From Crocosphaera sp. UHCC 0190 (GTDB lineage: Bacteria > Cyanobacteriota > Cyanobacteriia > Cyanobacteriales > Microcystaceae): a stretch of DNA of 64,000 nt. How positions within the stretch are numbered: position 1 is the stretch's first letter; every line of letters begins with the position of its first letter. Below the pieces are notes generated by a model that saw nothing but the letters and a program-made list of their open reading frames with translations, had not been told where the DNA came from and searched no databases. Position numbers and translations under genes: made by a program. This document shows positions 1-64,000 of the stretch, one piece after another. Location: NCBI RefSeq assembly GCF_034932065.1, contig NZ_JAYGHP010000001.1, positions 1 to 64,000 on the forward strand, given 5' to 3'.

Positions 1-49
1 GCTTTAATCAAGTCAGGTTGAGATTATGTCTTGCAACCCCGTCATAAGT

Positions 50-1255
50 TCATTTGTTTGCCCACTGAGTTCTAGCGGGGTTCCAAGCCATAATCTTTTT
101 TGGGACGAAAGATGTGCGGAATGTGGGATAAATATGATTAGGTGACTGAAAATCCGTCTTTAAAATACATTCTAATTTGACATCTTTGCGCCAAACATAA
201 TATAGTGCCAGGCGTATTAAATAAGGATGTCCCCCTACCAAATCCATCAATTTATTGACTTGTTGTAATGACCAACTTAACTCGTACCGTTTCGCTAAAT
301 CTTGTACTTGTTGAGGCGTTAACATCGGTAATTCAATAGGAATACCCACATTAAAGGGAGAGTGATTCACATTGAGAGGAATATAAACCTCAGAAGAATG
401 TGCAACAACTAACCGTAGTTTTTTCCAAATATCTCGGTTTTTTCCTTCTTCATGCCAAGCTCTTAATAAAGCAAAAAAATCATCCGCTAGATCGGGATAT
501 TGAAAGAGACGATCTACATCATCCAATGCTAAAACTAAGGGGGTTTTAAGATTAGCTAAAATGTACTGTTCAAAATAAATTTTACAACTAATTTTACTGC
601 CAAATAAATCATCCCAATAATCAGCAATCTTGTTGGGAATGTGTAAACTAAGACTAATATTTGCACAAAACCATTTAAGAAACTTATCTAAATCTTGAAA
701 TAAATTTTTATCTGCCAACTGTAAACTTAAAGAAACAGAAGAACAGCCATTATTAATCCCATAATTAACAATTTTCGCTAATAGAGAGCTTTTTCCCATT
801 CGTCTTGCTGCTTTCAACCGAATTAAGGCCCCAGGCTGTAAAATAGCCTTATAACAGTCTGATTCGACTGGCGATCGCTCAACATAAAATTGTGAATTCA
901 GGGGAACTTGGCCTTCGGGTAATTCGGGTTCAAGGAGAAGGGGTTGCTCTACTTCTGTGCTGGATAATTCAGGACGATAAAAGTCTTGAGCCGTTAAACT
1001 GAGATTAAACGCTTTAAAACAGGTTTTCAGGGTTTGTTTATCAACCCCTGATTCACAGGCGAAAACTTTCATTAAAGTATCAACCGCTAACTCCGTTTTA
1101 GCACTTAACACTTCTAAAGTGTAGCGATTTCCGTGATTGTCTAGATATTCAGCATCAGATTTAGCCTTTTGGAGTTTTTCTAATCCTTGTTGAGTTAGAA
1201 TTACTCCCCGTCTGCGTCTACTTTTACTTGACTTTGACTGCGCCATAACCGTCAT
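50..1255 (-). CDS. AAA-like (nSTAND-type) ATPase with N-terminal helical domain
   Basis: The 401-residue protein starts with a basic tail and a helical region (about residues 15-95) of the kind found at the front of cyanobacterial AAA-like/WD40 proteins. A P-loop ATPase domain follows. Its Walker A is degenerate (ARRMGKSSLL, about 149-158) and its Walker B is LVLALDDVDRL (about 239-249). This matches the AAA-like family (Pfam AAA_35), usually linked to signalling or effector proteins; no substrate can be inferred. The start is supported by GAGGAA six bases upstream of the ATG. The last 25 or so residues do not look like the family tail. In the +1 frame the DNA stays open to position 13 and reads AHLSSQKRLW, which is closer to the family, so a frameshift near 100-130 is possible. 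Family call good, function unknown. Confidence 0.7.
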   Translation of the reverse strand: MTVMAQSKSSKSRRRRGVILTQQGLEKLQKAKSDAEYLDNHGNRYTLEVLSAKTELAVDTLMKVFACESGVDKQTLKTCFKAFNLSLTAQDFYRPELSSTEVEQPLLLEPELPEGQVPLNSQFYVERSPVESDCYKAILQPGALIRLKAARRMGKSSLLAKIVNYGINNGCSSVSLSLQLADKNLFQDLDKFLKWFCANISLSLHIPNKIADYWDDLFGSKISCKIYFEQYILANLKTPLVLALDDVDRLFQYPDLADDFFALLRAWHEEGKNRDIWKKLRLVVAHSSEVYIPLNVNHSPFNVGIPIELPMLTPQQVQDLAKRYELSWSLQQVNKLMDLVGGHPYLIRLALYYVWRKDVKLECILKTDFQSPNHIYPTFRTSFVPKKIMAWNPARTQWANK

Positions 1256-1686
1256 ATAGATTCCTCGGACGCTCTCTCAACGATGGTATTACAGGATGTT
1301 AAATTTATTCAAGAGTTTTAAGCAAAATTCCCGAAAACAACCGTCTTTTGTTAAGATTAACTTGTTTATTTTAGCCAATAAGTAGCTTAAATGCACGACA
1401 GCCCACCAGATTTCTGTCTAATTTCCCAAGTTAAGCAGACCAAGATCCGATCTTAAGACTTTAAACAATTTAACTGAGTTGCAAGATTAAGAACTCAACT
1501 CCTTGAAACGACAAGCATTTAGCCTTTATGGAATTAACTTTCTTAAGTTCTTACTTAAATGCCAAAACTTTGGTTGTTTTCTGGGACTGCTAGAGACACA
1601 CTTATGGTTAGATAAAGCGTGTTGAGTAATCTCAAAGCTTAACCGCCCTACTTTACGAATCCATTTGAACTCAGGGGGTTACACTG
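1256..1686. other. Divergent intergenic region
   Basis: About 430 bases separate the two divergent genes and probably hold both promoters. I see no ORF remnant or known RNA. A weak stem (TGAGTT/AACTCA) lies near 1475-1500. The right-hand gene is preceded by an AGGGGG ribosome binding site. Confidence 0.4.
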
Positions 1687-2316
1687 ATGGCAAAACAAAC
1701 ACAACAGTTACAATCATTTTGGCGTAAGCGTTTGGTCAAAGAATTGCCTCAGTACAACAGAAATCAACGTCATGGTATTGTTAGCTGGTTGCTTAATTAT
1801 AACCTATCTTTCACAACAACTCAAGAATTAAGTGTTGATGAATTGACCACACTTAACCAAAAAATAGAATATCGCTACAGTCTTTTACGCAGACGTTATT
1901 TAACAGTCAATTATACTGAAGGATATCGGACTTTAATTAGTCGTTTAAGTTCGGTGACAGCAAAATACTGCTCAGTTTTGCGGATGAAATGCTGTCAAAA
2001 ATCTCAACGGGAAATCGTTAACTTAATTCAACAAGTCATTCAAACATTAATGAATCATGATCCTTATTTAAAAGCACAGTTTGAGCAAATTTCTCAAGAG
2101 ATTTCAGATCGTCAATTGCGCGAAGCATTAGTTTTGGCTACGGTGGAAGAATATTGTTTACATCCTGTGAAAAACAAGCCTTTCTTCCTTCATTGTTTGC
2201 GTCAGCATCTCAGTCAAACACCTTTAACATTAGCTGAGAACTTAATGAATTCAAGCTGTCTTAATGAAGCGAATAATTTCTCTTACTTGGTGGAGAAAGT
2301 TGCTGTCTTCGGTTAA
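1687..2316 (+). CDS. Conserved-looking hypothetical protein, helical, basic
   Basis: This is a 209-residue, mainly helical and basic protein that I do not recognise. It has no signal peptide or membrane segment. A Cys pair (MKCCQK) sits near the middle and the N-terminus is Arg/Lys-rich, which could suit nucleic acid binding, but that is only inference. The ATG follows AGGGGGTTACACTG, a good ribosome binding site. Its last 66 bases overlap the 3' end of the convergent gene at 2251, so the two transcripts are antisense at their ends. Confidence 0.6.
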   Translation: MAKQTQQLQSFWRKRLVKELPQYNRNQRHGIVSWLLNYNLSFTTTQELSVDELTTLNQKIEYRYSLLRRRYLTVNYTEGYRTLISRLSSVTAKYCSVLRMKCCQKSQREIVNLIQQVIQTLMNHDPYLKAQFEQISQEISDRQLREALVLATVEEYCLHPVKNKPFFLHCLRQHLSQTPLTLAENLMNSSCLNEANNFSYLVEKVAVFG

Positions 2317-3036
2317 TTGAGAGATCGCGTTTTTGGCTTGCTGAGCAATCTCTTCATGCTCAATTTGATTTTTGACTTCCAATTGGTCAAACTTGACGGT
2401 TATTAGGGCAACCTCTTTTGAGGTTGCTTTCCATTTATTTTGTTGTTGATTAATCCAAGATTCTTCCTTACTTAAATCTAATTTTGCTTCAATTTGTTTG
2501 ATACTATCTACTAATTGATTAACTTGACTTCGTAATTCTAAGATATCTTCACGGGGATATTTTATTTGTTCTCGAATAACAGAAAGACGATAAGCTAAGT
2601 ATTGATATGCTCTAATGGCGGGACGTAATGCGGTTAATAATAAGGTAGCAATAGAACTAATATAACCCACTGGACTAATGCCTAAAGAAGCAAGTTTATA
2701 GAGTCCGAATGCTGACAAGAAATGTAAGGTGATCGCAGTTAATAATGCTCCTCGACTAACGGTTTTGACATAATTCAATTGTTTATTGTCAACAGGAATT
2801 CCTTTATCTTGAGAGGTTGCTGCTTCTGAAATGACTTCTTTTGCATCAAAATAAACATTCCAAGGAACAGTAACAATGACCATTAACCACCAAAAACTCC
2901 CTACTCCAATTACCCAATCAATTAAATTTCCGGCAGGAATTTGTAACCATTGTAAAACAAAAAAAGCCACTAAAATTAAGAAGCCAAACCCCGCACTAAA
3001 ACTAAAATATCCATAGTAACGATAGGAATTAGCCAT
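2251..3036 (-). CDS. Four-helix membrane protein with C-terminal coiled coil, unknown function
   Basis: The open frame extends upstream to 3150, but the start is placed at 3036 because GGCAGGAAG lies just before that ATG and the protein then begins with an aromatic stretch leading into the first helix. It has 261 residues. Four hydrophobic segments fall at about 10-30, 37-62, 94-116 and 120-142. A charged, Gln/Glu/Lys-rich region (about 150-255) looks like a coiled coil. I do not recognise the family. The stop lies inside the convergent neighbour, so the two coding regions overlap by 66 bases. Confidence 0.6.
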   Translation of the reverse strand: MANSYRYYGYFSFSAGFGFLILVAFFVLQWLQIPAGNLIDWVIGVGSFWWLMVIVTVPWNVYFDAKEVISEAATSQDKGIPVDNKQLNYVKTVSRGALLTAITLHFLSAFGLYKLASLGISPVGYISSIATLLLTALRPAIRAYQYLAYRLSVIREQIKYPREDILELRSQVNQLVDSIKQIEAKLDLSKEESWINQQQNKWKATSKEVALITVKFDQLEVKNQIEHEEIAQQAKNAISQLTEDSNFLHQVREIIRFIKTA

Positions 3037-3190
3037 AATTTTACTTCCTGCCTCTTTTGTAATCCTATTCCTAGTTTGACAGCTTTCTTGTGAGATTAGG
3101 CTTGGTTTGTGACGCTTTTTTAACTGTTCTAGAACAAAGGTAAAAGGCAATAGAGACTCTTTGTTAAATAGATATTAACATAATATTTTA

Positions 3191-3247
3191 GTTCGTAGTA
3201 AAGGCTTTAGCCTTGCTTAATAAGCTCTTTAGAGCTTACTACAAACT
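3191..3247. repeat. Imperfect palindromic intergenic repeat
   Basis: The outer arms are GTTCGTAGTAA and TTACTACAAAC. Inner inverted segments are GGCTTTAGCC and GCTCTTTAGAGC. The whole stretch folds back on itself and is non-coding. A shorter piece with similar words (GGGCTTTAGCTC) occurs in the terminator at 50909. It looks like a dispersed cyanobacterial palindromic element; this could be checked by counting genome copies. Confidence 0.5.
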
Positions 3248-3317
3248 GAAAAAATGATGGGGAAAACCGAACTTATATTTCTGGTTTTCCTAACTTCTTT
3301 TTCTATCTAAATTTAAG

Positions 3318-3332
3318 GGTGTAAATTACACC
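3318..3332. promoter_or_regulatory. Palindrome upstream of hspA, candidate operator
   Basis: GGTGTAA-A-TTACACC is a perfect inverted repeat with 7-base arms, 105 bases before the hspA start. It is not the CIRCE consensus. Its position suits an operator or the base of a 5' leader structure; the function is inferred. Confidence 0.35.
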
Positions 3333-3436
3333 ATTCTCAGGGGAAAAACCGTATTGTCTGATAAATTTATTGAAGTTAGGATGAAGTCAACAAGCAAAAA
3401 CAAGGTAACACGCAGATAAGAAAGGAGATAACTATT

Positions 3437-3880
3437 ATGGCACTGGTTCGTTATAACCCTTGGAAAGAAATGAACTCCTTACAACGTCAAATCAATCAAC
3501 TATTTGATGATGGTGTATTAACTAATTTAGGACGAGACTTAAAAGAACTAAGTTTCTCACCTTCTGCGGAAATTTCCGAGACTGATGAGGTAATTTTTCT
3601 CAAATTAGAACTCCCTGGAATTAAAGCAGAAGATGTGGATATTCAGGTAACAAAAGAAGCGGTTTATCTTACCGGAGAACGCAAAGAAACCGCAAAATCT
3701 GAGGAAAATGGTGTAACTCGTAGTGAGTTCCGTTATGGTAAGTTTTCCCGTGCGATCGCTTTACCTACCCTCATTAATAATACCAATGTTACCGCAGAAT
3801 ATAAGGATGGAATTCTACATCTAACTTTACCTAAAGCTGAAGATGAAAAGAACAAAGTGGTTAAAGTTAGTTTAGGTTAG
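3437..3880 (+). CDS. hspA: Small heat shock protein, Hsp20/alpha-crystallin family
   Basis: The 147-residue protein has the class A cyanobacterial HspA layout: an N-terminal arm beginning MALVRYNPWKE, an alpha-crystallin domain (about 42-140) with the conserved stretch KLELPGIKAEDVDI, the A-x-x-x-N-G-V-L-like segment as YKDGILHLTLPK, and a short C-terminus. It acts as an ATP-independent chaperone that holds unfolding proteins and stabilises thylakoid membranes in stress. AAGGAGAT precedes the ATG. It is a single gene with a palindrome in its leader region. The C-terminal tail lacks an obvious I-x-I motif (it ends VVKVSLG, so V-x-V may serve). It converges with the GH3 gene across the hairpin at 3889. 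Confidence 0.93.
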   Translation: MALVRYNPWKEMNSLQRQINQLFDDGVLTNLGRDLKELSFSPSAEISETDEVIFLKLELPGIKAEDVDIQVTKEAVYLTGERKETAKSEENGVTRSEFRYGKFSRAIALPTLINNTNVTAEYKDGILHLTLPKAEDEKNKVVKVSLG

Positions 3881-3888
3881 GTACTTGT

Positions 3889-3912
3889 AGGGGTCAACGG
3901 CCGTTGGCCCCT
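3889..3912. terminator. 24-base near-perfect palindrome between convergent genes
   Basis: AGGGGTCAACGG followed directly by CCGTTGGCCCCT makes a GC-rich hairpin between hspA and the convergent GH3 gene. It has no strong T-run, so it may act in both directions or be a dispersed repeat. Confidence 0.5.
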
Positions 3913-3914
3913 GC

Positions 3915-5534
3915 TTAAATAAAAACATCTCCTAAACTTTCGGATATATTCCCTAATTCTGATGCTGATAAATTAAACAATATTTGACAAGCGATCGCCT
4001 GACTTTCTGCCATCTGTCCATAAGAAAATACCCAAGATAATTCCTCATTAATCTGGGTTTTAAACCAGTCTAAAATATAAGGACTTCCATAAATAATTAA
4101 GCCATGAACTATTGACTTTTTAAGCAAATTATGGTAAAAACTCTTTGAGTTTTCATTAAATCCTGCACTGCCTCGAAACGGATTACCCCGCAGGAAAATT
4201 TGTAATAATGTTGAACGATTATCGTCTAAAACATTATCTAATGTATTTTGGTCAACTAATTGTAAATCATAGCCTAAATATTTAGGAATTATTACCCCTG
4301 GCATTTGTCGATCTAAAAAGTCAGCATTGAGTAAATCATCAACAACAATTAAATTACGTTTTGGGGTATTAGATGAAACTTTTTCCAGGGTTTTATTATT
4401 GGTTTTGAGAGAATATTTGAGGATGTTTTTAACCGTTTGTCTTGCTGTTGGTTGAGATAAATTATAAATAGATAAATCAGGTTTTTCCTGATTAAAAATC
4501 TTTTGCTTAGCTTGCCAAATACGCCTAACAGAAGCTTCAATTCTTTCTCTTGTTAATCTTCCTGACTCCACAGCATTATAAACAGCATTAATTGCTTTTT
4601 CAGGATCATCTGGCATTAATAAAACATCTGCCCCTGCTTCAACTGCCTTCACTGCAACTTCTTCAGCATCAGCAAAATTTGCCACCCCTCCCATGACTAA
4701 AGCATCAGTAACAATTAATCCCTCAAAGCCTAATTTTTCTCGTAATTTACCTGTTAAAATTGGCTTAGATAAGGTAGCCGGATTTTCATTATCCCAAGCA
4801 TTAATTAATAAATGAGCCGTCATCACACTATCAACCTTTGCCTCAATTGCTGCTTGAAAGGGCATTAATTCTAAGCTTTCTAATCGCTCATTATCATGAT
4901 TAATTATCGGTAAATTAAGATGAGAATCACTAACTGTATCTCCATGGCCAGGAAAATGCTTGGCAGTCGTTAAAGCAGGATAGTTTTTCGCCCCTTCAAT
5001 AAATGCCGTTACTAACGCACTAACAATATCTGGCGTATCCCCAAAAGAGCGAATATTAATGACAGGATTATCAGGATTATTATTAACATCAACTACCGGA
5101 GTTAAGAGCCAATTAATGCCAATAGATAAAGCTTCGTGGGCGGTAATTTTTCCCATTTCTTGGGCATAACTAATCCCTAAGTCTAAATCATTTTTAGCAA
5201 TTTCTCCTAAGGCCATAGGAGGAGGAAACCAAGTAGCCCCAGAAAACCGTTGTCCGACCCCTTCTTCAATATCCGCAGCGATGAATAAGGGGGTTTTTGA
5301 CCATTCTTGTAACTGTTGAGTTCTTAATAATAATTCTGCCCCACTTCCCCCTAACAAAATCACCCCGCCTAGGTTTAACGTTTCTAACCAACGTTGTAAC
5401 ACTGGGTTAGAGGCTTCCCAAACGGGGTAACGAATTTGATGATCAAACAAATAACCAGACCCACGAACGACGATCATTTGTCCGATCTTTTCTTTTAGGG
5501 TAAATTGAGTCCAATCAGGTAATAAATTAGCCAC
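3915..5534 (-). CDS. Glycoside hydrolase family 3 protein, beta-N-acetylhexosaminidase (NagZ-like)
   Basis: The 539-residue protein has a GH3 N-terminal barrel (about 1-345) with the NagZ-type motif KHFPGHGDTVSDSH, where the Asp/His pair is the general acid-base, and VTDALVMGG, the catalytic Asp strand. It should remove N-acetylglucosamine from muropeptides or related glycans. It is longer than E. coli NagZ (about 340): a C-terminal domain (about 370-530) resembles the second GH3 domain. No clear signal peptide is seen, so a cytoplasmic role in peptidoglycan recycling is likely. The start is GTG without a good ribosome binding site, 14 bases after rbfA, so translation may depend on the upstream gene. 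Confidence 0.88.
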   Translation of the reverse strand: MANLLPDWTQFTLKEKIGQMIVVRGSGYLFDHQIRYPVWEASNPVLQRWLETLNLGGVILLGGSGAELLLRTQQLQEWSKTPLFIAADIEEGVGQRFSGATWFPPPMALGEIAKNDLDLGISYAQEMGKITAHEALSIGINWLLTPVVDVNNNPDNPVINIRSFGDTPDIVSALVTAFIEGAKNYPALTTAKHFPGHGDTVSDSHLNLPIINHDNERLESLELMPFQAAIEAKVDSVMTAHLLINAWDNENPATLSKPILTGKLREKLGFEGLIVTDALVMGGVANFADAEEVAVKAVEAGADVLLMPDDPEKAINAVYNAVESGRLTRERIEASVRRIWQAKQKIFNQEKPDLSIYNLSQPTARQTVKNILKYSLKTNNKTLEKVSSNTPKRNLIVVDDLLNADFLDRQMPGVIIPKYLGYDLQLVDQNTLDNVLDDNRSTLLQIFLRGNPFRGSAGFNENSKSFYHNLLKKSIVHGLIIYGSPYILDWFKTQINEELSWVFSYGQMAESQAIACQILFNLSASELGNISESLGDVFI

Positions 5535-5548
5535 AGCTATTAATGAAC

Positions 5549-5941
5549 TTATTCTTCTTCTGAATTATAGGACTCATCATCTAAGGGCGTAGTTTCCTTA
5601 ATTTGGTTAAGGAGGTTCAACATTTTATCACCCCTTTCAATGGCAAGATCTTCAAGAAAGACCACTTCTGGGGCGCGTCTGAGTCGCATTCGTTGTGCTA
5701 ACTCTCGCCGCACATAACCTTCTGATGATTTTAACCCCTGCATAGTTTCTTCTTTAGCTTCTTCTGTGCCATAAATGCTGACAAAGATTTTAGCGTGTTG
5801 TAAGTCCCCAGAGACGTTTACATCGGTTACGCTTACCATACCAGCCCCAACACGATCATCTTTGATGTCAAAGAGAAGCATTTGAGAAACTTCGCGTTTT
5901 ATTAACGAGGAAACGCGAGAAACCCGACGATTGTTAGCCAT
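5549..5941 (-). CDS. rbfA: Ribosome-binding factor A
   Basis: The 130-residue protein carries the RbfA KH-like fold: an N-terminal helix with [34 protein letters not shown] in the middle and [14 protein letters not shown] near the end, followed by an acidic tail. It binds the 30S subunit and helps 16S rRNA 5' end maturation, especially in the cold. AGAGGG lies upstream of the ATG. It sits between deoC (97 bases upstream) and the GH3 gene (14 bases downstream) on the same strand, a probable operon. Confidence 0.93.
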
Positions 5942-6037
5942 ATTCGCCCTCTTTATTCTTCTACTGTGGGCAATCTTTGGGGTATTAATTCCCCCTTTGA
6001 AGTTTAACGCTGATAGTAGTCAATTATCAACTTTTTA

Positions 6038-6715
6038 TCATTCTTTTTCCATAAATTCCTGTTGTTTGATTAAGTCTACCCCGCGAGAAGTGCCTAAACG
6101 CTTGGCTCCTGCTTCAATGAGGGCGATGGCTTGCTCTAAGGTACGAATACCCCCAGAGGCTTTAATCCCCACCTGTCCTTTCGATACTTGTTTAAGATAA
6201 CGCACATCGGCCACCGTTGCGCCGCCAAACCATCCTGTGCTAGTTTTGAGATAATTTGCCCCCGCATCCATACAAATTTCAGCAGCGAGACGTTTTTCGG
6301 TTTCCGTTAATAAACTCATTTCTAAAATCACTTTGATGGTTTGTCCTGTCGCTTCACAAATGGCAGAAATTTCGTTATAAATTGCCTCTGATTGTCCGGC
6401 TTTAACATAACCTAAATTAATCATAACATCGAGTTCTCTGGCCCCATTTTCTGCCGCTTCTTGGGCTTCATAAAGTTTAACGGCTGAAGTGGTTGCCCCT
6501 GTAGGAAACCCAATGACGGTACAGACGGTAATTTTTTTCCCATGAAGTAATTTAGCCGCTTGATTTACCGCACTCGGATAAACACAAACTGTCGGAAACC
6601 CATACCGTTGTGCTTCCTCACAACATTGTTCGACTTCTTGAGGGGTAGCTGTTGGGTTGAGTAGAGAATGATCAATATAGGTAGCAATGTCAATATTTGA
6701 ACCTGTTACTGTCAT
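6038..6715 (-). CDS. deoC: Deoxyribose-phosphate aldolase
   Basis: The 225-residue TIM-barrel protein matches Deo[16 protein letters not shown] at the start, [11 protein letters not shown], the Schiff-base Lys in YLKTSTGW, and KASGGIRT near the end. It converts 2-deoxy-D-ribose 5-phosphate to glyceraldehyde 3-phosphate and acetaldehyde in deoxynucleoside catabolism. Its length is normal for the family. It is first in a same-strand line with rbfA and the GH3 gene. Confidence 0.95.
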
Positions 6716-7218
6716 AATTTGCCTCTCGAAAGGATTCCCGTTCTTATTGTGACAGATTTAAGCCAACAATGACTGAATTTTTATTTTAAAATCGATAACA
6801 AGTCTGGCAATTAAATTAAGCAGGGACACACAATATTGTAGAGGCGGGTTTCTTATAAAAAGCTATGGTTCTTATCAGTAAATTAAATAAACTCGCCCTA
6901 GACTATTTGAAAACTGTCACAATAATGACTACTTAACGAATTTGCTTGTGTTTTAATAAATTTAATCACTCTGAATTGCAATTAGTCCTTACTTCTTGAG
7001 CTTAAGACTCGATCTTCCTTGATGATAACGGAATTTTACAAAAACTTGCTGTCAATCAATTTATCCTCACCAGAAATTAACAATTAATCAATAAAATGTC
7101 AACCGTAAAAACTCAGAAAAATAACTAATTAATTGGGGATAACTCATAATTTAATCATGGGAACAAATTCTGAAAAGATTAGGTCTATATTTAGTAAGAC
7201 TTTCAACTAAAATTAGTC
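6716..7218. other. AT-rich intergenic region
   Basis: About 500 bases lie between the divergent deoC and pentapeptide genes. I found no coding remnant. A 12-base perfect inverted repeat (TTATTGTGACAG at 6744-6755 and its complement at 6914-6925) is present, but a match of that length over this distance can arise by chance. Confidence 0.3.
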
Positions 7219-7233
7219 TTGTGGAGATACTTT

Positions 7234-7671
7234 ATGAAACCCCCAATTATTGCCATTTTAGGACTACTGACCCCTTTCTTATTTACCAGTCAAGTCAAAG
7301 CAGCCAACCCCGATCATATTGAACAATTATTATCAACAAGATATTGCCAAGGATGTGACTTATCAGGGGCCGATCTCAGTGCGGCTCATTTAATTGGTGC
7401 AGACTTAAGAGATGCTAACCTAACAGGGGCAAACCTAACCGATGCTAACCTAGAAGGGGCTGATCTTACAGGAGCCAATTTAGAAGGCGCAAACTTAACG
7501 GCAGCTTTAGTCACTAATGCGAGTTTGAATGAGAGTAATCTCAACAGCGTTAACTTAACAAAAGCCATGGTTTTTGATGCTGATGTGACAGGAGCATCCA
7601 TGATCTCTCTGATTTTAGATGAGGCACAAATCTTTAATACAAAGATTAGTATTGGGGGAGAACAAGAATAA
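7234..7671 (+). CDS. Secreted pentapeptide-repeat protein
   Basis: The start is put at the ATG 7234 because GGAG lies seven bases upstream and it gives a clean signal peptide (MKPPIIAILGLLTPFLF, cut near VKA-A). The mature part has a short Cys pair (CQGC) and then about a dozen A(D/N)L(x)x repeats (about 45-135), which form a right-handed beta-helix. Such proteins are common in cyanobacterial periplasm or thylakoid lumen; the function is unknown. A rho-independent terminator follows at 7732. Confidence 0.85.
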   Translation: MKPPIIAILGLLTPFLFTSQVKAANPDHIEQLLSTRYCQGCDLSGADLSAAHLIGADLRDANLTGANLTDANLEGADLTGANLEGANLTAALVTNASLNESNLNSVNLTKAMVFDADVTGASMISLILDEAQIFNTKISIGGEQE

Positions 7672-7731
7672 ATCCCTCAAGTTTTTTGATTTCCCCTTGA
7701 CTCCTCCACATTGATCATGACTAATGATAAT

Positions 7732-7764
7732 ATCCCCCAGAACCAAAGATTGGGGGATTTGTTT
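7732..7764 (+). terminator. Intrinsic terminator of the pentapeptide gene
   Basis: The stem ATCCCCCA/TGGGGGAT has an 11-base loop and is followed by TTGTTTA. It lies 60 bases after the stop and before the next gene. Confidence 0.75.
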
Positions 7765-7798
7765 ATGATAGAAATGGTAAGGCATTTTTAGGCAAACG

Positions 7799-8260
7799 AT
7801 GACGATTAATCAACCTATAGTCACTCAAGGACTGGCGATCGGCAATTTAAGACAAGTCCATCATATCGCATTAAATGTCAAAGATATGGCAATTTCTTGT
7901 CACTTTTACGGGAAAATATTAGGACTGCATGAGTTAACAGGAGATGAAGTGCCTAGTACCCTTAAAACTTTAGTTGCGGAGGGAAAAGTCACTAATTTTG
8001 TCACCCCTGATGGTACAGTTTTAGATTTATTTTGGGAACCGGATCTCTCACCCCCAAATGCTGACCCCAAGCAACAATTTACCCGTGCGAATCATTTGGC
8101 CTTTGATATTGCTCCTGAGTTATTTGAGCAAGCGGTGGAAGTATTAAAAAATAATCAGGTAATAATTGATCATGGCCCGGTTACTCGTCCAACTGGAAGG
8201 GGAATTTATTTTTATGATCCTGACGGGTTTTTATTAGAAATTCGTTGTGATCCGAATTAA
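7799..8260 (+). CDS. VOC family protein (glyoxalase/dioxygenase superfamily)
   Basis: The 153-residue protein has the vicinal-oxygen-chelate fold: first half LRQVHHIALNVKDMAISCHF, second half with NHLAFDI and the C-terminal YFYDPDGFLLEIRC. Candidate metal ligands are His in HHIAL, His in NHLAF and Glu in LLEIRC, which fits a metal-dependent lyase or dioxygenase. The substrate is not identifiable. It is a lone gene, tail to tail with a small protein gene on the other strand. Confidence 0.85.
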   Translation: MTINQPIVTQGLAIGNLRQVHHIALNVKDMAISCHFYGKILGLHELTGDEVPSTLKTLVAEGKVTNFVTPDGTVLDLFWEPDLSPPNADPKQQFTRANHLAFDIAPELFEQAVEVLKNNQVIIDHGPVTRPTGRGIYFYDPDGFLLEIRCDPN

Positions 8261-8270
8261 TGAGAATTTA

Positions 8271-8441
8271 TCAGCGAAAATGAATTAAACTTGCCTGTGA
8301 TTGCTTATTTGAGAACCATGACTGTTGTTGAACAGAGGGGGAAGACATGGATACACTCTGAAGTAAAATTAAGGCAACGGTGAGTCCGATCGCCCCTTGT
8401 AAGCTTTGAACAATTGTTAATTGGGATTTCTTCGTCTTCAT
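8271..8441 (-). CDS. Small membrane protein, 56 residues
   Basis: The open frame extends to 8585, but a strong ribosome binding site (GGAGGAG, seven bases before the ATG) fixes the start at 8441. The product has a basic N-terminus (MKTKKSQ), one hydrophobic helix (about 15-35) and a polar Ser/Gln-rich tail. It could be a single-pass membrane peptide or a short secreted protein. I do not recognise a family. The upstream part of the frame would overlap yaaA and is probably not translated. Confidence 0.55.
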   Translation of the reverse strand: MKTKKSQLTIVQSLQGAIGLTVALILLQSVSMSSPSVQQQSWFSNKQSQASLIHFR

Positions 8442-8521
8442 TACTTTACTCCTCCGTAGCGAGTCCCCATGACTATTCTTCATTGCACCAAACATTGATT
8501 CCTGAAAAAAAATCTTGTTAA

Positions 8522-9280
8522 ATGATTTCAATTCTCTCTTCGGCCAAAACATTAGCATTTGATGATTCTCTTGAAGTTCCTCCAATAACCAAGCCTATTT
8601 TTCAAGAATATGGTCAGTTTTTAGTCAAGTCGCTCCAGCAACTTTCTGTCGAACAATTAGAGAAATTACTGGGAGTAAGCGAGACTTTAGCGAATTTGAA
8701 TTATCAACGATTTCAAGAATTTAATGATAGTCAAAAACGAGCCGCTATTTTAGCCTATCGAGGAGATGTTTTTAAACAATTAGAAATTGATAAATTTAAT
8801 GATGATGATTATTTATTTGCCCAAGAACACCTAAGAATTATCTCAGGACTCTACGGAATTTTACGTCCTCTTGATGAAATTAAACCCTATAGATTAGAGA
8901 TGAATACTAATTTTCATGTTGAAAAAAATACTAATCTTTATGGCTTTTGGACAACCAAAATTACTGAGAAATTAAATTATGAATTAGCAAAACATCAGAA
9001 GCAAGTCTTACTTAATCTTGCTTCTGATGAATATTCTCGCGTGATTAAACGGCAAAATTTTAACTATCCTATCTTAAAAATTTCTTTTAAAGAAATGAGA
9101 GAAGGAAAACTTAAAACCATTGGCTTAATAGCGAAAAAGAATAGAGGGGTTATGACGAATTGGATTATTCGTCATAAAATTGATGATCCTGAACAGTTAA
9201 AAGAATATTCATGGTCAGGCTATTCTTATTACGAAAGTTTATCTAATGAACAAGAATTTGTGTTTCTGAAACAAGGATAA
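8522..9280 (+). CDS. yaaA: Peroxide stress protein YaaA (DUF328/UPF0246)
   Basis: The 252-residue protein begins MISILSSAKTL and contains YRGDVFKQL, LRIISGLYGILRPLD, LNLASDEYSRVIK and the ending EFVFLK, all hallmarks of the UPF0246/YaaA family. In E. coli YaaA lowers free intracellular iron during peroxide stress and binds DNA. Its length matches the family. It diverges from the 56-residue protein gene; the regions upstream of the two starts are only 80 bases apart. Confidence 0.92.
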   Translation: MISILSSAKTLAFDDSLEVPPITKPIFQEYGQFLVKSLQQLSVEQLEKLLGVSETLANLNYQRFQEFNDSQKRAAILAYRGDVFKQLEIDKFNDDDYLFAQEHLRIISGLYGILRPLDEIKPYRLEMNTNFHVEKNTNLYGFWTTKITEKLNYELAKHQKQVLLNLASDEYSRVIKRQNFNYPILKISFKEMREGKLKTIGLIAKKNRGVMTNWIIRHKIDDPEQLKEYSWSGYSYYESLSNEQEFVFLKQG

Positions 9281-9349
9281 GCTAAAACCTATCTTCTATT
9301 CAGAGATTTTTTACGATTTTTATGAGGAGATTCCATAATCATCTGTCAG

Positions 9350-9886
9350 TCAGTAGTCTTGTTTTTCAATACTATCTTTGATATCATTTAAGTCAATATA
9401 ACGATCTGTTGCATTTCTCAATTCTCTGGCAATCATGCCCTCAGTTGAAACAACAGTAATATGGGTATTTTTAGAGCGTAATAATTCAATTGCCCTCTCA
9501 AAGTCTCCATCTCCACTAAATAAAATTACCCGATCATATTGTTCAACTGTATTAAACATATCTACAACAATTTCAATATCAAGATTCGCTTTTTGGGAAT
9601 ATCTTCCAGAGGTATCATCATAATATTCTTTAAGAATTTTTGTTCTGACAGTGTACCCCAAACTAATTAAAGCATCTCGAAACCCCCGTTGATCTTGAGA
9701 ATCTTTTAATCCGGTATACCAAAAAGCATTAATGAGAGAAACATGGGGATCATTAGTAAAATAGTCAAGAACTCGTCTGGGATCAAAAAACCAGCCATTT
9801 TTTTGTTGAGCATAAAACATATTATTGCCATCAACAAATATAGAAAGACGATCTTTCTGGCAAAGACAACTATTCGTAGCATCCAT
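9350..9886 (-). CDS. NYN domain protein, LabA-like
   Basis: The 178-residue protein is a single NYN (PIN-like) domain: LSIFVDGNNMFYAQQ at the start, KANLDIEIVVDMF in the middle and ILFSGDGDFERAI later. The conserved acidic residues (D in VDGNN, D in LDIEIVVD, D-x-D in SGDGDF) form the metal site of a presumed RNase. The cyanobacterial relative LabA is a negative regulator in circadian output; whether this is its orthologue cannot be told here. N-terminal Cys residues (CLCQ) are unusual. Single gene. Confidence 0.85.
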   Translation of the reverse strand: MDATNSCLCQKDRLSIFVDGNNMFYAQQKNGWFFDPRRVLDYFTNDPHVSLINAFWYTGLKDSQDQRGFRDALISLGYTVRTKILKEYYDDTSGRYSQKANLDIEIVVDMFNTVEQYDRVILFSGDGDFERAIELLRSKNTHITVVSTEGMIARELRNATDRYIDLNDIKDSIEKQDY

Positions 9887-10033
9887 AAAATTAAGACCTA
9901 GTATAAATAGAAATAAAGGGATAGATTAGTAGCTTAATAGTCTAATTTAGTTAGGTTACTTAACTAAAATTTTACCTTAAAAGTTTACCAATTTGTGAGA
10001 TAAATGGGATTTGGGTAATTATAGAGACAGAGT

Positions 10034-10858
10034 TTAGACGAGGTAAGAACACCAATCACTCCATCCTCCAGGATACAACTTGGCCCCATGAATTCCCGCT
10101 AATTCCATTGATAAGAGATTAACGCAAGCAGTGACACCCGAACCACAATAAACAATGATTTCCTCTGCTGTTGAACAAGTTTCCCATAACCCCTGTTGTG
10201 CTGTAACAGGTAAAATATACCCCTGTTCGTCTGTCACCTGTTTCCAGGGAGAATTAATCGCCCCAGGAATATGACCCGCAATGGGATCAATGGGTTCAAT
10301 TTCCCCGCGATAGCGATCGCCATCCCGTGAATCAATCAACCGAGTCTGAGGTTGAATTTTACGGTGTTTAACCCCTTCCATATCGACAATCCAATCATGA
10401 CAAGGTTGAGGAACAAACTGACCTAATTTAGCTTCTGGAATGACGTTACTGGTGGGATAACCCTGGTTTTCCCAGGCAGTCCAACCCCCATCGAGGACAG
10501 CCACCTGCTCGTGACCCAAATAACGCAATAACCACCAAAAACGGGCAGCAAAGGCCAAACGTAGATCATCATAAGCCACTACTAAGGTTTCCCCCAAAGT
10601 AATCCCCATCCCTGCCAATTTTTCGGCAAAAAGGGACAGATCTGGGAGAGGATGACGGCCCCCATGTTGGGTTACGGGAGAGGATAAATCAGAATCTAAG
10701 TTTAAATAATAGGCTCCCTGGATGTGACGGGTCAGATATTGTTCATATCCCCAGTCGGGGTTTCCTAAACGGAAGCGACAATCAACTATAACGAGGTTAG
10801 AATGGGTGAGTTGGCCAGCCAGCCATTGCCCGGAAACAACAGAATCAAGTTTAAACAT
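10034..10858 (-). CDS. Sulfurtransferase with two rhodanese domains
   Basis: The 274-residue protein has two rhodanese domains. The first (about 5-125) is inactive; the second (about 150-270) carries the active-site loop VYCGSGVTACV, where Cys takes the sulfur. The CGSGVTA loop is typical of the thiosulfate / 3-mercaptopyruvate sulfurtransferase group (SseA-like), which passes sulfur to cyanide or thiol acceptors. It lies 23 bases after the RsbW-like gene on the same strand, perhaps co-transcribed. Confidence 0.9.
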   Translation of the reverse strand: MFKLDSVVSGQWLAGQLTHSNLVIVDCRFRLGNPDWGYEQYLTRHIQGAYYLNLDSDLSSPVTQHGGRHPLPDLSLFAEKLAGMGITLGETLVVAYDDLRLAFAARFWWLLRYLGHEQVAVLDGGWTAWENQGYPTSNVIPEAKLGQFVPQPCHDWIVDMEGVKHRKIQPQTRLIDSRDGDRYRGEIEPIDPIAGHIPGAINSPWKQVTDEQGYILPVTAQQGLWETCSTAEEIIVYCGSGVTACVNLLSMELAGIHGAKLYPGGWSDWCSYLV

Positions 10859-10881
10859 ATTAGTATTTTAGGCTGATGAGG

Positions 10882-11334
10882 TTAGAGAGGGGAAAAGTTT
10901 TTCACAATTAACAAACAATTCCTCTGATCATCAGTGCGAGCATAACTCAATTGGGCGGCAATTTTTTGTAAGATGGGAAGACCCTGGCCATGACCAACTA
11001 GACGATTCTCTTGAAGGTCTTTAGCTTGGAGAAATCCTTGTAAATCAAAGGATGGCCCTGAGTCCCAAATCCTCATTTCTAGACTGTTTGAGCTTAGTTT
11101 GATCTCAATTTCGACAGAAACGTCAGGAGGGAGATTTTTATGGGCATGGCGTACCGCATTGGTAAAGCCTTCTGCCAAGGCCAGCTGACATTGCAACCAA
11201 TCCTTTTTAGGAATCCAGGGTTGATTGATCTGGTCAAAGTAACCCAAAACTTGGTCTAATGCTTTTAGGTCACTTTCTATTTTGAACGAAATCTGTTTGA
11301 GGACGCTCAATGATTCAAAGCCTCTACAGTCCAC
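10882..11334 (-). CDS. RsbW-like anti-sigma/serine kinase (HATPase_c)
   Basis: The 150-residue GHKL ATPase has an N box (ALAEGFTNAVRHAH, with E55 and N59), a G1 box (WDSGPSFD) and a G2 box (GHGQGLPIL). This matches the RsbW/SpoIIAB-type serine kinases that hold a target and phosphorylate a STAS partner. The start is GTG with no good ribosome binding site, so the true start is uncertain. The divergent receiver-phosphatase and the STAS gene nearby complete a partner-switching set. Confidence 0.85.
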   Translation of the reverse strand: MDCRGFESLSVLKQISFKIESDLKALDQVLGYFDQINQPWIPKKDWLQCQLALAEGFTNAVRHAHKNLPPDVSVEIEIKLSSNSLEMRIWDSGPSFDLQGFLQAKDLQENRLVGHGQGLPILQKIAAQLSYARTDDQRNCLLIVKNFSPL

Positions 11335-11526
11335 TAAGGTTGAAATGGTTAGACTAAGGATAAATTTCCTTGATCCATTTACTAGCTCTAGTTTACCTGG
11401 ATTGTTCTAAGATCGCTTGTAATTCTGCAATTTTGTTTTACCCTGTTTTTAGAAACGTGACTAAAATTTTAGTCCGGTTCATCTAACCTGTTGATTTCCC
11501 CTCCTCAACTCCCTAACACAGAGATT

Positions 11527-12666
11527 ATGACTCAAATCCTCTTGATTGATGATGATCACACCATTCGCTTACTGCTAGAACGTACTTTAAAGCGGAGTGG
11601 TTATGAAGTGACTTGTGCCAGCCTTGGGGAAGAGGGATTAATCAAAGCACAGGAATTACATCCGGCCCTGATTATCTGTGATTGGGTGATGCCAGGTATC
11701 AGTGGGTTAGAGGTGTGTAGTCAGATTAAGAGTATTCCTGCTTTAGCGACGACTTTTTTTATTTTGCTCACCTCTTTGGGATCCGTAGAAGATCGGGTTA
11801 AAGGGTTGGATGCGGGGGCGGATGATTTCCTCTGTAAACCCATTGAGATGAATGAGTTAATTGCCAGGGTGAGAGCGGGGTTACGACTTCATCAGTTGAG
11901 TCAAGATTTAAAGGAACAAAAACAACTTTTAGAGGCAGAATTGGCGGAAGCGGCTGAATATGTTAGCTCAATTTTGCCGGAACCTCTGCAAGAAAAATCC
12001 CTACAAATTAAGGCCCGTTTTATTCCTTCGAGTCAATTAGGGGGGGATGGATTTGATTATTTTTGGTTAGATGATAATCATTTAGCGATTTATCTTTTAG
12101 ATGTTTCTGGCCATGGACTGAGGGCGGCTTTACCTGCTTTATCCGTGATTAATTTACTGCGTTCGAGAGGATTAAATCGGGTTAATTATCATCGTCCTAA
12201 TGAGGTTTTAAATGGATTAAACCAAGCTTTTCAGATGACTTATCGCAATGATAAATATTTCACCATCTGGTATGGGGTTTATCATCGTAAAAAACATCAT
12301 CTTGTTTATGCTAGTGCGGGCCATCCCCCCGCTATTTTATTGACCCCAGATCCCGAACAAGGTTTCATTGAACATCAGCTAAAAACCCCTGGGTTTCCCA
12401 TCGGAATGTTTCCTGAAGCTAATTATGTTAATGAAAACTTAACCCTGAATAGTTTGTCAACTCTTTATATTTTTAGTGATGGAATTTATGAAATTGAACA
12501 AGGGGATAAAACCCTCTTAGGGTTAAAAAATTTTACTGACATTCTCAAAACCTATCAAAGTAAATCCCCAAGAGATTTAGAAACACTTATTCAGTCTCTA
12601 AAACATCATAATCATCAAGATCAGTTTGATGATGATCTCTCCATTATCGAAGTTGATTTTACTTGA
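11527..12666 (+). CDS. Response regulator with SpoIIE-type PP2C phosphatase domain (RsbU-like)
   Basis: The start is taken at ATG 11527 (379 residues); the frame also has a TTG at 11491. The receiver domain (1-120) has the acidic pair DDD at 8-10, phospho-acceptor D52 in ICDWVMPG and Lys in FLCKPIE. A linker coiled coil (about 122-150) leads to a PP2C/SpoIIE domain (about 165-379) with LGGDGFDYFWL, LDVSGHGLRAAL, SAGHPPAILL and FDDDLSIIEV, which holds the metal-binding Asp residues. It should dephosphorylate the STAS antagonist when the receiver is modified, releasing the RsbW-type partner. It lies between the kinase and STAS genes, opposite in strand to both. Confidence 0.9.
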   Translation: MTQILLIDDDHTIRLLLERTLKRSGYEVTCASLGEEGLIKAQELHPALIICDWVMPGISGLEVCSQIKSIPALATTFFILLTSLGSVEDRVKGLDAGADDFLCKPIEMNELIARVRAGLRLHQLSQDLKEQKQLLEAELAEAAEYVSSILPEPLQEKSLQIKARFIPSSQLGGDGFDYFWLDDNHLAIYLLDVSGHGLRAALPALSVINLLRSRGLNRVNYHRPNEVLNGLNQAFQMTYRNDKYFTIWYGVYHRKKHHLVYASAGHPPAILLTPDPEQGFIEHQLKTPGFPIGMFPEANYVNENLTLNSLSTLYIFSDGIYEIEQGDKTLLGLKNFTDILKTYQSKSPRDLETLIQSLKHHNHQDQFDDDLSIIEVDFT

Positions 12667-12680
12667 GGGAAGATGACAAC

Positions 12681-13004
12681 TTAACTGTTTAATAATTTTT
12701 GTTCTAATTCTTCTCGACTCGAAAAAATTTCAAAAACCCGATCCATACTGGTTAACTCAAATAACATTTGGATCTGTTCGTTAATGGAACACAAAAACAA
12801 TTTGGCTCCGGCGGCTCGTACGGTCTTCAATGATAACACCAAAGCTCCCAATCCTGAACTGTCCATAAAGGAAACATCCTTAAAATCAATGACAATGATT
12901 TGGATATTCCCTTGCACTGAATGACTAATTTGCTGGCGAAATTGAGCAGACTTTGTCCCATCAAAAATTCCAGAAGGTTGAAAAACTTGAACGTTTTTTT
13001 TCAT
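12681..13004 (-). CDS. STAS domain anti-sigma factor antagonist (RsbV-like)
   Basis: The 107-residue single STAS domain contains the phosphorylation loop FMDSSGLGALV (Ser49/Ser50), the family's target for the RsbW-type kinase. It would bind the kinase when unphosphorylated. It converges with the receiver-phosphatase gene (14 bases apart) and lies 29 bases downstream of ftsH on the same strand, so it may be read through from ftsH. Confidence 0.9.
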   Translation of the reverse strand: MKKNVQVFQPSGIFDGTKSAQFRQQISHSVQGNIQIIVIDFKDVSFMDSSGLGALVLSLKTVRAAGAKLFLCSINEQIQMLFELTSMDRVFEIFSSREELEQKLLNS

Positions 13005-13033
13005 AAATAATCAAACTTAAAGTTAAGGATAAG

Positions 13034-14971
13034 TTAACGAGAAACGGCTAAGGGTTGATCGGAGGGTTCAGCAAATTTGGCTAACAATTCACGAAATTCT
13101 TCTCCCTCGATAGTCTCCTGATCAATTAGTATATCGACTAACTGATCAACAGTGACACGATTTTCTTGAATAACTTTTTGCGCTTCTTGATGACAATATT
13201 CCACAATGGAACGAACTTGATGATCAATTTTTGCGGCAATTTCTTGGGAATATTCCCCTGGGGCCTTGCCATTATACCCTGAGTAATTATTATTATCGCT
13301 TTCTAGGGCCAGTAATCCCAGTTCCGACATCCCAAATTTGGTCACCATTTGCCGGGCTAAATAGGTCACTTTTTCGATATCATTGCCGGCCCCTGTGGTC
13401 ACTTCATCTTCCCCAAAAATTAGCTCTTCAGCGGCTCTACCTCCCAATAATCCGGCAATTCTCGCCAATAATTGATTACGGGTGACTAAGCCAGATTCTT
13501 CGTCCGGGGTAAACCAAGTTAAACCTTTTGCTTGTCCTCTGGGTACTAGGGTCACTTTTTCCACCGGATCATGGCCAGCCACCAAACTTCCCACCAAGGC
13601 ATGGCCAATTTCATGATAGGCAATGAGTCGCTTACTCTTACTATCCACTAAGGGGGTTCCTTCCATTCCGGCTACCACCCGATCAATGGCATCGTTAATT
13701 TCTAGCATGGTTATGGCTTCTTTCCGTCGTCTGGCGGTGAAAATGGCCGCTTCGTTGAGCAAGTTGGCTAAATCTGCCCCTGTAAAGCCTGGGGTGCGTC
13801 GGGCCACGGCTTCGAGGGAAATATCATCACCGAGTTTCTTATTACGGGAGTGAACATCAAGAATGCCGACTCGTCCTTTGAGATCGGGATAATCTACCAT
13901 TACTTGTCGATCAAATCTGCCGGGCCGTAATAAGGCCATATCCAAGACATCGGGACGGTTGGTAGCCGCAATAATGATAATTCCGGTATTGCCTTCAAAC
14001 CCATCCATTTCCGTTAGCAGTTGGTTGAGGGTTTGCTCTCGTTCATCGTTGCCTCCACCATAGCCCACACCCCTTTGACGGCCTACGGCATCAATTTCAT
14101 CGATAAAAACGAGACAAGGGGCGTTTTCTTTCGCTTTTTTGAATAAATCTCTGACCCGTGAGGCCCCAACCCCGACAAACATTTCTACAAATTCTGAACC
14201 GGAAATACTGAAGAAGGGAACCCCTGCTTCTCCGGCGATCGCTTTGGCTAAGAGGGTTTTTCCTGTACCTGGGGGGCCCACTAACAGAACCCCTTTGGGA
14301 ATTTTGGCACCGATCGCCGTAAATTTTTCCGGTTGTTTGAGGAAGGTAACAACTTCTTCCAATTCTTCTTTCGCTTCATCAATACCGGCCACATCTCCAA
14401 AGGTGATGCCTGTTTTGGCTTCCATTTGGAAGCGGGCCCGAGATTTGCTAAAGTTCATTGCTTGGCCTGAAGCATTGGCGGAGCGACGGACAACGGCAAT
14501 GACTATGATTAATACGAGGAATACCACCCCAATTTGAATCACTGATCCCACAGCAGCAGAGTGATCAGTAGAAGGGTTGTAGTCTAAGGGGATATTGTTT
14601 TCTCTGAGCTTGTTGATCAGTTCAGGATTATTTTTGAGTAGGGGAACTTCTAAGGAGTCTTCTGGTTTTTCTTGGCCTTTCAAGGTGACTCTCGCTGTTT
14701 GCAGTCTGGGATCTATCTCGACTTGACTTACCTTACCCGCTTCGATGTTTCTCAATAAATCACTGTAGCTTGAGTGATCTTGTTCTGTTTGTCCCCAACT
14801 GGGGGTAGTCATCAGCAACAATTGCAGGAAAAGCCCACTGCCGATTAATTTACCCCATCCTGGCCGATGACCTTGAGGGCAACGTTTTTGTGCCACAGAT
14901 GAGACTTGTTTCATCTGTGAAGGGTGTAGAGAGGAATGTTGCACTGAAGTTAGCCAGGAGTAATGTTTCAT
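13034..14971 (-). CDS. ftsH: ATP-dependent zinc metalloprotease FtsH
   Basis: The 645-residue membrane protease has two hydrophobic segments (about 42-60 and 142-162) around a periplasmic/lumenal loop, a AAA module with Walker A GPPGTGKT, Walker [10 protein letters not shown] and SRH region [20 protein letters not shown], and the zinc protease motif HEIGH with a later Asp/Glu ligand region. Cyanobacteria carry four FtsH proteins, used in D1 repair and other quality control; I cannot tell which this is. HEIGH rather than the common HEAGH is within the family consensus HExxH. The first 40 residues precede the first helix and the start may lie at Met20. Confidence 0.95.
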
Positions 14972-15048
14972 AACCGATTGGGAAAGAATTTGCTCTTCTT
15001 TTATTATGAACGATGAGGTGGTATCTAGGGGAACATTCTAGGGAGAAT

Positions 15049-16746
15049 TTATGATTTTGAGTCTCGCTCTGATCGCTTTTTGGGATAAGATGTTTCTTGA
15101 AAGCTATTGCCTACCCCTTGCAGGATGCCACGACCGATTAACCCAAGGCCACGACCAATCACTTGGGTGAGGAGATAAACTAATCCATTGCCCAAGGAAG
15201 CTAAGATTGAGCGCAGAATCGGAGAAAAGGCATCTCGGATTTCTAGGAGAATTGTCACACTCCAACGCAGTCCGGTCAGGTTTTCGAGTTGGGTTTGTCG
15301 TGGGGCATATATATAGGAACTGTCTAGCCCCTTTTCTTTGAGAAAAAAGAGACGATAACGACTTTCAAAAATATTCTGGGGTTCTCCCCAGTATTGTTCT
15401 TGGCGATATTGCCAAGCCAGTTTATTCCGAAAATTAGCGATTTCTCTAGAGGATGCCATTTTGATGCAATAGAGTTTTTGTTTGATCAATTCAACGTCAG
15501 AAAAGTTATTTAAAATAAGAGATGTGATCCCATTAGCGACTTGAATGATGAGGTTTTGGAGAAATTTTTCTCCTTGTTCAATGGCTTCGGGTGAGTCGGG
15601 ACGATAAGAGACTTGTTCGACAATTAAATGACTTTCAAAGAGTAAGTAATCGAGTAATTCTGTGACAAAGGGAATCTTTCTCAAAATTTCTTCTTCGATT
15701 TGCATTTCATAATTGTTCAGAATCTCTTCAATCTCTTCTAAACGAAATTTCTGTTTCTCAACACAGTATTTCCCTAGGAATGTTAAGGCAGATTCTCGCC
15801 AAATTTTTCCCAAAACAATATCCATATTTTCTGATAGTTGCTTGGCTAAGAGTTCGACAAACTTTAAGTCTTCTAAAATACGTCGAAATTGATTTAAAAT
15901 AATCCGTAGCAATTCTTGTTTAATTTCTGGTTTGAGAATATCAATTTCTAGGGGGATTTTGGTTAAGTTTTTCAGGTTTCCTTCTAACTTATCAAGGGTA
16001 TTATTAAAGATAATCAAAGTAGTTGGAGATTCAGTTATTGACCCGGTAATTTCCAGGGAGTCTGACTGCTTTTGCTTGATTCCAGGAGATAAACCAGGGG
16101 AAAACGATTGATTCTCAATGACAATTACTTCAACAGGAATTAGTCTTTCTACTATCCAATAAGCCGCTAAAAGCTCCCGTTTTCTTCCCTTCCAAAATAG
16201 TTGATCTAATTTCGATAAAGGACTTTCTTGAAGTTTCTGATTAATGATGTTTAGATTAGCTTGAATTTGATCAATCCCTGATTTTTGTAGACGAGATAAC
16301 CAAGGTTTATGGAAAACTCTTTCAGGGGTTTTGGTCGGGATAATTAAATTTGGCCAAGCGACTTCTCCTTGAATGATTCTCTCTAATTGATTGAGAAAAT
16401 CTTCAATTGGGATACCTTTATGACAATATCCTTCAATCCCTAAGTCTTTAAAGTTTTGCAGTTGTGAGGGGTAAAAGAGATGACTCAATAAACAAACCTT
16501 GACCTGGGGATAAGTTTGTTTAACTTCTTGATAAAATTGAGAAATTGTTAGGGTTCTATCTGCAATATTTGGCTCTAAAATTATCAGTTCTACTCTCTGA
16601 CTCGATAACTCGGTCAAGCTGTCGGTAAAATTATCTGTTTGAGCTATAATTTCCCAACGGGAATAGTTGCTTAAGGCCGTTGATAGTCCTAAGCAAAAAA
16701 TGGGGTCATCATCAACAAGAAGGAGATTTATGGGGTGATCGCTCAC
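15049..16746 (-). CDS. Receiver-like domain fused to DUF3685
   Basis: The 565-residue protein has an N-terminal receiver-like domain (1-125, VDDDPIFCLGLSTAL) followed by a long region (about 150-550) that I assign to the cyanobacterial/plastid DUF3685 family. It is rich in helices and has a hydrophobic patch near 515-540. The residue expected to be the phospho-acceptor Asp is Glu58 (IILEPNI), so it probably is not regulated by ordinary phosphorylation. The Lys (YCHKG) is kept. It lies upstream of ftsH on the same strand with a gap of 77 bases. Function unknown. Confidence 0.75.
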   Translation of the reverse strand: MSDHPINLLLVDDDPIFCLGLSTALSNYSRWEIIAQTDNFTDSLTELSSQRVELIILEPNIADRTLTISQFYQEVKQTYPQVKVCLLSHLFYPSQLQNFKDLGIEGYCHKGIPIEDFLNQLERIIQGEVAWPNLIIPTKTPERVFHKPWLSRLQKSGIDQIQANLNIINQKLQESPLSKLDQLFWKGRKRELLAAYWIVERLIPVEVIVIENQSFSPGLSPGIKQKQSDSLEITGSITESPTTLIIFNNTLDKLEGNLKNLTKIPLEIDILKPEIKQELLRIILNQFRRILEDLKFVELLAKQLSENMDIVLGKIWRESALTFLGKYCVEKQKFRLEEIEEILNNYEMQIEEEILRKIPFVTELLDYLLFESHLIVEQVSYRPDSPEAIEQGEKFLQNLIIQVANGITSLILNNFSDVELIKQKLYCIKMASSREIANFRNKLAWQYRQEQYWGEPQNIFESRYRLFFLKEKGLDSSYIYAPRQTQLENLTGLRWSVTILLEIRDAFSPILRSILASLGNGLVYLLTQVIGRGLGLIGRGILQGVGNSFQETSYPKKRSERDSKS

Positions 16747-16777
16747 GAATTTTTCGGGGTGAGGGCTTACTTGATTC

Positions 16778-17233
16778 CTAGTTTAGTTTAGACGAATTTG
16801 GCTGTTTATAACCATAAAAATCAATGCGATAATCAGTAATTTTTATACCAGTTTGCATTTCGATTTGTTGTATGATTTCTGGCGGGAGTTCAATCTGAAT
16901 ATCCAAAATTTGTTGCGTATCAAGGCAGTTGACATGACTATGGGAATGACTAATATTGCCATAGAGTCTCCCGTCACATCGCTCTAAACATTCAATAATT
17001 CCTTGACTCGATAAGGCCTCTAAATTCTGATATACTGAAGTGTGGCCGATCTCCTTCCCTTCTAAATTCAGCCGATCATAAATCTCTCTGGCCGATAGGT
17101 GTTCCTGGGCTTTCCAGAGTAATTCTAGGATATAACGACGCTGACGACTGACACGCATTCCTAAGGTTTGGCATCGATCTAGGGCATCTTCTAGCGATCG
17201 CAATGGCTGAGTGGTTCCTCCCTGATTAGTCAT
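16778..17233 (-). CDS. Fur family metalloregulator, PerR-like
   Basis: The 151-residue protein has the Fur winged helix (about 15-90) with GMRVSRQRRYILELL and the recognition region IGHTSVYQNLEAL. The sensor region SHSHSHVNCLDT gives His ligands. Both CxxC pairs of typical Fur proteins are missing: only one Cys follows the His cluster, and the end GYKQPNSS has none, so the structural zinc site is absent. That pattern fits the cyanobacterial PerR/FurC type better than Fur or Zur. Three TACTAC repeats just upstream could be an autoregulatory operator. Confidence 0.8.
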   Translation of the reverse strand: MTNQGGTTQPLRSLEDALDRCQTLGMRVSRQRRYILELLWKAQEHLSAREIYDRLNLEGKEIGHTSVYQNLEALSSQGIIECLERCDGRLYGNISHSHSHVNCLDTQQILDIQIELPPEIIQQIEMQTGIKITDYRIDFYGYKQPNSSKLN

Positions 17234-17257
17234 ACTACATATACTACTGATTACTAC
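17233..17257. promoter_or_regulatory. Three TACTAC direct repeats upstream of the Fur-type gene
   Basis: TACTAC occurs at 17233, 17242 and 17252, so with 9-10 base spacing (about one helix turn), overlapping the start codon and the leader of the regulator gene. Phased repeats at this place suggest an operator for autoregulation; this is inference. Confidence 0.35.
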
Positions 17258-17354
17258 TAATACATACTCGTTACCAGTTTAGCTTAGAGAGACAAAAATT
17301 GTCTAGTTAGGGTTTATCTTTTATTTTCTTTTTACTTAAAAATGTAAGTTATTC

Positions 17355-17543
17355 TGGCTCTAGCGAACCTAGTATGTAAAACGATTAAAAATTACAGGCT
17401 TAAACCCGATCGGGTTAAGCTATAGGAACTAAGCCTGGCTACCCAGGCTGAAAATTAGGCTGTGTAGACAGCCTTTGTGCTTATAGAATAAGGCTTTAGC
17501 CTGTATTCATTTATTGATTTTACATGGCAAGTTCGGTAGAACC
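17355..17543. mobile_element. MITE-like structured element, copy A
   Basis: Imperfect terminal inverted repeats run from GGCTCTAGCGAACC (left, 17356) and TTCGGTAGAACC (right, ending 17542), each bordered inside by ATGTAAAA or its complement. The interior (about 17390-17505) has an outer stem ACAGGCTTAAA/TTTAGCCTGT enclosing three hairpins: AACCCGATCGGGTT, AGCCTGG-CTAC-CCAGGCT and AGGCTGT-GTAG-ACAGCCT. No ORF is present. Copy B lies inverted at 40347-40514. A further end-like piece (GGTTCGGTAGAATCGG) lies at 17571-17586. It sits in the 500-base gap between the Fur-type gene and the PAS kinase. Confidence 0.7.
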
Positions 17544-17731
17544 GTTATTCTTTGAATAATTCACATTATAGGTTCGGTAGAATCGGATTTCTTGGTTTTT
17601 GTTATCATAAACTTAATTCGTGGATAAGTCTATTATAATACAAATTAAATACCAACTTGCTCCAATATTATTGTTAACTTTCTAGGAAAAGATTCAGTCT
17701 AAAATTTAGATAAAGATATCTTAACTACACC

Positions 17732-20700
17732 ATGAATAAACGGATTATACAGATTGCGAGTACCTTTACTATTCTAATCGGAACATTCGTTTTGCTTGGA
17801 TGGCAATTTGACATTGACTTAATAAAGTTCGGTTTTCCTAATAGCCCTTCAACCATGAAACCGAATACTGCTCTATGTTTTATCTTAGCAGGTATGGCCC
17901 TGGGACTATTACAGTTAGAATTAAGAATTAAAAAAGCAAAGATTAAAAGATCACTAAATTTTTTGAGCTTAAATCTTTCAGGTTTAATTATTTTAATTTC
18001 ATTACTCACCCTCAGCGAGTATCTCTGGGGTTGGAATTTGGGGATTGATGAGAGCTTGTTTCTGGATATTACACCATCACCCACCACCCTTTATCCAGGA
18101 AGAATGGGAGAAGGCACCGCATTTAACTTCTTGTTAGTGGGGATTAATCTCTTACTGTTGCGAAAAAAAGCGAAATGGGCAGATTGGTTGGCTCAAATGT
18201 TGAGTATTTTGATGATTGAGATTGCTTTGCTCGCTGTGGTTGCGTATCTGTTTAAGTCAGATATTCTCTACCAATTAGTAGCACGAATAACTTCCACTGC
18301 TCCTCATACGGCGATAACCTTTATTGTCTTGAACATTGGTTTACTGGGAACTTGTTATCGTCAGGGATTTATGGAACCCCTAACTAGCCCATTAGTAGGA
18401 GGCATAATGGCAAGGCAGTTATTGCCTTGGTTAATTGTCTATCCCATTTTAGTCACTTGGCTGACATTTCAGGGACAACAATTGGAATTGTTCGATGCTG
18501 CTTTTGGTTACGCCCTTGGGGGAATTGTGATAGTGCCGACATTCATTATTTTAACTTGGTGGACAGCGCGATCGCTTAATAAATTAGAATCAGATCGCCA
18601 ACAGGCAGAAGTTCTTATGTGGCAACTTGCAGCTATCGTAGAATCCTCTGAAGATGCCATTATTAGTAAAACCCTAGAGGGGGTGATTCTGAGTTGGAAT
18701 GTTGGCGCGGAAAAACTATTTGGTTACAAAGCCGAGGAAATCATTGGTCAATCCATACTTCAGTTAATTCCAGAGACTCAACAGCAAGAAGAAGGGGAAA
18801 TTCTCGCAAAACTCAAACAAGGAGTCAATGTAAAGTCTTTCGAGACAGTGCGACAACATAAAGATGGCAGCTTAATCAATATTTCTTTGACTGTTTCTCC
18901 TGTTAAAGATAAGCAAGGCAAAATCGTTGGTGCATCAAAAATTGCCCGTGATATTAGTTTTCGGAAGCAAGCCGAGAAAAAACTCCAGGGAATGCAAAAG
19001 CTACAAAAAGAACGCCAACTTCTTGAAACCATTCTCGAAACCATCTTAGCTGGATACTGGGACTGGAATATTCGAGATGATCACGAATACTTAAGCCCCA
19101 CTTTTAAGAAAATGTTTGGTTATGAAGACCACCAGTTGCCCAATACTCCAGAGTCTTGGCAGCAAATGATCGTTCCAGAAGATTTACCAGGAGTCTTGGA
19201 ATGTTTCGAGCAACACATTAAAAGTCGCGGTCAAATTCCCTACTACAACGAGGTAAGATATCGTCATAGGAATGGTTCTATCATTTGGGTGATCTGTTCT
19301 GGCCGTGTCATTGAGTGGGATAGCAAAGGAAATCCCCTCCGCATGGTGGGTTGTCACATTAACATTAGCGATCGCAAACACATCGAACAGCAACTTGAAC
19401 TGCAAGATACAATAGTGAGAACTATGGCAGAAGGGGTGTGTTTAGTGAAAGCAGCAGACGGGACTATCGTCTATGCTAATCCTAAATTTGAGCAGATGTT
19501 TGGTTATGAAACAGGGGAATTAGTGGGTCAATTTGTGGCCATTCTTAACCATCAAACGGACACCATGGACGCTCAAGCAATTGGTAAAGAAATTATGACA
19601 AGGATTGGGACTTTAGGGGAATACTCTTACGAAATTTATAATGTTAAAAAGGATAGCACCCCCTTCTGGTGTCGGGCAACCACATCTCAGTTTCAACATC
19701 CAGAATATGGGATTGTTTATGTAGCAGTGCATGAAGACATCACTCAACGCAAAACCCTAGAACAAGAATTAGCCAAGTATCAGCAACGAATTGAGCAAGA
19801 ATTGGCTCATAGTCAACAACTGTTGAATGCCTTTGTTGCCAGTGCGCCTGTAGGTATGTGCGTTGTTAATCGTCAATTGTGTTATACCTTAGCTAATGAA
19901 GCCCTAGCAGAGATTAACGGTATTTCTGTCCCTGATCATCTAGGCAAAACCCCTTGGGAAATTGTACCTGATCTAGCTTCAACCTTAGTAGAAATGTTTC
20001 AACAAGCCTTTACCAGTGGCGAAACTATTTTAGAAGCTGAAGTGATAGGAAAAACACCAAAGTTTCCTGGGGTAACACGAACCTGGTTAGTTTCTAATTT
20101 CCCGATTCTTAATAATGTTTCTGGAAATGACGAACCGCGTTCTGAGAACAACAAAGAGACAATTGATCGCTTGGGTGTTATTTTTACAGAAATTACAGAG
20201 CGAAAAAAAGCGGAAGAACAAATTAAAGCCTCACTGCGAGAAAAAGAAGTATTGTTGCAAGAAATTCACCATCGTGTTAAGAATAATCTCCAGATAGTAG
20301 ATAGCTTGCTACAATTACAAGCTCGGCGAACCAAAGAAGAAACAGTGGATAGTATTCTCCTCAAAAGTCGGCAGCGAATTAAGACCATTACCTTAGTTCA
20401 TGAAAAACTGTATCTCTCGGAAAACTTCGCCAAAATTGATTTTTCTGACTACATCCACAGTTTGACTTCTACCTTATTGGAGTCCTATAAAATGAGTTCT
20501 CGTCAAACTGCTTTGACGCTCAATATTATTCCTATTGCCTTAGATATTAACACTGCTGTTCCCTGTGGCTTAATTCTCAATGAATTGATCTCCAATGCAA
20601 TTAAGCACGCATTCCCTAGAGATCATCAGGGACATATTTGGATAGAGCTTCATGAAAATCCACCGAATCAACTTATCTTGAAGGTTAGGGATAACGGTAT

Positions 20701-20854
20701 AGGTATTCCTAAAAACATCAATCTGCAAACTACTCGCTCTCTAGGATTAACCTTGGTTCAAGGTTTGGTGGGACAATTAGAAGGAAACCTTGAGATTGAC
20801 AGTGATCAAGGAACCCTCGTTACCATTACTTTTCCCATGCCATCTGAAAATTAA
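17732..20854 (+). CDS. Membrane sensor histidine kinase with four PAS domains (HisKA_2 type)
   Basis: The 1040-residue protein starts with about seven or eight hydrophobic segments (1-285), then PAS domains beginning near 295, 429, 557 and 696, a HisKA_2 dimerisation domain with the phospho-acceptor His in EIHHRVKNNLQ (about 845), and a HATPase domain with N box LILNELISNAIKHAF (about 947) and GLGLTLV near the end. A charged coiled-coil linker (about 820-840) joins PAS4 to the kinase. The next gene, 71 bases downstream, encodes a receiver-GGDEF-EAL protein and is its likely partner. The signal sensed is not evident. Confidence 0.9.
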   Translation: MNKRIIQIASTFTILIGTFVLLGWQFDIDLIKFGFPNSPSTMKPNTALCFILAGMALGLLQLELRIKKAKIKRSLNFLSLNLSGLIILISLLTLSEYLWGWNLGIDESLFLDITPSPTTLYPGRMGEGTAFNFLLVGINLLLLRKKAKWADWLAQMLSILMIEIALLAVVAYLFKSDILYQLVARITSTAPHTAITFIVLNIGLLGTCYRQGFMEPLTSPLVGGIMARQLLPWLIVYPILVTWLTFQGQQLELFDAAFGYALGGIVIVPTFIILTWWTARSLNKLESDRQQAEVLMWQLAAIVESSEDAIISKTLEGVILSWNVGAEKLFGYKAEEIIGQSILQLIPETQQQEEGEILAKLKQGVNVKSFETVRQHKDGSLINISLTVSPVKDKQGKIVGASKIARDISFRKQAEKKLQGMQKLQKERQLLETILETILAGYWDWNIRDDHEYLSPTFKKMFGYEDHQLPNTPESWQQMIVPEDLPGVLECFEQHIKSRGQIPYYNEVRYRHRNGSIIWVICSGRVIEWDSKGNPLRMVGCHINISDRKHIEQQLELQDTIVRTMAEGVCLVKAADGTIVYANPKFEQMFGYETGELVGQFVAILNHQTDTMDAQAIGKEIMTRIGTLGEYSYEIYNVKKDSTPFWCRATTSQFQHPEYGIVYVAVHEDITQRKTLEQELAKYQQRIEQELAHSQQLLNAFVASAPVGMCVVNRQLCYTLANEALAEINGISVPDHLGKTPWEIVPDLASTLVEMFQQAFTSGETILEAEVIGKTPKFPGVTRTWLVSNFPILNNVSGNDEPRSENNKETIDRLGVIFTEITERKKAEEQIKASLREKEVLLQEIHHRVKNNLQIVDSLLQLQARRTKEETVDSILLKSRQRIKTITLVHEKLYLSENFAKIDFSDYIHSLTSTLLESYKMSSRQTALTLNIIPIALDINTAVPCGLILNELISNAIKHAFPRDHQGHIWIELHENPPNQLILKVRDNGIGIPKNINLQTTRSLGLTLVQGLVGQLEGNLEIDSDQGTLVTITFPMPSEN

Positions 20855-20925
20855 AGTATAATTGATTTTATTTAGTTTTACCAATTATTTTACAGTCCAA
20901 GTTCTTTTAAGTTGCTAATAGTAAT

Positions 20926-23397
20926 ATGACATTCTCAAAAAAACTTGATTCTCAAGAACAAGCAATACCAACCCGTATTCTTATTGTAGAAGACGAGAGT
21001 ATTATTGCTTTCAACTTACAGGAGATTTTAGAGTTTCTGGGATATGATGTGGTTTCTACTGTCGTCTCTGGGGAACAAGCCATTGACAGAGCGGCTCAGT
21101 TGTCTAGTGACCTTATCCTTATGGACATTCGACTTAAAGGGAAAATGGATGGTATTGAGGCAGCCCATCAAATCTGGGAGCAGTTTGAGATTCCCACCGT
21201 TTATCTTACTGGTTATTCAGACAAAACCACTTTAGAAAAAGCTTTGTCGAGTTCTCACTTCGGTTATCTTCTTAAACCTATTAATGAGAGAGAATTGTAT
21301 GTTGCCGTCGAATCTGCTTTACAGCGAGCCGCAAGAGAACGCTGGATTAGTGGCATCATTAAAAACATCGGAGATGCGCTGATTGTTGTTGATATCGAAG
21401 GGCGTATTCAGTATCTAAATCCCCTAGCGGAAACCCTGACGGAGTGGAAACTCAATAACGCAAAAGAGCAACCCTTGATGGAAGTTTTTAACGTTATTCA
21501 ACAAAAAACTGGTTTGCCGATTGAACATTCTGTCAAGAATGTCATTGAGGAGGGCAACCCGATTTATTTAGATAGTGATCTTTTATTAGTGACCAAAAAG
21601 GGTCATTCCCTTGCTGTATCTATTAGTATGTCCCCTTTTCGGGATAATAAAGACACATTGACTGGTGTTATTCTAGTCTTTCAAGACACTACGGCTCGGC
21701 AAAAAGCGCAAGAGACGCTACGAGAACAAGCTGAACTGATTAATCTGACCTATGAAGCCATTTTTGTCTGTAATGCTAACGGAGAAATTATTTTTTGGAA
21801 TCGCAGTGCTCAATTCCTTTATGGTTGGACAAGCAGTGAAGTTGAAGGAAAAATCGCGGATGAACTGCTCAAGACCGAATTTCCTTTTGATAGCCCTGAT
21901 GTACAACGAGTGATACAGGAGAAAGGACAGTGGGAAGGGGAACTCACTCACACACGACAGGATGGGACAAAAATCATAGTGGAAAGCCGTCAAGTCTTGG
22001 TACGACAGGGAAGTGAGGGTAGAATAAAAGGAGTTCTTGTGGTTAATCGAGACATTACAGAGCGCAAACTGGCCGAGACGAAATTACAGTATCAAGCATT
22101 GCACGACGCTTTAACTGGATTGCCCAATCGTTTGCTTTTGACAGAGCGCATTGAAGGAGCGATTAAACGCTCTCAACGCAAACCTAACTCTCTGTATGCC
22201 CTTCTATTTATTGATCTTGACCGTTTCAAAAATATTAATGATAGTTTAGGTCATCTGGTCGGCGATCAGTTATTGGTAGCGATTTCTCAACGATTGGCTC
22301 TTTGTGTTCGTGAAAGCGATACCGTATCTCGTTTGGGAGGAGATGAGTTTGTTATTTTTCTAGATGAGCTTCAATATGAGCAAGAAGCCCTAAAAGTTGC
22401 TGAACGTATCTTTGAGCAATTAAAAGACCCTATCATCATTGACGGACGGGATATATTAGTTACTGTTAGTATTGGCATTGCTTTCAATACAGATCACAAT
22501 TCTTCCGCGACAGAGCTTTTGCGTAACGCTGATTTAGCGATGTATCGTGCGAAAGAACAAAATGGGTCTGCCTATGGGATATTTAATCCCAGTATGCACG
22601 AGCGGGCCCAAACCTTGTGGGAATTAGAATCGAATCTTCGCTTAGCGGTGGAACGTCAGGAATTTTTTTTAGTCTATCAACCTATTTTTTGCCTAACGAC
22701 GGAAACCCTCATTGGGTTTGAAGCACTTGTACGCTGGCAGCACCCACAACAGGGTTTAATCTCTCCTCTTGAGTTTATTCCCATGGCCGAAGAAACGGGA
22801 TTAATGGTTCCCCTCGGAGAATGGATACTGCACGAAGCTTGTCAACAATTAGTCCTATGGCAGCAACAATATTCTCAAGCTCATTCTTTGAAGATGAGTG
22901 TCAATGTTTCCAGCCAACAAATGGAAATGGCGAATTTTTTGGATAGATTTGATCAGATTCTTGAAGCGACAAGACTGCCAGCAACTAGCTTGGTATTAGA
23001 AATCACAGAAACTTTGCTAATGCGAAATTTAGAGGCAGCGACAGCGTTGTTATTAGAACTCAAAAAACGTCAAATTCAGATCAGTATTGATGATTTTGGC
23101 ACAGGTTATTCTTCTTTGAGCTACTTGTGTTATCTGCCTGTTAATTCTTTAAAAATAGATCGCTCTTTTGTCACAGAAATTGATGCCAAAAGTGAGAATT
23201 TAAAAATTGTTCAAGCTATTATCAGTTTAGCTAAACAGTTGAATCTTGATGTTGTTGCTGAAGGAATAGAAACCCAGGAAAATTTATGGCAACTCCAAAA
23301 ACTAGACTGTCAATATGGACAAGGATATTTCTTTGCTGAACCTCTAGAAAGTTCCCAAGTAGAGCAATTAATTCAGCAATCTTGTCTACAATTATAG
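20926..23397 (+). CDS. Response regulator with PAS-PAS-GGDEF-EAL (c-di-GMP turnover)
   Basis: The 823-residue protein has a receiver (about 17-135; DE pair in VEDES, phospho-acceptor in LILMDIRLKG, Lys in LLKPI), two PAS domains (about 138-260 and 265-390), a GGDEF domain with intact RLGGDEFVIF (about 468) and an EAL domain with intact GFEALVRW (about 597) and DDFGTGYSS. Both the diguanylate cyclase and phosphodiesterase motifs look complete, so it may make or break cyclic di-GMP. It follows the PAS kinase by 71 bases, suggesting a two-component pair that controls c-di-GMP. Confidence 0.92.
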   Translation: MTFSKKLDSQEQAIPTRILIVEDESIIAFNLQEILEFLGYDVVSTVVSGEQAIDRAAQLSSDLILMDIRLKGKMDGIEAAHQIWEQFEIPTVYLTGYSDKTTLEKALSSSHFGYLLKPINERELYVAVESALQRAARERWISGIIKNIGDALIVVDIEGRIQYLNPLAETLTEWKLNNAKEQPLMEVFNVIQQKTGLPIEHSVKNVIEEGNPIYLDSDLLLVTKKGHSLAVSISMSPFRDNKDTLTGVILVFQDTTARQKAQETLREQAELINLTYEAIFVCNANGEIIFWNRSAQFLYGWTSSEVEGKIADELLKTEFPFDSPDVQRVIQEKGQWEGELTHTRQDGTKIIVESRQVLVRQGSEGRIKGVLVVNRDITERKLAETKLQYQALHDALTGLPNRLLLTERIEGAIKRSQRKPNSLYALLFIDLDRFKNINDSLGHLVGDQLLVAISQRLALCVRESDTVSRLGGDEFVIFLDELQYEQEALKVAERIFEQLKDPIIIDGRDILVTVSIGIAFNTDHNSSATELLRNADLAMYRAKEQNGSAYGIFNPSMHERAQTLWELESNLRLAVERQEFFLVYQPIFCLTTETLIGFEALVRWQHPQQGLISPLEFIPMAEETGLMVPLGEWILHEACQQLVLWQQQYSQAHSLKMSVNVSSQQMEMANFLDRFDQILEATRLPATSLVLEITETLLMRNLEAATALLLELKKRQIQISIDDFGTGYSSLSYLCYLPVNSLKIDRSFVTEIDAKSENLKIVQAIISLAKQLNLDVVAEGIETQENLWQLQKLDCQYGQGYFFAEPLESSQVEQLIQQSCLQL

Positions 23398-23737
23398 ATA
23401 AACTGAAATTTTGCTTCAGGGACTTCCAGAGCATAAAAGGCCCAAGGAAAAAATTATTATTTTTGGCTAGAGATTTATTTATCAATTAGAGAGACTTTTT
23501 AGAATAATATTAAAGATTTGCAAAGAAATCGACAGCCATGTCGTCACAAATACCATACTTGCCTTATTCTAAAGAATAGTGTTTTCAGTAGAGATTGGAA
23601 TTTAAAAGGTTTCTATTCATTGATATTCTCAAGAAAAGAGAGTGAGACAATCCTTCTTTTTAAGGGGTATAAGAATCCTGAGTTATTTGATTTTGCTTAC
23701 CCCACATATTAAACACTGATAACCCATAATTGAATAA
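23398..23737. other. Intergenic region, nothing recognised
   Basis: The 340 AT-rich bases hold a short 64-codon frame (23518-23712) with no ribosome binding site or family features. I see no repeat or terminator with a clear T-run. Confidence 0.3.
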
Positions 23738-26536
23738 ATGCGTTGTTTAAACTGTCACCTTGATGATCTTCCCGACAAAACCCAATTGTGTCCCAACTGT
23801 GGGGCGCAGGTATTATCATTGTTACAGGAAGTCTTACCCAAGGGAACCCAACTGCGATCGCACACTTACTGTCTTGATGATGCGATGGGAAAAGGCAGTT
23901 TTGGGATCACCTATCGGGCCCATCATAGCGCATTAAATAATCCTGTAGCTATTAAAGAATTTTATCCCGTAGAATACGCGTCAAGAAATCCCGAAACCAA
24001 GCTATTAATTATTCCTCAAAAATATCAAGATGCTTATCAACGAAGTTTATACCGTTTTTTAGACGAAGGAAGGATTTTAGCCAAGTTACAACATCCCAAT
24101 GTTGTGAAAGTAAGGGACTTATTTGAAGAAAGAGATACAGCTTATTTAGTCATGGAATTGGTGCGGGGAAAAACTCTATTAAAAGAATTAGAAAACCAAC
24201 CAGAAAATAAACTATCTCCAGAAAGAGTAGAAACCTTAATAGGACAGTTAGTTGATGCTTTAATGACCATTCATGAAGCGGGTATTTATCATCTCGATTT
24301 AAAACCAGAAAACATGATATTAACTCCCGATGATCAACTAATTTTAATTGATTTTGGGGCAGCGACTTTAGCGACGGATGCTAGACGAAAAAGAACCCGT
24401 TCCTTTACGGAATGCTATGCGGCCCCAGAAATCATGTCAGGGGGAGAAGTTGGGCCAGAAAGTGATATTTTTGAAGTAGGGATGATCCTCTATGAAATGT
24501 TAACTGGAAAGTTACCCCCACCAGCCATGACTCGCGTCTTAGAAAATGATACTTGGCAACCAGAAGGCTTAGACTATCCCTGGCATATTTTGATCACAAA
24601 TGCGTTAAAAATACAAAGAAAAGATCGCCCACAAACTGTAAAGCAATGGTGGCAACAAAGACAAGAAAATGATGAAAATTACATTTCTATTGAAATTAAA
24701 AATATTGAAACCCTACAAGGACAATTTATTTTACCATTACTAAAACAACAGGGTATGACCCAAAGACTTGGTAAAGGATGTATCAAAAAAGTTATTCCTA
24801 TTAATAATAATGAAGTGTTAGTTTTGTCCGCAGGAGGTGCATCTTTACTTGATTTTAATACCCGTATTGCCCATTGGGAAATTGACTGTCCTACCCAGGG
24901 TGGTACTATCAGTCACAATCAAAAATTATTAGCCTTAATTTGGCAACAAAATATTTATCTTTGGGATCTCACCCAAGGAAAATTATTAAGACAATTACAA
25001 GGCCATTCCAAAAAAATTAATGATGTTGCTTTTAATAAAGATGGGTCATTATTAGTTTCTGGCAGTCGGGACGAAACCTTAATCTTATGGGATACAAAAA
25101 CCGGAGAAAAACGCCATGAATTGTCGGAACCGATGGGTTGGATAACAGCAGTTGCTGTCAGTGAAGATGGTCAATTTGTCGCTTCCGGTTGCTATGATGG
25201 AAAAATTAGAATTTGGGGGGCTATATCTGGTCAAGAATGGCGATGTTTAGAAGGTCATTCTCAGGCCATAGAAAGTTTAATCTTTAGTCATAATGGCAAA
25301 TTATTAGCATCAGGAGGACGCGATCGCCAGATCCGTTTGTGGGACGTAACCTCTGGTAAATTGCAACAAATATTAGAAGGACATACCGACTGGATAACGA
25401 CCTTAAGTTTTGCTAAAAATGATCAATATTTAGCCTCTGGTTCCAGTGTCGGTGATAAAACAATTCGGGTTTGGTCTTTAGCAGATAGACAAGAAACGCA
25501 ACGACTAGAAGGCCATTGGAATTCAATTACGGCGATCGCCTATTGTCCCGATAACAATTATCTAATATCTGGGTCTGCGGACTATACCGTACGTCTTTGG
25601 GATCTGATCAAGGGGGAAACTGTCGAACAACTCCATCAACATACGAATTGGGTGTATAGTGTGGCTTGTAGTCCTGATGGTCGCTGGGTGGCCACGGGGA
25701 ACAATGACTGGACAATTCGTCTTTGGGACATCATAGAACGGCGAGAAGTTCATATTCTCCAAGGTCATGAAGATGCGGTGTCTAGCGTCGCTTTTTGTCC
25801 TGATAGTTGCTGTTTTGTATCGGGAAGTTGGGACGAAACCCTACGGTTATGGGATGTCCATAGCGGAAAATGTTCCCGTGTGTTGCAAGGTCATCAAAAT
25901 TGGGTGAGGAGTGTTGCGGTGAGTCCCAATGGTCAATGGGTTGCGTCAGGAGGTTGGGATAAAACGGTTTGTCTGTGGGATATTTCCTCAGGGTGGCCGA
26001 GTTTTAAGGGCAGTAAACCTACTCGTATACTTCAAGGCCATTTAGATGATATTGAAGGGGTTGCCTTTAGTCCTGATAGCCAATTAATTGCCAGTGCAAG
26101 TGATGATAAAACCATTAAAATATGGGAAGTAAGTTCAGGGCAACAAGTGCAACAATTAGAAGGTCATAAGTACAATGTAGAAGGAGTCGTCTTTAGTCCT
26201 GATGGTCAATTTGTTGCTTCGATTAGTCGGGATAAAACTGTCAGGTTATGGCATATTATTTCTGGGAAACAAATTCACAAGTTTCGGGGCCATTTGAGTT
26301 ATGTTAAATGTGTGGCCTTTAGTCACGATGGTCATTATATTGCTTCGGGAGGAAAGGATAATATGATTGCCCTTTGGGATTTGGTTTCGGGGGAGTTAAT
26401 TCAGTTAATTCAAGGTCATACTAATTGTGTTAATAGTATCGCTTTTAGTGGGGATGGTTCTTTCTTAGTGTCTGGGGATAATGATGGAGTTGTTAGGTTG
26501 TGGAAAGTACAGTTAGGGAATTCAGAAGTTGAGTAG
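23738..26536 (+). CDS. Ser/Thr protein kinase with zinc ribbon and WD40 propellers
   Basis: The 932-residue protein has an N-terminal zinc ribbon (CLNC and CPNCG, residues 3-21), a eukaryote-type kinase domain (about 40-310) and a C-terminal block of about 12-14 WD40 repeats (about 380-930) that should form two propellers. In the kinase the glycine loop is GKGSFG, the VAIK-type Lys is in PVAIKEF, the catalytic loop is HLDLKPEN (about 184) and the metal loop is DFGAA (about 204). The usual Arg before the catalytic Asp is Leu, so it is a non-RD kinase. This architecture is common in filamentous and large unicellular cyanobacteria. Its target is unknown. Confidence 0.92.
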   Translation: MRCLNCHLDDLPDKTQLCPNCGAQVLSLLQEVLPKGTQLRSHTYCLDDAMGKGSFGITYRAHHSALNNPVAIKEFYPVEYASRNPETKLLIIPQKYQDAYQRSLYRFLDEGRILAKLQHPNVVKVRDLFEERDTAYLVMELVRGKTLLKELENQPENKLSPERVETLIGQLVDALMTIHEAGIYHLDLKPENMILTPDDQLILIDFGAATLATDARRKRTRSFTECYAAPEIMSGGEVGPESDIFEVGMILYEMLTGKLPPPAMTRVLENDTWQPEGLDYPWHILITNALKIQRKDRPQTVKQWWQQRQENDENYISIEIKNIETLQGQFILPLLKQQGMTQRLGKGCIKKVIPINNNEVLVLSAGGASLLDFNTRIAHWEIDCPTQGGTISHNQKLLALIWQQNIYLWDLTQGKLLRQLQGHSKKINDVAFNKDGSLLVSGSRDETLILWDTKTGEKRHELSEPMGWITAVAVSEDGQFVASGCYDGKIRIWGAISGQEWRCLEGHSQAIESLIFSHNGKLLASGGRDRQIRLWDVTSGKLQQILEGHTDWITTLSFAKNDQYLASGSSVGDKTIRVWSLADRQETQRLEGHWNSITAIAYCPDNNYLISGSADYTVRLWDLIKGETVEQLHQHTNWVYSVACSPDGRWVATGNNDWTIRLWDIIERREVHILQGHEDAVSSVAFCPDSCCFVSGSWDETLRLWDVHSGKCSRVLQGHQNWVRSVAVSPNGQWVASGGWDKTVCLWDISSGWPSFKGSKPTRILQGHLDDIEGVAFSPDSQLIASASDDKTIKIWEVSSGQQVQQLEGHKYNVEGVVFSPDGQFVASISRDKTVRLWHIISGKQIHKFRGHLSYVKCVAFSHDGHYIASGGKDNMIALWDLVSGELIQLIQGHTNCVNSIAFSGDGSFLVSGDNDGVVRLWKVQLGNSEVE

Positions 26537-26559
26537 GGGCCAGTTTTTAAGAAAAATAT

Positions 26560-27477
26560 ATGATTTTCCCGATTGTTTATCATCCTCAATATGTTGTCCC
26601 CCTTCCTGATGGCCATCGTTTCCCGATGGAAAAGTTTCGCCTACTCTATGAATTATTATTAATTGATGGTCTGGTTAAACCTGAAAATATTTATATTCCA
26701 GAATTTCCTGAATTGTCACTATTAGAATTAGTTCATACCCCGGATTATGTGAGAGCGTACTGTCAAGGAACCCTAGATAATAAAGCACAAAGACGCATTG
26801 GTTTGCCTTGGAGTGAGGCATTAGCAAAACGGACTTGTATCGCTGTCGGTGGGACTATTTTAACCGCTAAATTAGCCTTAAAGTTTGGCTTAGCTTGTAA
26901 TACCGCAGGTGGAACCCATCACGCTTTTCCAGGTTACGGTTCGGGGTTTTGTATCTTTAATGATTTAGCGATCGCTGTCCGTGTTTTACAACAATTAAAG
27001 TTAGTAAAAAAGGTTCTTATTGTCGATCTTGATGTTCATCAAGGGGATGGGACAGCTTGGATTTTTAAAGATGAACCGACGGTGTTTACTTTTTCGATGC
27101 ACTGTGAGGCTAATTTTCCTGCTAAAAAACAACAAAGCGATCTCGATGTTCCCTTAGCAGAAGGGTTAGATGATGATGGTTATTTACAAATATTATCCCA
27201 ATATTTACCTGATTTACTATCACAATTTAAACCAGATTTAGTATTATATGATGCGGGGGTTGATACCCATGTTAATGATCGTTTAGGAAAATTATCCTTA
27301 ACAGATACGGGAATTTATCGCCGAGAAATGCAGGTATTAAGTATTTGTATTGCGGCAGGTTATCCGGTGGCTAGTGTTATTGGGGGAGGCTATGCTAAAG
27401 ATATGAAATCGTTAGTTTATCGACATTCTTTATTACATCGTGCCTCAAAAGATGTTTATCAATTTTATCGCTTATAG
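26560..27477 (+). CDS. Histone deacetylase family protein (acetoin utilisation type)
   Basis: The 305-residue protein shows the HDAC/AcuC fold: start FPIVYHPQY, the His pair in GTHHAF, the zinc ligands in VDLDVHQGDGT and DAGVDTHVND, and VIGGGY near the end. It should hydrolyse acetyl-lysine or an acetylpolyamine-like amide with zinc. The gene begins 23 bases after the WD40 kinase on the same strand and may be co-transcribed. It converges with aroE. Confidence 0.9.
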   Translation: MIFPIVYHPQYVVPLPDGHRFPMEKFRLLYELLLIDGLVKPENIYIPEFPELSLLELVHTPDYVRAYCQGTLDNKAQRRIGLPWSEALAKRTCIAVGGTILTAKLALKFGLACNTAGGTHHAFPGYGSGFCIFNDLAIAVRVLQQLKLVKKVLIVDLDVHQGDGTAWIFKDEPTVFTFSMHCEANFPAKKQQSDLDVPLAEGLDDDGYLQILSQYLPDLLSQFKPDLVLYDAGVDTHVNDRLGKLSLTDTGIYRREMQVLSICIAAGYPVASVIGGGYAKDMKSLVYRHSLLHRASKDVYQFYRL

Positions 27478-27504
27478 TTAATTAAAATAACTATCAACTA
27501 TAAG
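27471..27504. terminator. Bidirectional hairpin overlapping two stop codons
   Basis: CTTATAGTT and AACTATAAG pair around a 16-base AT-rich loop. The arms contain the stop codon regions of the convergent HDAC-like and aroE genes. Confidence 0.5.
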
Positions 27505-28364
27505 CCTAAATGTTGTTTTAAAGCTTGACTCATCACTTCGGTAGGAACTGGTTGTTGTAACCATAATTCTAAGGCAGAGGCTCCTTGATAAACTAACATA
27601 TCTAATCCATCAATAGTCATTAAACCTTGTTGTTGTGCTTCTTTGAGAAATTGGGTGGGACTAGGAATATAAATGAGATCGTAAGCAATAGCATTTAAAG
27701 GAAGTTTTTTCCATAAATCACTTTGAAGGGGAGAATGATTACTATGAGGAAACATCCCAATAGGAGTGGTATTAACTAACAATTCTGTTTCTGATAATAT
27801 CCCTGGTAATTCATCCCAAGAATACACATCAATAGAAGCTTTAAGCTCACTATTAGACCAACTTTGTTGAAATTGCCTTAACTTATCCTGATCCCGTCCT
27901 ACCACTCGAATTTTAGGACATCCTAGTTCTGATAATCCTACTAAAACTGCTCTTGCTGCACCTCCATTTCCTAAAATTATAGGAACGATATTTGACCATT
28001 TTTTTGTCAAGGATTTTAAAGGAGATAAAAAGCCAATGACATCAGTATTTGTTCCTTTCCATCCTGTTTCTGTGTACCAAACAGTGTTAACTGCACCCAC
28101 TAATTTAGCAGTTGTGGTAATTTCTGATAGCAAAGGTAAGATGGCTTGTTTATGAGGAATTGTAACATTAAATCCCTGGACTCCAATAGTAGCAAATCCA
28201 GCAAAAGCAGTAGCTAAATTTTGCTGTTTGACAGGAAAAGGAATATAAACATAATCGACACCTAATTGACTAATTGCTGCATTTTGCATCACAGGGGATA
28301 GAGAATGTTCAACAGGATCGCCAATAATACCGAGGAGCTTTGTTTTGCCAGTAATTGTCTGCAT
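27498..28364 (-). CDS. aroE: Shikimate dehydrogenase
   Basis: The 288-residue protein contains the AroE signatures: GDPVEHSLSPVMQNAA at the substrate site, FNVTIPHKQ with the catalytic Lys, NTDVIGF with Asp, the NADP loop LGNGGAARAV, and GLDMLVYQGA near the end. It reduces 3-dehydroshikimate to shikimate in aromatic amino acid synthesis, in the cytosol. Length is normal. It is a single gene with a hairpin at each side. Confidence 0.95.
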   Translation of the reverse strand: MQTITGKTKLLGIIGDPVEHSLSPVMQNAAISQLGVDYVYIPFPVKQQNLATAFAGFATIGVQGFNVTIPHKQAILPLLSEITTTAKLVGAVNTVWYTETGWKGTNTDVIGFLSPLKSLTKKWSNIVPIILGNGGAARAVLVGLSELGCPKIRVVGRDQDKLRQFQQSWSNSELKASIDVYSWDELPGILSETELLVNTTPIGMFPHSNHSPLQSDLWKKLPLNAIAYDLIYIPSPTQFLKEAQQQGLMTIDGLDMLVYQGASALELWLQQPVPTEVMSQALKQHLGL

Positions 28365-28479
28365 AGGGAAGATTCATGATTAAGAGATCATTCTTTATTT
28401 TAATCTAATATAATCAGCATACTCAATTTTTTTCCGCCTATACCTTATGATAATTTATTCTCGAAAATCCGTAAAAATT

Positions 28480-28509
28480 TGTAGAGACGCTTTGTATAAC
28501 GTCTCTACA
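28480..28509 (-). terminator. Perfect 10-bp hairpin, terminator of the PEP-CTERM gene
   Basis: TGTAGAGACG and CGTCTCTACA pair around a 10-base loop. Read on the minus strand the stem is followed by AATTTTTA, as in an intrinsic terminator. The stem sequence also resembles a common cyanobacterial dispersed palindrome. Confidence 0.6.
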
Positions 28510-28595
28510 TCAATCGGTCTATCTTAATCTGATTTGGGATAAATATGAGGTCGATAGGGTGAAAATTATAGCTGTCATAATGTTGACGGTTGCTA

Positions 28596-29399
28596 TCATT
28601 TTTTCTTAAATCTTAACGTCCCTAATCCTAGGGTTATAATAATACCAAAAAGATTGTTAGGTTCAGGAACTTTTGCCGTATTAAAATCTAGTTCCACACT
28701 AATTTCTGTGTCAGTACCTTGTCTTAACCAAATGGAATAATCTCCAGGCCCTAAAGGCAACTTAAAGCCAGTTGCCCCAGGAAACCAGCCGATGGTGCTT
28801 CCTGATGTTCCAATAACCCCTAGATTACGGAGATTTTGCTTTAATTGATCTTCTGTAACTCCTGATGGAAACTGAGCAATTTGTTCAGGTGTATAAGGAT
28901 TATTGTCAGCTTCTTGATTAACAACAATATTTAATCCTGAAGTGATTGGATCTAAATTAGACAGTGCCATCTCCGTTAGAATTTTGTTCGTACCGACTTG
29001 TGTACTGCGGAGATGAGACCAACCTAAAAGACCCTCTGCTGGATTAGAATTAGCAGTATTAGAAAAAACAAAGTCAAAACTTGGCCCTTCCTCTATAGCA
29101 ATGAAAGCAATGTCTTCAAAAAAAGGCGATGTATTCCAAGACTTCAGGAAGATTTCTGTGAGGACTTGTCCTTGGGGAATATTAAAAGTAAAGTAGTCAG
29201 GATCTGGATTAGAACCCCGATTAAAGGTTGCTTTGAGGGTATTTTTTCCCAGGTTGAGGGAACCCAGTGATGTCGGTGTTGAACCCACATCTGATAAATC
29301 TCCATCTGAGACTTCATCATAGAAAGAAAACCCTTGAGCAGCCGTCTCTATACCAAAACTAGCGATAAAAATGAATGAGCTTATGAGAATATTTTTCAT
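28596..29399 (-). CDS. PEP-CTERM sorting domain protein, exported
   Basis: The 267-residue protein has a signal peptide (MKNILISSFIFIASFGIE, cut near TAAQG) and a C-terminal PEP-CTERM tail: VPEPNN, a hydrophobic helix and the basic end RFKKK. Such tails are processed by an exosortase (EpsH family), which links the protein to envelope or exopolysaccharide assembly. The body (about 25-235) is a beta-rich domain I do not recognise. It is followed by the hairpin at 28480. Confidence 0.88.
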   Translation of the reverse strand: MKNILISSFIFIASFGIETAAQGFSFYDEVSDGDLSDVGSTPTSLGSLNLGKNTLKATFNRGSNPDPDYFTFNIPQGQVLTEIFLKSWNTSPFFEDIAFIAIEEGPSFDFVFSNTANSNPAEGLLGWSHLRSTQVGTNKILTEMALSNLDPITSGLNIVVNQEADNNPYTPEQIAQFPSGVTEDQLKQNLRNLGVIGTSGSTIGWFPGATGFKLPLGPGDYSIWLRQGTDTEISVELDFNTAKVPEPNNLFGIIITLGLGTLRFKKK

Positions 29400-29594
29400 G
29401 ATCCTTAACTTAACTTTTGGCAGTCATTCCCACCTACAAATACTATCAGAAGACCCATATTTTAGGTAGGGATAAATGCTTACTAGAAGTTAAGGTATGG
29501 TTAACCATTTATTGAGCCTTTGTCCCGACATTTTTGGTAAAATCTTGAGGGGATAAAATTTACCCTCATTTGTTACAGCAAAAAGGAGTTCGCT

Positions 29595-30044
29595 TTGGAA
29601 CGCACATTTATAATGGTTAAACCCGATGGAGTACAGCGGGGATTGGTTGGTGAAGTTATTCGTCGTTTTGAAACCAAAGGATTTACGTTAATCGGACTCA
29701 AGCTGATGCAAGTCTCGAAAGAATTAGCTGAGGAACATTATGACGTTCACAAGGAACGTCCTTTTTTTGGCGGTTTAGTTGAGTTTATTGGCTCTTCCCC
29801 CGTTGTGGCTATGGTATGGGAAGGGGATGGAGTGGTTGCGGCCGCCAGAAATGTCATTGGCGCAACGAATCCCCTAACAGCAGCCCCTGGAACGATTCGG
29901 GGGGACTATGGGGTGAGTATTGGACGGAACCTAATTCATGGTTCTGATGCCATTGAAACTGCCCAACGGGAGATTAGTCTCTGGTTTAATGAAAAAGAAT
30001 TAGCCAGTTGGCAACCAACAATTACCCCTTGGCTATACGAATAA
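29595..30044 (+). CDS. ndk: Nucleoside diphosphate kinase
   Basis: The 149-residue enzyme has the NDK pattern: [14 protein letters not shown] at the start and the active-site His in GRNLIHGSD. It transfers phosphate from NTPs to NDPs. The start is TTG at 29595, supported by AAGGAG eight bases upstream and by alignment with the usual N-terminus. Convergent with terC across a repeat-built hairpin. Confidence 0.97.
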
Positions 30045-30064
30045 TTTAAAATCGGTGATGGGGT

Positions 30065-30115
30065 GAGGGAATGAGGGAATGAGGAAAGTTTTGATTTCCT
30101 GTTCCCTGTTCCCTT
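30065..30115. terminator. Bidirectional terminator built from heptamer repeats
   Basis: Left arm AGGGAATG repeats and AGGAAA, and right arm TTTCCTG plus TTCCCTG repeats, pair over about 20 bases with a short loop (GTTTTGA). The arms consist of short tandem heptads of the cyanobacterial STRR kind. It lies between the convergent ndk and terC genes and touches the terC stop codon. Confidence 0.6.
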
Positions 30116-30867
30116 TACGAAGAAATTTTTTCCGGTTCTTTACTCAGGGAATTGTCCACAGATTCTAAGGGAATTTCCACCATTTCTAGGGGCTGTGGAT
30201 TTTGTTTAGAAAAGCCCCAAACAAATATTAGGGCGATCGCTGTAATCATTAACCATTCTGGGGGAACCCATTCCGCATTGATTACCCGAATTAGTAATCT
30301 TAATCCTACCAGTCCCACGGTAATAAATCCCGCATCTTCGAGATAAGTATAAACTTTTAGCCAACGGATGAATAATTCTGCTAAAAATCGCAGAGTAATG
30401 ACCCCAATAGTTCCCCCGATTAAAATCAACCAGATTTCGTCCGATAAGGCGATCGCGGTGGTAACACTATCGAGAGAAAAGGCGAGATCTGTCACCGCAA
30501 TTAAGGGGATCGCTTGCCAAAGAGAGGTAAATTCTGGGCCATGATGATGGTGTTCTGCATCTTCTTGGGAGTTAAAATAATTAAACACCAACCATAATAA
30601 ATAAACGGCCCCTAATAGTTCAAATTGCCAAAATTTGACTACCCAGGTTGCGGTTAAGATTAAAGACATTCGCAATACATAAGCCACAACTAAGCCTAAA
30701 TTCAAGGCATATCGTTGTAATTTAGGGCCTTGTAACCCTTGAGCAATGGCCGCTAAAGCGATGGCATTATCGGCCGATAATACAGCTTCTAGGGCGATTA
30801 GTAAGAGGAGAAGTAGGGGAGTTTTCAAGCTGAGAGTGAGGGAAGAGTCAATAATCTGGTCAAACAT
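30115..30867 (-). CDS. TerC family integral membrane protein
   Basis: The 250-residue protein has about seven membrane helices. The first contains LIALEAVLSADNAIALA and a later one LAFSLDSVTTAIAL; these acidic motifs are the conserved TerC sites. A His cluster (EHHHHG, about 103-108) lies in a loop. TerC/YkoY proteins are linked to manganese export and to metalation of exported proteins; here the substrate is inferred only. Single gene. Confidence 0.88.
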   Translation of the reverse strand: MFDQIIDSSLTLSLKTPLLLLLLIALEAVLSADNAIALAAIAQGLQGPKLQRYALNLGLVVAYVLRMSLILTATWVVKFWQFELLGAVYLLWLVFNYFNSQEDAEHHHHGPEFTSLWQAIPLIAVTDLAFSLDSVTTAIALSDEIWLILIGGTIGVITLRFLAELFIRWLKVYTYLEDAGFITVGLVGLRLLIRVINAEWVPPEWLMITAIALIFVWGFSKQNPQPLEMVEIPLESVDNSLSKEPEKISS

Positions 30868-30990
30868 TCAAAGATCAGGATGAATAAGTGCAATAATGCA
30901 AACAACGACAAAGAAATGCCGTCACCATGCTGCTGTATAATAATTCCGTTAACTTAATGATAATGTATTTAACTAAATCTTGTCAGACTT

Positions 30991-31962
30991 TTACAAATCT
31001 GTTGACTTAACTATTTTTGTTTGACTACAATATCTGATTAAGAAAGTCAATAGAATCATTCCGATTAAATATTTTAAAGGATTAGGAATCAGAGGATTTG
31101 GGGAAATAAAGCCTTCAATAATACCCGCTATCACTAACAAAGGAACGATACCAAAGACTAATTGTGCCGCTTGAAATCCATAATATTTTAAGGCATCGAC
31201 TCGGCGATATTGACCAGGAAAAAGTAAGGCTCTGGCAATTAATAATCCTGATGCTCCAGCGAGAAAAATAGCAGGTAATTCCAGGGAACCATGGGGAAAA
31301 ACAAAAGCCCAAAAAGGATAAGCTAAGTTATTGAGTCCCACTAAAGCACCAATTGCGCCGATTAATAAACCATTGTAAAATAGGAGATAAAGGGTTAAAA
31401 TTCCTGCGGTCATTCCGCCAGCAACAGCATTAAAAGAAACCTTAATATTATTGATCATAATATTACTAGAGGCTAAGGGTTCTACCCCTAAAATTGATCC
31501 CATCCACAATTGATGTTCGTCCCGTACCATCTTAATCAGGTCTTCTGGCACAATTAAAGATATAAAGGTGGGATCTTGCCAAGCATACCACCAAGCAATT
31601 AAAGCCCCTAGCACAAACATTCCTGTTGAGACAGCAATGTACCCCCAGGTTTGCTGTACAACCCCAGGAAACCCCCAGAGATAAAACTCAGTGACAGCTT
31701 GCCATTCTTGACGACGGGAACCTTGATAAACTTGACTGTAACTGCGAGAAGTTAATTGTTGTAATTCCCGGATCAGAGTTGGCCCTACTTGGTGGGTTTT
31801 GGCCCGGGCCAAGTCAGCAGAGACAGAACGATATAAACTGGCTAATTCATGGATTTCTGAGCTTGCAAGGGACTTTAAGCCTCGTTTTTCGATTTTTTGT
31901 AAAATAGCATCTAATCGCTTCCAGTTGGCTTCTCGTCTTCCGATCCATCGTTGAATATTCAT
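30991..31962 (-). CDS. SpoIIM family (stage II sporulation protein M-like) membrane protein
   Basis: The frame is open to 32070, but CAGGAAA just upstream of ATG 31962 and the family N-terminus (MNIQRWIGRREANWKRLD) fix the start, giving 323 residues. About six membrane helices lie between 115 and 318, with an N-terminal helical part (about 10-95). The SpoIIM domain is typical of the C-terminal half. The gene is divergent from a membrane protein and an RDD protein with which this family is often clustered. In non-sporulating bacteria its function is unknown. Confidence 0.85.
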   Translation of the reverse strand: MNIQRWIGRREANWKRLDAILQKIEKRGLKSLASSEIHELASLYRSVSADLARAKTHQVGPTLIRELQQLTSRSYSQVYQGSRRQEWQAVTEFYLWGFPGVVQQTWGYIAVSTGMFVLGALIAWWYAWQDPTFISLIVPEDLIKMVRDEHQLWMGSILGVEPLASSNIMINNIKVSFNAVAGGMTAGILTLYLLFYNGLLIGAIGALVGLNNLAYPFWAFVFPHGSLELPAIFLAGASGLLIARALLFPGQYRRVDALKYYGFQAAQLVFGIVPLLVIAGIIEGFISPNPLIPNPLKYLIGMILLTFLIRYCSQTKIVKSTDL

Positions 31963-32043
31963 AACATTTCCTGGAAATCTCTCTAAATCTAGCTTAAGAT
32001 ATCGACGGAGGTAATATTTTAAATAATTTGGAGAAGTTTCCAG

Positions 32044-32988
32044 GTGAATAATAATCCCAATTTTCCCCAACCGATGGGCCCCCTTAGCGTTGGTAATGTA
32101 GCAAGTGCAGCATTAAGGTTATATCGAGATCGCTTTAAACCCTATTTTGGGGTTTCTTTCCGAGCAAGTTTATGGTCAATTTTTCCCTTTATTGTTTTGA
32201 TTCCTTTGGCTGTAATTTTTGGATTATTAGCAGGAAATGATCAACCTAATGTTGGAATTTTGCTGTTGATTATTCCTGTTTGGTTGGTCTTCGGTACTTA
32301 TTGTTGGTCTCATGCTTTAAAAAATGCAGCATTGATTTCTCGGTTAGCATTTAAAGAACTCATTAATCAACCAGAAACTGTTCAGCAAGCACGAAAAAAT
32401 ATCTCCAAATTATGGTCATTTTTTTGGTTACAATTTTTGGTTAATCTGATTATGTTTGTGATTAGCCTCTTATTATCAATGGCACAAGGTTTAGTTATTG
32501 GGTTGCCTGCTTCCCTAATTAAAGGAGGATTTGCTGCATTTTTAATACTGGTAGGATATTTATTATATTATGTTGCTTATTTTTGGTTTTATGCTCGTTT
32601 CTTTATCTCTGAAACGCCTTTTGTCATAGAAGAAAATTCTACTGTGTCTCAGGCTATTGGTCGAAGCTGGACATTAACTAAAGGGTTTGTTGGACGAATT
32701 TTATTAATTATTACCGTTGCTATTTTAATTACAATTCCAGTCTACTTACTGGCTTTGATTCCGATTTTTAGCCTAATTCCAATCCTCTCATTGATTGATC
32801 AAAATGATCCAACTCAAATGATGATTTTAGGGGGAAGAATTGTTTTTTCTATCCTGGGATCATTTCTACTTTTTCTCTTACTAAATATTGCTGCTTTACC
32901 ATTTTGGCAAATTGTTAAAGGCGTTGTTTACTATGATCTTTGTGCGCGAAAAGAAGGGCTAGGATTAGATTTGAATGACTCTCTCTAG
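32044..32988 (+). CDS. Multi-pass membrane protein, glycerophosphodiesterase-membrane-domain-like
   Basis: The 314-residue protein (GTG start) has an N-terminal segment (GPLSVGNVASAALRLYRD) and six hydrophobic helices (about 40-300). The repeat-like layout resembles the membrane domain of GlpQ-type and DUF7847-like proteins. No catalytic motif is visible. It lies next to SpoIIM (divergent, 81 bases) and RDD (same strand, 33 bases), a pattern seen with such genes elsewhere, so a shared membrane role is likely. Confidence 0.7.
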   Translation: MNNNPNFPQPMGPLSVGNVASAALRLYRDRFKPYFGVSFRASLWSIFPFIVLIPLAVIFGLLAGNDQPNVGILLLIIPVWLVFGTYCWSHALKNAALISRLAFKELINQPETVQQARKNISKLWSFFWLQFLVNLIMFVISLLLSMAQGLVIGLPASLIKGGFAAFLILVGYLLYYVAYFWFYARFFISETPFVIEENSTVSQAIGRSWTLTKGFVGRILLIITVAILITIPVYLLALIPIFSLIPILSLIDQNDPTQMMILGGRIVFSILGSFLLFLLLNIAALPFWQIVKGVVYYDLCARKEGLGLDLNDSL

Positions 32989-33021
32989 CAATAGTAACAT
33001 TTCAGAATTTATTGTATTATT

Positions 33022-33810
33022 ATGGCATTTTTTAATAATTTTAAGTTACAGACACCGGAAAATGTCGAACTCGATTTTACTTTGGCAGGGATTGGAAATC
33101 GAGCTTTAGCTCTGATTATTGACTATTCTATTTTGTCAATTGTTCAGATTTTTTACTTGCTTATACTTATTATTCTGCCAAATTTAATTTCAAATATTAT
33201 TGCTAATTTTATTCAAGATATTGCCGCTATTCAAACTTGGATTATAGCAATTTTCTTGTTAATTTTTTTCGTTACGAATACAGGATATTTTGCTTTTTTT
33301 GAAACCCTATGGCAAGGACAAACCCCAGGAAAACGTTTTGCTAAAATTCGCGTTATTCGTGATGATGGTAGACCGATTGGCTTACAACAAGCTACCTTAA
33401 GAGCTTTACTACGTCCTCTTGATGATATCTTATTTATTGGGGTTTTATTAATTATTTTTAGTGAATCCGAAAAACGTATCGGAGATTGGTTAGCAGGAAC
33501 TTTAGTTATTCAAGAAGAAAGCGAAAAATCTTCAGCTAATTTTCTGATTTCAGAAGAAGCTAAAACCTTAGTTAGCTACATTAATAATACAGCAAATTTA
33601 ACTAAATTATCTCCTGAAAACTTTGCGGTTATTCGAGAATATTTACAACGAAGAGAGGCAATGTTATTACAAGCAAAACATGAATTATCCCGTAAATTAG
33701 CTTATCAGGTTAAGGATATTATTCAGTTAGCAGAAATACCCGAAGGCACAACAGCTAATCATTTTCTAGAAGCGGTTTATCTCGCTTATCAACAACAAAA
33801 TTTATCTTAA
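33022..33810 (+). CDS. RDD family membrane protein
   Basis: The 262-residue protein contains an RDD domain (about 15-165): NRALALIIDYSIL in the first helix, WQGQTPGKRFAKIRVIRDDG after the second, and LRALLRPLDDILF and EKRIGDWLAGTLVI later. A soluble helical tail (about 175-262) follows. RDD proteins are putative transporters or membrane organisers. It follows the membrane protein gene by 33 bases. Confidence 0.88.
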   Translation: MAFFNNFKLQTPENVELDFTLAGIGNRALALIIDYSILSIVQIFYLLILIILPNLISNIIANFIQDIAAIQTWIIAIFLLIFFVTNTGYFAFFETLWQGQTPGKRFAKIRVIRDDGRPIGLQQATLRALLRPLDDILFIGVLLIIFSESEKRIGDWLAGTLVIQEESEKSSANFLISEEAKTLVSYINNTANLTKLSPENFAVIREYLQRREAMLLQAKHELSRKLAYQVKDIIQLAEIPEGTTANHFLEAVYLAYQQQNLS

Positions 33811-33826
33811 TTTGGAGAATAACACA

Positions 33827-34144
33827 ATGAGTCAAACACCTGTAACCGTAACCTATTCATTAGAAGAAATTTTAAAGCAGATTAATAGTAAGTTAGATAA
33901 GATTGATGAAAAGTTTGAGGCTAAATTAGACAACCTTCAAAAAGATGTAAGTGACTTTAGAACTGAAACAAAAGTCTCCATTGAATCACTCAAAGGAGAA
34001 ATTAAAACTCTTGATGCTGAAGTTAAAGGAATCAGTAAACGGTTAGATACTCAAGAATTTATCAATCGTTCAGTTGTGGTTGGCTTTATTTTAGCCATTG
34101 GGACGGGGGCTGTCAAATTGTTTTTCCCAAACTTCCCCCATTAA
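33827..34144 (+). CDS. Coiled-coil protein with C-terminal membrane helix
   Basis: The start at ATG 33827 is fixed by GGAG nine bases upstream, giving 105 residues. Residues 10-78 form a heptad-rich, Lys/Glu coiled coil, and residues 80-100 are a membrane helix (VVVGFILAIGTGAVKLFF). No family is recognised; tail-anchored coiled-coil proteins of this size are common in cyanobacteria. It comes 16 bases after the RDD gene and is probably in the same operon. Confidence 0.75.
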   Translation: MSQTPVTVTYSLEEILKQINSKLDKIDEKFEAKLDNLQKDVSDFRTETKVSIESLKGEIKTLDAEVKGISKRLDTQEFINRSVVVGFILAIGTGAVKLFFPNFPH

Positions 34145-34154
34145 CCCTGAATAT

Positions 34155-35657
34155 TTAAGGCAACCATTGAGGACGAAAACCCACTAAGGGTAACTCTTTT
34201 AAGTCAGCTTGAACATCAGGCTTATTTCCATTTGGGGGAATTAATAACCATAATTGTCCCCCCACAATTGCCTCCCCTGAATTACTGGTTAATTTATCAG
34301 TTAAATTAGGATTATTACTGGTGATAACTTGATCAAAAAGCAATGCCAACCCATCAGGAGCTAAACTAATTTTAATATCTTGATAGTCTGATAATTTGGC
34401 TAAGGGTGTCATCTTACCCGTCTTCAAATCAAACTTAGCAAAGTAAGGTTGTTCTTCATATTCATCCCCAGATAATAATTCTGTTAATAAACAATATAGT
34501 TGAGTTCCCATGGGCGTAAATTGACAATCAATAATTGATCCTTGTGTATTTAATAATTCCTTTTGTATGCCCTGATTATTAACATAAAACAGCGATCGCG
34601 TATACCGTAAATTAGCATCATCCGTATTAAAATCGACCATTGCTGCTCCATCTCCCGTTTGGGTAAAATTCAGTAATTGACCGAATTTTGGTAAAAAATC
34701 CAAGGGTTCTGCCTCTGGTTTTAAGGGTAAAATACTAATACCTTCCCCTCTGGCCACCGCTACGGTTTGACTATCGGGGGTAATTTCAAATTCTCCCCCT
34801 GTCACCTTCAATCTTTCCGCTTGACTACCCTCTTTTAGTACCCAAAGATCAAAATCAGCCGGATTTTCTCGATTTACCCTTTGTACAACGATAATTTTGC
34901 CATCAGGAGATAGATCAAATTGATTATTTTGATAGGTTTTATTATCTAAAATTTGTTCGATTTTTCCTGCTGAATTACTTTTAAGATCTTCAACCCCATT
35001 ATTCACCCCAGTGGTGACAGTATAAAGCTGTAACTGTCGTAACCCATCAACCCCAGTCCCTTGTTCGGCCGCTGAAAATAAAATGCGATCGCCTTGGGGA
35101 TAAAACTCAAAGTTCATCACCACTAAATCAGGAGGTGTCAGAATACGCTTGATCTGTTGGGTGACATTATAAAACACTAATCTCCCTTCTTCTTCTCCTT
35201 GGGTTCCAATATAAGCCAAAGCGCGATCGCGGCTTTGAAATTCCCCCACAAAAGACTCCATAACCTGGCCGGGTTTTTTTTCGTGGCGAAATCTTTCTGT
35301 CCCTTGACTTAACTTTACTTGATAGGTTTGACCGTAAGGAATAGGGGTTTCTAGGGTGTAAGCAAGTCTACGACCAGCCCAGCTAATTTTCCCCGGTAGA
35401 GGGGGCTTAATGACTAAATTTTGCTCCACACTGGCTTTATCCATCGGTCGGTCAAAGGTCAAAATAAAGGCCCGATCTTTTGCGCCTACTTGTTGATTTT
35501 CCCAGCTAAAATGCTCAACCCTGGGGCCATTTCGGAAAAAACATTTATTGCCACACACTTTGTCCCCAATAACCAGGCCACCAATGACCACAGTAAAGGC
35601 ACCAATGAGGAATAAGGAAACTTTATCGATAGGTTCTTGTAATAGTAGTTTATTCAT
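34155..35657 (-). CDS. Membrane-anchored protein with Ig-like domain and TolB-like propeller
   Basis: The 500-residue protein has one N-terminal membrane helix (about 14-33), an SbsA-type Ig-like domain (about 45-130; AFILTFDRPMDKASVEQNL) and a beta-propeller-like region (about 140-480) with repeated D-P-D-G-like turns (LSPDGKIIVVQR, ITPDSQTVAVA, LAPDGLALLFD). It is likely exposed outside the cytoplasmic membrane. It is the last of three closely spaced minus-strand genes (3-base gap), downstream of a permease and a TIGR03943 protein. Confidence 0.75.
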   Translation of the reverse strand: MNKLLLQEPIDKVSLFLIGAFTVVIGGLVIGDKVCGNKCFFRNGPRVEHFSWENQQVGAKDRAFILTFDRPMDKASVEQNLVIKPPLPGKISWAGRRLAYTLETPIPYGQTYQVKLSQGTERFRHEKKPGQVMESFVGEFQSRDRALAYIGTQGEEEGRLVFYNVTQQIKRILTPPDLVVMNFEFYPQGDRILFSAAEQGTGVDGLRQLQLYTVTTGVNNGVEDLKSNSAGKIEQILDNKTYQNNQFDLSPDGKIIVVQRVNRENPADFDLWVLKEGSQAERLKVTGGEFEITPDSQTVAVARGEGISILPLKPEAEPLDFLPKFGQLLNFTQTGDGAAMVDFNTDDANLRYTRSLFYVNNQGIQKELLNTQGSIIDCQFTPMGTQLYCLLTELLSGDEYEEQPYFAKFDLKTGKMTPLAKLSDYQDIKISLAPDGLALLFDQVITSNNPNLTDKLTSNSGEAIVGGQLWLLIPPNGNKPDVQADLKELPLVGFRPQWLP

Positions 35658-35660
35658 AGA

Positions 35661-36476
35661 CTAATACCCATAGGGATCATCAGGAGTGGGAATGGTGGTT
35701 ATAGAATTAGCAGATAACACTAATTGCCGTTTTTCTGTCGGGGTTTCTTGCATAGTTTGGGTATCAATCGGAAGGGTTTCAGTCATCATTTCCCCTTCTA
35801 CTTCTAACCAACTATCGGCGGGGTAGGCACTGCGATCGCGGTTTAATTTTACAGGAAGGCCCACCGGATAAGCATCTACGGCACAACAAGTCAAAATAAA
35901 ACGACTTAATAAAATATAATTTTCGGGGAGAATGGGCGAATGTACAACAAATCCGGTAACTTTGGCCTTTTGTCCTTGGTAAGCGTCGGGTTCAGGATAA
36001 GCATTGAGGGTTCTGATCCAATCAATCAGCGATCGCTCTTCAGGTTTCACGTTAGCACTAAAGCTTTCGGTTTGGGCTTGGGTGACGGGTAAGGATTCAG
36101 AAATGCCTCGTTGTAGGGCTACTTGACTATTAAAGACGGTGGGAGGGATAATAAACCCCGCCACAGCAGTGATAATTAAGAGTCCACTACCCCATCCTGG
36201 GGGAAATAGGGTGATATGTTGTACATTTTCCTCCCTATTAGATTTTTTTTGGAATTCTTGGCCCCATAACCAGGCTTTAACTGCGCCTAACAAGACTAGC
36301 AGAATACTGGTGACGAAAACTAGCCAAAAGTAATTAGGATGAATCAGTAATCGTAATTGGCCACTGATCCAATATTTAAACAATAATGCACCCCAGAGCA
36401 AAATTGCCAGTACGTCTAACCCTGGCAACAGGCGTTTTAGCTTAGGGGAGGGTTGGAGTCTGGATAATAGATTCAT
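35661..36476 (-). CDS. TIGR03943 / DUF1980 family membrane protein (YcgQ-like)
   Basis: The 271-residue protein has three hydrophobic segments (about 17-36, 45-67, 93-112) and a soluble C-terminal domain (about 150-271) with LSRFILTCCAVDAYPVG, the family's Cys pair, and a beta-rich OB-like part. It is nearly always paired with an ArsP/DUF318 permease as here (33 bases upstream). In Bacillus the ycgRQ pair belongs to the zinc-responsive set; metal transport is therefore a reasonable inference. Confidence 0.85.
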   Translation of the reverse strand: MNLLSRLQPSPKLKRLLPGLDVLAILLWGALLFKYWISGQLRLLIHPNYFWLVFVTSILLVLLGAVKAWLWGQEFQKKSNREENVQHITLFPPGWGSGLLIITAVAGFIIPPTVFNSQVALQRGISESLPVTQAQTESFSANVKPEERSLIDWIRTLNAYPEPDAYQGQKAKVTGFVVHSPILPENYILLSRFILTCCAVDAYPVGLPVKLNRDRSAYPADSWLEVEGEMMTETLPIDTQTMQETPTEKRQLVLSANSITTIPTPDDPYGY

Positions 36477-36509
36477 GGGTAATTCACTGACTTTTCTCTC
36501 ACAGCCATT

Positions 36510-37547
36510 CTAGAAGAAATAACTATGACATAAGACCAAAATAAAGGTTAATTGCGCTGCTAAGGCAAAAAGATAGAGGATCATTCGGGGTTTGAAAATA
36601 GACAACATTAAACCAATGGCTTTAATGTCAATCATTGGGCCAAACACGAGAAACGCTAACAGGGAACTGGTGGTAAAGGTAGAGGCAAAAGACAAGGCAA
36701 AAAAAGAGTCAACGGTGGAACAAATAGAAACAATGGCCGCTAACAGCATCATTGCTATGATAGAACTAATGGTGCTTTGTCCCAAGTTCAAGATGATTTC
36801 ACGGGGAACAAATACCTGAAGACAGGCGGCGATCGCACTCCCCAGAATCAGCATTCCGCCTAATTCCCGTAATTCTTGGCTAACATTCTCTACAAATAGC
36901 CCTAAGCGTCGGGTAAATTCTCCTGACTGCTTGCTAGATAAACTGATGCCCCCGGCTGACATTTCCTCCATTTTTAAGGGTGTTCCTGCTGTACCGAGTA
37001 AAAATGTGCCTGACTGTAATAACATCGAATCCGTTTCAGTTTCTGCTTGGCCAGAGTAACGGGAAAATCGGGGACGACGGGAAATCATGGCCACCCGTTG
37101 GGCTAACAAAGGCTGTAACATGGGACGGGGATCTTTTTGGACGCTGAAAATCCAACCAATGGTAATGGCGATTATCAAGGAAAACACCACCCGAAAGACC
37201 ACAATTTCTGGTTGATCTCGAAAGGCCACCCAGGTTGACCAAATTACAATCGGATTAATGGTCGGGGCGGCTAATAAAAAGCCAATGGCCGCTGAGTTGG
37301 GCATTCCCTGCATTAACAGTCGTCGCGCTACAGGCACGTTACCGCATTCACACACCGGAAAGAGAAAGCCGATACAACTGCCAGCGACTGCCCCTAATAA
37401 GGGATTTTTCGGTAGGATAGCGATTAATTTGCGCTCGTCAATAAAAATAAGTAAGGCACTGGAAAGGGATACCCCTAACAACAGAAAAGGGAAAGCTTCT
37501 ACCAGCAGACTGAGAAACAAAGTAAAGGCGTTGTGTAGTTGAGTCAT
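36510..37547 (-). CDS. Permease of the ArsP/DUF318 family (YcgR-like)
   Basis: The 345-residue protein has about eight membrane helices. The first half contains FLFPVCECGNVPVARRLLMQG and the motif AAPTINPIV, and the second half CSTVDSFFALSFA and FGPMIDIK, the paired signatures of this permease family. The CxCGN motif gives thiols that may bind a metal. It starts a three-gene minus-strand operon with TIGR03943 and the propeller protein. Confidence 0.88.
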   Translation of the reverse strand: MTQLHNAFTLFLSLLVEAFPFLLLGVSLSSALLIFIDERKLIAILPKNPLLGAVAGSCIGFLFPVCECGNVPVARRLLMQGMPNSAAIGFLLAAPTINPIVIWSTWVAFRDQPEIVVFRVVFSLIIAITIGWIFSVQKDPRPMLQPLLAQRVAMISRRPRFSRYSGQAETETDSMLLQSGTFLLGTAGTPLKMEEMSAGGISLSSKQSGEFTRRLGLFVENVSQELRELGGMLILGSAIAACLQVFVPREIILNLGQSTISSIIAMMLLAAIVSICSTVDSFFALSFASTFTTSSLLAFLVFGPMIDIKAIGLMLSIFKPRMILYLFALAAQLTFILVLCHSYFF

Positions 37548-37959
37548 TAGATTATTGCCCGATCAGGCTGGTTAGGGTATTATGACGCAATTTCGGAGGA
37601 TAAAGATTCTGGGTTGCCTAGGTTGAGGAAAAGATTGTTCATTATAACTGATCGGTTGTCCGAGTCTGCCCCGAAAATGAACTGAGGTGATGGACAAAAC
37701 TGGACAAATAGAGAAAAGATACGGTAATAATACCTAATTTTGCTTATTTGTGTACGTTGGCGTACCGACAAAACCGTTTCATTTGTAGGAGGATATACAG
37801 TCATGCCCAAGCAAAGCAAAATACCTCAGTATTAGCTTGTGTCTTGGGTTACATTTGTTCCCTTTGCCCTAATGATTGCTGTCTTCATCAGACACAACAA
37901 TTAGTAATAATTTCAATCATGTTTACATTTTATAGCTTGCATCAAAATTTTAATAATCA
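37548..37959. other. Divergent promoter region of permease and Crp genes
   Basis: The 412 bases separate the permease operon and a Crp-type gene. A GTACG-N4-CGTAC palindrome lies at 37752. Short overlapping frames on both strands show no family features and are not called. Confidence 0.4.
37752..37765. promoter_or_regulatory. GTACG-N4-CGTAC palindrome (matches GTA-N8-TAC)
   Basis: GTACGTTGGCGTAC fits the NtcA consensus GTA-N8-TAC and is also a 5-base-arm palindrome. On the minus strand a TATTAT lies 19 bases further towards the permease gene, slightly shorter than the usual NtcA spacing. The same extended motif is at 39034. Confidence 0.4.
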
Positions 37960-38676
37960 GTGCTACCAAATCAATCAAAATCAGGTAATCAACTCATTGA
38001 CGCTTTGCCTTTGGAGGAATCTAAACGGTTAGCTCCTTATTTTAAGTTGGTGTATCTCCAAAGTTCAACAATTTTACATGAACCTGGGGAATTTATTGAC
38101 TTTGCCTATTTCCCTATCGGGGCGATGATTTCTCTGGTGTCTATCATGGATAATGGCGCAACCACGGAAATGGGTTTAATTGGAAACGAAGGATTTATTG
38201 GTCTTCCTATTGTTTTAGGGGGAGAACATAGCATCAGTCGAGCTATTGTGCAAATGGAAGGGGATGCCTTGAAGATTAAAGGTTCAATCTTGAAACAAGA
38301 GTTTCAGCGAGGGTTAAACCTACAAAAATTGCTGCTTATTTACACCCAAGCTCGCTTGACTCAAGTGGCACAAACATCAGCTTGTAACCGCCAACATAGT
38401 ATCAGACAGCGTCTCTCCCGTTGGTTGCTCTCCGTTTATGACGGTGTTCTTAAAGATGAGTTGCCCCTAACCCAAGAATTTATGGCGAATATGTTAGGCA
38501 CAAGAAGGGCGGGGGTGACGAATGCGGCTAATGAATTACAAAAGGCGGGTTTAATTAGTTATAGTCGGGGTAAAGTGCATATTCTTGATCGTGAGGGATT
38601 AGAAGAAAATGCCTGTGAATGCTATCGGGTTATTCAAAATGAGTTTATCCGTTTACTTGGCTCAAAACGCGGATAA
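37960..38676 (+). CDS. Crp/Fnr family transcription regulator (copy 1)
   Basis: The 238-residue protein has a cyclic-nucleotide-binding-like barrel (about 20-140; FIDFAYFPIGAMISLVS, GNEGFIGLPIVLGG) and a C-terminal winged helix (about 150-220; LTQEFMANMLGTRRAGVTNAA). The barrel lacks the E-x-x-x-R-S type cAMP pocket, so the effector is unknown. The end has NACECYRVI, conserved in this cyanobacterial group. GTG start. A paralogue lies at 39557. The stop codon is the first triplet of the MITE-like element that follows. Confidence 0.87.
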   Translation: MLPNQSKSGNQLIDALPLEESKRLAPYFKLVYLQSSTILHEPGEFIDFAYFPIGAMISLVSIMDNGATTEMGLIGNEGFIGLPIVLGGEHSISRAIVQMEGDALKIKGSILKQEFQRGLNLQKLLLIYTQARLTQVAQTSACNRQHSIRQRLSRWLLSVYDGVLKDELPLTQEFMANMLGTRRAGVTNAANELQKAGLISYSRGKVHILDREGLEENACECYRVIQNEFIRLLGSKRG

Positions 38677-38886
38677 GTATGTCGGCAAAATTAATTGTAG
38701 GCCGATGCACTGCCCACCAAAAGCCTAAAATCGTTGTAGTGTTTCCCTGACTCATGAGGTACTAGCAACCTGAACACCTGCCTTCTGCCATAAGATGGGT
38801 TTGAGAACCGGATTTGGTATCAGACGGTTGTTGTGGGCAATGCCCACCCTACGGTTTTTATCCAATTAATTTTGCTCACCTACTTA
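38674..38886. mobile_element. MITE-like element of about 213 bases
   Basis: The ends are 24-base inverted repeats matching at 21 positions; both contain GCAAAATTAATTG (or its complement) preceded by TAAGTA. The inside has no ORF but holds TGCCCAC/GTGGGCA palindromic words and, at 38737-38764, a piece like the ends of the element at 58349. It lies directly after the Crp gene, whose TAA stop is part of the left end. Terminal repeats of this type suggest mobilisation by a transposase elsewhere in the genome. Confidence 0.6.
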
Positions 38887-39033
38887 GTATCAGGCTGAAG
38901 TCTGTGCAATATTTTTGATAAATTAGACAATTCTAGACAGTCAATTTGCCTTAATTTTTGAGGTTTAGATTCATATTTTCTCATTTTTATTTCAGAATTA
39001 AATTCATAAGAAATATTAATTTGAATTACCTAT

Positions 39034-39075
39034 GTACGAAATCGTACTGTAGTTTTTTTGATTTATCAATATAAT
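39034..39075 (+). promoter_or_regulatory. Candidate NtcA-activated promoter
   Basis: GTACGAAATCGTAC (GTA-N8-TAC) at 39034-39047 is followed after exactly 22 bases by a perfect TATAAT at 39070-39075. This is the canonical class II NtcA promoter layout. It would start transcription near 39082, about 110 bases before the ComFB-like gene. Confidence 0.55.
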
Positions 39076-39191
39076 TAATAGTAGGATAAAAAAGCTTCAC
39101 TTTCTTAGCAAATTCAAAAGGCTTTGGGACAGTAAATTTTATTTTTTCTTTGCTTAGGTTGTTTATTGATTGCTTAAGAAGCATTAACACA

Positions 39192-39560
39192 ATGGTTTAT
39201 ACAATTGTTAATTTGACCTCAGTTCTTGTCATTAGAGAAGTCGAGGATTTTTTGGCAGAGTATCCCCTAGATCATCCTTATCAAGTCTTTTTTTCTCGTT
39301 CCTATTTTCGACACAAACTAATTGCTCATATCCTCTGTAAAATTCCCAATCGTCATATTGTTGTTGAGGATGTTGAGAATCTACCGAATAATAGTAATTA
39401 TCTTCGTTTTTCCTTAGAAGAAAGACTGAAAATAGAAAACCTAATTGCCAAAGAAATTCCCTATATTCTCAATGGAGATTCTACCATCAGGTGTCGAGAA
39501 TTTGTTACGCCAAAAGCCCCCATTAATCAGGGTTTTGTTTGGGAGGAAAACTATAATTAA
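39192..39560 (+). CDS. ComFB-like protein (tentative)
   Basis: The frame opens at 39150, but the Met at 39192 (MVYTIVNLTSVLVIREVEDF) is the probable start, giving 122 residues. The segment RHKLIAHILCKIPNRHIVVED resembles the cyanobacterial ComFB-like proteins, some of which bind cyclic dinucleotides, although the Cys residues of classical ComFB are not all present. The call is tentative. An NtcA-type promoter precedes it, and the last 4 bases overlap the convergent Crp paralogue. Confidence 0.5.
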   Translation: MVYTIVNLTSVLVIREVEDFLAEYPLDHPYQVFFSRSYFRHKLIAHILCKIPNRHIVVEDVENLPNNSNYLRFSLEERLKIENLIAKEIPYILNGDSTIRCREFVTPKAPINQGFVWEENYN

Positions 39561-40267
39561 GTTGCTCCTAGTAAGCGATAATAATCATTTTTCATAAAAT
39601 GATAACATTCACAAGTATTATTTTCTAAGGCTCGCCGATTGATGATTGTAATGCGTCCCCGTTGATAATTAATTATTCCTTGATTCCGCAATTGTTGAGC
39701 AACCTGAGTCACACTAGCACGACGAACTCCTAACATTTTAGAAATCAAGATTTGGGTGAAACAAAACTCATCTGATTGGACAGAGTCTTGTACTGATAAT
39801 AACCATCGGCAAAATTGTTGTTTTATCTGGTGATTAGATTTGCAAACGGCAGTTTGTGCAATTTTATTTAATCGTATTGCCGTGTACAATAAGAGAATGT
39901 TGTATAAAGTTTTTTGTTGTTGAAACTCCTGTTTAAGCACCTTAGAACTAATTTTTATAGCCGTTCCAGTCCACTGTACAATTGCTTGGTGAGTCGCCTC
40001 CTTTACACCTAAAATAATCGGTAATCCGACCATCCCTTCGTTACCGATTAACCCAATTTCTGTCATGGAATTGTCAGATAAAATAGAAACCAGAGAAATC
40101 ACACAGTTTTCAGGAAAATATACCCATTCCATTTGTTGATTGGGTTCATAAAGAATCTGTCCGAGAGGGATATCAATGAATTCTAGGTGAGGTTTAATTC
40201 TTTGATATTCAACTTTAGGTAAATTTCTTAAAAGTTGATTGTTAACAAGATGAGAAGTTTGATTCAT
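39557..40267 (-). CDS. Crp/Fnr family transcription regulator (copy 2)
   Basis: The 236-residue protein is clearly paralogous to the one at 37960: MEWVYFPENCVISLVSIL, IGLIGNEGMVGLPIILG, a winged helix with SKMLGVRRASVTQVAQ and the same ending NTCECYHFMKNDYYRLLG. No cAMP-pocket signature is seen. It overlaps the ComFB-like gene by 4 bases at the 3' end. A truncated MITE copy lies about 80 bases upstream of its start. Confidence 0.87.
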   Translation of the reverse strand: MNQTSHLVNNQLLRNLPKVEYQRIKPHLEFIDIPLGQILYEPNQQMEWVYFPENCVISLVSILSDNSMTEIGLIGNEGMVGLPIILGVKEATHQAIVQWTGTAIKISSKVLKQEFQQQKTLYNILLLYTAIRLNKIAQTAVCKSNHQIKQQFCRWLLSVQDSVQSDEFCFTQILISKMLGVRRASVTQVAQQLRNQGIINYQRGRITIINRRALENNTCECYHFMKNDYYRLLGAT

Positions 40268-40346
40268 TTACTTTTTACACTTTGTTAAAATTATTTCTCA
40301 ATAAGGACTAAAAAAAATTGTCAGTATAAAACGATTTATCCCTACA

Positions 40347-40514
40347 GTAAAATTAATAAATGAATACAGGCTAAAGCCTTTTTCTATAAGCACAAAGGCT
40401 GTCTACACAGCCTAATTTTGAGCCTAGGTAGCCAGGCTTAGTTCTTATTGCTTAACCTTTAAGGGTTTAAGTCTGTAATTTTTAATTGTTTTACATCCTA
40501 GGTTCGGTAGAGCC
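40347..40514. mobile_element. MITE-like structured element, copy B (one end missing)
   Basis: This is the inverted counterpart of 17355-17543, close to 90 percent identical by eye across about 154 bases. One end (GGTTCGGTAGAGCC at 40501) is intact; the other is degenerate or lost near 40347. The three inner hairpins are kept although the loops and some stem bases differ: AACCCTTAAAGGTT replaces AACCCGATCGGGTT, and one G-C pair becomes G-T. It lies between the Crp paralogue and cobL. Confidence 0.7.
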
Positions 40515-40632
40515 GATTTTCTTTGAGAGTAAGCATGGAGGAATTGCCCTTGAAACTGATACTATTGCGTAATACTTATCTTCTTACACATTGACTCTAT
40601 TCTATCATTGTTTATCAAATATTGGGTAAATC

Positions 40633-41883
40633 TTAATATAAACGAGATCCTGTAATTAAAGTCACTGGATTTAAGGGAGAAAACCGTGTTAAATTAGACA
40701 GAGAAACTGAACGGGATATTTGAAGATCCAGTAATTGGTAATGCCAAGCCTGATTTTTTAACCAATTTAAGCTGATCCCCAAATTTTCTAGGGTTGCAAC
40801 CGCAATAATAATCAATCCTTCTTGAGTTAATTTATGTTGACAAAAGTTTAAGATTTCGACTAAGTTTCCTCCACTTCCTCCGATAAATATTCTATCAGGA
40901 TTTGGCAAATTATTTAAAATAGCTGGGGCTTTTCCTTCAATAGAAATTACATTATTTACGTTGAATCTTTGTGTGTTTTTATTGATTAAAGTGATACCTA
41001 TGGCTGTTTTTTCAACAGCATAAACTTGAGAAGTTGGACATAAACGGGCAATTTCCACCGAAACTGAGCCAGTTCCTGCGCCAATATCCCAGATAATTTG
41101 GGGTGGTTTGAGACATAATTCTCCTAAAATAATCATCCTAATTTCGCGTTTTGTCATCAGTCCAGGACGATCTTGAAAGGTTAAAAAATAGCGATCTTCT
41201 ATCCCGAATAAGGGTAATTTGTCAAGAATATTTTTATCTAATTTAATGGGATTTTTACGCCGTAAAATCACCACATTAAGGACAGCAAATTGATCAGGGT
41301 TAAGCTTAACTAAATCTTGAGGAGAAAAAGAGCTTATTTTTTCTTTCCTATCTCCTAGATTTTCACAAACCCAAATCTCATAATTTGTTGGTAGATTTAA
41401 ACTTAAATAAAGACTAGCGATCGCTGGAGGGTTATTAATATTATCCGTGAGAACAGCAATTTTTTCAATGCCCTGTTGCAAACTAGAGATCAACTCATCT
41501 AAATGACGACCATGACCACTAATCAGTTTAGCATCATGCCAAGGTATTTTAACACGACTAAAGGCTAATTGAAGAGAAGTAAGATGGGGATAAAATTCTA
41601 AATTTTCTGGTTCAAAATGTTCTAAAAGTAATCTTCCTAACCCAAAAAATAAAGGATCACCACTGACTAAAATAACAACTGACTGATAGGATTGATAAAT
41701 TTGTTTTAGGGTGTTAATATCTTCAATAAAATTGTTTAAAATTAGTTTTTTTGCTGGATGGTTAGGAAAATAACTTAAATGGCGATCACTTCCCACCAAT
41801 AAGTCAGCATTTTCGGTTATTTTTCGACAATTTTCGGTTAAACTTTCTTGTCCATTTAAGCCAATTCCAACAACTTTAATCAT
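40633..41883 (-). CDS. cobL: Precorrin-6Y C5,15-methyltransferase (CbiE-CbiT fusion)
   Basis: The 416-residue protein joins a CbiE-type tetrapyrrole methylase (about 1-205; MIKVVGIGLNGQESLT, VVILVSGDPLFFGLGRLL) to a CbiT domain (about 220-416) with the SAM loop IWDIGAGTGSVSVEIARL and IFIGGSGG. It methylates C5 and C15 and decarboxylates the ring acetate in corrin synthesis. It follows cobH by 19 bases on the same strand, a cobalamin pathway pair. Confidence 0.93.
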   Translation of the reverse strand: MIKVVGIGLNGQESLTENCRKITENADLLVGSDRHLSYFPNHPAKKLILNNFIEDINTLKQIYQSYQSVVILVSGDPLFFGLGRLLLEHFEPENLEFYPHLTSLQLAFSRVKIPWHDAKLISGHGRHLDELISSLQQGIEKIAVLTDNINNPPAIASLYLSLNLPTNYEIWVCENLGDRKEKISSFSPQDLVKLNPDQFAVLNVVILRRKNPIKLDKNILDKLPLFGIEDRYFLTFQDRPGLMTKREIRMIILGELCLKPPQIIWDIGAGTGSVSVEIARLCPTSQVYAVEKTAIGITLINKNTQRFNVNNVISIEGKAPAILNNLPNPDRIFIGGSGGNLVEILNFCQHKLTQEGLIIIAVATLENLGISLNWLKNQAWHYQLLDLQISRSVSLSNLTRFSPLNPVTLITGSRLY

Positions 41884-41902
41884 TATATATTTACAGTAAT
41901 GG

Positions 41903-42523
41903 TTACTTATTTTCCCACCCTAAAACTAATAAGGCATTAACAATAGCTGCTGCTACAGATGAGCCACCTTTTCTTCCTTCTACTAGAATTTTAGGGACAT
42001 CAATCTTGGCTAATGCTTGTTTAGATTCTAACACAGAAACAAAGCCTACAGGTGCGCCAATAATTAAGCTTGGTTTGCTGTTTTTTTCGGCAATTTGTTG
42101 ACACAAAGCAAGTAAAGCAGTGGGGGCATTTCCAATTACATAAATTCCATTAGGATAGGTTTCAAAACAAGTTAATAAACCTGTTTCTGTACGAGTTTTT
42201 CCTGGTAGGGGTTGAGATGCTGCTTCAACAGCAGTTATGATCGGGTTATTAAAAGTTTTATTAACTAGGGTGATAATGCCCTGTTTTACCATTGTTACAT
42301 CAGTGATAATGGTTTTTTTTTGTTGAAAGGAATTAATACCTGATTTAATAGCATCAGGACTAAATTTTAAGAGTTTTATAAAGTCAAAATCTGCCGTTGA
42401 ATGGATGACACGACGAGCGATCGCATATTCTAATGAATTAAGATTATGTTCTCCAATTTCTTGATCAATGATGGCAAAACTTTGTTCAACAATGGGGTGA
42501 TTTAGGGGAGAAGATTGAGTCAT
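41903..42523 (-). CDS. cobH: Precorrin-8X methylmutase
   Basis: The start is taken at the Met at 42523 (MTQSSPLNHPIVEQSFAIID), giving the usual 206 residues; the open frame runs to 42598. It contains the family stretches RRVIHSTADFDF (the catalytic His is in IHST), ITDVTMVKQGI, GNAPTALL and VGFVSVLESK. The enzyme moves the C11 methyl group to C12 to form hydrogenobyrinate/cobyrinate. It precedes cobL. Confidence 0.93.
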   Translation of the reverse strand: MTQSSPLNHPIVEQSFAIIDQEIGEHNLNSLEYAIARRVIHSTADFDFIKLLKFSPDAIKSGINSFQQKKTIITDVTMVKQGIITLVNKTFNNPIITAVEAASQPLPGKTRTETGLLTCFETYPNGIYVIGNAPTALLALCQQIAEKNSKPSLIIGAPVGFVSVLESKQALAKIDVPKILVEGRKGGSSVAAAIVNALLVLGWENK

Positions 42524-42643
42524 TATAAATTTAGAAAATAATTCGAAATTGTTCATCATCAAGTTTACAGATAGGGGAAAAATCAATCCTATAAGCATTC
42601 ATATTAGAAACTAATAATTAAGGTTGTAACTTTTCTCTTTGTT

Positions 42644-43504
42644 TTAATTCTCTTTAACTGATAGGTGGGTCATGGGGTCTTGTGCTACCCAGCCTACGGG
42701 GAATTTATAACGAACTTCAAAATGTAAATGAGAATTTAAGATATCAGGTCGTCCCGTTGCCCCCACATACCCTAACACATCCCCCACTTGTACCGATTGA
42801 CCCATTTTTGCCGCAAAACGACTCAGATGAGCATAACGAGTTTGTCGTCCATTGCCATGATCAACAATCACTAAAAAGCCATAATTCCCCTCTTGGGCTA
42901 CAAAAACCACCGTTCCTGCATCTGCTGCTAAAACAGGGGTTCCCACCTCAGCTAAAAGATCAACTCCCCCATGAAAAAAATTTTGTCCCGTCGTCGGGTC
43001 AGTATGCCATCCATAAGACAGCCCCACTGGGGCCACAGCAGGTAAAGGATACCCTCTCAACCCCGTATAATTATTGGGCCGAACGTTCGTTCCAGATTCC
43101 CAATTAACCCCCGGAATAAACACCACTTTCGGAGTTTTCACACAGCCATTGATCTCAAATAAGACATCGGCCCGTATACCATAAGCCTTAGCCAAGTCAT
43201 TCCAGGTTGCCCCATTGGGTACAGTCACCCGAATACCATTAAAAGGCGGAATTGAAAGAGACTGCCCCACTGTCACCGTTCCCCCCTGTAAACTCGAATT
43301 AAATTGAATTAAGGTTTGGGGCAATAAATTATAAGTCTGGGCGATACTTTCAATGGTTTCTCCTGGGGCAACCGTATGACGTTGTAAACGAGATAAGGCA
43401 GGAGTCTGACAAATTTCTGACATTGGACTTTGGGCCATGACAGAAACAGAAGAAAATAAGGGAACAAAGGAGAAAAATAAGACCAATAACCGTTCACTAC
43501 TCAC
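42644..43504 (-). CDS. Exported LysM and M23 peptidase protein
   Basis: The 286-residue protein has a signal peptide (about 1-24, ending MAQ), two LysM domains (about 40-88 and 92-135; HTVAPGETIESIAQTYNL, VTVPNGATWNDLAKAYGI) and a C-terminal M23 metallopeptidase domain (about 165-280) with the zinc ligands in FHGGVDLLA and HLHFEV. It should bind and cut peptidoglycan cross-links, or act as an activator of amidases, in the periplasm. It starts 4 bases after the hom stop codon, so the two are probably co-transcribed. Confidence 0.92.
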   Translation of the reverse strand: MSSERLLVLFFSFVPLFSSVSVMAQSPMSEICQTPALSRLQRHTVAPGETIESIAQTYNLLPQTLIQFNSSLQGGTVTVGQSLSIPPFNGIRVTVPNGATWNDLAKAYGIRADVLFEINGCVKTPKVVFIPGVNWESGTNVRPNNYTGLRGYPLPAVAPVGLSYGWHTDPTTGQNFFHGGVDLLAEVGTPVLAADAGTVVFVAQEGNYGFLVIVDHGNGRQTRYAHLSRFAAKMGQSVQVGDVLGYVGATGRPDILNSHLHFEVRYKFPVGWVAQDPMTHLSVKEN

Positions 43505-43508
43505 TGAT

Positions 43509-44807
43509 CTATAAAACCCGTAAAATACTCGGAATATCTGCGATCGCCTCTAGATTCCGAATTTCATCTAAGGCAGTACGGAAGTTGCCTTCACAAACAT
43601 TGTGAGTGACGACGACAATTTCTGCTTGTTCCCCTTGAAAGCCAATTTGTACCACCGACTCTAAACTCACCTGATGATCACCAAAGGCAGTTCCTAAATG
43701 GCCGATGACCCCTGGTAAATCTTTGGTGAGAAAACGGGCATAAAAGCGAGTTTCAATCTGTTCTATGGGAGTAATTTGGCAAAAATGCTGATGAACACAA
43801 CTTAATAAGGGATCAAGGCCGTTATTCGGGCCGCTACTTTGAAGGATAGCCACAATATTCATGATATCGGAAACCACCGCGCTGGCTGTCGGCCCCGCCC
43901 CGGCCCCCGGGCCATAAAACATCACTTGTCCCAAGGGGTTCCCTTCCACTAAAACCGCATTGTACACCCCATTAATACTGGCTAAAGGATGGGTTTTAGA
44001 GACGAGGGTAGGATGTACCCGCAATTGTAATCTATCGGACGCTTCTCCCCCTGTTCCTTTGGCAATGGCCAGGAGTTTAATCACAAATCCTAGTCTATCG
44101 GCATAGGTGATATCTGCCGCGCTAACCTTACGAATACCTTCGCAATAGACATCTTCCCGTTTTACCCTTCCCCCAAACCCCAAAGAGGCTAAAATGGCGA
44201 TTTTATCGGCTGCGTCTAACCCATCTACGTCGGCCGTGGGATCAGCCTCAGCATAGCCTAATTTTTGGGCCTCGGCCAAGACTTCCCCAAAATCTGCCCC
44301 CTCTGTGGTCATTTGGGTCAAAATATAGTTAGTCGTGCCGTTGATAATGCCGATAATACTGGTGATACGGTTGGCCCCTAGAGACTGTTTTAGGGGTTTG
44401 ATGATGGGAATACCTCCCCCCACAGCAGCCTCTAAGAGAACGTAAACCCCGGCTTGATTGGCTGCTTCGTAGATTTCATCCCCATAACGGGCAATAACTG
44501 CCTTATTGGCCGTGACAACGTGCTTTTTCTGGGAAATGGCTTGTAAAATTAGCGATCGCGCGGGTTCGAGTCCCCCTAATAATTCCACCACAATGTCAAT
44601 GTCAGGATCATTGACTACTGCTTCTAAGTCAGTGGTCATGATACCTGGTAAGAATTGCACTTGACGGGGTTTATCCAGCGATCGCACACCCACTTTATGG
44701 ATCGTAATATCTTGCAATAGGGGGTTACGTCCCGCAGGATCTAAGATAATTTGTGCAGTTCCCGTTCCCACTGTTCCCAAACCGAGTAAACCGATCTTGA
44801 AGGCCAC
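43509..44807 (-). CDS. hom: Homoserine dehydrogenase
   Basis: The 432-residue protein has the NAD(P)-binding start GLLGLGTVGTGTAQI, the catalytic region GGIPIIKPLKQS and YAEADPTADVDGLDAADK, and a C-terminal ACT domain (about 350-430; DLPGVIGHLGTAFGDH) for feedback by threonine. It reduces aspartate semialdehyde to homoserine. Its length matches the long family type. It is upstream of the M23 gene. Confidence 0.95.
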   Translation of the reverse strand: MAFKIGLLGLGTVGTGTAQIILDPAGRNPLLQDITIHKVGVRSLDKPRQVQFLPGIMTTDLEAVVNDPDIDIVVELLGGLEPARSLILQAISQKKHVVTANKAVIARYGDEIYEAANQAGVYVLLEAAVGGGIPIIKPLKQSLGANRITSIIGIINGTTNYILTQMTTEGADFGEVLAEAQKLGYAEADPTADVDGLDAADKIAILASLGFGGRVKREDVYCEGIRKVSAADITYADRLGFVIKLLAIAKGTGGEASDRLQLRVHPTLVSKTHPLASINGVYNAVLVEGNPLGQVMFYGPGAGAGPTASAVVSDIMNIVAILQSSGPNNGLDPLLSCVHQHFCQITPIEQIETRFYARFLTKDLPGVIGHLGTAFGDHQVSLESVVQIGFQGEQAEIVVVTHNVCEGNFRTALDEIRNLEAIADIPSILRVL

Positions 44808-44978
44808 TTCTGTTACTCCTGTTGTCGTCTTCTTGATCTAGATTAGCGGTTTGTTGTCCCTAGTTGTTGCGAATCTCTATTTTTTTCTTTTTTTAATAAT
44901 TATATTTAATAAATATTGGTTAGGAATATGGATTATAATTGACTTATCAATTAACCTCAAATATATTTAAACTTTTTT

Positions 44979-45542
44979 ATGATACAAACCTCTAATAAAT
45001 CCCTAACATTAGACGAGTTTTTGCAACTTCCAGAGACTAAACCCTCAAAGGAATACATCAATGGTCAAATTATTCAAAAACCCATGCCCCAAGGAAAACA
45101 TAGTCGCATTCAAGGTAAATTAGTCAGCACCATTGAAACTTTAGCAACTCAGTCATCTCTTGCCATCGCTTTACCAGAATTACGCTGTAGTTTTGGAGAA
45201 AGATCAATTGTTCCTGATGTGGTTGTTTTGAAATGGGAAAGAATTCCTCGTGATGAAGATGGAGATATTGCTAATATTTGTTTAACCTATCCCGACTGGA
45301 CAATTGAAATCTTATCCCCCAATCAAAACCCCATTAAAGTAACCGGAAATATCCTTTATTGTCTCAATCATGGGACTTGTTTGGGTTGGTTAATTGATCC
45401 GGAAACTAAATCAATTCTTGTCTTTCTTCCTCAACAGCAACCCTTATTTTTAGAAAATTCAGAAGATAATTTACCTGTCCCTGAATTTCTAGCTGAATTA
45501 AAATTAACTGTTGGGGATGTTTTTAATTGGTTAAAACTCTGA
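44979..45542 (+). CDS. Uma2 family putative endonuclease (DUF820)
   Basis: The 187-residue protein shows the Uma2 pattern: LTLDEFLQLPETKPSKEYINGQI, the PD-(D/E)xK core with SIVPDVVVLKWE and LTYPDWTIEILSPNQ, and the C-terminal WLIDPETKSILVF. Large numbers of Uma2 genes occur in cyanobacteria; the role is unknown, probably a mobile or defence-associated nuclease. The expected Lys-rich helix is partly altered: the family's S-x-x-x-x-x-x-K-x-x-x-Y segment reads PNQNPIKVTGNILYCL. Convergent with the nuclease-ParA gene (23 bases). Confidence 0.88.
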   Translation: MIQTSNKSLTLDEFLQLPETKPSKEYINGQIIQKPMPQGKHSRIQGKLVSTIETLATQSSLAIALPELRCSFGERSIVPDVVVLKWERIPRDEDGDIANICLTYPDWTIEILSPNQNPIKVTGNILYCLNHGTCLGWLIDPETKSILVFLPQQQPLFLENSEDNLPVPEFLAELKLTVGDVFNWLKL

Positions 45543-45565
45543 AAGTTGGGCAAAAATAGAGTAAT

Positions 45566-46732
45566 TTATGAATTTCTAAAAATGCCTAACCCTGCTTTAC
45601 TTTCAATGTAATCAGCTAATCTAATAAAATCATCCCTAGGATAACATCTTCCACCAATTAATTTAAACGCTAATTCACTGCGAGGGTTATTCGGATCTTC
45701 CAGCAAATGAATTCCCCAGTAATACAAAAGATCGCTAGAGCGAATACAAACTTCTTCAGGATCAATACAGTGGAATTTATCATCTGTTTGACTAATATCT
45801 TGATAAACATTTAAAAAACTGTCTCGCAGTAGCTTAAATCTATTAACACCAATATTTTTATGGTTATTAATCAAAATAAATAGATGAGCATTTTGATTGA
45901 TTTTGCGAATTTCTTCAACCGTTTTTTTTAATACTCCTCCGTGTTTATTAATTCCTAGAGGATTTAAGGTAGTCGGAATGATGCAATAGTGTAGTTTTTT
46001 GATTAAAGATTCATCATTTCTTTCTAAAGCAGGAGAGCAATCACAAATCACTATTTTACAGTTTCGGGCTGATTCTTCATTCCAAGTTTTTCCATTAAAA
46101 ACCTCAATGGTATTACCAACACCACCAGGGTTAGGCACATAAACCCCATCCCCAACTAATTTATGTAAGTTTTGTTCTGGATCTAAATCTAATAAAGCAA
46201 TATCAAATCCTTGAAGGGCTAAAGCCCCTGCTAAATGGGCTGCAACTGTTGTTTTTCCTACACCTCCTTTACAAGTAAAAACACCAAAATAAATCTTTTC
46301 TGGTTGCTCAATTTCAGAGCTATTTTCTTGATTATTTGCACCATCTTCTGGCCCTCGTATCCATTTAACCGTGTTTTCTTCAGCAACTCCACAAAAAAAC
46401 CTCGAATTTTCTCCCAACCCTCTAATAACAGCAAGAGCAGGGCCACCAAAACCTTTAGTTGTAATAAAAAAGCCACAATTAAACTTTTTACCTTGTGGAG
46501 ATGCTAAAAAATCGATAAACTTCAAAAGTTGTGGAGCCGATACATTATTGTTAAGCCATTTTACTTGAACGGCTCCAAAATTGTTATTTTTTTTTACTGT
46601 TAAATCATATCCAACTTGATTGGGTTTTGCGGTTTCTACGTCCCATTGATAATGACTAAAAAGCTTAGCGACGTGCTGCTCAAAATGAACAAAGTCAGCA
46701 ACAAATTTAGGATTAGTTTTAGTTAAAGACAT
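45566..46732 (-). CDS. Mrr-like nuclease domain fused to ParA-type ATPase
   Basis: The 388-residue protein has an N-terminal restriction-endonuclease-like domain (about 10-125) with E18, D43 (GYDLTV) and Q56-V-K58 (AVQVKW), the E...D...QxK pattern of the Mrr/Vsr-type PD-(D/E)xK fold. A linker (about 128-145) leads to a MinD/ParA domain (about 146-388): deviant Walker A CKGGVGKTT with the signature Lys at 155, Walker A' LDLDPEQN (D182, D184) and the third motif VICDCSPAL. ParA ATPases dimerise on DNA or membrane; here the ATPase may gate a nuclease. No ParB partner is adjacent. It could be a defence or anti-plasmid protein; function unproven. Confidence 0.8.
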   Translation of the reverse strand: MSLTKTNPKFVADFVHFEQHVAKLFSHYQWDVETAKPNQVGYDLTVKKNNNFGAVQVKWLNNNVSAPQLLKFIDFLASPQGKKFNCGFFITTKGFGGPALAVIRGLGENSRFFCGVAEENTVKWIRGPEDGANNQENSSEIEQPEKIYFGVFTCKGGVGKTTVAAHLAGALALQGFDIALLDLDPEQNLHKLVGDGVYVPNPGGVGNTIEVFNGKTWNEESARNCKIVICDCSPALERNDESLIKKLHYCIIPTTLNPLGINKHGGVLKKTVEEIRKINQNAHLFILINNHKNIGVNRFKLLRDSFLNVYQDISQTDDKFHCIDPEEVCIRSSDLLYYWGIHLLEDPNNPRSELAFKLIGGRCYPRDDFIRLADYIESKAGLGIFRNS

Positions 46733-46900
46733 TTTTTTATCCCTATATTAATTATTTAATTGGTTGAAAATATACAGTCACATTTGACCTTATGTTTTCA
46801 TTTTAATCGTTTTAAGATTAATTGAGATCCTTTTCGTCAAAAAACTTCAAGAAAAAACTCTTTTCTTAACATAATAGAAAGAACCGAAAACAAATAACCA

Positions 46901-46921
46901 TTAACTATTAACTATTAACTA
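46901..46921. repeat. Three TTAACTA heptamers (STRR)
   Basis: Three exact tandem copies of TTAACTA. The stop codon and the last residues (LVNS) of the hydrolase at 46908 are encoded by it. A heptamer array is typical of short tandemly repeated repetitive sequences of cyanobacteria. Confidence 0.8.
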
Positions 46922-47822
46922 ATTTCAACCAATCCAATAAAATAGAATTAAACTTATCAGGGCATTCATCATGAGGACAATGGCCAGCCTGCTCTAATTC
47001 TACTAAAGTAATCTTATGATTTAATTGAGAAAATTGAGCAGCTAAAGAAAAAGGAACCAAACGATCTTGACGACCCCAAACTAATAATATCGGGATTTTT
47101 AAACTAGGTAAAACATCCTTAACAGCAGGAGCATAACCAGGCTTTCTCAACCCTTCAAATAACAAACAAAATGTCCTAGCGGCCCCTTCATCTTGGGGAG
47201 GAATAGTAATAATATCAACTAATTCATCGGTTACTTTTAATTTATCATAATAAGCTAATCCGATCCAAGGACGAATAATCTCAGGACGACGAATAATCTT
47301 AAACAATCCTTTTAATAATAAAGGCGGCGCAAATAATCCCTCAAGCGCATTAACAATAGGGCGCAAAACTTTGGGAATTACTTCCTGTCTTAAAGAAACA
47401 TCCGGTAAACTTAACATGGCAATACCTGCCACCATTTCAGGATATTTAAACGCTGCCGTTAAACAAACTAAAGAACCGATAGAATTTCCCACTAAAATAA
47501 CAGGTTTACCTATAAAAGTTTGCCAAAAATCATGGATTTGTTCCACCCAAAGATCAACCGTGTAATCCGCCGCCGCTTTTTTTGACCCCCCAAACCCCAA
47601 TAAATCTAGGGCATAAACCCGATAATCCTGCGCTAAAATCGGCATATTATGCCGCCAATGTTCGATCGCCGCCCCAAATCCATGTAAAAAGATCATAGAT
47701 GGTTGAGATTCTTTCAACTTTCCTCCGGCCGAGGGTAAGAAAGTATAACGGATTGGCCAACCGCGCCAAATCCAGTGCCGTTGCCGTCCAATTCGCATTT
47801 CCCAAGGTTGTTGGTAACTCAC
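46908..47822 (-). CDS. Alpha/beta hydrolase
   Basis: The 304-residue protein has the alpha/beta hydrolase fold: oxyanion strand IFLHGFGAAIEHW, nucleophile elbow VGNSIGSLV (Ser), the late acid in LVWGRQDRLVPF and the His in AGHCPHDE. Similar cyanobacterial proteins are annotated as hydrolases or haloperoxidase-like; the substrate is unknown. It is divergent from infC (241 bases). Its C-terminus is encoded by a heptamer repeat. Confidence 0.88.
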   Translation of the reverse strand: MSYQQPWEMRIGRQRHWIWRGWPIRYTFLPSAGGKLKESQPSMIFLHGFGAAIEHWRHNMPILAQDYRVYALDLLGFGGSKKAAADYTVDLWVEQIHDFWQTFIGKPVILVGNSIGSLVCLTAAFKYPEMVAGIAMLSLPDVSLRQEVIPKVLRPIVNALEGLFAPPLLLKGLFKIIRRPEIIRPWIGLAYYDKLKVTDELVDIITIPPQDEGAARTFCLLFEGLRKPGYAPAVKDVLPSLKIPILLVWGRQDRLVPFSLAAQFSQLNHKITLVELEQAGHCPHDECPDKFNSILLDWLKLVNS

Positions 47823-48063
47823 CCAGTTCGCCTGTTTATAAATCTTTACACCTTTTCATTTTACGATAGTCCTAGGAAGGATTAAACTAGGGAAAAGATG
47901 GGGGCGATTATCCCTAAAAAAGATAACTTCCCCAAACTTAAAAAATAAAATTAATAAATTCAGACAGAACCTGGTAGAAAATCAGTAAAATAAAACAAGC
48001 TACTGAAAAAGCCTTAATCTACTACAGTTCATTCATCCAACCGAGAGACATTAACAAACGCCT

Positions 48064-48600
48064 GTGATAGATAAAAGACGCACACAACGCGATCTCCCCA
48101 AAATCAACGAAAGAATCCGCTTCCCCGAAATTCGAGTCATCGATAGTGATGGTTCACAAGTCGGGGTTGTCACTCCTGAAGAAGCCTTAAAAATCGCTCA
48201 GGAGAGAGAATTAGACCTGGTTTTGGTCAGCGAAACCGCTAAACCTCCTGTTTGCCGCATTATGGATTACGGCAAGTACAAATTTGAACAGGAGAAAAAA
48301 GCCAGAGAAGCGAAGAAAAAACAGCATACTGCTGATGTTAAAGAAGTAAAGATGCGTTATAAAATTGACGAACATGATTATCAAGTGCGAGTCAATCAGG
48401 CCCAACGCTTTCTTAAGTCTGGTGATAAAGTAAAAGCAACGATTACCTTTCGGGGTAGAGAAATTCAACACTCTAATTTAGCTCAAGATTTACTCGATCG
48501 CATGGCTAATGATTTGAAAGATTTGGCTGATATTCAGCAGGCCCCAAAACGGGAAGGAAGAAACATGATGATGTTACTCAGTCCCAAAAAATTAAGTTAA
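48064..48600 (+). CDS. infC: Translation initiation factor IF-3
   Basis: The 178-residue protein has the IF-3 N domain ([17 protein letters not shown]) and C domain ([33 protein letters not shown]). It binds the 30S subunit and checks initiator tRNA pairing. The start is GTG with a stop codon (TAA) four codons upstream and no good Shine-Dalgarno sequence. Unusual starts are known for infC and relate to its self-regulation. A terminator follows at 48627. Confidence 0.95.
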
Positions 48601-48626
48601 GCTAATTGAAAGCTTAAATCTAGATT

Positions 48627-48658
48627 GACAGGCGTGCTATGGTACGTCTGTCTTTGTA
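48627..48658 (+). terminator. Intrinsic terminator of infC
   Basis: GACAGGCGT and ACGTCTGTC form a nine-pair stem (one G-T) around eight bases, followed by TTTGT, 26 bases after the infC stop. Confidence 0.6.
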
Positions 48659-48680
48659 TGAATAGTTAGGAGAGTCAGAA

Positions 48681-49160
48681 TTGATCACAAATAAGATAAA
48701 AATGGGGTCTTTTTGCATCTTAACTCTGATCGGATTAGCAATGGTCATCGTCTTAAATATAATGCCGGTTCAGGCTAATTCTCAACTAATCACAGAATTA
48801 CAAGAAAATCGTGAACTATGGCGATCGCAACCCATTAATAACTATCAATATACCTATCAACAACAGTGTTTTTGTCCCTCTCCAGGAAATACTCCTCTCA
48901 AAGTCTCGGTCAAAAATGGTAAAATTACTCAAGTTATCGACCTAAAAACCAATCAAGCGATCGCTGATTTAACCTACCCTAAAACCATTAAACAACTATT
49001 TCAAATCATAGCAGAGGCAATTGAAAAAAAAGCCGATGAAATCTTAGTCACCTATCATCCTACCTTGGGTTATCCCACTCGTATCGCCATTGACTATCGA
49101 AAAATGTTAGCCGATGATGAAGTCACTTACACGGTAGAAAATCTCAGTAAACTTAATTAA
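48681..49160 (+). CDS. Exported DUF6174 domain protein
   Basis: The 159-residue protein has a hydrophobic signal segment (about 7-30, cut near VQA-N) and a soluble domain (about 40-155) with WRSQPINNYQYTYQQQCFC and VKNGKITQV. This is the DUF6174 pattern, of unknown function, probably periplasmic or lipid-linked. The TTG start at 48681 is preferred because AGGAGA lies seven bases upstream; an alternative ATG is at 48702. It is followed after 13 bases by the flavodiiron gene. Confidence 0.75.
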   Translation: MITNKIKMGSFCILTLIGLAMVIVLNIMPVQANSQLITELQENRELWRSQPINNYQYTYQQQCFCPSPGNTPLKVSVKNGKITQVIDLKTNQAIADLTYPKTIKQLFQIIAEAIEKKADEILVTYHPTLGYPTRIAIDYRKMLADDEVTYTVENLSKLN

Positions 49161-49173
49161 TGAGTCAAAAAAA

Positions 49174-50898
49174 ATGATGATTAAACCGAGAGATGTTCAA
49201 GTTTGTCCCATTGGTGTTGAAACCCTTGTTTTGCGATCGCGTACCTGGGATCGCTTAAAATTTGAAATTGAATATGGACTACAACGGGGAACTACAGCTA
49301 ATTCCTATCTCATTCAAGCAGATAAAATTGCTTTATTTGATCCCCCTGGTGAATCTTTTACCGAGATTTTTTTAAAGGCAATTAAACAGCGCATTGATCC
49401 AAAAACCATTGATTATGTAATTCTCAGTCATGTTAACCCCAACCGAGGGGAAACTATCAAAGCTTTATTAGAAATTGCCCCCCAAATTACAATTGTTTGT
49501 TCTAATCCAGGGGCGATGTTATTGCCGAATATTTTATTACCCCAATTTCCCAATCAATTAAAAGTCGTTAAAGGAGAAGATACCTTAGATTTAGGGCAAG
49601 GACATGAATTAGAATTTATTCCTACCCCAAACCCCCGTTATCCAGCCCAACTCTGTACCTATGATCCCAAAACAGAAATTCTCTACACCGATAAATTATT
49701 TGGGGCCCATGTTTGCGGTGATCAAATTTTTGATGAAGGGTGGGCAGTTTACGCTGAAGATCGACGCTATTATTTTGATTGCTTAATTGCCCCTTATGGT
49801 AAACAAATTGCCACAGGATTAGAAAAATTGAGCCGAAAACCTGCGAAAATTTATGGTACAGGTCACGGCCCCTTAGTTAGATATGGGTTAACAGAATTAA
49901 CCGCCTTCTATGAACAGTGGTTAAAAGCCCAAAAATCTCAAGAATTGAGTGTGGCCTTGATTTATGCCTCTGCTTATGGCAATACGGCTGTTTTAGGCCA
50001 AGCGATCGCCAGTGGGATCACAAAGGCAGGAGTGAGGGTAGACTCTATTAACGCAGAAGCGGCCGAACCCGACGAAATTAAAGAAGCAATTCGTCAATGT
50101 TCAGGCTTTATTTTTGGTTCCCCTACCCTTGGTGGCCACGCCCCGACTCAAATACAAACTGCATTAGGCATTACTTTGGCCAATGCTGATAAAACCAAAC
50201 TGGCCGGGGTTTTTGGTTCCTATGGCTGGAGTGGGGAAGCGATCGACCTCTTAGAAGGTAAAATTCGGGATGGGGGGTATCAGTTCGGTTTTGACCCCAT
50301 CAGGGTTAAATTTACCCCCACAGAGGGGACTTTGAAAACCTGTGAAGAGGCCGGGACAGATTTTGCCCAAACCATCAAAAAAGCTCAAAAAAGCCGCAAA
50401 CCTAAGTCCTCGGTCAATGAGTCCCAAACGGCGCGAACAGAACAAGCTTTAGGGCGCATTGTGGGGTCTTTATGTATTGTCACCTGTCAACAGGGAGAAG
50501 TAAACGGGGCGATGTTAGCTTCTTGGGTATCTCAAGCAACCTTTAACCCTCCTGGTTTTACGGTTGCGGTGGCCAAAGAACGGGCCATCGAGTCTTTGTT
50601 ACATAAGGGTAGTTCTTTTGTTTTAAATATTCTCAAAGAGGGGAATCATTTGGGGTTAATGAAACAGTTTCTTAAGCCTTTTTCTCCTGGAGAAGATCGC
50701 TTTGCCGGGGTGAAAATTGAGACGGCGGAGAATGGCTCTCCCATTTTACAAGATGCTTTGGCTTATTTGGAATGTACTGTCGGCGATCGCATGGAATGTG
50801 GGGATCATTGGGTAATTTATGGCGTGGCGAAAAAAGGTAAAGTTTTAGAAGAAGGGGTGACGGCGGTTCATTATCGAAAATCTGGTAATCATTACTAA
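49174..50898 (+). CDS. flv1: Flavodiiron protein, class C, Flv1-like (A-type)
   Basis: The 574-residue protein has a metallo-beta-lactamase domain (about 30-245), a flavodoxin domain (about 260-395; SAYGNTAVLGQAI) and a flavin-reductase domain (about 420-574). The canonical diiron ligands are changed: HVNPNRG stands where H-x-E-x-D is expected, and NPRYP replaces the next His region, while D in LYTDKLF and H in GTGHGPL remain. Such neutral or basic replacements mark the A-type subunits (Flv1/Flv2) that pair with Flv3/Flv4 in oxygen reduction beside photosystem I or II. Flv1 rather than Flv2 is likely, not certain. Confidence 0.75.
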   Translation: MMIKPRDVQVCPIGVETLVLRSRTWDRLKFEIEYGLQRGTTANSYLIQADKIALFDPPGESFTEIFLKAIKQRIDPKTIDYVILSHVNPNRGETIKALLEIAPQITIVCSNPGAMLLPNILLPQFPNQLKVVKGEDTLDLGQGHELEFIPTPNPRYPAQLCTYDPKTEILYTDKLFGAHVCGDQIFDEGWAVYAEDRRYYFDCLIAPYGKQIATGLEKLSRKPAKIYGTGHGPLVRYGLTELTAFYEQWLKAQKSQELSVALIYASAYGNTAVLGQAIASGITKAGVRVDSINAEAAEPDEIKEAIRQCSGFIFGSPTLGGHAPTQIQTALGITLANADKTKLAGVFGSYGWSGEAIDLLEGKIRDGGYQFGFDPIRVKFTPTEGTLKTCEEAGTDFAQTIKKAQKSRKPKSSVNESQTARTEQALGRIVGSLCIVTCQQGEVNGAMLASWVSQATFNPPGFTVAVAKERAIESLLHKGSSFVLNILKEGNHLGLMKQFLKPFSPGEDRFAGVKIETAENGSPILQDALAYLECTVGDRMECGDHWVIYGVAKKGKVLEEGVTAVHYRKSGNHY

Positions 50899-50908
50899 GT
50901 TTGTCGTG

Positions 50909-50946
50909 AGGGCTTTAGCTCTAGAATAAGCCCTTGTCGTTTTTTC
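50909..50946 (+). terminator. Intrinsic terminator after flv1
   Basis: AGGGCTT and AAGCCCT pair around a 12-base loop, followed by TGTCGTTTTTTC. It lies 11 bases after the stop codon. The stem words resemble the palindrome at 3191. Confidence 0.75.
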
Positions 50947-50968
50947 TATTTTTTGAGATCTCAATAAA

Positions 50969-52222
50969 ATGAACGTAAAAGTCAATCACCAGAAAGTTTC
51001 TATTATTTTAATAGGAATTCAATTTTTAGCATTTTTCATCGGCATTTTCTGGATAAATCAAGACAAATTTCCTTTCCGAGTTCTAGGAGATGTAAAGCTT
51101 TACTATGATTATTCCTTTAATCTTATGAATGGAAAGTTACCTTACCGAGATTTTTCTGTAGAATACCCTCCACTCGCTTTAGTACCGATGGTATTGCCCC
51201 AAGTAATTAATTTTTGCAAATCTTTATTCGGATTAGTCCCTAATATTCGTGATTATACTAGACTTTTCTGGTTAGAAAATGCCTTATTTAGCACTTATGC
51301 TGCACTGATACTTGCCAAAATAGCGATGATTAATCAATTACGATATCGCTATAAACAAGTGTTGATTACTTATGCTTTGATGGTATTAATTGCGATTCCT
51401 TTACTACCTTGGCGTTATGATTTATTTCCTTCCCTTTTAACCCTTCTCTCATTTTATTCCTTACTCTTAAATCAACCAATCATTGCTGGAATGTTTTTAG
51501 GATCTGGAATCTTAGCCAAATTATATCCAGTGATTTTGATGCCGATTTTTTTTCTTTATTGGTTTGTTCAACAAAACTATAAAGCCTGTTATCAATTCTG
51601 TCTATCAACAATTAGCTTTATTAGCATAATATCTTTACCTTTCTTATTAATTAGCCCTGAAAATTATCTATCTTTTCTAACTTATCATAAACAGCGAGGT
51701 TTACAGATAGAAACTTTACCAGCTTCTTTGATTTTACTGGCTGAGAAACTTGGATTGATTAAGAATCAAGAATCTTTGATACAATACAATTATGGAGCTT
51801 TTCATGTAGCATTACCTCTGGCTGATTTCATAGCAAAAATCTTACCAATACTATTTTTATTACTTTTTATTATAGGAATAATAAAAGCCAAGATTAGTTT
51901 TCAAAAGAATTATCATTCAACGGGTCAAATTAGTATTCAAATTCTTAGCAGATATGTTGTGATAGTCTTATTAATATTTATTTTGTGTAATAAAGTGTTT
52001 TCTCCACAATACATTATCTGGTTATTACCTTTTATTCCTTTGCTAAAATTAACAGAAACTATGATTTGGTGTTTGATATGTATTTTAACAATTATAATTT
52101 ATCCCTTCAATTATCAGTTATTGTCATCTATGGATTACGTCATGATATTACTATTAAACTTACGAAATTTTTTATTTGCTTTTCTAACATTTAGATTAAT
52201 GAAAAGAGATATCATTACCTAA
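50969..52222 (+). CDS. GT87-like (DUF2029) polytopic membrane glycosyltransferase
   Basis: The 417-residue protein has about ten membrane helices. The first extramembrane loop GDVKLYYDYSFNLMNGKLPY and RDFSVEYPPLAL carries the Asp and Tyr-Pro-Pro motifs of the polyprenol-linked mannosyltransferase family (GT-C fold, GT87/DUF2029). The family adds sugars to lipid-linked or cell-envelope acceptors outside the membrane. The acceptor is unknown. Convergent with the small gene at 52406, across a 20-bp hairpin. Confidence 0.75.
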   Translation: MNVKVNHQKVSIILIGIQFLAFFIGIFWINQDKFPFRVLGDVKLYYDYSFNLMNGKLPYRDFSVEYPPLALVPMVLPQVINFCKSLFGLVPNIRDYTRLFWLENALFSTYAALILAKIAMINQLRYRYKQVLITYALMVLIAIPLLPWRYDLFPSLLTLLSFYSLLLNQPIIAGMFLGSGILAKLYPVILMPIFFLYWFVQQNYKACYQFCLSTISFISIISLPFLLISPENYLSFLTYHKQRGLQIETLPASLILLAEKLGLIKNQESLIQYNYGAFHVALPLADFIAKILPILFLLLFIIGIIKAKISFQKNYHSTGQISIQILSRYVVIVLLIFILCNKVFSPQYIIWLLPFIPLLKLTETMIWCLICILTIIIYPFNYQLLSSMDYVMILLLNLRNFLFAFLTFRLMKRDIIT

Positions 52223-52319
52223 GCTGTTAAGCATCTAAGTTGCTACATTAGAGTGACACCGGAGAAAGGGGGACGGGGAGAGAGTTTACTAATTTATTGC
52301 TTAACTTAATCATGTATCC

Positions 52320-52378
52320 TTTAAATGCACAACAGCTTAACCCCACCTTTGAGTAGGATAAGCTGTTGTATATTTAAA
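52320..52378. terminator. 20-bp bidirectional hairpin
   Basis: Arms of 20 bases (18 of 20 paired; TTTAAAT-GC-ACAACAGCTTA on the left, the complement on the right) enclose a 19-base loop. AT-rich flanks make it usable in both directions between convergent genes. Confidence 0.7.
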
Positions 52379-52405
52379 CAACTTATTGTTAATGAAAATA
52401 AACGT

Positions 52406-52657
52406 TTAAGTATTAGCAGGAGCTTCAGGATATAACCCTAATTCTTTCGCTAATTGACGAGCAACATGAATCAAAAATTTAGCCCCATCAGGGTTATTTT
52501 CATGGGCCATCATTGTCGCTACTTGCATCAAAGACTTAATAAAACCAGCATCCAGTAATTCTGTGTTAGAATTCAAAACATCAGGTTCAGAGCCATTGGG
52601 ACAACGCATCAATTCATCAATAAGATTAAAATATTGTTCTTGACGAGGCTGTGTCAT
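52406..52657 (-). CDS. Small conserved cyanobacterial protein of unknown function
   Basis: The 83-residue acidic protein starts QPRQEQYFNLIDELMRCP and contains LDAGFIKSLMQVATMM and LIHVARQLAKELG. This resembles the head region found in cyanobacterial CHAT/TPR proteins, though here it stands alone. The ATG follows TGAGGAAAAATC. It lies 25 bases downstream of the gene at 52683 in the nif region and may share its transcript. The link to nitrogen fixation is positional only. Confidence 0.65.
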   Translation of the reverse strand: MTQPRQEQYFNLIDELMRCPNGSEPDVLNSNTELLDAGFIKSLMQVATMMAHENNPDGAKFLIHVARQLAKELGLYPEAPANT

Positions 52658-52682
52658 GATTTTTCCTCAGATAGCAAATGAA

Positions 52683-53159
52683 TTAGTCATCATCCTCATC
52701 GGAATCTTTGGTTAATACTTCAAAAACCGTTGTGGCACAAGATTCCCGATGTTCATCAATCGTTTTCACTCTTTCTGTAATCAATTTTGCTGCTTCTACC
52801 TGACCCAATTTTGCCAAAATAAAGCCTTGAGACGCATAAGCATTAAGATACAGTCGAATGGACGATTCATTTTGACGCTCGACTAAAATGAATTTAAGTT
52901 GCTCCCATTCTAGCGGTAAGTTTTCGGTTTCCTGGATAATTCTTAAGACTTTTTTCGCAATCTTGAGAGCAATTTCCGGTTTATTTTTATAAAAAAAGAA
53001 GCGATAGGCCCCAATCAAAACATCTAGATTATTTCCCTCTTTCTCTAAAGCTTGATTAATGTATTGTTCTGATAAAATAGTATTTTGCCAATTATCTGTG
53101 GCTAAAATTAATAATTGTTTGACATCTTCTGAGACATCGTACCAGGAGAGTTGGTTCAT
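52683..53159 (-). CDS. Helical (TPR-like) protein in the nif region
   Basis: The frame extends to 53297 across fdxB, but the likely start is ATG 53159 (MNQLSWYDVSEDVKQLLILA), giving 158 residues, with an AGGAGAG motif nearby. The body is helix-turn-helix with TPR-like spacing (QALEKEGNNLDVLIGAYRF, GFILAKLGQVEAAK). It ends in an acidic tail (DSDEDDD). Gene order downstream of fdxB suggests a nif-linked role, but I do not recognise a family. Confidence 0.65.
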   Translation of the reverse strand: MNQLSWYDVSEDVKQLLILATDNWQNTILSEQYINQALEKEGNNLDVLIGAYRFFFYKNKPEIALKIAKKVLRIIQETENLPLEWEQLKFILVERQNESSIRLYLNAYASQGFILAKLGQVEAAKLITERVKTIDEHRESCATTVFEVLTKDSDEDDD

Positions 53160-53242
53160 GATGGTGTGGAGAAAAATTATTACTTCTGACTTGAAAAAGG
53201 GGGAGGTTGCGCCGGAGCGCAACCCCAACCAACAGATCAGAC

Positions 53243-53533
53243 TTACGCAGGTAAAGGTGCGTGAGTATAGCAGTTTTTGGGGCAGATGCGGGCGCAAGCT
53301 TCACAACCAATACAATTGGCTTGATTAACAACAGCCATTACTTTGCGCTCGATTTCATCTTCATCTTCATCAACGAATTCACCCTCTTCGTTCAGGGCCA
53401 GCAAAGATAATACATTCTGACCACAGACTTTGAAACAACGTCCGCAACCGAGACAGGTTTCTTTGTTGATAGACTGAACAAATTTAGGAATCCAGTCGAG
53501 TTTACCGAAGGTGAGACCAGTTAAACTTGCCAT
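53243..53533 (-). CDS. fdxB: Nif-specific 2[4Fe-4S] ferredoxin
   Basis: The 96-residue protein has two Cys clusters, [11 protein letters not shown] and [11 protein letters not shown], each followed by Pro or Gly, with an acidic linker ([13 protein letters not shown]) between them. This is the nif-specific ferredoxin III pattern, an electron carrier for nitrogenase or cofactor assembly. It lies between modBC (16 bases upstream) and the TPR-like gene on the same strand. Confidence 0.93.
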
Positions 53534-53549
53534 AAGTGTTCTCCTTTAT

Positions 53550-55505
53550 TTAGGATAGACGTTGATTGGACTGATCGTTGCTAGTCATTCTAGGAGAGTG
53601 ACTAACTTGGTATCCAAGGGGATTTGAGCCGCTTGAATTCTGTAGGAACATGAGGCGCAGGGGGTGAAGTTGTATCCGCCAAGGAAGGGGAAGCTCTTTG
53701 AGGGCATTCCACTTATTTTTAAACACTTCGACCTGTAGGTGATAGTCGAAAGGGCTGGTAGGGGCGGAATTTAACTTCAGGTATAAAGTCATCCGATGTT
53801 GGGTTTCACTGGTAGTGGTTAACCAACAAGGGAAAATATTGTCGCTGTGGTCTTCTGTTGAGCCTTTAAGGTCAGGAAACAGCAATTGGTGGGCGCGGAT
53901 GCCAATATGGGCTAAATTTGGGGGGATGGGTTCATAAACCTTGAGGGTACATCCCCAGTCAAGGGCCGTAATTTCATTGGCAGCAAGAGGAAGGGCGCGA
54001 GAGAAATTCTTACAACCCGTGAGTTGTGCCACCCGAAAGTAATGGGGATAGTCGAAAATCTCTTGTTTTGGCCCTTGGATCAAAATGTTACCCTCTTCCA
54101 TAATTAAGAGGTTGGGACAAAGACGATAGGCTTCTTCTAGGTTATGACTAACAAAGAGGGTAACGCCGGGATAACGGGTTAAACTTAGTCTGAGAAGTTT
54201 TTCGAGTTGATCCCGTAAATAGGTGTCTAGGGCGGAAAATGGCTCATCTAGGAGTAATATATCCGGTTCACTGGCCAAAGCTCTGGCTAGGGCTACCCTT
54301 TGCTGTTGTCCCCCTGATAATTCCTGGGGATAGCGATCGCCTAATTCCCTTAACTGGACAGCAATCAGTTGTTTTTCCACCCGTTGACGAATGGCCTTAG
54401 ATGAGAGGCCTTTCGGTAGGCCAAAGGCGATATTTTGGGCAACAGTGAGATGGGGAAACAGGGCATAATTTTGGAATAAAAACCCAATCCGGCGATCGCA
54501 ACTTGGTAAATTAATACCCTGTTGGGAGTCAAATAATACCCGGCCGTTTAAGACGATGCGGCCCTGATCAGGGGTTTCCAAGCCAGCAATACAGCGCAAA
54601 ATCATGCTTTTTCCCGCCCCTGATGCCCCTAATAGCCCTAGAGGTAATTGATCCGTTGTAAAGGAGACATTAAGCAAAAAGGTAGGGAATTGCTTTTGAA
54701 TGTCCACGATCAGTTCAACGGAAGCTTGGGGGAAAGCCGGGCGGGAATTTTCCCAGGTTAAGGGAACAACTGGGGGATCGACGGTTAACAAGGTTTCATC
54801 GACTAGGGTGGGTTGTCCCTCTTTGGCCTTGCCCTTAACCCGTCGGCGGGGAGGGTTTTCTGTCCAATGGTTAACGGCCATCACTGTACTTAAGGAGACA
54901 ACTAAAATCACTGTCACCCAGAGTAACGCTTGATCCATGGCCCCACTTTCTGCGGCGAAAAAGATGGCAATAGGGATGGTTTGGGTTTTCCCTGGAATAC
55001 TCCCGGCTAACATGAGAGTTGCGCCAAATTCTCCCAAGGCACGGGCAAAGGCTAAAAGTCCCCCCGCAATTAGGCCGGGTTTGGCTAAAGGTAGCAAAAT
55101 TAGCCAAAATACTTGCCATTCTGAGGCCCCAAGGGTTCTGGCACTGGCTAAGAGGTTGCGATCAATTTGACGAAATGCCCCCAAAGCAGTTTTGTACATC
55201 AAAGGAAAGGCGACAACGGTGGCCGCAATAACGGCGGCATACCAAGTAAAAACTACCGTCACATCAAATATTCCTAAGAGTTTCCCCAAGGGGCCATGTT
55301 TGCCTAATAGTAATAACAAAAAGAAGCCAACAACCGTTGGGGGAAGCACCAAAGGGGAGGTGAAAATGCCATCAATTAACCCTTTCCCTTTTCCTTGATA
55401 TTTAAACATCCACCAAGCGGCGATCGCTCCCCAAAAAAAGGCGATCACGGTGGCCATGGCGGCGGTTTTTAAGGAAATCCAAACAGGGGAAAGGTCGAGA
55501 GTCAT
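53550..55505 (-). CDS. modBC: Molybdate ABC transporter, ModB permease fused to ModC ATPase
   Basis: The 651-residue protein has an inner-membrane permease (about 1-220; five hydrophobic segments, with the EAA-like loop ASARTLGASEWQVFW) and a linker, then an ABC ATPase (about 265-490): Walker A GASGAGKS, signature LSGGQQQRVALARAL and Walker B DILLLDEPF. A C-terminal domain (about 500-650) occupies the place of the TOBE molybdate-binding part. Fused ModB-ModC proteins are known in cyanobacteria. Its job is to bring molybdate for the FeMo cofactor. No modA is seen nearby. Upstream lies a TauE remnant. Confidence 0.92.
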   Translation of the reverse strand: MTLDLSPVWISLKTAAMATVIAFFWGAIAAWWMFKYQGKGKGLIDGIFTSPLVLPPTVVGFFLLLLLGKHGPLGKLLGIFDVTVVFTWYAAVIAATVVAFPLMYKTALGAFRQIDRNLLASARTLGASEWQVFWLILLPLAKPGLIAGGLLAFARALGEFGATLMLAGSIPGKTQTIPIAIFFAAESGAMDQALLWVTVILVVSLSTVMAVNHWTENPPRRRVKGKAKEGQPTLVDETLLTVDPPVVPLTWENSRPAFPQASVELIVDIQKQFPTFLLNVSFTTDQLPLGLLGASGAGKSMILRCIAGLETPDQGRIVLNGRVLFDSQQGINLPSCDRRIGFLFQNYALFPHLTVAQNIAFGLPKGLSSKAIRQRVEKQLIAVQLRELGDRYPQELSGGQQQRVALARALASEPDILLLDEPFSALDTYLRDQLEKLLRLSLTRYPGVTLFVSHNLEEAYRLCPNLLIMEEGNILIQGPKQEIFDYPHYFRVAQLTGCKNFSRALPLAANEITALDWGCTLKVYEPIPPNLAHIGIRAHQLLFPDLKGSTEDHSDNIFPCWLTTTSETQHRMTLYLKLNSAPTSPFDYHLQVEVFKNKWNALKELPLPWRIQLHPLRLMFLQNSSGSNPLGYQVSHSPRMTSNDQSNQRLS

Positions 55506-55534
55506 TTTACTTCCTTTGATTTGATAAAAAGCAA

Positions 55535-55729
55535 CTATTTAGGCTGAACATGAAGAAAGACTTTCAACGCAGCTAGGTTTAAGATTATACCTAAAATAAT
55601 CTTTAGGGTAGCCGCTGGAATACTGCCTACTAAAAGTTAACTTAAAATGGCTCCAATCAATGAACCAAAACTCATCGGTAGAACAGTTTTCTTGAGGAAC
55701 AAACTCGTTTCAATGTACAGATTTTTGAG
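55535..55729 (-). pseudogene. Remnant of a TauE/SafE family permease
   Basis: Read on the minus strand from 55729, the frame gives LKNLYIETSLFL, then TVLPMSFGSLIGAILS, an in-frame TAA (55637-55639), then LLVGSIPAATLKIILGIILN and AALKVFLH, ending at TAG 55535. This is the C-terminal end of a sulfite exporter TauE/SafE-type membrane protein (paired short helices with PMS-x-GS-x-x-GA). The rest of the gene (about 200 codons) is missing upstream. One stop codon and loss of the front show decay. It was too short and broken for an ordinary gene call. Confidence 0.65.
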
Positions 55730-55815
55730 TTATTTTCCTACTATAAATACTGTACCACAATTCACTTAAAATCATCCAAATAAATTGTGAAAACTTTAGA
55801 ATCATCTCATAAAAA

Positions 55816-56067
55816 TCACCTAGTTTTTCTCACATAGATTGCCCTCGCAATTGACCTATCTAATGCAATTCTTGTCCCACCAACTTTAACCACATAAGAG
55901 GGAAATCGTTGTTCTAAAGTAATAGAAAGTCCAGGCATAATACCCATCGCAATTAATTTCCTAAGAAGGTTTTCATCATTTTTGCGGAATTGAGTAATGA
56001 TGCCCTTTTCTTTTTCTTTCATCAAATTTAGAGCAGAAGATTCTACGGTAAAACTTTGAGTAAACAT
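55816..56067 (-). CDS. feoA: FeoA family protein
   Basis: The 83-residue protein has the SH3-like FeoA fold: LLRKLIAMGIMPGLSITLEQ, then VKVGGTRIALDRSIARAIYV. FeoA assists the FeoB iron permease. It begins one base after the stop of the FeoB membrane part and closes the feo unit. Confidence 0.9.
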   Translation of the reverse strand: MFTQSFTVESSALNLMKEKEKGIITQFRKNDENLLRKLIAMGIMPGLSITLEQRFPSYVVKVGGTRIALDRSIARAIYVRKTR

Positions 56068-57534
56068 TTAAGGATTAACCTCCAAAATTAGTAAGAATTG
56101 ATTGAGTAAATAACCCATAAAAAACGCAAAAAATGTCACAAAGCTACTAATCATAATGGTCTTTTTAATTCCCTGTTCTTTCACCATAAATTTAACTTGA
56201 GAAAAACAAGGAATAAACAGGGTTAAGGTAACGGCTGCCACCACTAATTGTCGTCCCATTAAGATGCCAGAATGATGTAAATCAAACATTCCTGCCGCCC
56301 CATAATCACGGCGAAAAAATCCATAAAGAAAGACAAGAGATGCTTCAGGTGGCAGCCCCAAACTAATCATGAACGGTTCTAGTGCTTGAGTTAATATTGT
56401 TAATAAACCCGTTAACTTTCCTATCCAAATTAGAACAGAACCAAAGATAAATAGGGGTATAACTTCACTCAAATACCAGCGAACACGACTATAAGTTTTC
56501 GTCAAAATTGAGCGAGGATGGGGCAACCTTAAGGGAGGAATTTCCATATAAAAATAGGACAGACTTCCGGGTAATGCTTTAGACATTAATACCCCGACAA
56601 TGGCAAAAATTACAGTAATCACACCACCCCAAATTACTAGGGCAGTCGTATCTTGAGAAAGCAAGCCAACAATTACCCCTAATTGCGCCGAGCAAGGAAT
56701 CACTAAAGCGAGGAGCAAAGAAACAATAAATCTTTCTCTTTTACTTTCAATTGTACGGGTAACTAAGGTTCCCACACTACCACAACCTAAGCCTAAAATT
56801 AAGGGAATAATAGAGCGTCCAGACAGACCAATAAGTTTAAATAAATGATCAACTAATAAAGAAATTCTTGGCAAATATCCACTATCTTCTAAGAGAGTAA
56901 ACATTAAAAAGAAAGTAGTAACAATTGGCAAAATAATCGAAATTGAATAGCGAATTCCTAGGGTGAGTATGCCATAATCATTGGCAACTAAATCCTGTAA
57001 CACAGTCCAAGGTAATAATTGAGCCGTGACAAAGTTAATAAAAGGATTAATTTTCTCCAGGAATAAGCTGTCTAAATTCTTCGCTAAAATCCCAGAGCCA
57101 AAACTACCAACTAATTGATAAATTCCGAGATAATGAATGAGAAATAATAGGGGAAATCCTGTAATTGGATTAACGGTTAACTGATGAAAAAATTCCTCAC
57201 TTTCCGTTGACTTTTTCTTAATTTTAACAATAGCAGATTCTTCGAGCTTTCGAGCAGCTTGATGACGGGTTTTAGCAATCACCAAGATCAAGGGATCACT
57301 AAATTGTGACTGCACAGAATTGACGGCAGTTTCAATGTCTTCAAAACTGGGTTCTTCCTCTCGTACTTTTTCCCAAAGTAAGGGATCTTTTTGGAGGAGT
57401 AAAAGAGCTAAACATCGCCGAGAAATTAAAGGCTGAATCGCTGCTTTAATGACATTTTTATCGGAGGAAAGAAGGCACTCGATTTTAGTAATTCCTTCTT
57501 CAATAGCTGTAGGATAGCGCAGGTTGGTGGACAT
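56068..57534 (-). CDS. feoB: FeoB membrane (Gate) part, separate gene
   Basis: The 488-residue protein begins at the point after the G domain of normal FeoB (YPTAIEEGI) and contains a helical linker (about 1-125) and about nine membrane helices. Gate-like motifs are TFFLMFTLLEDSGYLPRISL and GLGCGSVGTLVTRTIESKRE. The usual FeoB motif GxxCNVPA is changed to GCGSVG, and the second Gate motif reads PCSAQLGV. It should move ferrous iron. It starts 35 bases inside the GTPase gene, in another frame. Iron supply fits the nif context. Confidence 0.85.
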   Translation of the reverse strand: MSTNLRYPTAIEEGITKIECLLSSDKNVIKAAIQPLISRRCLALLLLQKDPLLWEKVREEEPSFEDIETAVNSVQSQFSDPLILVIAKTRHQAARKLEESAIVKIKKKSTESEEFFHQLTVNPITGFPLLFLIHYLGIYQLVGSFGSGILAKNLDSLFLEKINPFINFVTAQLLPWTVLQDLVANDYGILTLGIRYSISIILPIVTTFFLMFTLLEDSGYLPRISLLVDHLFKLIGLSGRSIIPLILGLGCGSVGTLVTRTIESKRERFIVSLLLALVIPCSAQLGVIVGLLSQDTTALVIWGGVITVIFAIVGVLMSKALPGSLSYFYMEIPPLRLPHPRSILTKTYSRVRWYLSEVIPLFIFGSVLIWIGKLTGLLTILTQALEPFMISLGLPPEASLVFLYGFFRRDYGAAGMFDLHHSGILMGRQLVVAAVTLTLFIPCFSQVKFMVKEQGIKKTIMISSFVTFFAFFMGYLLNQFLLILEVNP

Positions 57535-58126
57535 AATTAGCCATCTTAGCTGTTAAACTTTGAATGCCCCGTTTTTGAGCAGCAGACAGGGTAACAACTG
57601 GGATACCAAGAGAGGCTTCTAACTGCTTTTCATTGACCCAAATACCTAACTTTTCAGCTTCATCAACCATGTTAACGGCTAATAAAATTGGGATTTGAGT
57701 TTCCATCAGTTGAAAGGTAAGGGTTAACATCCGATTGAGATTTTTAGCATCAATAACATGAATGGCTAAATCAAGATGATCTTGAAACAATAATTCCCTA
57801 GAAAACCTTTCTTCTTCTGTCATTGGCGTTAAGGAATACATTCCTGGTGTATCAATAATTGTGACTGGTTTTCCCGCAATTATTGTCTGACTTCGAGATA
57901 CCTCTACTGTCGTTCCAGGATAGTTAGAAACTGTGGTATAAGTCCCTGTTAATACATTAAATAACAGGCTTTTTCCAACATTAGGAGAACCCACCAGCGC
58001 AAAGGTTGCTTGAGAGGAAATCATTGGGGATTCCTTTCTGAAATTTGGGGGCAAAAGTTTTTGCCAGGAACTATTTGATTGCGTGGTTGCACTTTGGCAA
58101 GTGTCAGGACATTTATTACACTTCAT
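57500..58126 (-). CDS. feoB: FeoB GTPase part, separate gene
   Basis: The 208-residue protein is the G domain of FeoB: G1 GSPNVGKS, G2 region NYPGTTVEV, G3 DTPGMYSL, G4 NMVDEAEKLG, G5 near LSAAQKRG. An N-terminal tail has a CNKCPDTC cluster. The start at 58126 lacks a good ribosome binding site; Met35 (58024) has AAGGAAT upstream and is an alternative. The 3' end overlaps the membrane part by 35 bases, so the two could be a true split gene with translational coupling, or one gene broken by a frameshift. Confidence 0.85.
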   Translation of the reverse strand: MKCNKCPDTCQSATTQSNSSWQKLLPPNFRKESPMISSQATFALVGSPNVGKSLLFNVLTGTYTTVSNYPGTTVEVSRSQTIIAGKPVTIIDTPGMYSLTPMTEEERFSRELLFQDHLDLAIHVIDAKNLNRMLTLTFQLMETQIPILLAVNMVDEAEKLGIWVNEKQLEASLGIPVVTLSAAQKRGIQSLTAKMANYVHQPALSYSY

Positions 58127-58221
58127 AGGTCAAGAAATTTACCTTAATATTATTGTATTTTTTTTTGTAGTTATAAACAGTAACTAGAGCTACATAATAA
58201 AAAAATATTTGATATTTTTAG

Positions 58222-58250
58222 CAAAAAAAATAAGCCTCATATTGGCTTAT
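58222..58250 (-). terminator. Intrinsic terminator between nif and feo units
   Basis: ATAAGCC and GGCTTAT pair around seven bases. On the minus strand the stem is followed by eight or nine T residues, the classical intrinsic terminator layout. It stands between the Cys-rich gene and feoB. Confidence 0.8.
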
Positions 58251-58348
58251 CATACTGGAGTATTTTTAACATCATCTAACTGGGTGATATAAATTTTAAG
58301 CATTATATAAGTTCAAGCTCCAATACAATTTTTAAGACAACTATCAAT

Positions 58349-58460
58349 AATATAGCAAGTCTCGTCTCATACTTGTGAGGTACAGAGTTCTCTGGTTTTA
58401 GGCAACAGGCAACAGGGAATAAACTAGGGTGTACCTCATGAGTCCAAGAAACGCTATATT
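58349..58460. mobile_element. Small MITE-like element with inverted ends
   Basis: The left end (AATATAGC ... GTGAGGTACA) and right end (complement: TGTACCTCATGAG ... GCTATATT) are imperfect inverted repeats. The middle holds AGGCAAC repeats of the heptamer kind and no ORF. An end-like piece with GACTCATGAGGTAC is also found at 38737-38764 inside another element. Confidence 0.5.
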
Positions 58461-58554
58461 TAGAGAAAAGTCATTCAATAAAGAACCGAGTTCAGGATAA
58501 GAATGACTAATAATACTACGATAGTCTAGGACTAACTTTTCACAAACTACCACC

Positions 58555-58920
58555 TTAATTCTTACCGTTAAAGTTATAAGATAGATCGGAAAAGAGAGAA
58601 GCCTTAATACAATAGTGTTTAATTTTAGTGCATTTCTTGAGAAAAATCCCATGATGGCTAATACAATCTTCAATGGGAGAATTAGAAAATTGTAAAGCGA
58701 CCTCATCAACCGGACAATTTTCATTGATTTTTGGACAAAATTTAGGCTTAAGACAGGACAGTTTCACCGTCTTATGATTCTTTTTAGATAACTCTATTTC
58801 TTGCCCAAAAAGAAACTCACTATAATCAGCCACATTATCCAACCCAAGGATATTAAGAAGAATTTCCCCCATCATCCAAAAAGTTGTTTTGAAGACAAAT
58901 GTTTTCCACTTTAAATTCAT
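58555..58920 (-). CDS. Cys-rich protein of unknown function in the nif cluster
   Basis: The frame opens at 58959; the start is set at ATG 58920 because GAGG lies eight bases upstream, giving 121 residues. An amphipathic N-terminal helix (KWKTFVFKTTFWMMGEILLN) precedes a region with several Cys residues (SCLKPKFCP, NENCP, IEDCISHH, KKCTKIKHYC), which could bind a metal or an Fe-S cluster. I do not recognise the family. It lies between fdxH and the feo genes on the nif strand, so a role in metal handling is possible. Confidence 0.55.
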   Translation of the reverse strand: MNLKWKTFVFKTTFWMMGEILLNILGLDNVADYSEFLFGQEIELSKKNHKTVKLSCLKPKFCPKINENCPVDEVALQFSNSPIEDCISHHGIFLKKCTKIKHYCIKASLFSDLSYNFNGKN

Positions 58921-59003
58921 CGGATACCTCAGCCCAATCTCTGGGATTATGTTGTACAATAAAAATCATAAAATCATGTCCTGACACACTTTAATTAGGG
59001 ACA

Positions 59004-59031
59004 GGAAGTCGTAGCCATAGCCACGACTTCC
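59004..59031 (-). terminator. Hairpin downstream of fdxH
   Basis: GGAAGTCGT and ACGACTTCC pair (9 bp) around a 10-base loop, 30 bases after the fdxH stop. There is no T-run on either side, so it may stabilise the 3' end or end transcription only partly. Confidence 0.5.
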
Positions 59032-59061
59032 CCAGCAGATGGATGAAGGTATTTGGGTAAC

Positions 59062-59481
<420 letters not shown>

Positions 59482-59534
59482 TCATTAATGGCTTCAAAAA
59501 ATGAAGTAAAATGATCAATTAATCAAAGCTTTTT

Positions 59535-59894
59535 TTAGCTACAGGGTGTAGCTTGACCGCCGCAATTTGCTGTAGAGAAAGATTTGCCGCAGCCACAAGT
59601 TTCAGTTGCATTAGGATTCGTAAAGGTGAATCCACTTTGCGTTAAACTGTCAACAAAATCGATGACAATCCCATCTAACAAAGACACACTGTTCGGGTCA
59701 ACATAGATAGGCACATTATTTTGATCAAATCGTAAATCTTCTGCATTCGGTTGGCTGACCAAATTTAAGGCGTATTCGTGGCCATTACAGCCACCATCTT
59801 TAACACCAACACGAATACCCGTGATCTTGCTTGACTCTCCGGTAAAGAAAGTTTGAAGCCGAAAAGCCGCTTTTTCTGTAAGAGTGACAGTCAT
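59535..59894 (-). CDS. hesB: HesB/IscA-type Fe-S carrier protein
   Basis: The 119-residue protein has the A-type carrier Cys set: CNGHEYAL in the middle and CGCGKSF at the end. It hands Fe-S clusters to apo-proteins; in diazotrophs the HesB type sits beside hesA in the nif cluster. A Cys-rich tail (NCGGQATPCS) is additional. No Shine-Dalgarno sequence precedes the ATG: the leader is C-rich because of the G-rich tract on the other strand. Confidence 0.93.
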   Translation of the reverse strand: MTVTLTEKAAFRLQTFFTGESSKITGIRVGVKDGGCNGHEYALNLVSQPNAEDLRFDQNNVPIYVDPNSVSLLDGIVIDFVDSLTQSGFTFTNPNATETCGCGKSFSTANCGGQATPCS

Positions 59895-59901
59895 GGTTTT
59901 T

Positions 59902-59960
59902 TGGGGGTAGTGGGGGTTTTGGGGAGTGTGGGGAGGGGGAGGTGTGGGAGGTGTGGGGAG
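59902..59960 (+). repeat. G-rich tract with many GGGG runs
   Basis: The + strand between hesB and hesA holds at least six runs of four or five G, with short loops of T, A and GT (for example GGGGGTAGTGGGGG). This fits a G-quadruplex motif on the strand that is template for the nif genes. Confidence 0.6.
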
Positions 59961-59981
59961 TTATAAAATTATGAACTCCTT

Positions 59982-60806
59982 CTACTGTCTACCTTCTACC
60001 TTCCGCTTTACCTGCCTGTTGCCTGTTGCCTGTTGCCTGTTTACATAATTAACTAACCGTTGTTGGGTAAAATTGCCACAAACGGAACAGTTAGGATCAT
60101 GGTAGGGACGGCGTTTGGCGAAGGTTGCAGTTCCTAAGTCCATGGTCAAGAGTTGACCCGTTAAAGGTTCTCCTAGACCCGTCAACAGCTTAATGCCTTC
60201 CAAAGCAGCTAAACAGGCTAAACTGCCGGAAACTGCGCCTAAAACTCCAAATCCCCACCGATCCCAATCAGGTTTTTCCGGGAAAATGCAAGATAAACAA
60301 GGAGTTTCCCCAGGAATAATGGTGGTTAAGTACGCATCCATGCCACTCATGGCCGCTTCTACCATGGGAACCCCCCAACGAACACAAGCAGCATTCAGGA
60401 GATCCCGTTCTTTGAAGTCAAAGGCGCAGTCAAAAGCAATATCAGCCTGTTGTACTAAGGCATCTACATTTTCAGGGGTGACGAAATCATGAACCGCCTC
60501 AATTTCAATCTCAGGGTTGATGTTTAAGAGGGTTTCCTTGGCTTTAAAGACCCTAGGTTGACCGACCCAACTATTGGTCATCAAAATCTGACGGTTGAGG
60601 TCATCAAGACGTAAATCACCCCCACGAACCAGAATGATTTTACCAACTCCTGCCACGGCTAAGTATAGCGCAACAGTTCCACCGAGGCCACCTACCCCCG
60701 TCACGACAGCAGTAGAGTCCTTGAGGCGTTTTTGTCCTTCCTCACCAAAACCGGGAAGTTGTATTTGTCGGGAATAGCGTTCTAATTCAGTAGGGGTGAA
60801 TTCCAT
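59982..60806 (-). CDS. hesA: HesA/ThiF-MoeB family protein of the nif cluster
   Basis: The 274-residue protein has the E1-like ATP-binding start RQIQLPGFGEEGQKRL and GVGGLGGTVALYLAVAGVG, the LDDLNRQILM region and a Cys pair at the zinc site (CLSCIF, CSVCGNF). It resembles MoeB/ThiF adenylating enzymes; in nif clusters HesA is thought to assist molybdenum or sulfur handling. The last residues (QQATGNRQ) are encoded by a heptamer repeat, so the C-terminus is extended beyond the conserved core. It starts 5 bases from nifW. Confidence 0.92.
   Translation of the reverse strand: MEFTPTELERYSRQIQLPGFGEEGQKRLKDSTAVVTGVGGLGGTVALYLAVAGVGKIILVRGGDLRLDDLNRQILMTNSWVGQPRVFKAKETLLNINPEIEIEAVHDFVTPENVDALVQQADIAFDCAFDFKERDLLNAACVRWGVPMVEAAMSGMDAYLTTIIPGETPCLSCIFPEKPDWDRWGFGVLGAVSGSLACLAALEGIKLLTGLGEPLTGQLLTMDLGTATFAKRRPYHDPNCSVCGNFTQQRLVNYVNRQQATGNRQVKRKVEGRQ
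60013..60040. repeat. Four TGCCTGT heptamers (STRR)
   Basis: Four exact tandem copies lie inside the 3' end of hesA, with two TCTACCT copies upstream (59986 onward). This is the typical short heptamer array of cyanobacteria. Confidence 0.8.
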
Positions 60807-60811
60807 GATAG

Positions 60812-61159
60812 TTACTTAGTTTCAGCTTCTTTGGCTAAATCTTCCAGTAAGACCACATTTTTTTTGCTGTCTTTGAAGACTTTAAATAGTTTGGTTTCTA
60901 GGGGACTAGAGGTTTTAAATAGTTCATAGGCTTCTTCAAAAGCTGCCTTATATTTCTCTAATCTTTCACTTTCACTGAGATCGGGGAAGGCTTCATCAAC
61001 TGCTTTGATAAGCAAAGAGAACTGCTTAAGGATATGGAGGCGATTAACATTAACAAAAGTAGGGTCATAGCTAATACCAAAAAAGGTTAAAAAGTCTTCA
61101 GCATCTTTGAGTTTGGTAAACTCAGCTAAGGTTTTTGGAGTATCAGCATCAATGGTCAT
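60812..61159 (-). CDS. nifW: Nitrogenase-stabilizing protein NifW
   Basis: The 115-residue protein has the NifW pattern: LKDAEDFLTFFGISYDPTFV near the start and NRLHILKQFS, then a helical end with EDLAKEAETK. NifW protects or matures the MoFe protein against oxygen. The start overlaps the DUF683 stop by 4 bases (ATGA type), so the two are translationally coupled. Confidence 0.93.
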   Translation of the reverse strand: MTIDADTPKTLAEFTKLKDAEDFLTFFGISYDPTFVNVNRLHILKQFSLLIKAVDEAFPDLSESERLEKYKAAFEEAYELFKTSSPLETKLFKVFKDSKKNVVLLEDLAKEAETK

Positions 61160-61392
61160 TTTAGGGTTTCCTCCCAGATGATAAGTTGTTTTTTCAGTTG
61201 ATCAAGCTCACGAAAAATATCGTAAGTTCTTTGGGCTGTGTCTAGCAGGGTTTCGTAATCTGTGGGGAGTCCCTCTGCGAGATCATGTAAATCCATTTTC
61301 ATTTGTCCGGCGGTTGAATTGAGTTTACGAACCTTCTTTTTTAGTTCAGCAACCGCTTCCGGTGTAGGTTGAATTTCAGTTGTTACTGTCAT
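61156..61392 (-). CDS. DUF683 (CCE_0567-like) nif cluster protein
   Basis: The 78-residue protein is two helices forming a hairpin (VAELKKKVRKLNSTAGQMKM, then TYDIFRELDQLKKQLIIWEE). DUF683 proteins are small helical proteins found only with nif genes and are thought to bind metal or NifX-type partners. The gene is coupled to nifW by a 4-base overlap. Confidence 0.88.
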   Translation of the reverse strand: MTVTTEIQPTPEAVAELKKKVRKLNSTAGQMKMDLHDLAEGLPTDYETLLDTAQRTYDIFRELDQLKKQLIIWEETLK

Positions 61393-61416
61393 CTTTTTAC
61401 CTCAATTAAGCTATTT

Positions 61417-61893
61417 TTAAAGTTTAGCTACTTCAGGGAATTTCTGAACTAATTCAATACCAGCCGTGACTAATTTTTCTCCTTGTTCTTTTAAGGCTTC
61501 TAAGGAATCAAAACCGAAGCGATGAGCGTCTCTGAGGGTGCGAGATGTTATTAATAAACGACCACCCCAAACTAAGGCCCAGCCAAACCCTTCATGATTT
61601 ACGTCAACCACAACTTGACATAATTGTCCGGTTTCTTTTTCTACACAAGCAGCAACGCCTCGATAGAAACACATGATTCTTAATTTTGTGGTTGGATCAA
61701 CATCGCCTTCTAGGGTAATTTCCCGTCTTTTTTTCTTAGGAATAACGAAGGGAGCAAGCACTAATTCATCTGTCCATAAGCGATACACTCCATAGTGATC
61801 GTAGGCGCGTATTTGCTGCACTAATTCTTTTAAGAAGATACTATCTGCAACTAAGATAGGGGTTGTTTCGGAATTACTGGTTGTTGTTGTCAT
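61417..61893 (-). CDS. NifX-associated protein, DUF269
   Basis: The 158-residue protein has the DUF269 stretch LVQQIRAYDHYGVYRLW, then KKRREITLEGD and a Cys region FYRGVAACVEKETGQLC, and ends LVQKFPEVAKL. Its role in FeMo cofactor assembly is inferred from its fixed place next to nifX. The ATG lies 94 bases after nifX, across a strong hairpin. Confidence 0.9.
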   Translation of the reverse strand: MTTTTSNSETTPILVADSIFLKELVQQIRAYDHYGVYRLWTDELVLAPFVIPKKKRREITLEGDVDPTTKLRIMCFYRGVAACVEKETGQLCQVVVDVNHEGFGWALVWGGRLLITSRTLRDAHRFGFDSLEALKEQGEKLVTAGIELVQKFPEVAKL

Positions 61894-61924
61894 AATAGCA
61901 ATTACAGATAGAACATTTCAGTAG

Positions 61925-61968
61925 TCAATGAACAATTTGATATTTTTTTAAGTCAAATTGTTCATTGA
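61925..61968 (-). other. Perfect 16-bp stem-loop between nifX and DUF269
   Basis: TCAATGAACAATTTGA and its exact complement flank a 12-base A/T loop. No T-run follows on either strand, so it is probably an mRNA stability or processing element in the polycistronic nif message rather than a terminator. Confidence 0.7.
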
Positions 61969-61987
61969 ATCGAGGGATTAAAAATGA

Positions 61988-62389
61988 TTATTCATCATCT
62001 TCAAAATTGGTGGGGTTCGCTTCTTTTTGTAAGACTTTGCGTAACCAAGGAGGAGGATTTCCTTTTAAAGTTTTGACTAATTCTCCAAGAATTTCATCAA
62101 TTTTATCTTCTTCAGAACGGGCTTTAATCGGGGTGACATTTTTGCGAATTAAACGGGCGGCAGCAGTACCACCGATGGCAGAAACATAGAGTAATGTGCA
62201 ACCATTTAGGGCAGCTAATTTAGGCTCTAATTTATCTTCGTTACCATCTTCTTTTAAGTCTCCACCAAACTCTAAAGTATTGACAAAATTAAAGCCATCT
62301 GGTGAAACATCATAGAGATCAATTTTGCTGGCCCAACCAAAGTGGGCATTGATATGAACATTGTCACTGGTCGTAAATGCAACTTTCAT
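61988..62389 (-). CDS. nifX: NifX, FeMo-cofactor carrier
   Basis: The 133-residue protein begins MKVAFTTSDNVHINAHFGWA and has KLAALNGCTLLYVSAIGG, the NifX/NifB-C-terminal dinitrogenase-cofactor binding fold. It carries NifB-co or VK-cluster between NifB and NifEN. A basic region and an acidic end (NFEDDE) follow. It lies between nifN and DUF269. Confidence 0.93.
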   Translation of the reverse strand: MKVAFTTSDNVHINAHFGWASKIDLYDVSPDGFNFVNTLEFGGDLKEDGNEDKLEPKLAALNGCTLLYVSAIGGTAAARLIRKNVTPIKARSEEDKIDEILGELVKTLKGNPPPWLRKVLQKEANPTNFEDDE

Positions 62390-62449
62390 GGTTTTCCTCT
62401 CAGATGAATAAAATGAAACAAGGGGAAACTTGTGTGATTTGAACCCGCT

Positions 62450-63814
62450 TTAATGAAGAGTAGCGGGACTATGTTTGGCTTCTTCTTCCATCAGAATATT
62501 GCCTACATCAAATAAAAATTGCATGGTGCCACGATACCCCACTAAACAGCGTTGTCCTAACCCCAATTGATCAAAAATGGGATAACCCATGCGATATAAA
62601 GGGGCTTGAAGACGCTTAGAAAGGGCTGTTCCGTGAGAATTCGTAATAATTAAATCCGAACCTGCGGCCAAATCTTCTAAATCTGCTAAGTCACCAATGG
62701 TCACATTATCAATCGGTAAACTCTCCAAAATCGGGGATTTTGTGGTGGTAACAGCCGCTTGAATTTTTGCCCCCATTTCCGTTAGTAACCAAGCCGTTTG
62801 ATAGAGTAAATCTGGTTCTAACGCTAAGGAAACTTTTTTCCCCCCAAAATAAAAATGGGTGTCCAGAATTACATCCTGTAACTGACGGCGTTGACGTTGT
62901 AAATTGGCGGGAATATTAGGAACTAGGGGAAAATGATGATCGCAACGGGAGGTTAAAATTTGGGATAACCGCCATAGGAAAGCATCCACCGCATCTAAAC
63001 CTGCTAAACGGGGGAATACCTCATATTTTGTGCCAAAACGTCCCTCTAAAATTTGGGCAGATTTCCGCATACTTTCCCCGATCGCCAGGGTTAAGCAAGA
63101 CCGATTTAACTGCTTTAATTGAGTAATGGTGGTTCCCCCCGTCGTCACCGTATGAGGGTTGTCTTCTAAATGACCATCAAGGGAACGGGATAAGTCAGGA
63201 ATCATCACAGGGGTTAACCCAAAAGCTTCTACAATAGACTTAAGTTCCTCTACATCCCCAGGAGACAGGTGAGAACTGCACAACACCGTGACTTGGGGTT
63301 TCATGGACACGGTAGGGGGTTCATCACTGGCAAAGGGGCCATAATCTGTGGCCACAATGCTTTCTATAGCGGCAGTATAACCATCTTGCAATGATCCCTT
63401 ATAATCGGGAGTTGAGACGGAAATAATCGGTAAAGAAGCTAATTCTGGGTGCTTTTCCCGTACAATTTTGAGGATACGACCCATATCATCCCCTCTCGTC
63501 TCCGTTAACCCTGTGGTTAACAAGCCGATGACTTGGGGTTTATATTTGTCAACAATGGTTAAAATTGCTTGTTCAACGTGATCTTCTCCCCCTAAAATGG
63601 TGCTAACTTCTGTCATGGCAGTAGTTGACAGGGGGATAGACTCACGGAAATGGCGCACTAACACCACTTTAGCAAAGGCTGTGCAACCTTGCGCCCCATG
63701 AAACAGAGGCATCATTCCTTTTAACCCTAAAAACGCTAAGGCCGCGCCTAAAGGTTGACTCATTTTTAGGGGGTTAACTGATAGGGACTTTTGGGGATTT
63801 AAAACTGTGGTCAT
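62450..63814 (-). CDS. nifN: Nitrogenase FeMo-cofactor scaffold subunit NifN
   Basis: The 454-residue protein has the nitrogenase alpha/beta fold: FHGAQGCTAFAKVVLVRHF near the start (the Cys ligand), EVSTILGGEDHVEQAI, and LLTTGLTETRGDD. With NifE it forms the scaffold on which FeMo cofactor is finished. The ATG is preceded by AGGAG seven bases upstream. It is followed by nifX (60 bases) and preceded by nifE. Confidence 0.95.
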   Translation of the reverse strand: MTTVLNPQKSLSVNPLKMSQPLGAALAFLGLKGMMPLFHGAQGCTAFAKVVLVRHFRESIPLSTTAMTEVSTILGGEDHVEQAILTIVDKYKPQVIGLLTTGLTETRGDDMGRILKIVREKHPELASLPIISVSTPDYKGSLQDGYTAAIESIVATDYGPFASDEPPTVSMKPQVTVLCSSHLSPGDVEELKSIVEAFGLTPVMIPDLSRSLDGHLEDNPHTVTTGGTTITQLKQLNRSCLTLAIGESMRKSAQILEGRFGTKYEVFPRLAGLDAVDAFLWRLSQILTSRCDHHFPLVPNIPANLQRQRRQLQDVILDTHFYFGGKKVSLALEPDLLYQTAWLLTEMGAKIQAAVTTTKSPILESLPIDNVTIGDLADLEDLAAGSDLIITNSHGTALSKRLQAPLYRMGYPIFDQLGLGQRCLVGYRGTMQFLFDVGNILMEEEAKHSPATLH

Positions 63815-63845
63815 TTCCGTTACTCCTATTTACCTTTTGCATGAA

Positions 63846-63866
63846 TGCCTTTTGCCTTTTGCCTTC
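63846..63866. repeat. Three TGCCTTT-type heptamers between nifE and nifN
   Basis: Two exact TGCCTTT copies and one TGCCTTC copy lie just after the nifE stop codon, in the 54-base gap before nifN. This is another STRR array. Confidence 0.75.
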
Positions 63867-63868
63867 CC

Positions 63869-64000
63869 TTACTCTGCTTCCAAATTCAACAAACTTTCAT
63901 GTTCTTGTTGCCAAATTTCCCAAGGGGCCGCCTTCCGAACTTGTCGCCAAATGGGACTATGTACCGCTTCATCTAATTCCCTGGCCATCTCCACCATACC
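63869..64000 (-). CDS. nifE: NifE C-terminus, cut by the window edge
   Basis: The minus strand reads through from the right edge to the TAA at 63869. It gives 43 residues with MARELDEAVHSPIWRQVR and APWEIWQQEHES, which match the C-terminal end of NifE (HSPIW-x-x-VR-x-x-APWE). The rest lies outside the window. The gene precedes nifN by 54 bases and is partial at its 5' end. Confidence 0.88.
   Translation of the reverse strand, partial: GMVEMARELDEAVHSPIWRQVRKAAPWEIWQQEHESLLNLEAE

Follow-up and report, generated by a model that had tools for sequence, protein, structure and literature searches.

The stretch of Crocosphaera sp. UHCC 0190 DNA that we analysed (64,000 nucleotides of contig NZ_JAYGHP010000001.1, hereafter the window) carries two copies of one MITE family, copy A with both ends and copy B with one end lost (Table 1). 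Copy A begins with GGCTCTAGCG and finishes with CGGTAGAACC, and its 34-nt arms (17356-17389 and 17510-17543) are 74% complementary, which confirms the inverted terminal repeats reported in the first-pass annotation. The latter set the bounds at 17355-17543, which is right from position 17356 onwards, base 17355 being part of the target-site duplication. It also described the element as non-coding, and indeed no open reading frame of at least 100 aa overlaps copy A. A lone end of the same type lies 14 bp downstream and is perhaps the relic of another insertion.

Table 1. Position of the two MITE copies and of their components in the window.
Feature	Position	Strand	Remarks
MITE copy A, ISL3-type ends	17356..17543	.	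188 bp
Left target-site duplication GTTATTCT	17348..17355	.	base 17355 included
Right target-site duplication GTTATTCT	17544..17551	.	identical to left one
Left terminal inverted repeat GGCTCTAGCGAACCTAGTATGTAAAAC	17356..17382	+	1 mismatch to end pattern
Right terminal inverted repeat GGTTCTACCGAACTTGCCATGTAAAAT	17517..17543	-	0 mismatches to end pattern
Structured core of copy A	17399..17504	-	model R1, 113.5 bits
Hairpin A	17491..17502	-	model and core fold; position counted from sequence
Closing stem S, 5' arm CTATAAGCAC	17477..17486	-	model; position counted from sequence
Hairpin B, 18-nt palindrome, T-rich tail on + strand	17457..17474	-	model and core fold
Hairpin C, 18-nt palindrome, T-rich tail on - strand	17432..17449	-	position counted from sequence
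Closing stem S, 3' arm GTTCCTATAG	17420..17429	-	model; position counted from sequence
Hairpin D, CCC GATC GGG, loop = GATC	17399..17419	-	position counted from sequence
Lone degenerate end, same type as those of copy A	17558..17584	-	3 mismatches
MITE copy B, one end lost	40347..40514	-	BLAST match to copy A
Remaining terminal repeat of copy B	40488..40514	-	0 mismatches to end pattern
Core of copy B	40366..40471	+	108.7 bits

Folded as a single sequence, the plus strand of the 189 nt forms the outer stem and the three hairpins (D, C and B) noticed at the outset, with a free energy of -69.2 kcal/mol that none of 200 shuffles equalled (z -5.63). A fourth local hairpin (A), as well as a stem that encloses B and C, emerges from the comparative model and when the core is folded by itself. 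This core, in copy A, also folds better than shuffled sequence, both as RNA (z -3.42 on the minus strand, 1/200 shuffles; z -4.17 on the plus strand, 0/200) and as DNA (z -4.66 and -4.01, 0/200 each). It is quasi-symmetric: its opposite strand scores 81.3 bits with model R1 at 17402-17507. Copy B matches copy A over 168 positions (2-169 of 189) at 91% identity and is decaying. Its hairpins were thought to be preserved, which holds for hairpin B; yet hairpin C has lost a pair to a substitution, there is damage to the closing stem, and the fold of the core is just slightly more stable than those of shuffles (RNA z -1.91, 9/200; DNA z -2.34, 4/200). The replacement of GATC by TTAA, initially placed in a stem, affects the loop of hairpin D and lies outside its stem.

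The two copies belong to a large family. BLAST of the 189 bases against the own genome, a draft of 4.43 Mb in 38 contigs, gave at least 44 matches, a lower bound in that 40 of 83 first-look candidates were scored, with some of these matches being fragments of the same copy. Apart from copy A, eight matches are 94-97% identical across 186-189 bases, and a second subfamily stands at about 72% identity. The end pattern has 50 matches in this genome vs none for the reversed control pattern. A second genus of the same taxonomic family (G002) has BLAST matches at 22 places; the plasmids searched with the window MITE gave no match. When ends were paired, 11 of 19 ISL3-type pairings of the own genome had perfect 8-bp duplications, against 0/76 in shifted controls (mean 7.2 vs 2.3), although one of the 19 joins the left end of copy A to the neighbouring lone end. 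The corresponding figures in G002 are 9/17 at 8 bp and 0/68. The first-pass annotation would have been abandoned had there been just two copies folding no better than shuffled sequence; copies are many, and copy A beats its shuffles. Dispersed copies, terminal repeats, 8-bp duplications, and ISL3 insertion sequences (IS) with matching ends in other genera all agree with a MITE family. Two mini MITEs, of 98 bp (L080, G000:C3:387673-387770) and about 70 bp (L089, G000:C4:155103-155172), still have the end sequences, but little or nothing of the core is left in them.

A transposase with the same ends, which had been proposed as something to look for, exists in other genera (G006, G012, G033) and is of the ISL3 family. 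The ends of copy A are matched over 26-38 bases at 87-96% in the relatives G006, G012, G014, G022 and G033, and IS elements of 1417-1427 bp with matching ends were traced from those matches. Full-length copies number four in G006 (near-identical), five in G012, and one, with an internal stop, in G033; six of these ten have a perfect 8-bp duplication. The G006 protein has the domains PF01610, PF14690 and PF13542. One G012 copy, C1:24907-26127, coincides in coordinates with a copy in Rippkaea orientalis PCC 8801 (plasmid pP880101) that bears the annotation 'ISL3 family transposase'. No intact ISL3 IS with ends of the copy A type was found in the own assembly, a draft from which multi-copy IS may be missing. 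Autonomous partners were considered there and rejected: C4:200509-201731 (L118) is an ISL3 relic in two pieces, with stops, whose ends GGCTCTTCTAGACT lie 1.4 kb apart and are unlike those of the MITE, and C4:191988-192689 is a partial ISL3 match (query 8-242) free of stops and devoid of copy A-type ends. Because the partner IS is found elsewhere and only a relic and a partial match are found here, we regard this as an ISL3-type MITE whose helper was lost from, or is missing in, the own assembly. Copy A would have been moved by an ISL3 transposase working in trans on its ends, creating the 8-bp duplication. About 30 bp at each of its ends resemble an ISL3 IS, and a palindromic core of ~106 nt occupies the place of the transposase gene.

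Aligning 17 chosen copies of the core (alignment A1) gave four hairpins and the closing stem, with 36 pairs and 89% of cells paired. A1 leaves out 12 of 29 sequences (L019, L028, L029, L079, L083, L085, L087b, L090, L091, L095, L106, L112), some decayed or gapped and some near-duplicates, which favours pairing in the covariation counts drawn from the 17 copies. RNAalifold, when run unaided on A1, recovers three of the hairpins (B, C and D) and misses hairpin A and the closing stem. Two units of two hairpins each, in inverted orientation, form the core as a dimer; every unit is composed of an 18-nt palindrome, a T-rich linker ending in TATAG or GTAG, and a second hairpin, and model matches consequently overlap on both strands. 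The tag at the hairpin foot is mostly TATAG in the own genome, and GTAG in family f18 and in some copies of G009. The loops of B and C are mostly CTNC and GNAG, which are mutual reverse complements, and in G009 the two halves of the core can pair together over 22 consecutive bp.

With the ~106-nt core as its basis, the covariance model that had been suggested as a check matches the own genome 128 times, G002 at least 150 times and G009 84 times, both strands counted. No match occurs in G006 or G012, the carriers of the helper IS. A screen of 386 sampled cyanobacterial genomes (E <= 1e-4, best ten candidates scored per genome) found the core in 49 of them and in 26 of 142 genera. Alignments A2 and A3 keep the better-scoring strand per place, A3 holding the best 150 of 159 matches, and the scanned sets of 42 and 75 core loci are part of the loci found by model searches. 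Rfam 15 gave no match at gathering scores for six loci, nor for window positions 17300-17600 up to E 1.

Outside the ISL3-type family, the same core lies between other transposon ends, of at least three kinds in all, with duplications of 8, 9 and 3 bp. The nine G009 matches to the pattern CAGGGCTRTTTCATTCT..TTTGAA all contain it (9/9), with the proviso that this pattern includes subterminal bases and might overlook an autonomous element whose inner bases differ. Pairings of these ends are perfect at 9 bp in seven of ten cases, compared with 0/40 in controls. The same 17-base ends, 1158 bp apart, flank a frame-broken transposase (PF13808, PF01609) in an uncultured cyanobacterium, a pair of domains that we take to mark the ISAs1 family. 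The third kind, the GAGGNTGTTTGAAAAGT ends, has 72 matches in five genomes of family f18; of these, 30 loci were examined, 25 of which had the core (E <= 0.01). Their pairings show perfect 3-bp duplications (TTA/TAA) in 20/24 cases and in 2/96 controls. The ends are presumably IS5-like, and no transposase partner was found for them. We infer that f18 is Nostoc-like, given that similar elements occur on plasmids of Nostoc, Anabaena and Dolichospermum. At one f18 locus (L286) the core lies outside the paired GAGGNTGTTTGAAAAGT ends. Three other loci (L267, L272, L277) have these ends around interiors of ~170-217 bp devoid of a core match, so that GAGGNTGTTTGAAAAGT ends occur with more than one interior.

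The proportion of cores flanked by recognisable ends within 70 bp varies among genomes. Among 43 places of the own genome, 14 have both ISL3-type ends, 12 have one, two have one ISAs1-like end and 15 have none; the same classes in G002 count 17, 9, 1 and 8 out of 35. In G009, nine of 13 places have both ISAs1-like ends, two have one and two have none. Cores from other genomes (30) mostly lack any of the three ends (23), the rest having GAGG-type ends (6) or one ISL3-type end (1). Reversing the flanks as a control gave 0, 1, 0 and 1 matches, respectively, in the own genome, G002, G009 and the other genomes. These sequence comparisons suggest that each end type captured the core. The core, which is widespread in cyanobacteria, would be a REP-like repeat that ended up within MITEs of three or more end types. 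A possible fourth kind, the inverted repeat GATAATCCTGATTGACTGACAAAACTT, surrounds the core at L218 (G315:C117). Comparing the joined flanks of five g34 copies (L146, L153, L159, L162, L164) with 16 genomes revealed no clean empty-site junction among the matches listed; the L153 construct spans the join in G153 and G103, in spacers that are too diverged. One GAGG-type end lies near L159. At L309 (G082:C488), GTAGGGTGGGCAATGCCCACC repeats occupy the spacer where G095 carries the core, which suggests a spacer hospitable to several palindromic repeats.

Paired changes are in excess among the copies of the core. In the 17-copy A1 the covariation score is 0.257 vs 0.120 when shuffled, and both members of 15 of the 36 pairs have changed, so the search for covarying pairs that had been proposed gave a positive answer; further pair types in A1 are not above shuffles (27 vs 27.5). 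Family counts were made in four families, on 60 of 121 places, these being of equal length and less than 25% different from a hand-entered family reference. The 1320 stem cells include 70 lone changes, of which 42 break the pair and 28 keep it. Double changes to another Watson-Crick pair occur in 14 cells (8 distinct) vs 0.31 expected, and a double change breaks the pair only once. Relative to the family sequence, 20 of 120 B and C loops differ, including four exact inversions (L005, L015, L082, L228) and five that are one base off (the loop and stem table took 61 places, at a limit of 30% difference). Loops with three or four changes number seven vs 0.004 expected, and all seven are inverted or one base off. 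Compared with close relatives, L082 has seven differences and L228 six, and in each case the inverted loop accounts for four. These inversions are partly non-independent, as L017 and L024 may share one event.

The fact that loops invert as blocks points to template switching between the arms of the palindromes. Template switching between inverted-repeat arms leaves homogenised arms and an inverted spacer, according to the excerpted accounts of these mutations (PMC8604942, PMC8794818), and the core shows the same two features. The excerpts describe them in RNA genes and in yeast coding genes, whereas here they concern a dispersed mobile element. Replication would switch template between the arms, copying one onto the other and inverting the loops, and the stems would stay paired largely by this process, an RNA function not being required. 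We infer that template switching is the main cause of the paired changes. Overall, copy A is thus probably a non-autonomous MITE with ISL3 ends, holding a REP-like core that it shares with other end types and whose pairing has been kept largely by template switching.

Covariation might instead suggest that the core is a structured RNA under strand-specific selection, and the excess of paired changes, the folding of the copy A core (z -3.4 to -4.2) and some local leanings towards G·U pairs fit this idea. If pairing were selected in an RNA made from one strand, lone changes read on that strand should yield G·U more often than A·C. They number 24 vs 15 cells (p 0.20), or 16 vs 14 when only distinct ones are counted (p 0.86). 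By hairpin, the G·U/A·C counts are 8/6 in B, 5/6 in C and 11/3 in D (p 0.06 in D, falling to 4/3 distinct). By group they are 14/4 in G009 (p 0.03) but 37/64 in the own genome (p 0.009), 22/22 in G002 and 24/29 in other genomes, and these p values overstate the evidence because cells shared by relatives are not independent. There is no consistent signal of G·U over A·C, in what is a small test. Model matches that overlap on both strands, the 42 lone pair-breaking cells tolerated, the block inversions and the lack of an Rfam match in the tested loci also speak against such an RNA. We set it aside as the main reading and consider it very improbable, in view also of the unbiased orientation of the copies described below. 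Given that no consistent G·U excess exists and that inverted loops are what template switching is reported to leave, covariation by itself is no proof here of selection on an RNA. The original suggestion of selection on folding is accordingly not needed to account for the paired changes, in excess as they are. The other suggestion, of a strong structural constraint during spread, may hold, as the core is common to several end types and frequent between convergent genes.

This last observation comes from the gene context of the copies. Thirty own-genome loci were fetched first, and 29 were counted because one copy overlaps an ORF, ORFs being mechanical calls of at least 70 aa. The copies lie between convergent ORFs in 14 cases, tandem ORFs in 11, and divergent ORFs in four, and those in tandem contexts are unbiased in orientation (six sense, five antisense). 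Control spacers of at least 50 bp are convergent in just 6/55 cases (Fisher p 0.0002), and the excess persists in the absence of a length limit (14/90, p 0.0006) or at a limit of at least 100 bp (3/35, p 0.0004). Moreover, in 60 copies the 9 nt following hairpins B and C outward hold on average 5.1 and 5.0 T, compared with 2.8 and 3.3 inward. Shuffles contain 0.3 terminator-like sites, compared with two around copy A and four around copy B, and the terminal repeat holds two of the latter. The convergent enrichment, the outward T tails and these sites keep alive a rival explanation: the core would be a bidirectional terminator or insulator, whose T-tailed palindromes stop outward transcription, with copies between convergent genes being kept and their pairing selected. 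On the modelled strand this should produce more A·C than G·U changes in B and the opposite in C, which the counts given above fail to follow. Also, the T runs are short, and the purging of insertions upstream of genes would enrich convergent spacers just as well. We therefore find this function possible, though on balance unlikely.

The composition of the core suggests another rival. As an inverted dimer of hairpins tagged by GTAG or TATAG, it could be a REP or REPIN that a RAYT transposase (HUH Y1) mobilises via single-stranded DNA and that entered MITEs only secondarily. Nine of ten genomes searched have a match to a Y1 transposase, and cyanobacterial GTAG REPs have been described, with dimers inside long palindromes in A. 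variabilis, in the excerpted text of PMC3733652. But G315 carries the core and has no Y1 match, the g34 comparison did not provide a clean empty site, and the own genome has a single Y1 match (C14:19889), which is bordered by another REP, GTAGGGTGGGCATTGCCCACC, in a locus that lacks a core match. The core is absent from all four Y1 loci scanned, namely that of the own genome and L188, L195 and L196. A RAYT is unsupported as the mover of the core in the own genome, given that its Y1 gene adjoins another REP, and we see an origin of this kind as doubtful in general. The own Y1/RAYT-like match (L180, G000:C14:19889-20260), with GTAGGGTGGGCATTGCCCACC-type REPs around it, has the layout of a REPtron, and its palindrome differs from the MITE core.

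Why is the core of these MITEs found between such different ends? A tentative answer, to which we give somewhat less than even chances, is that the palindromic cassette is a common passenger: it would have been taken up independently, across the Cyanobacteria, by ISL3-type, ISAs1-like and TNA-targeting (IS5-like) ends, would be advantageous to the MITEs, and would have its hairpins repaired by template switching, free of selection on each base. The advantage might then be, for example, harmlessness by bidirectional termination, or a role in replication. The sharing of the core raises a broader question, that of how unrelated transposons come to have non-autonomous elements with a common interior, and what these elements gain from it. 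Covariation is usually taken as strong evidence for a functional RNA; finding it here, clear and accompanied by a mutational footprint, is a warning for RNA discovery. In turn, the many dispersed copies of the core offer ready natural material on which template switching in bacteria can be measured.

Similar elements are known in cyanobacteria. The SDR repeats of Nostoc punctiforme (Elhai 2008) are reportedly hairpins of 21-27 nt with compensatory changes, some of them within minitransposons. In Microcystis aeruginosa PCC 7806, an ISL3-linked MITE of 187 nt has 8-nt direct repeats (excerpt of PMC11448079). It resembles copy A in its ISL3-type ends, 8-nt repeats, length, stem-loop fold, dozens of copies and lack of a transposase; yet, as far as the excerpt describes them, its ends start with GGCTCTTCG and form an imperfect repeat of 9 nt, whereas here they start with GGYTCTACCGAAC and extend over ~27-34 nt. 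GTAG-tagged REPs are described in Anabaena, Nostoc and Cyanothece, and A. variabilis has many GTAG-15 dimers inside long palindromes (PMC3733652, in excerpt). Such dimers and REPINs, as excerpted in PMC3733652 and PMC3116915, share with the core inverted pairs of short hairpins, a GTAG-like tag, many intergenic copies and a cyanobacterial distribution. Compared by description, they differ in that the core has two hairpins per unit and, in the own genome, the tag TATAG, and is packed in DDE-type MITEs. Nezha, named in PMC3733652 and PMC10969869, is also a cyanobacterial MITE. With the Microcystis MITE and the GTAG REP dimers in print, the kind of element is already known. In the open-licence literature searched we found no description of one core across end types with different duplications, the A. 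variabilis passage aside, nor of a template-switch footprint in such a repeat. Finally, other cyanobacterial genomes have loci (L149, L158, L163) where the core, or half of it, recurs in tandem or at short distance.
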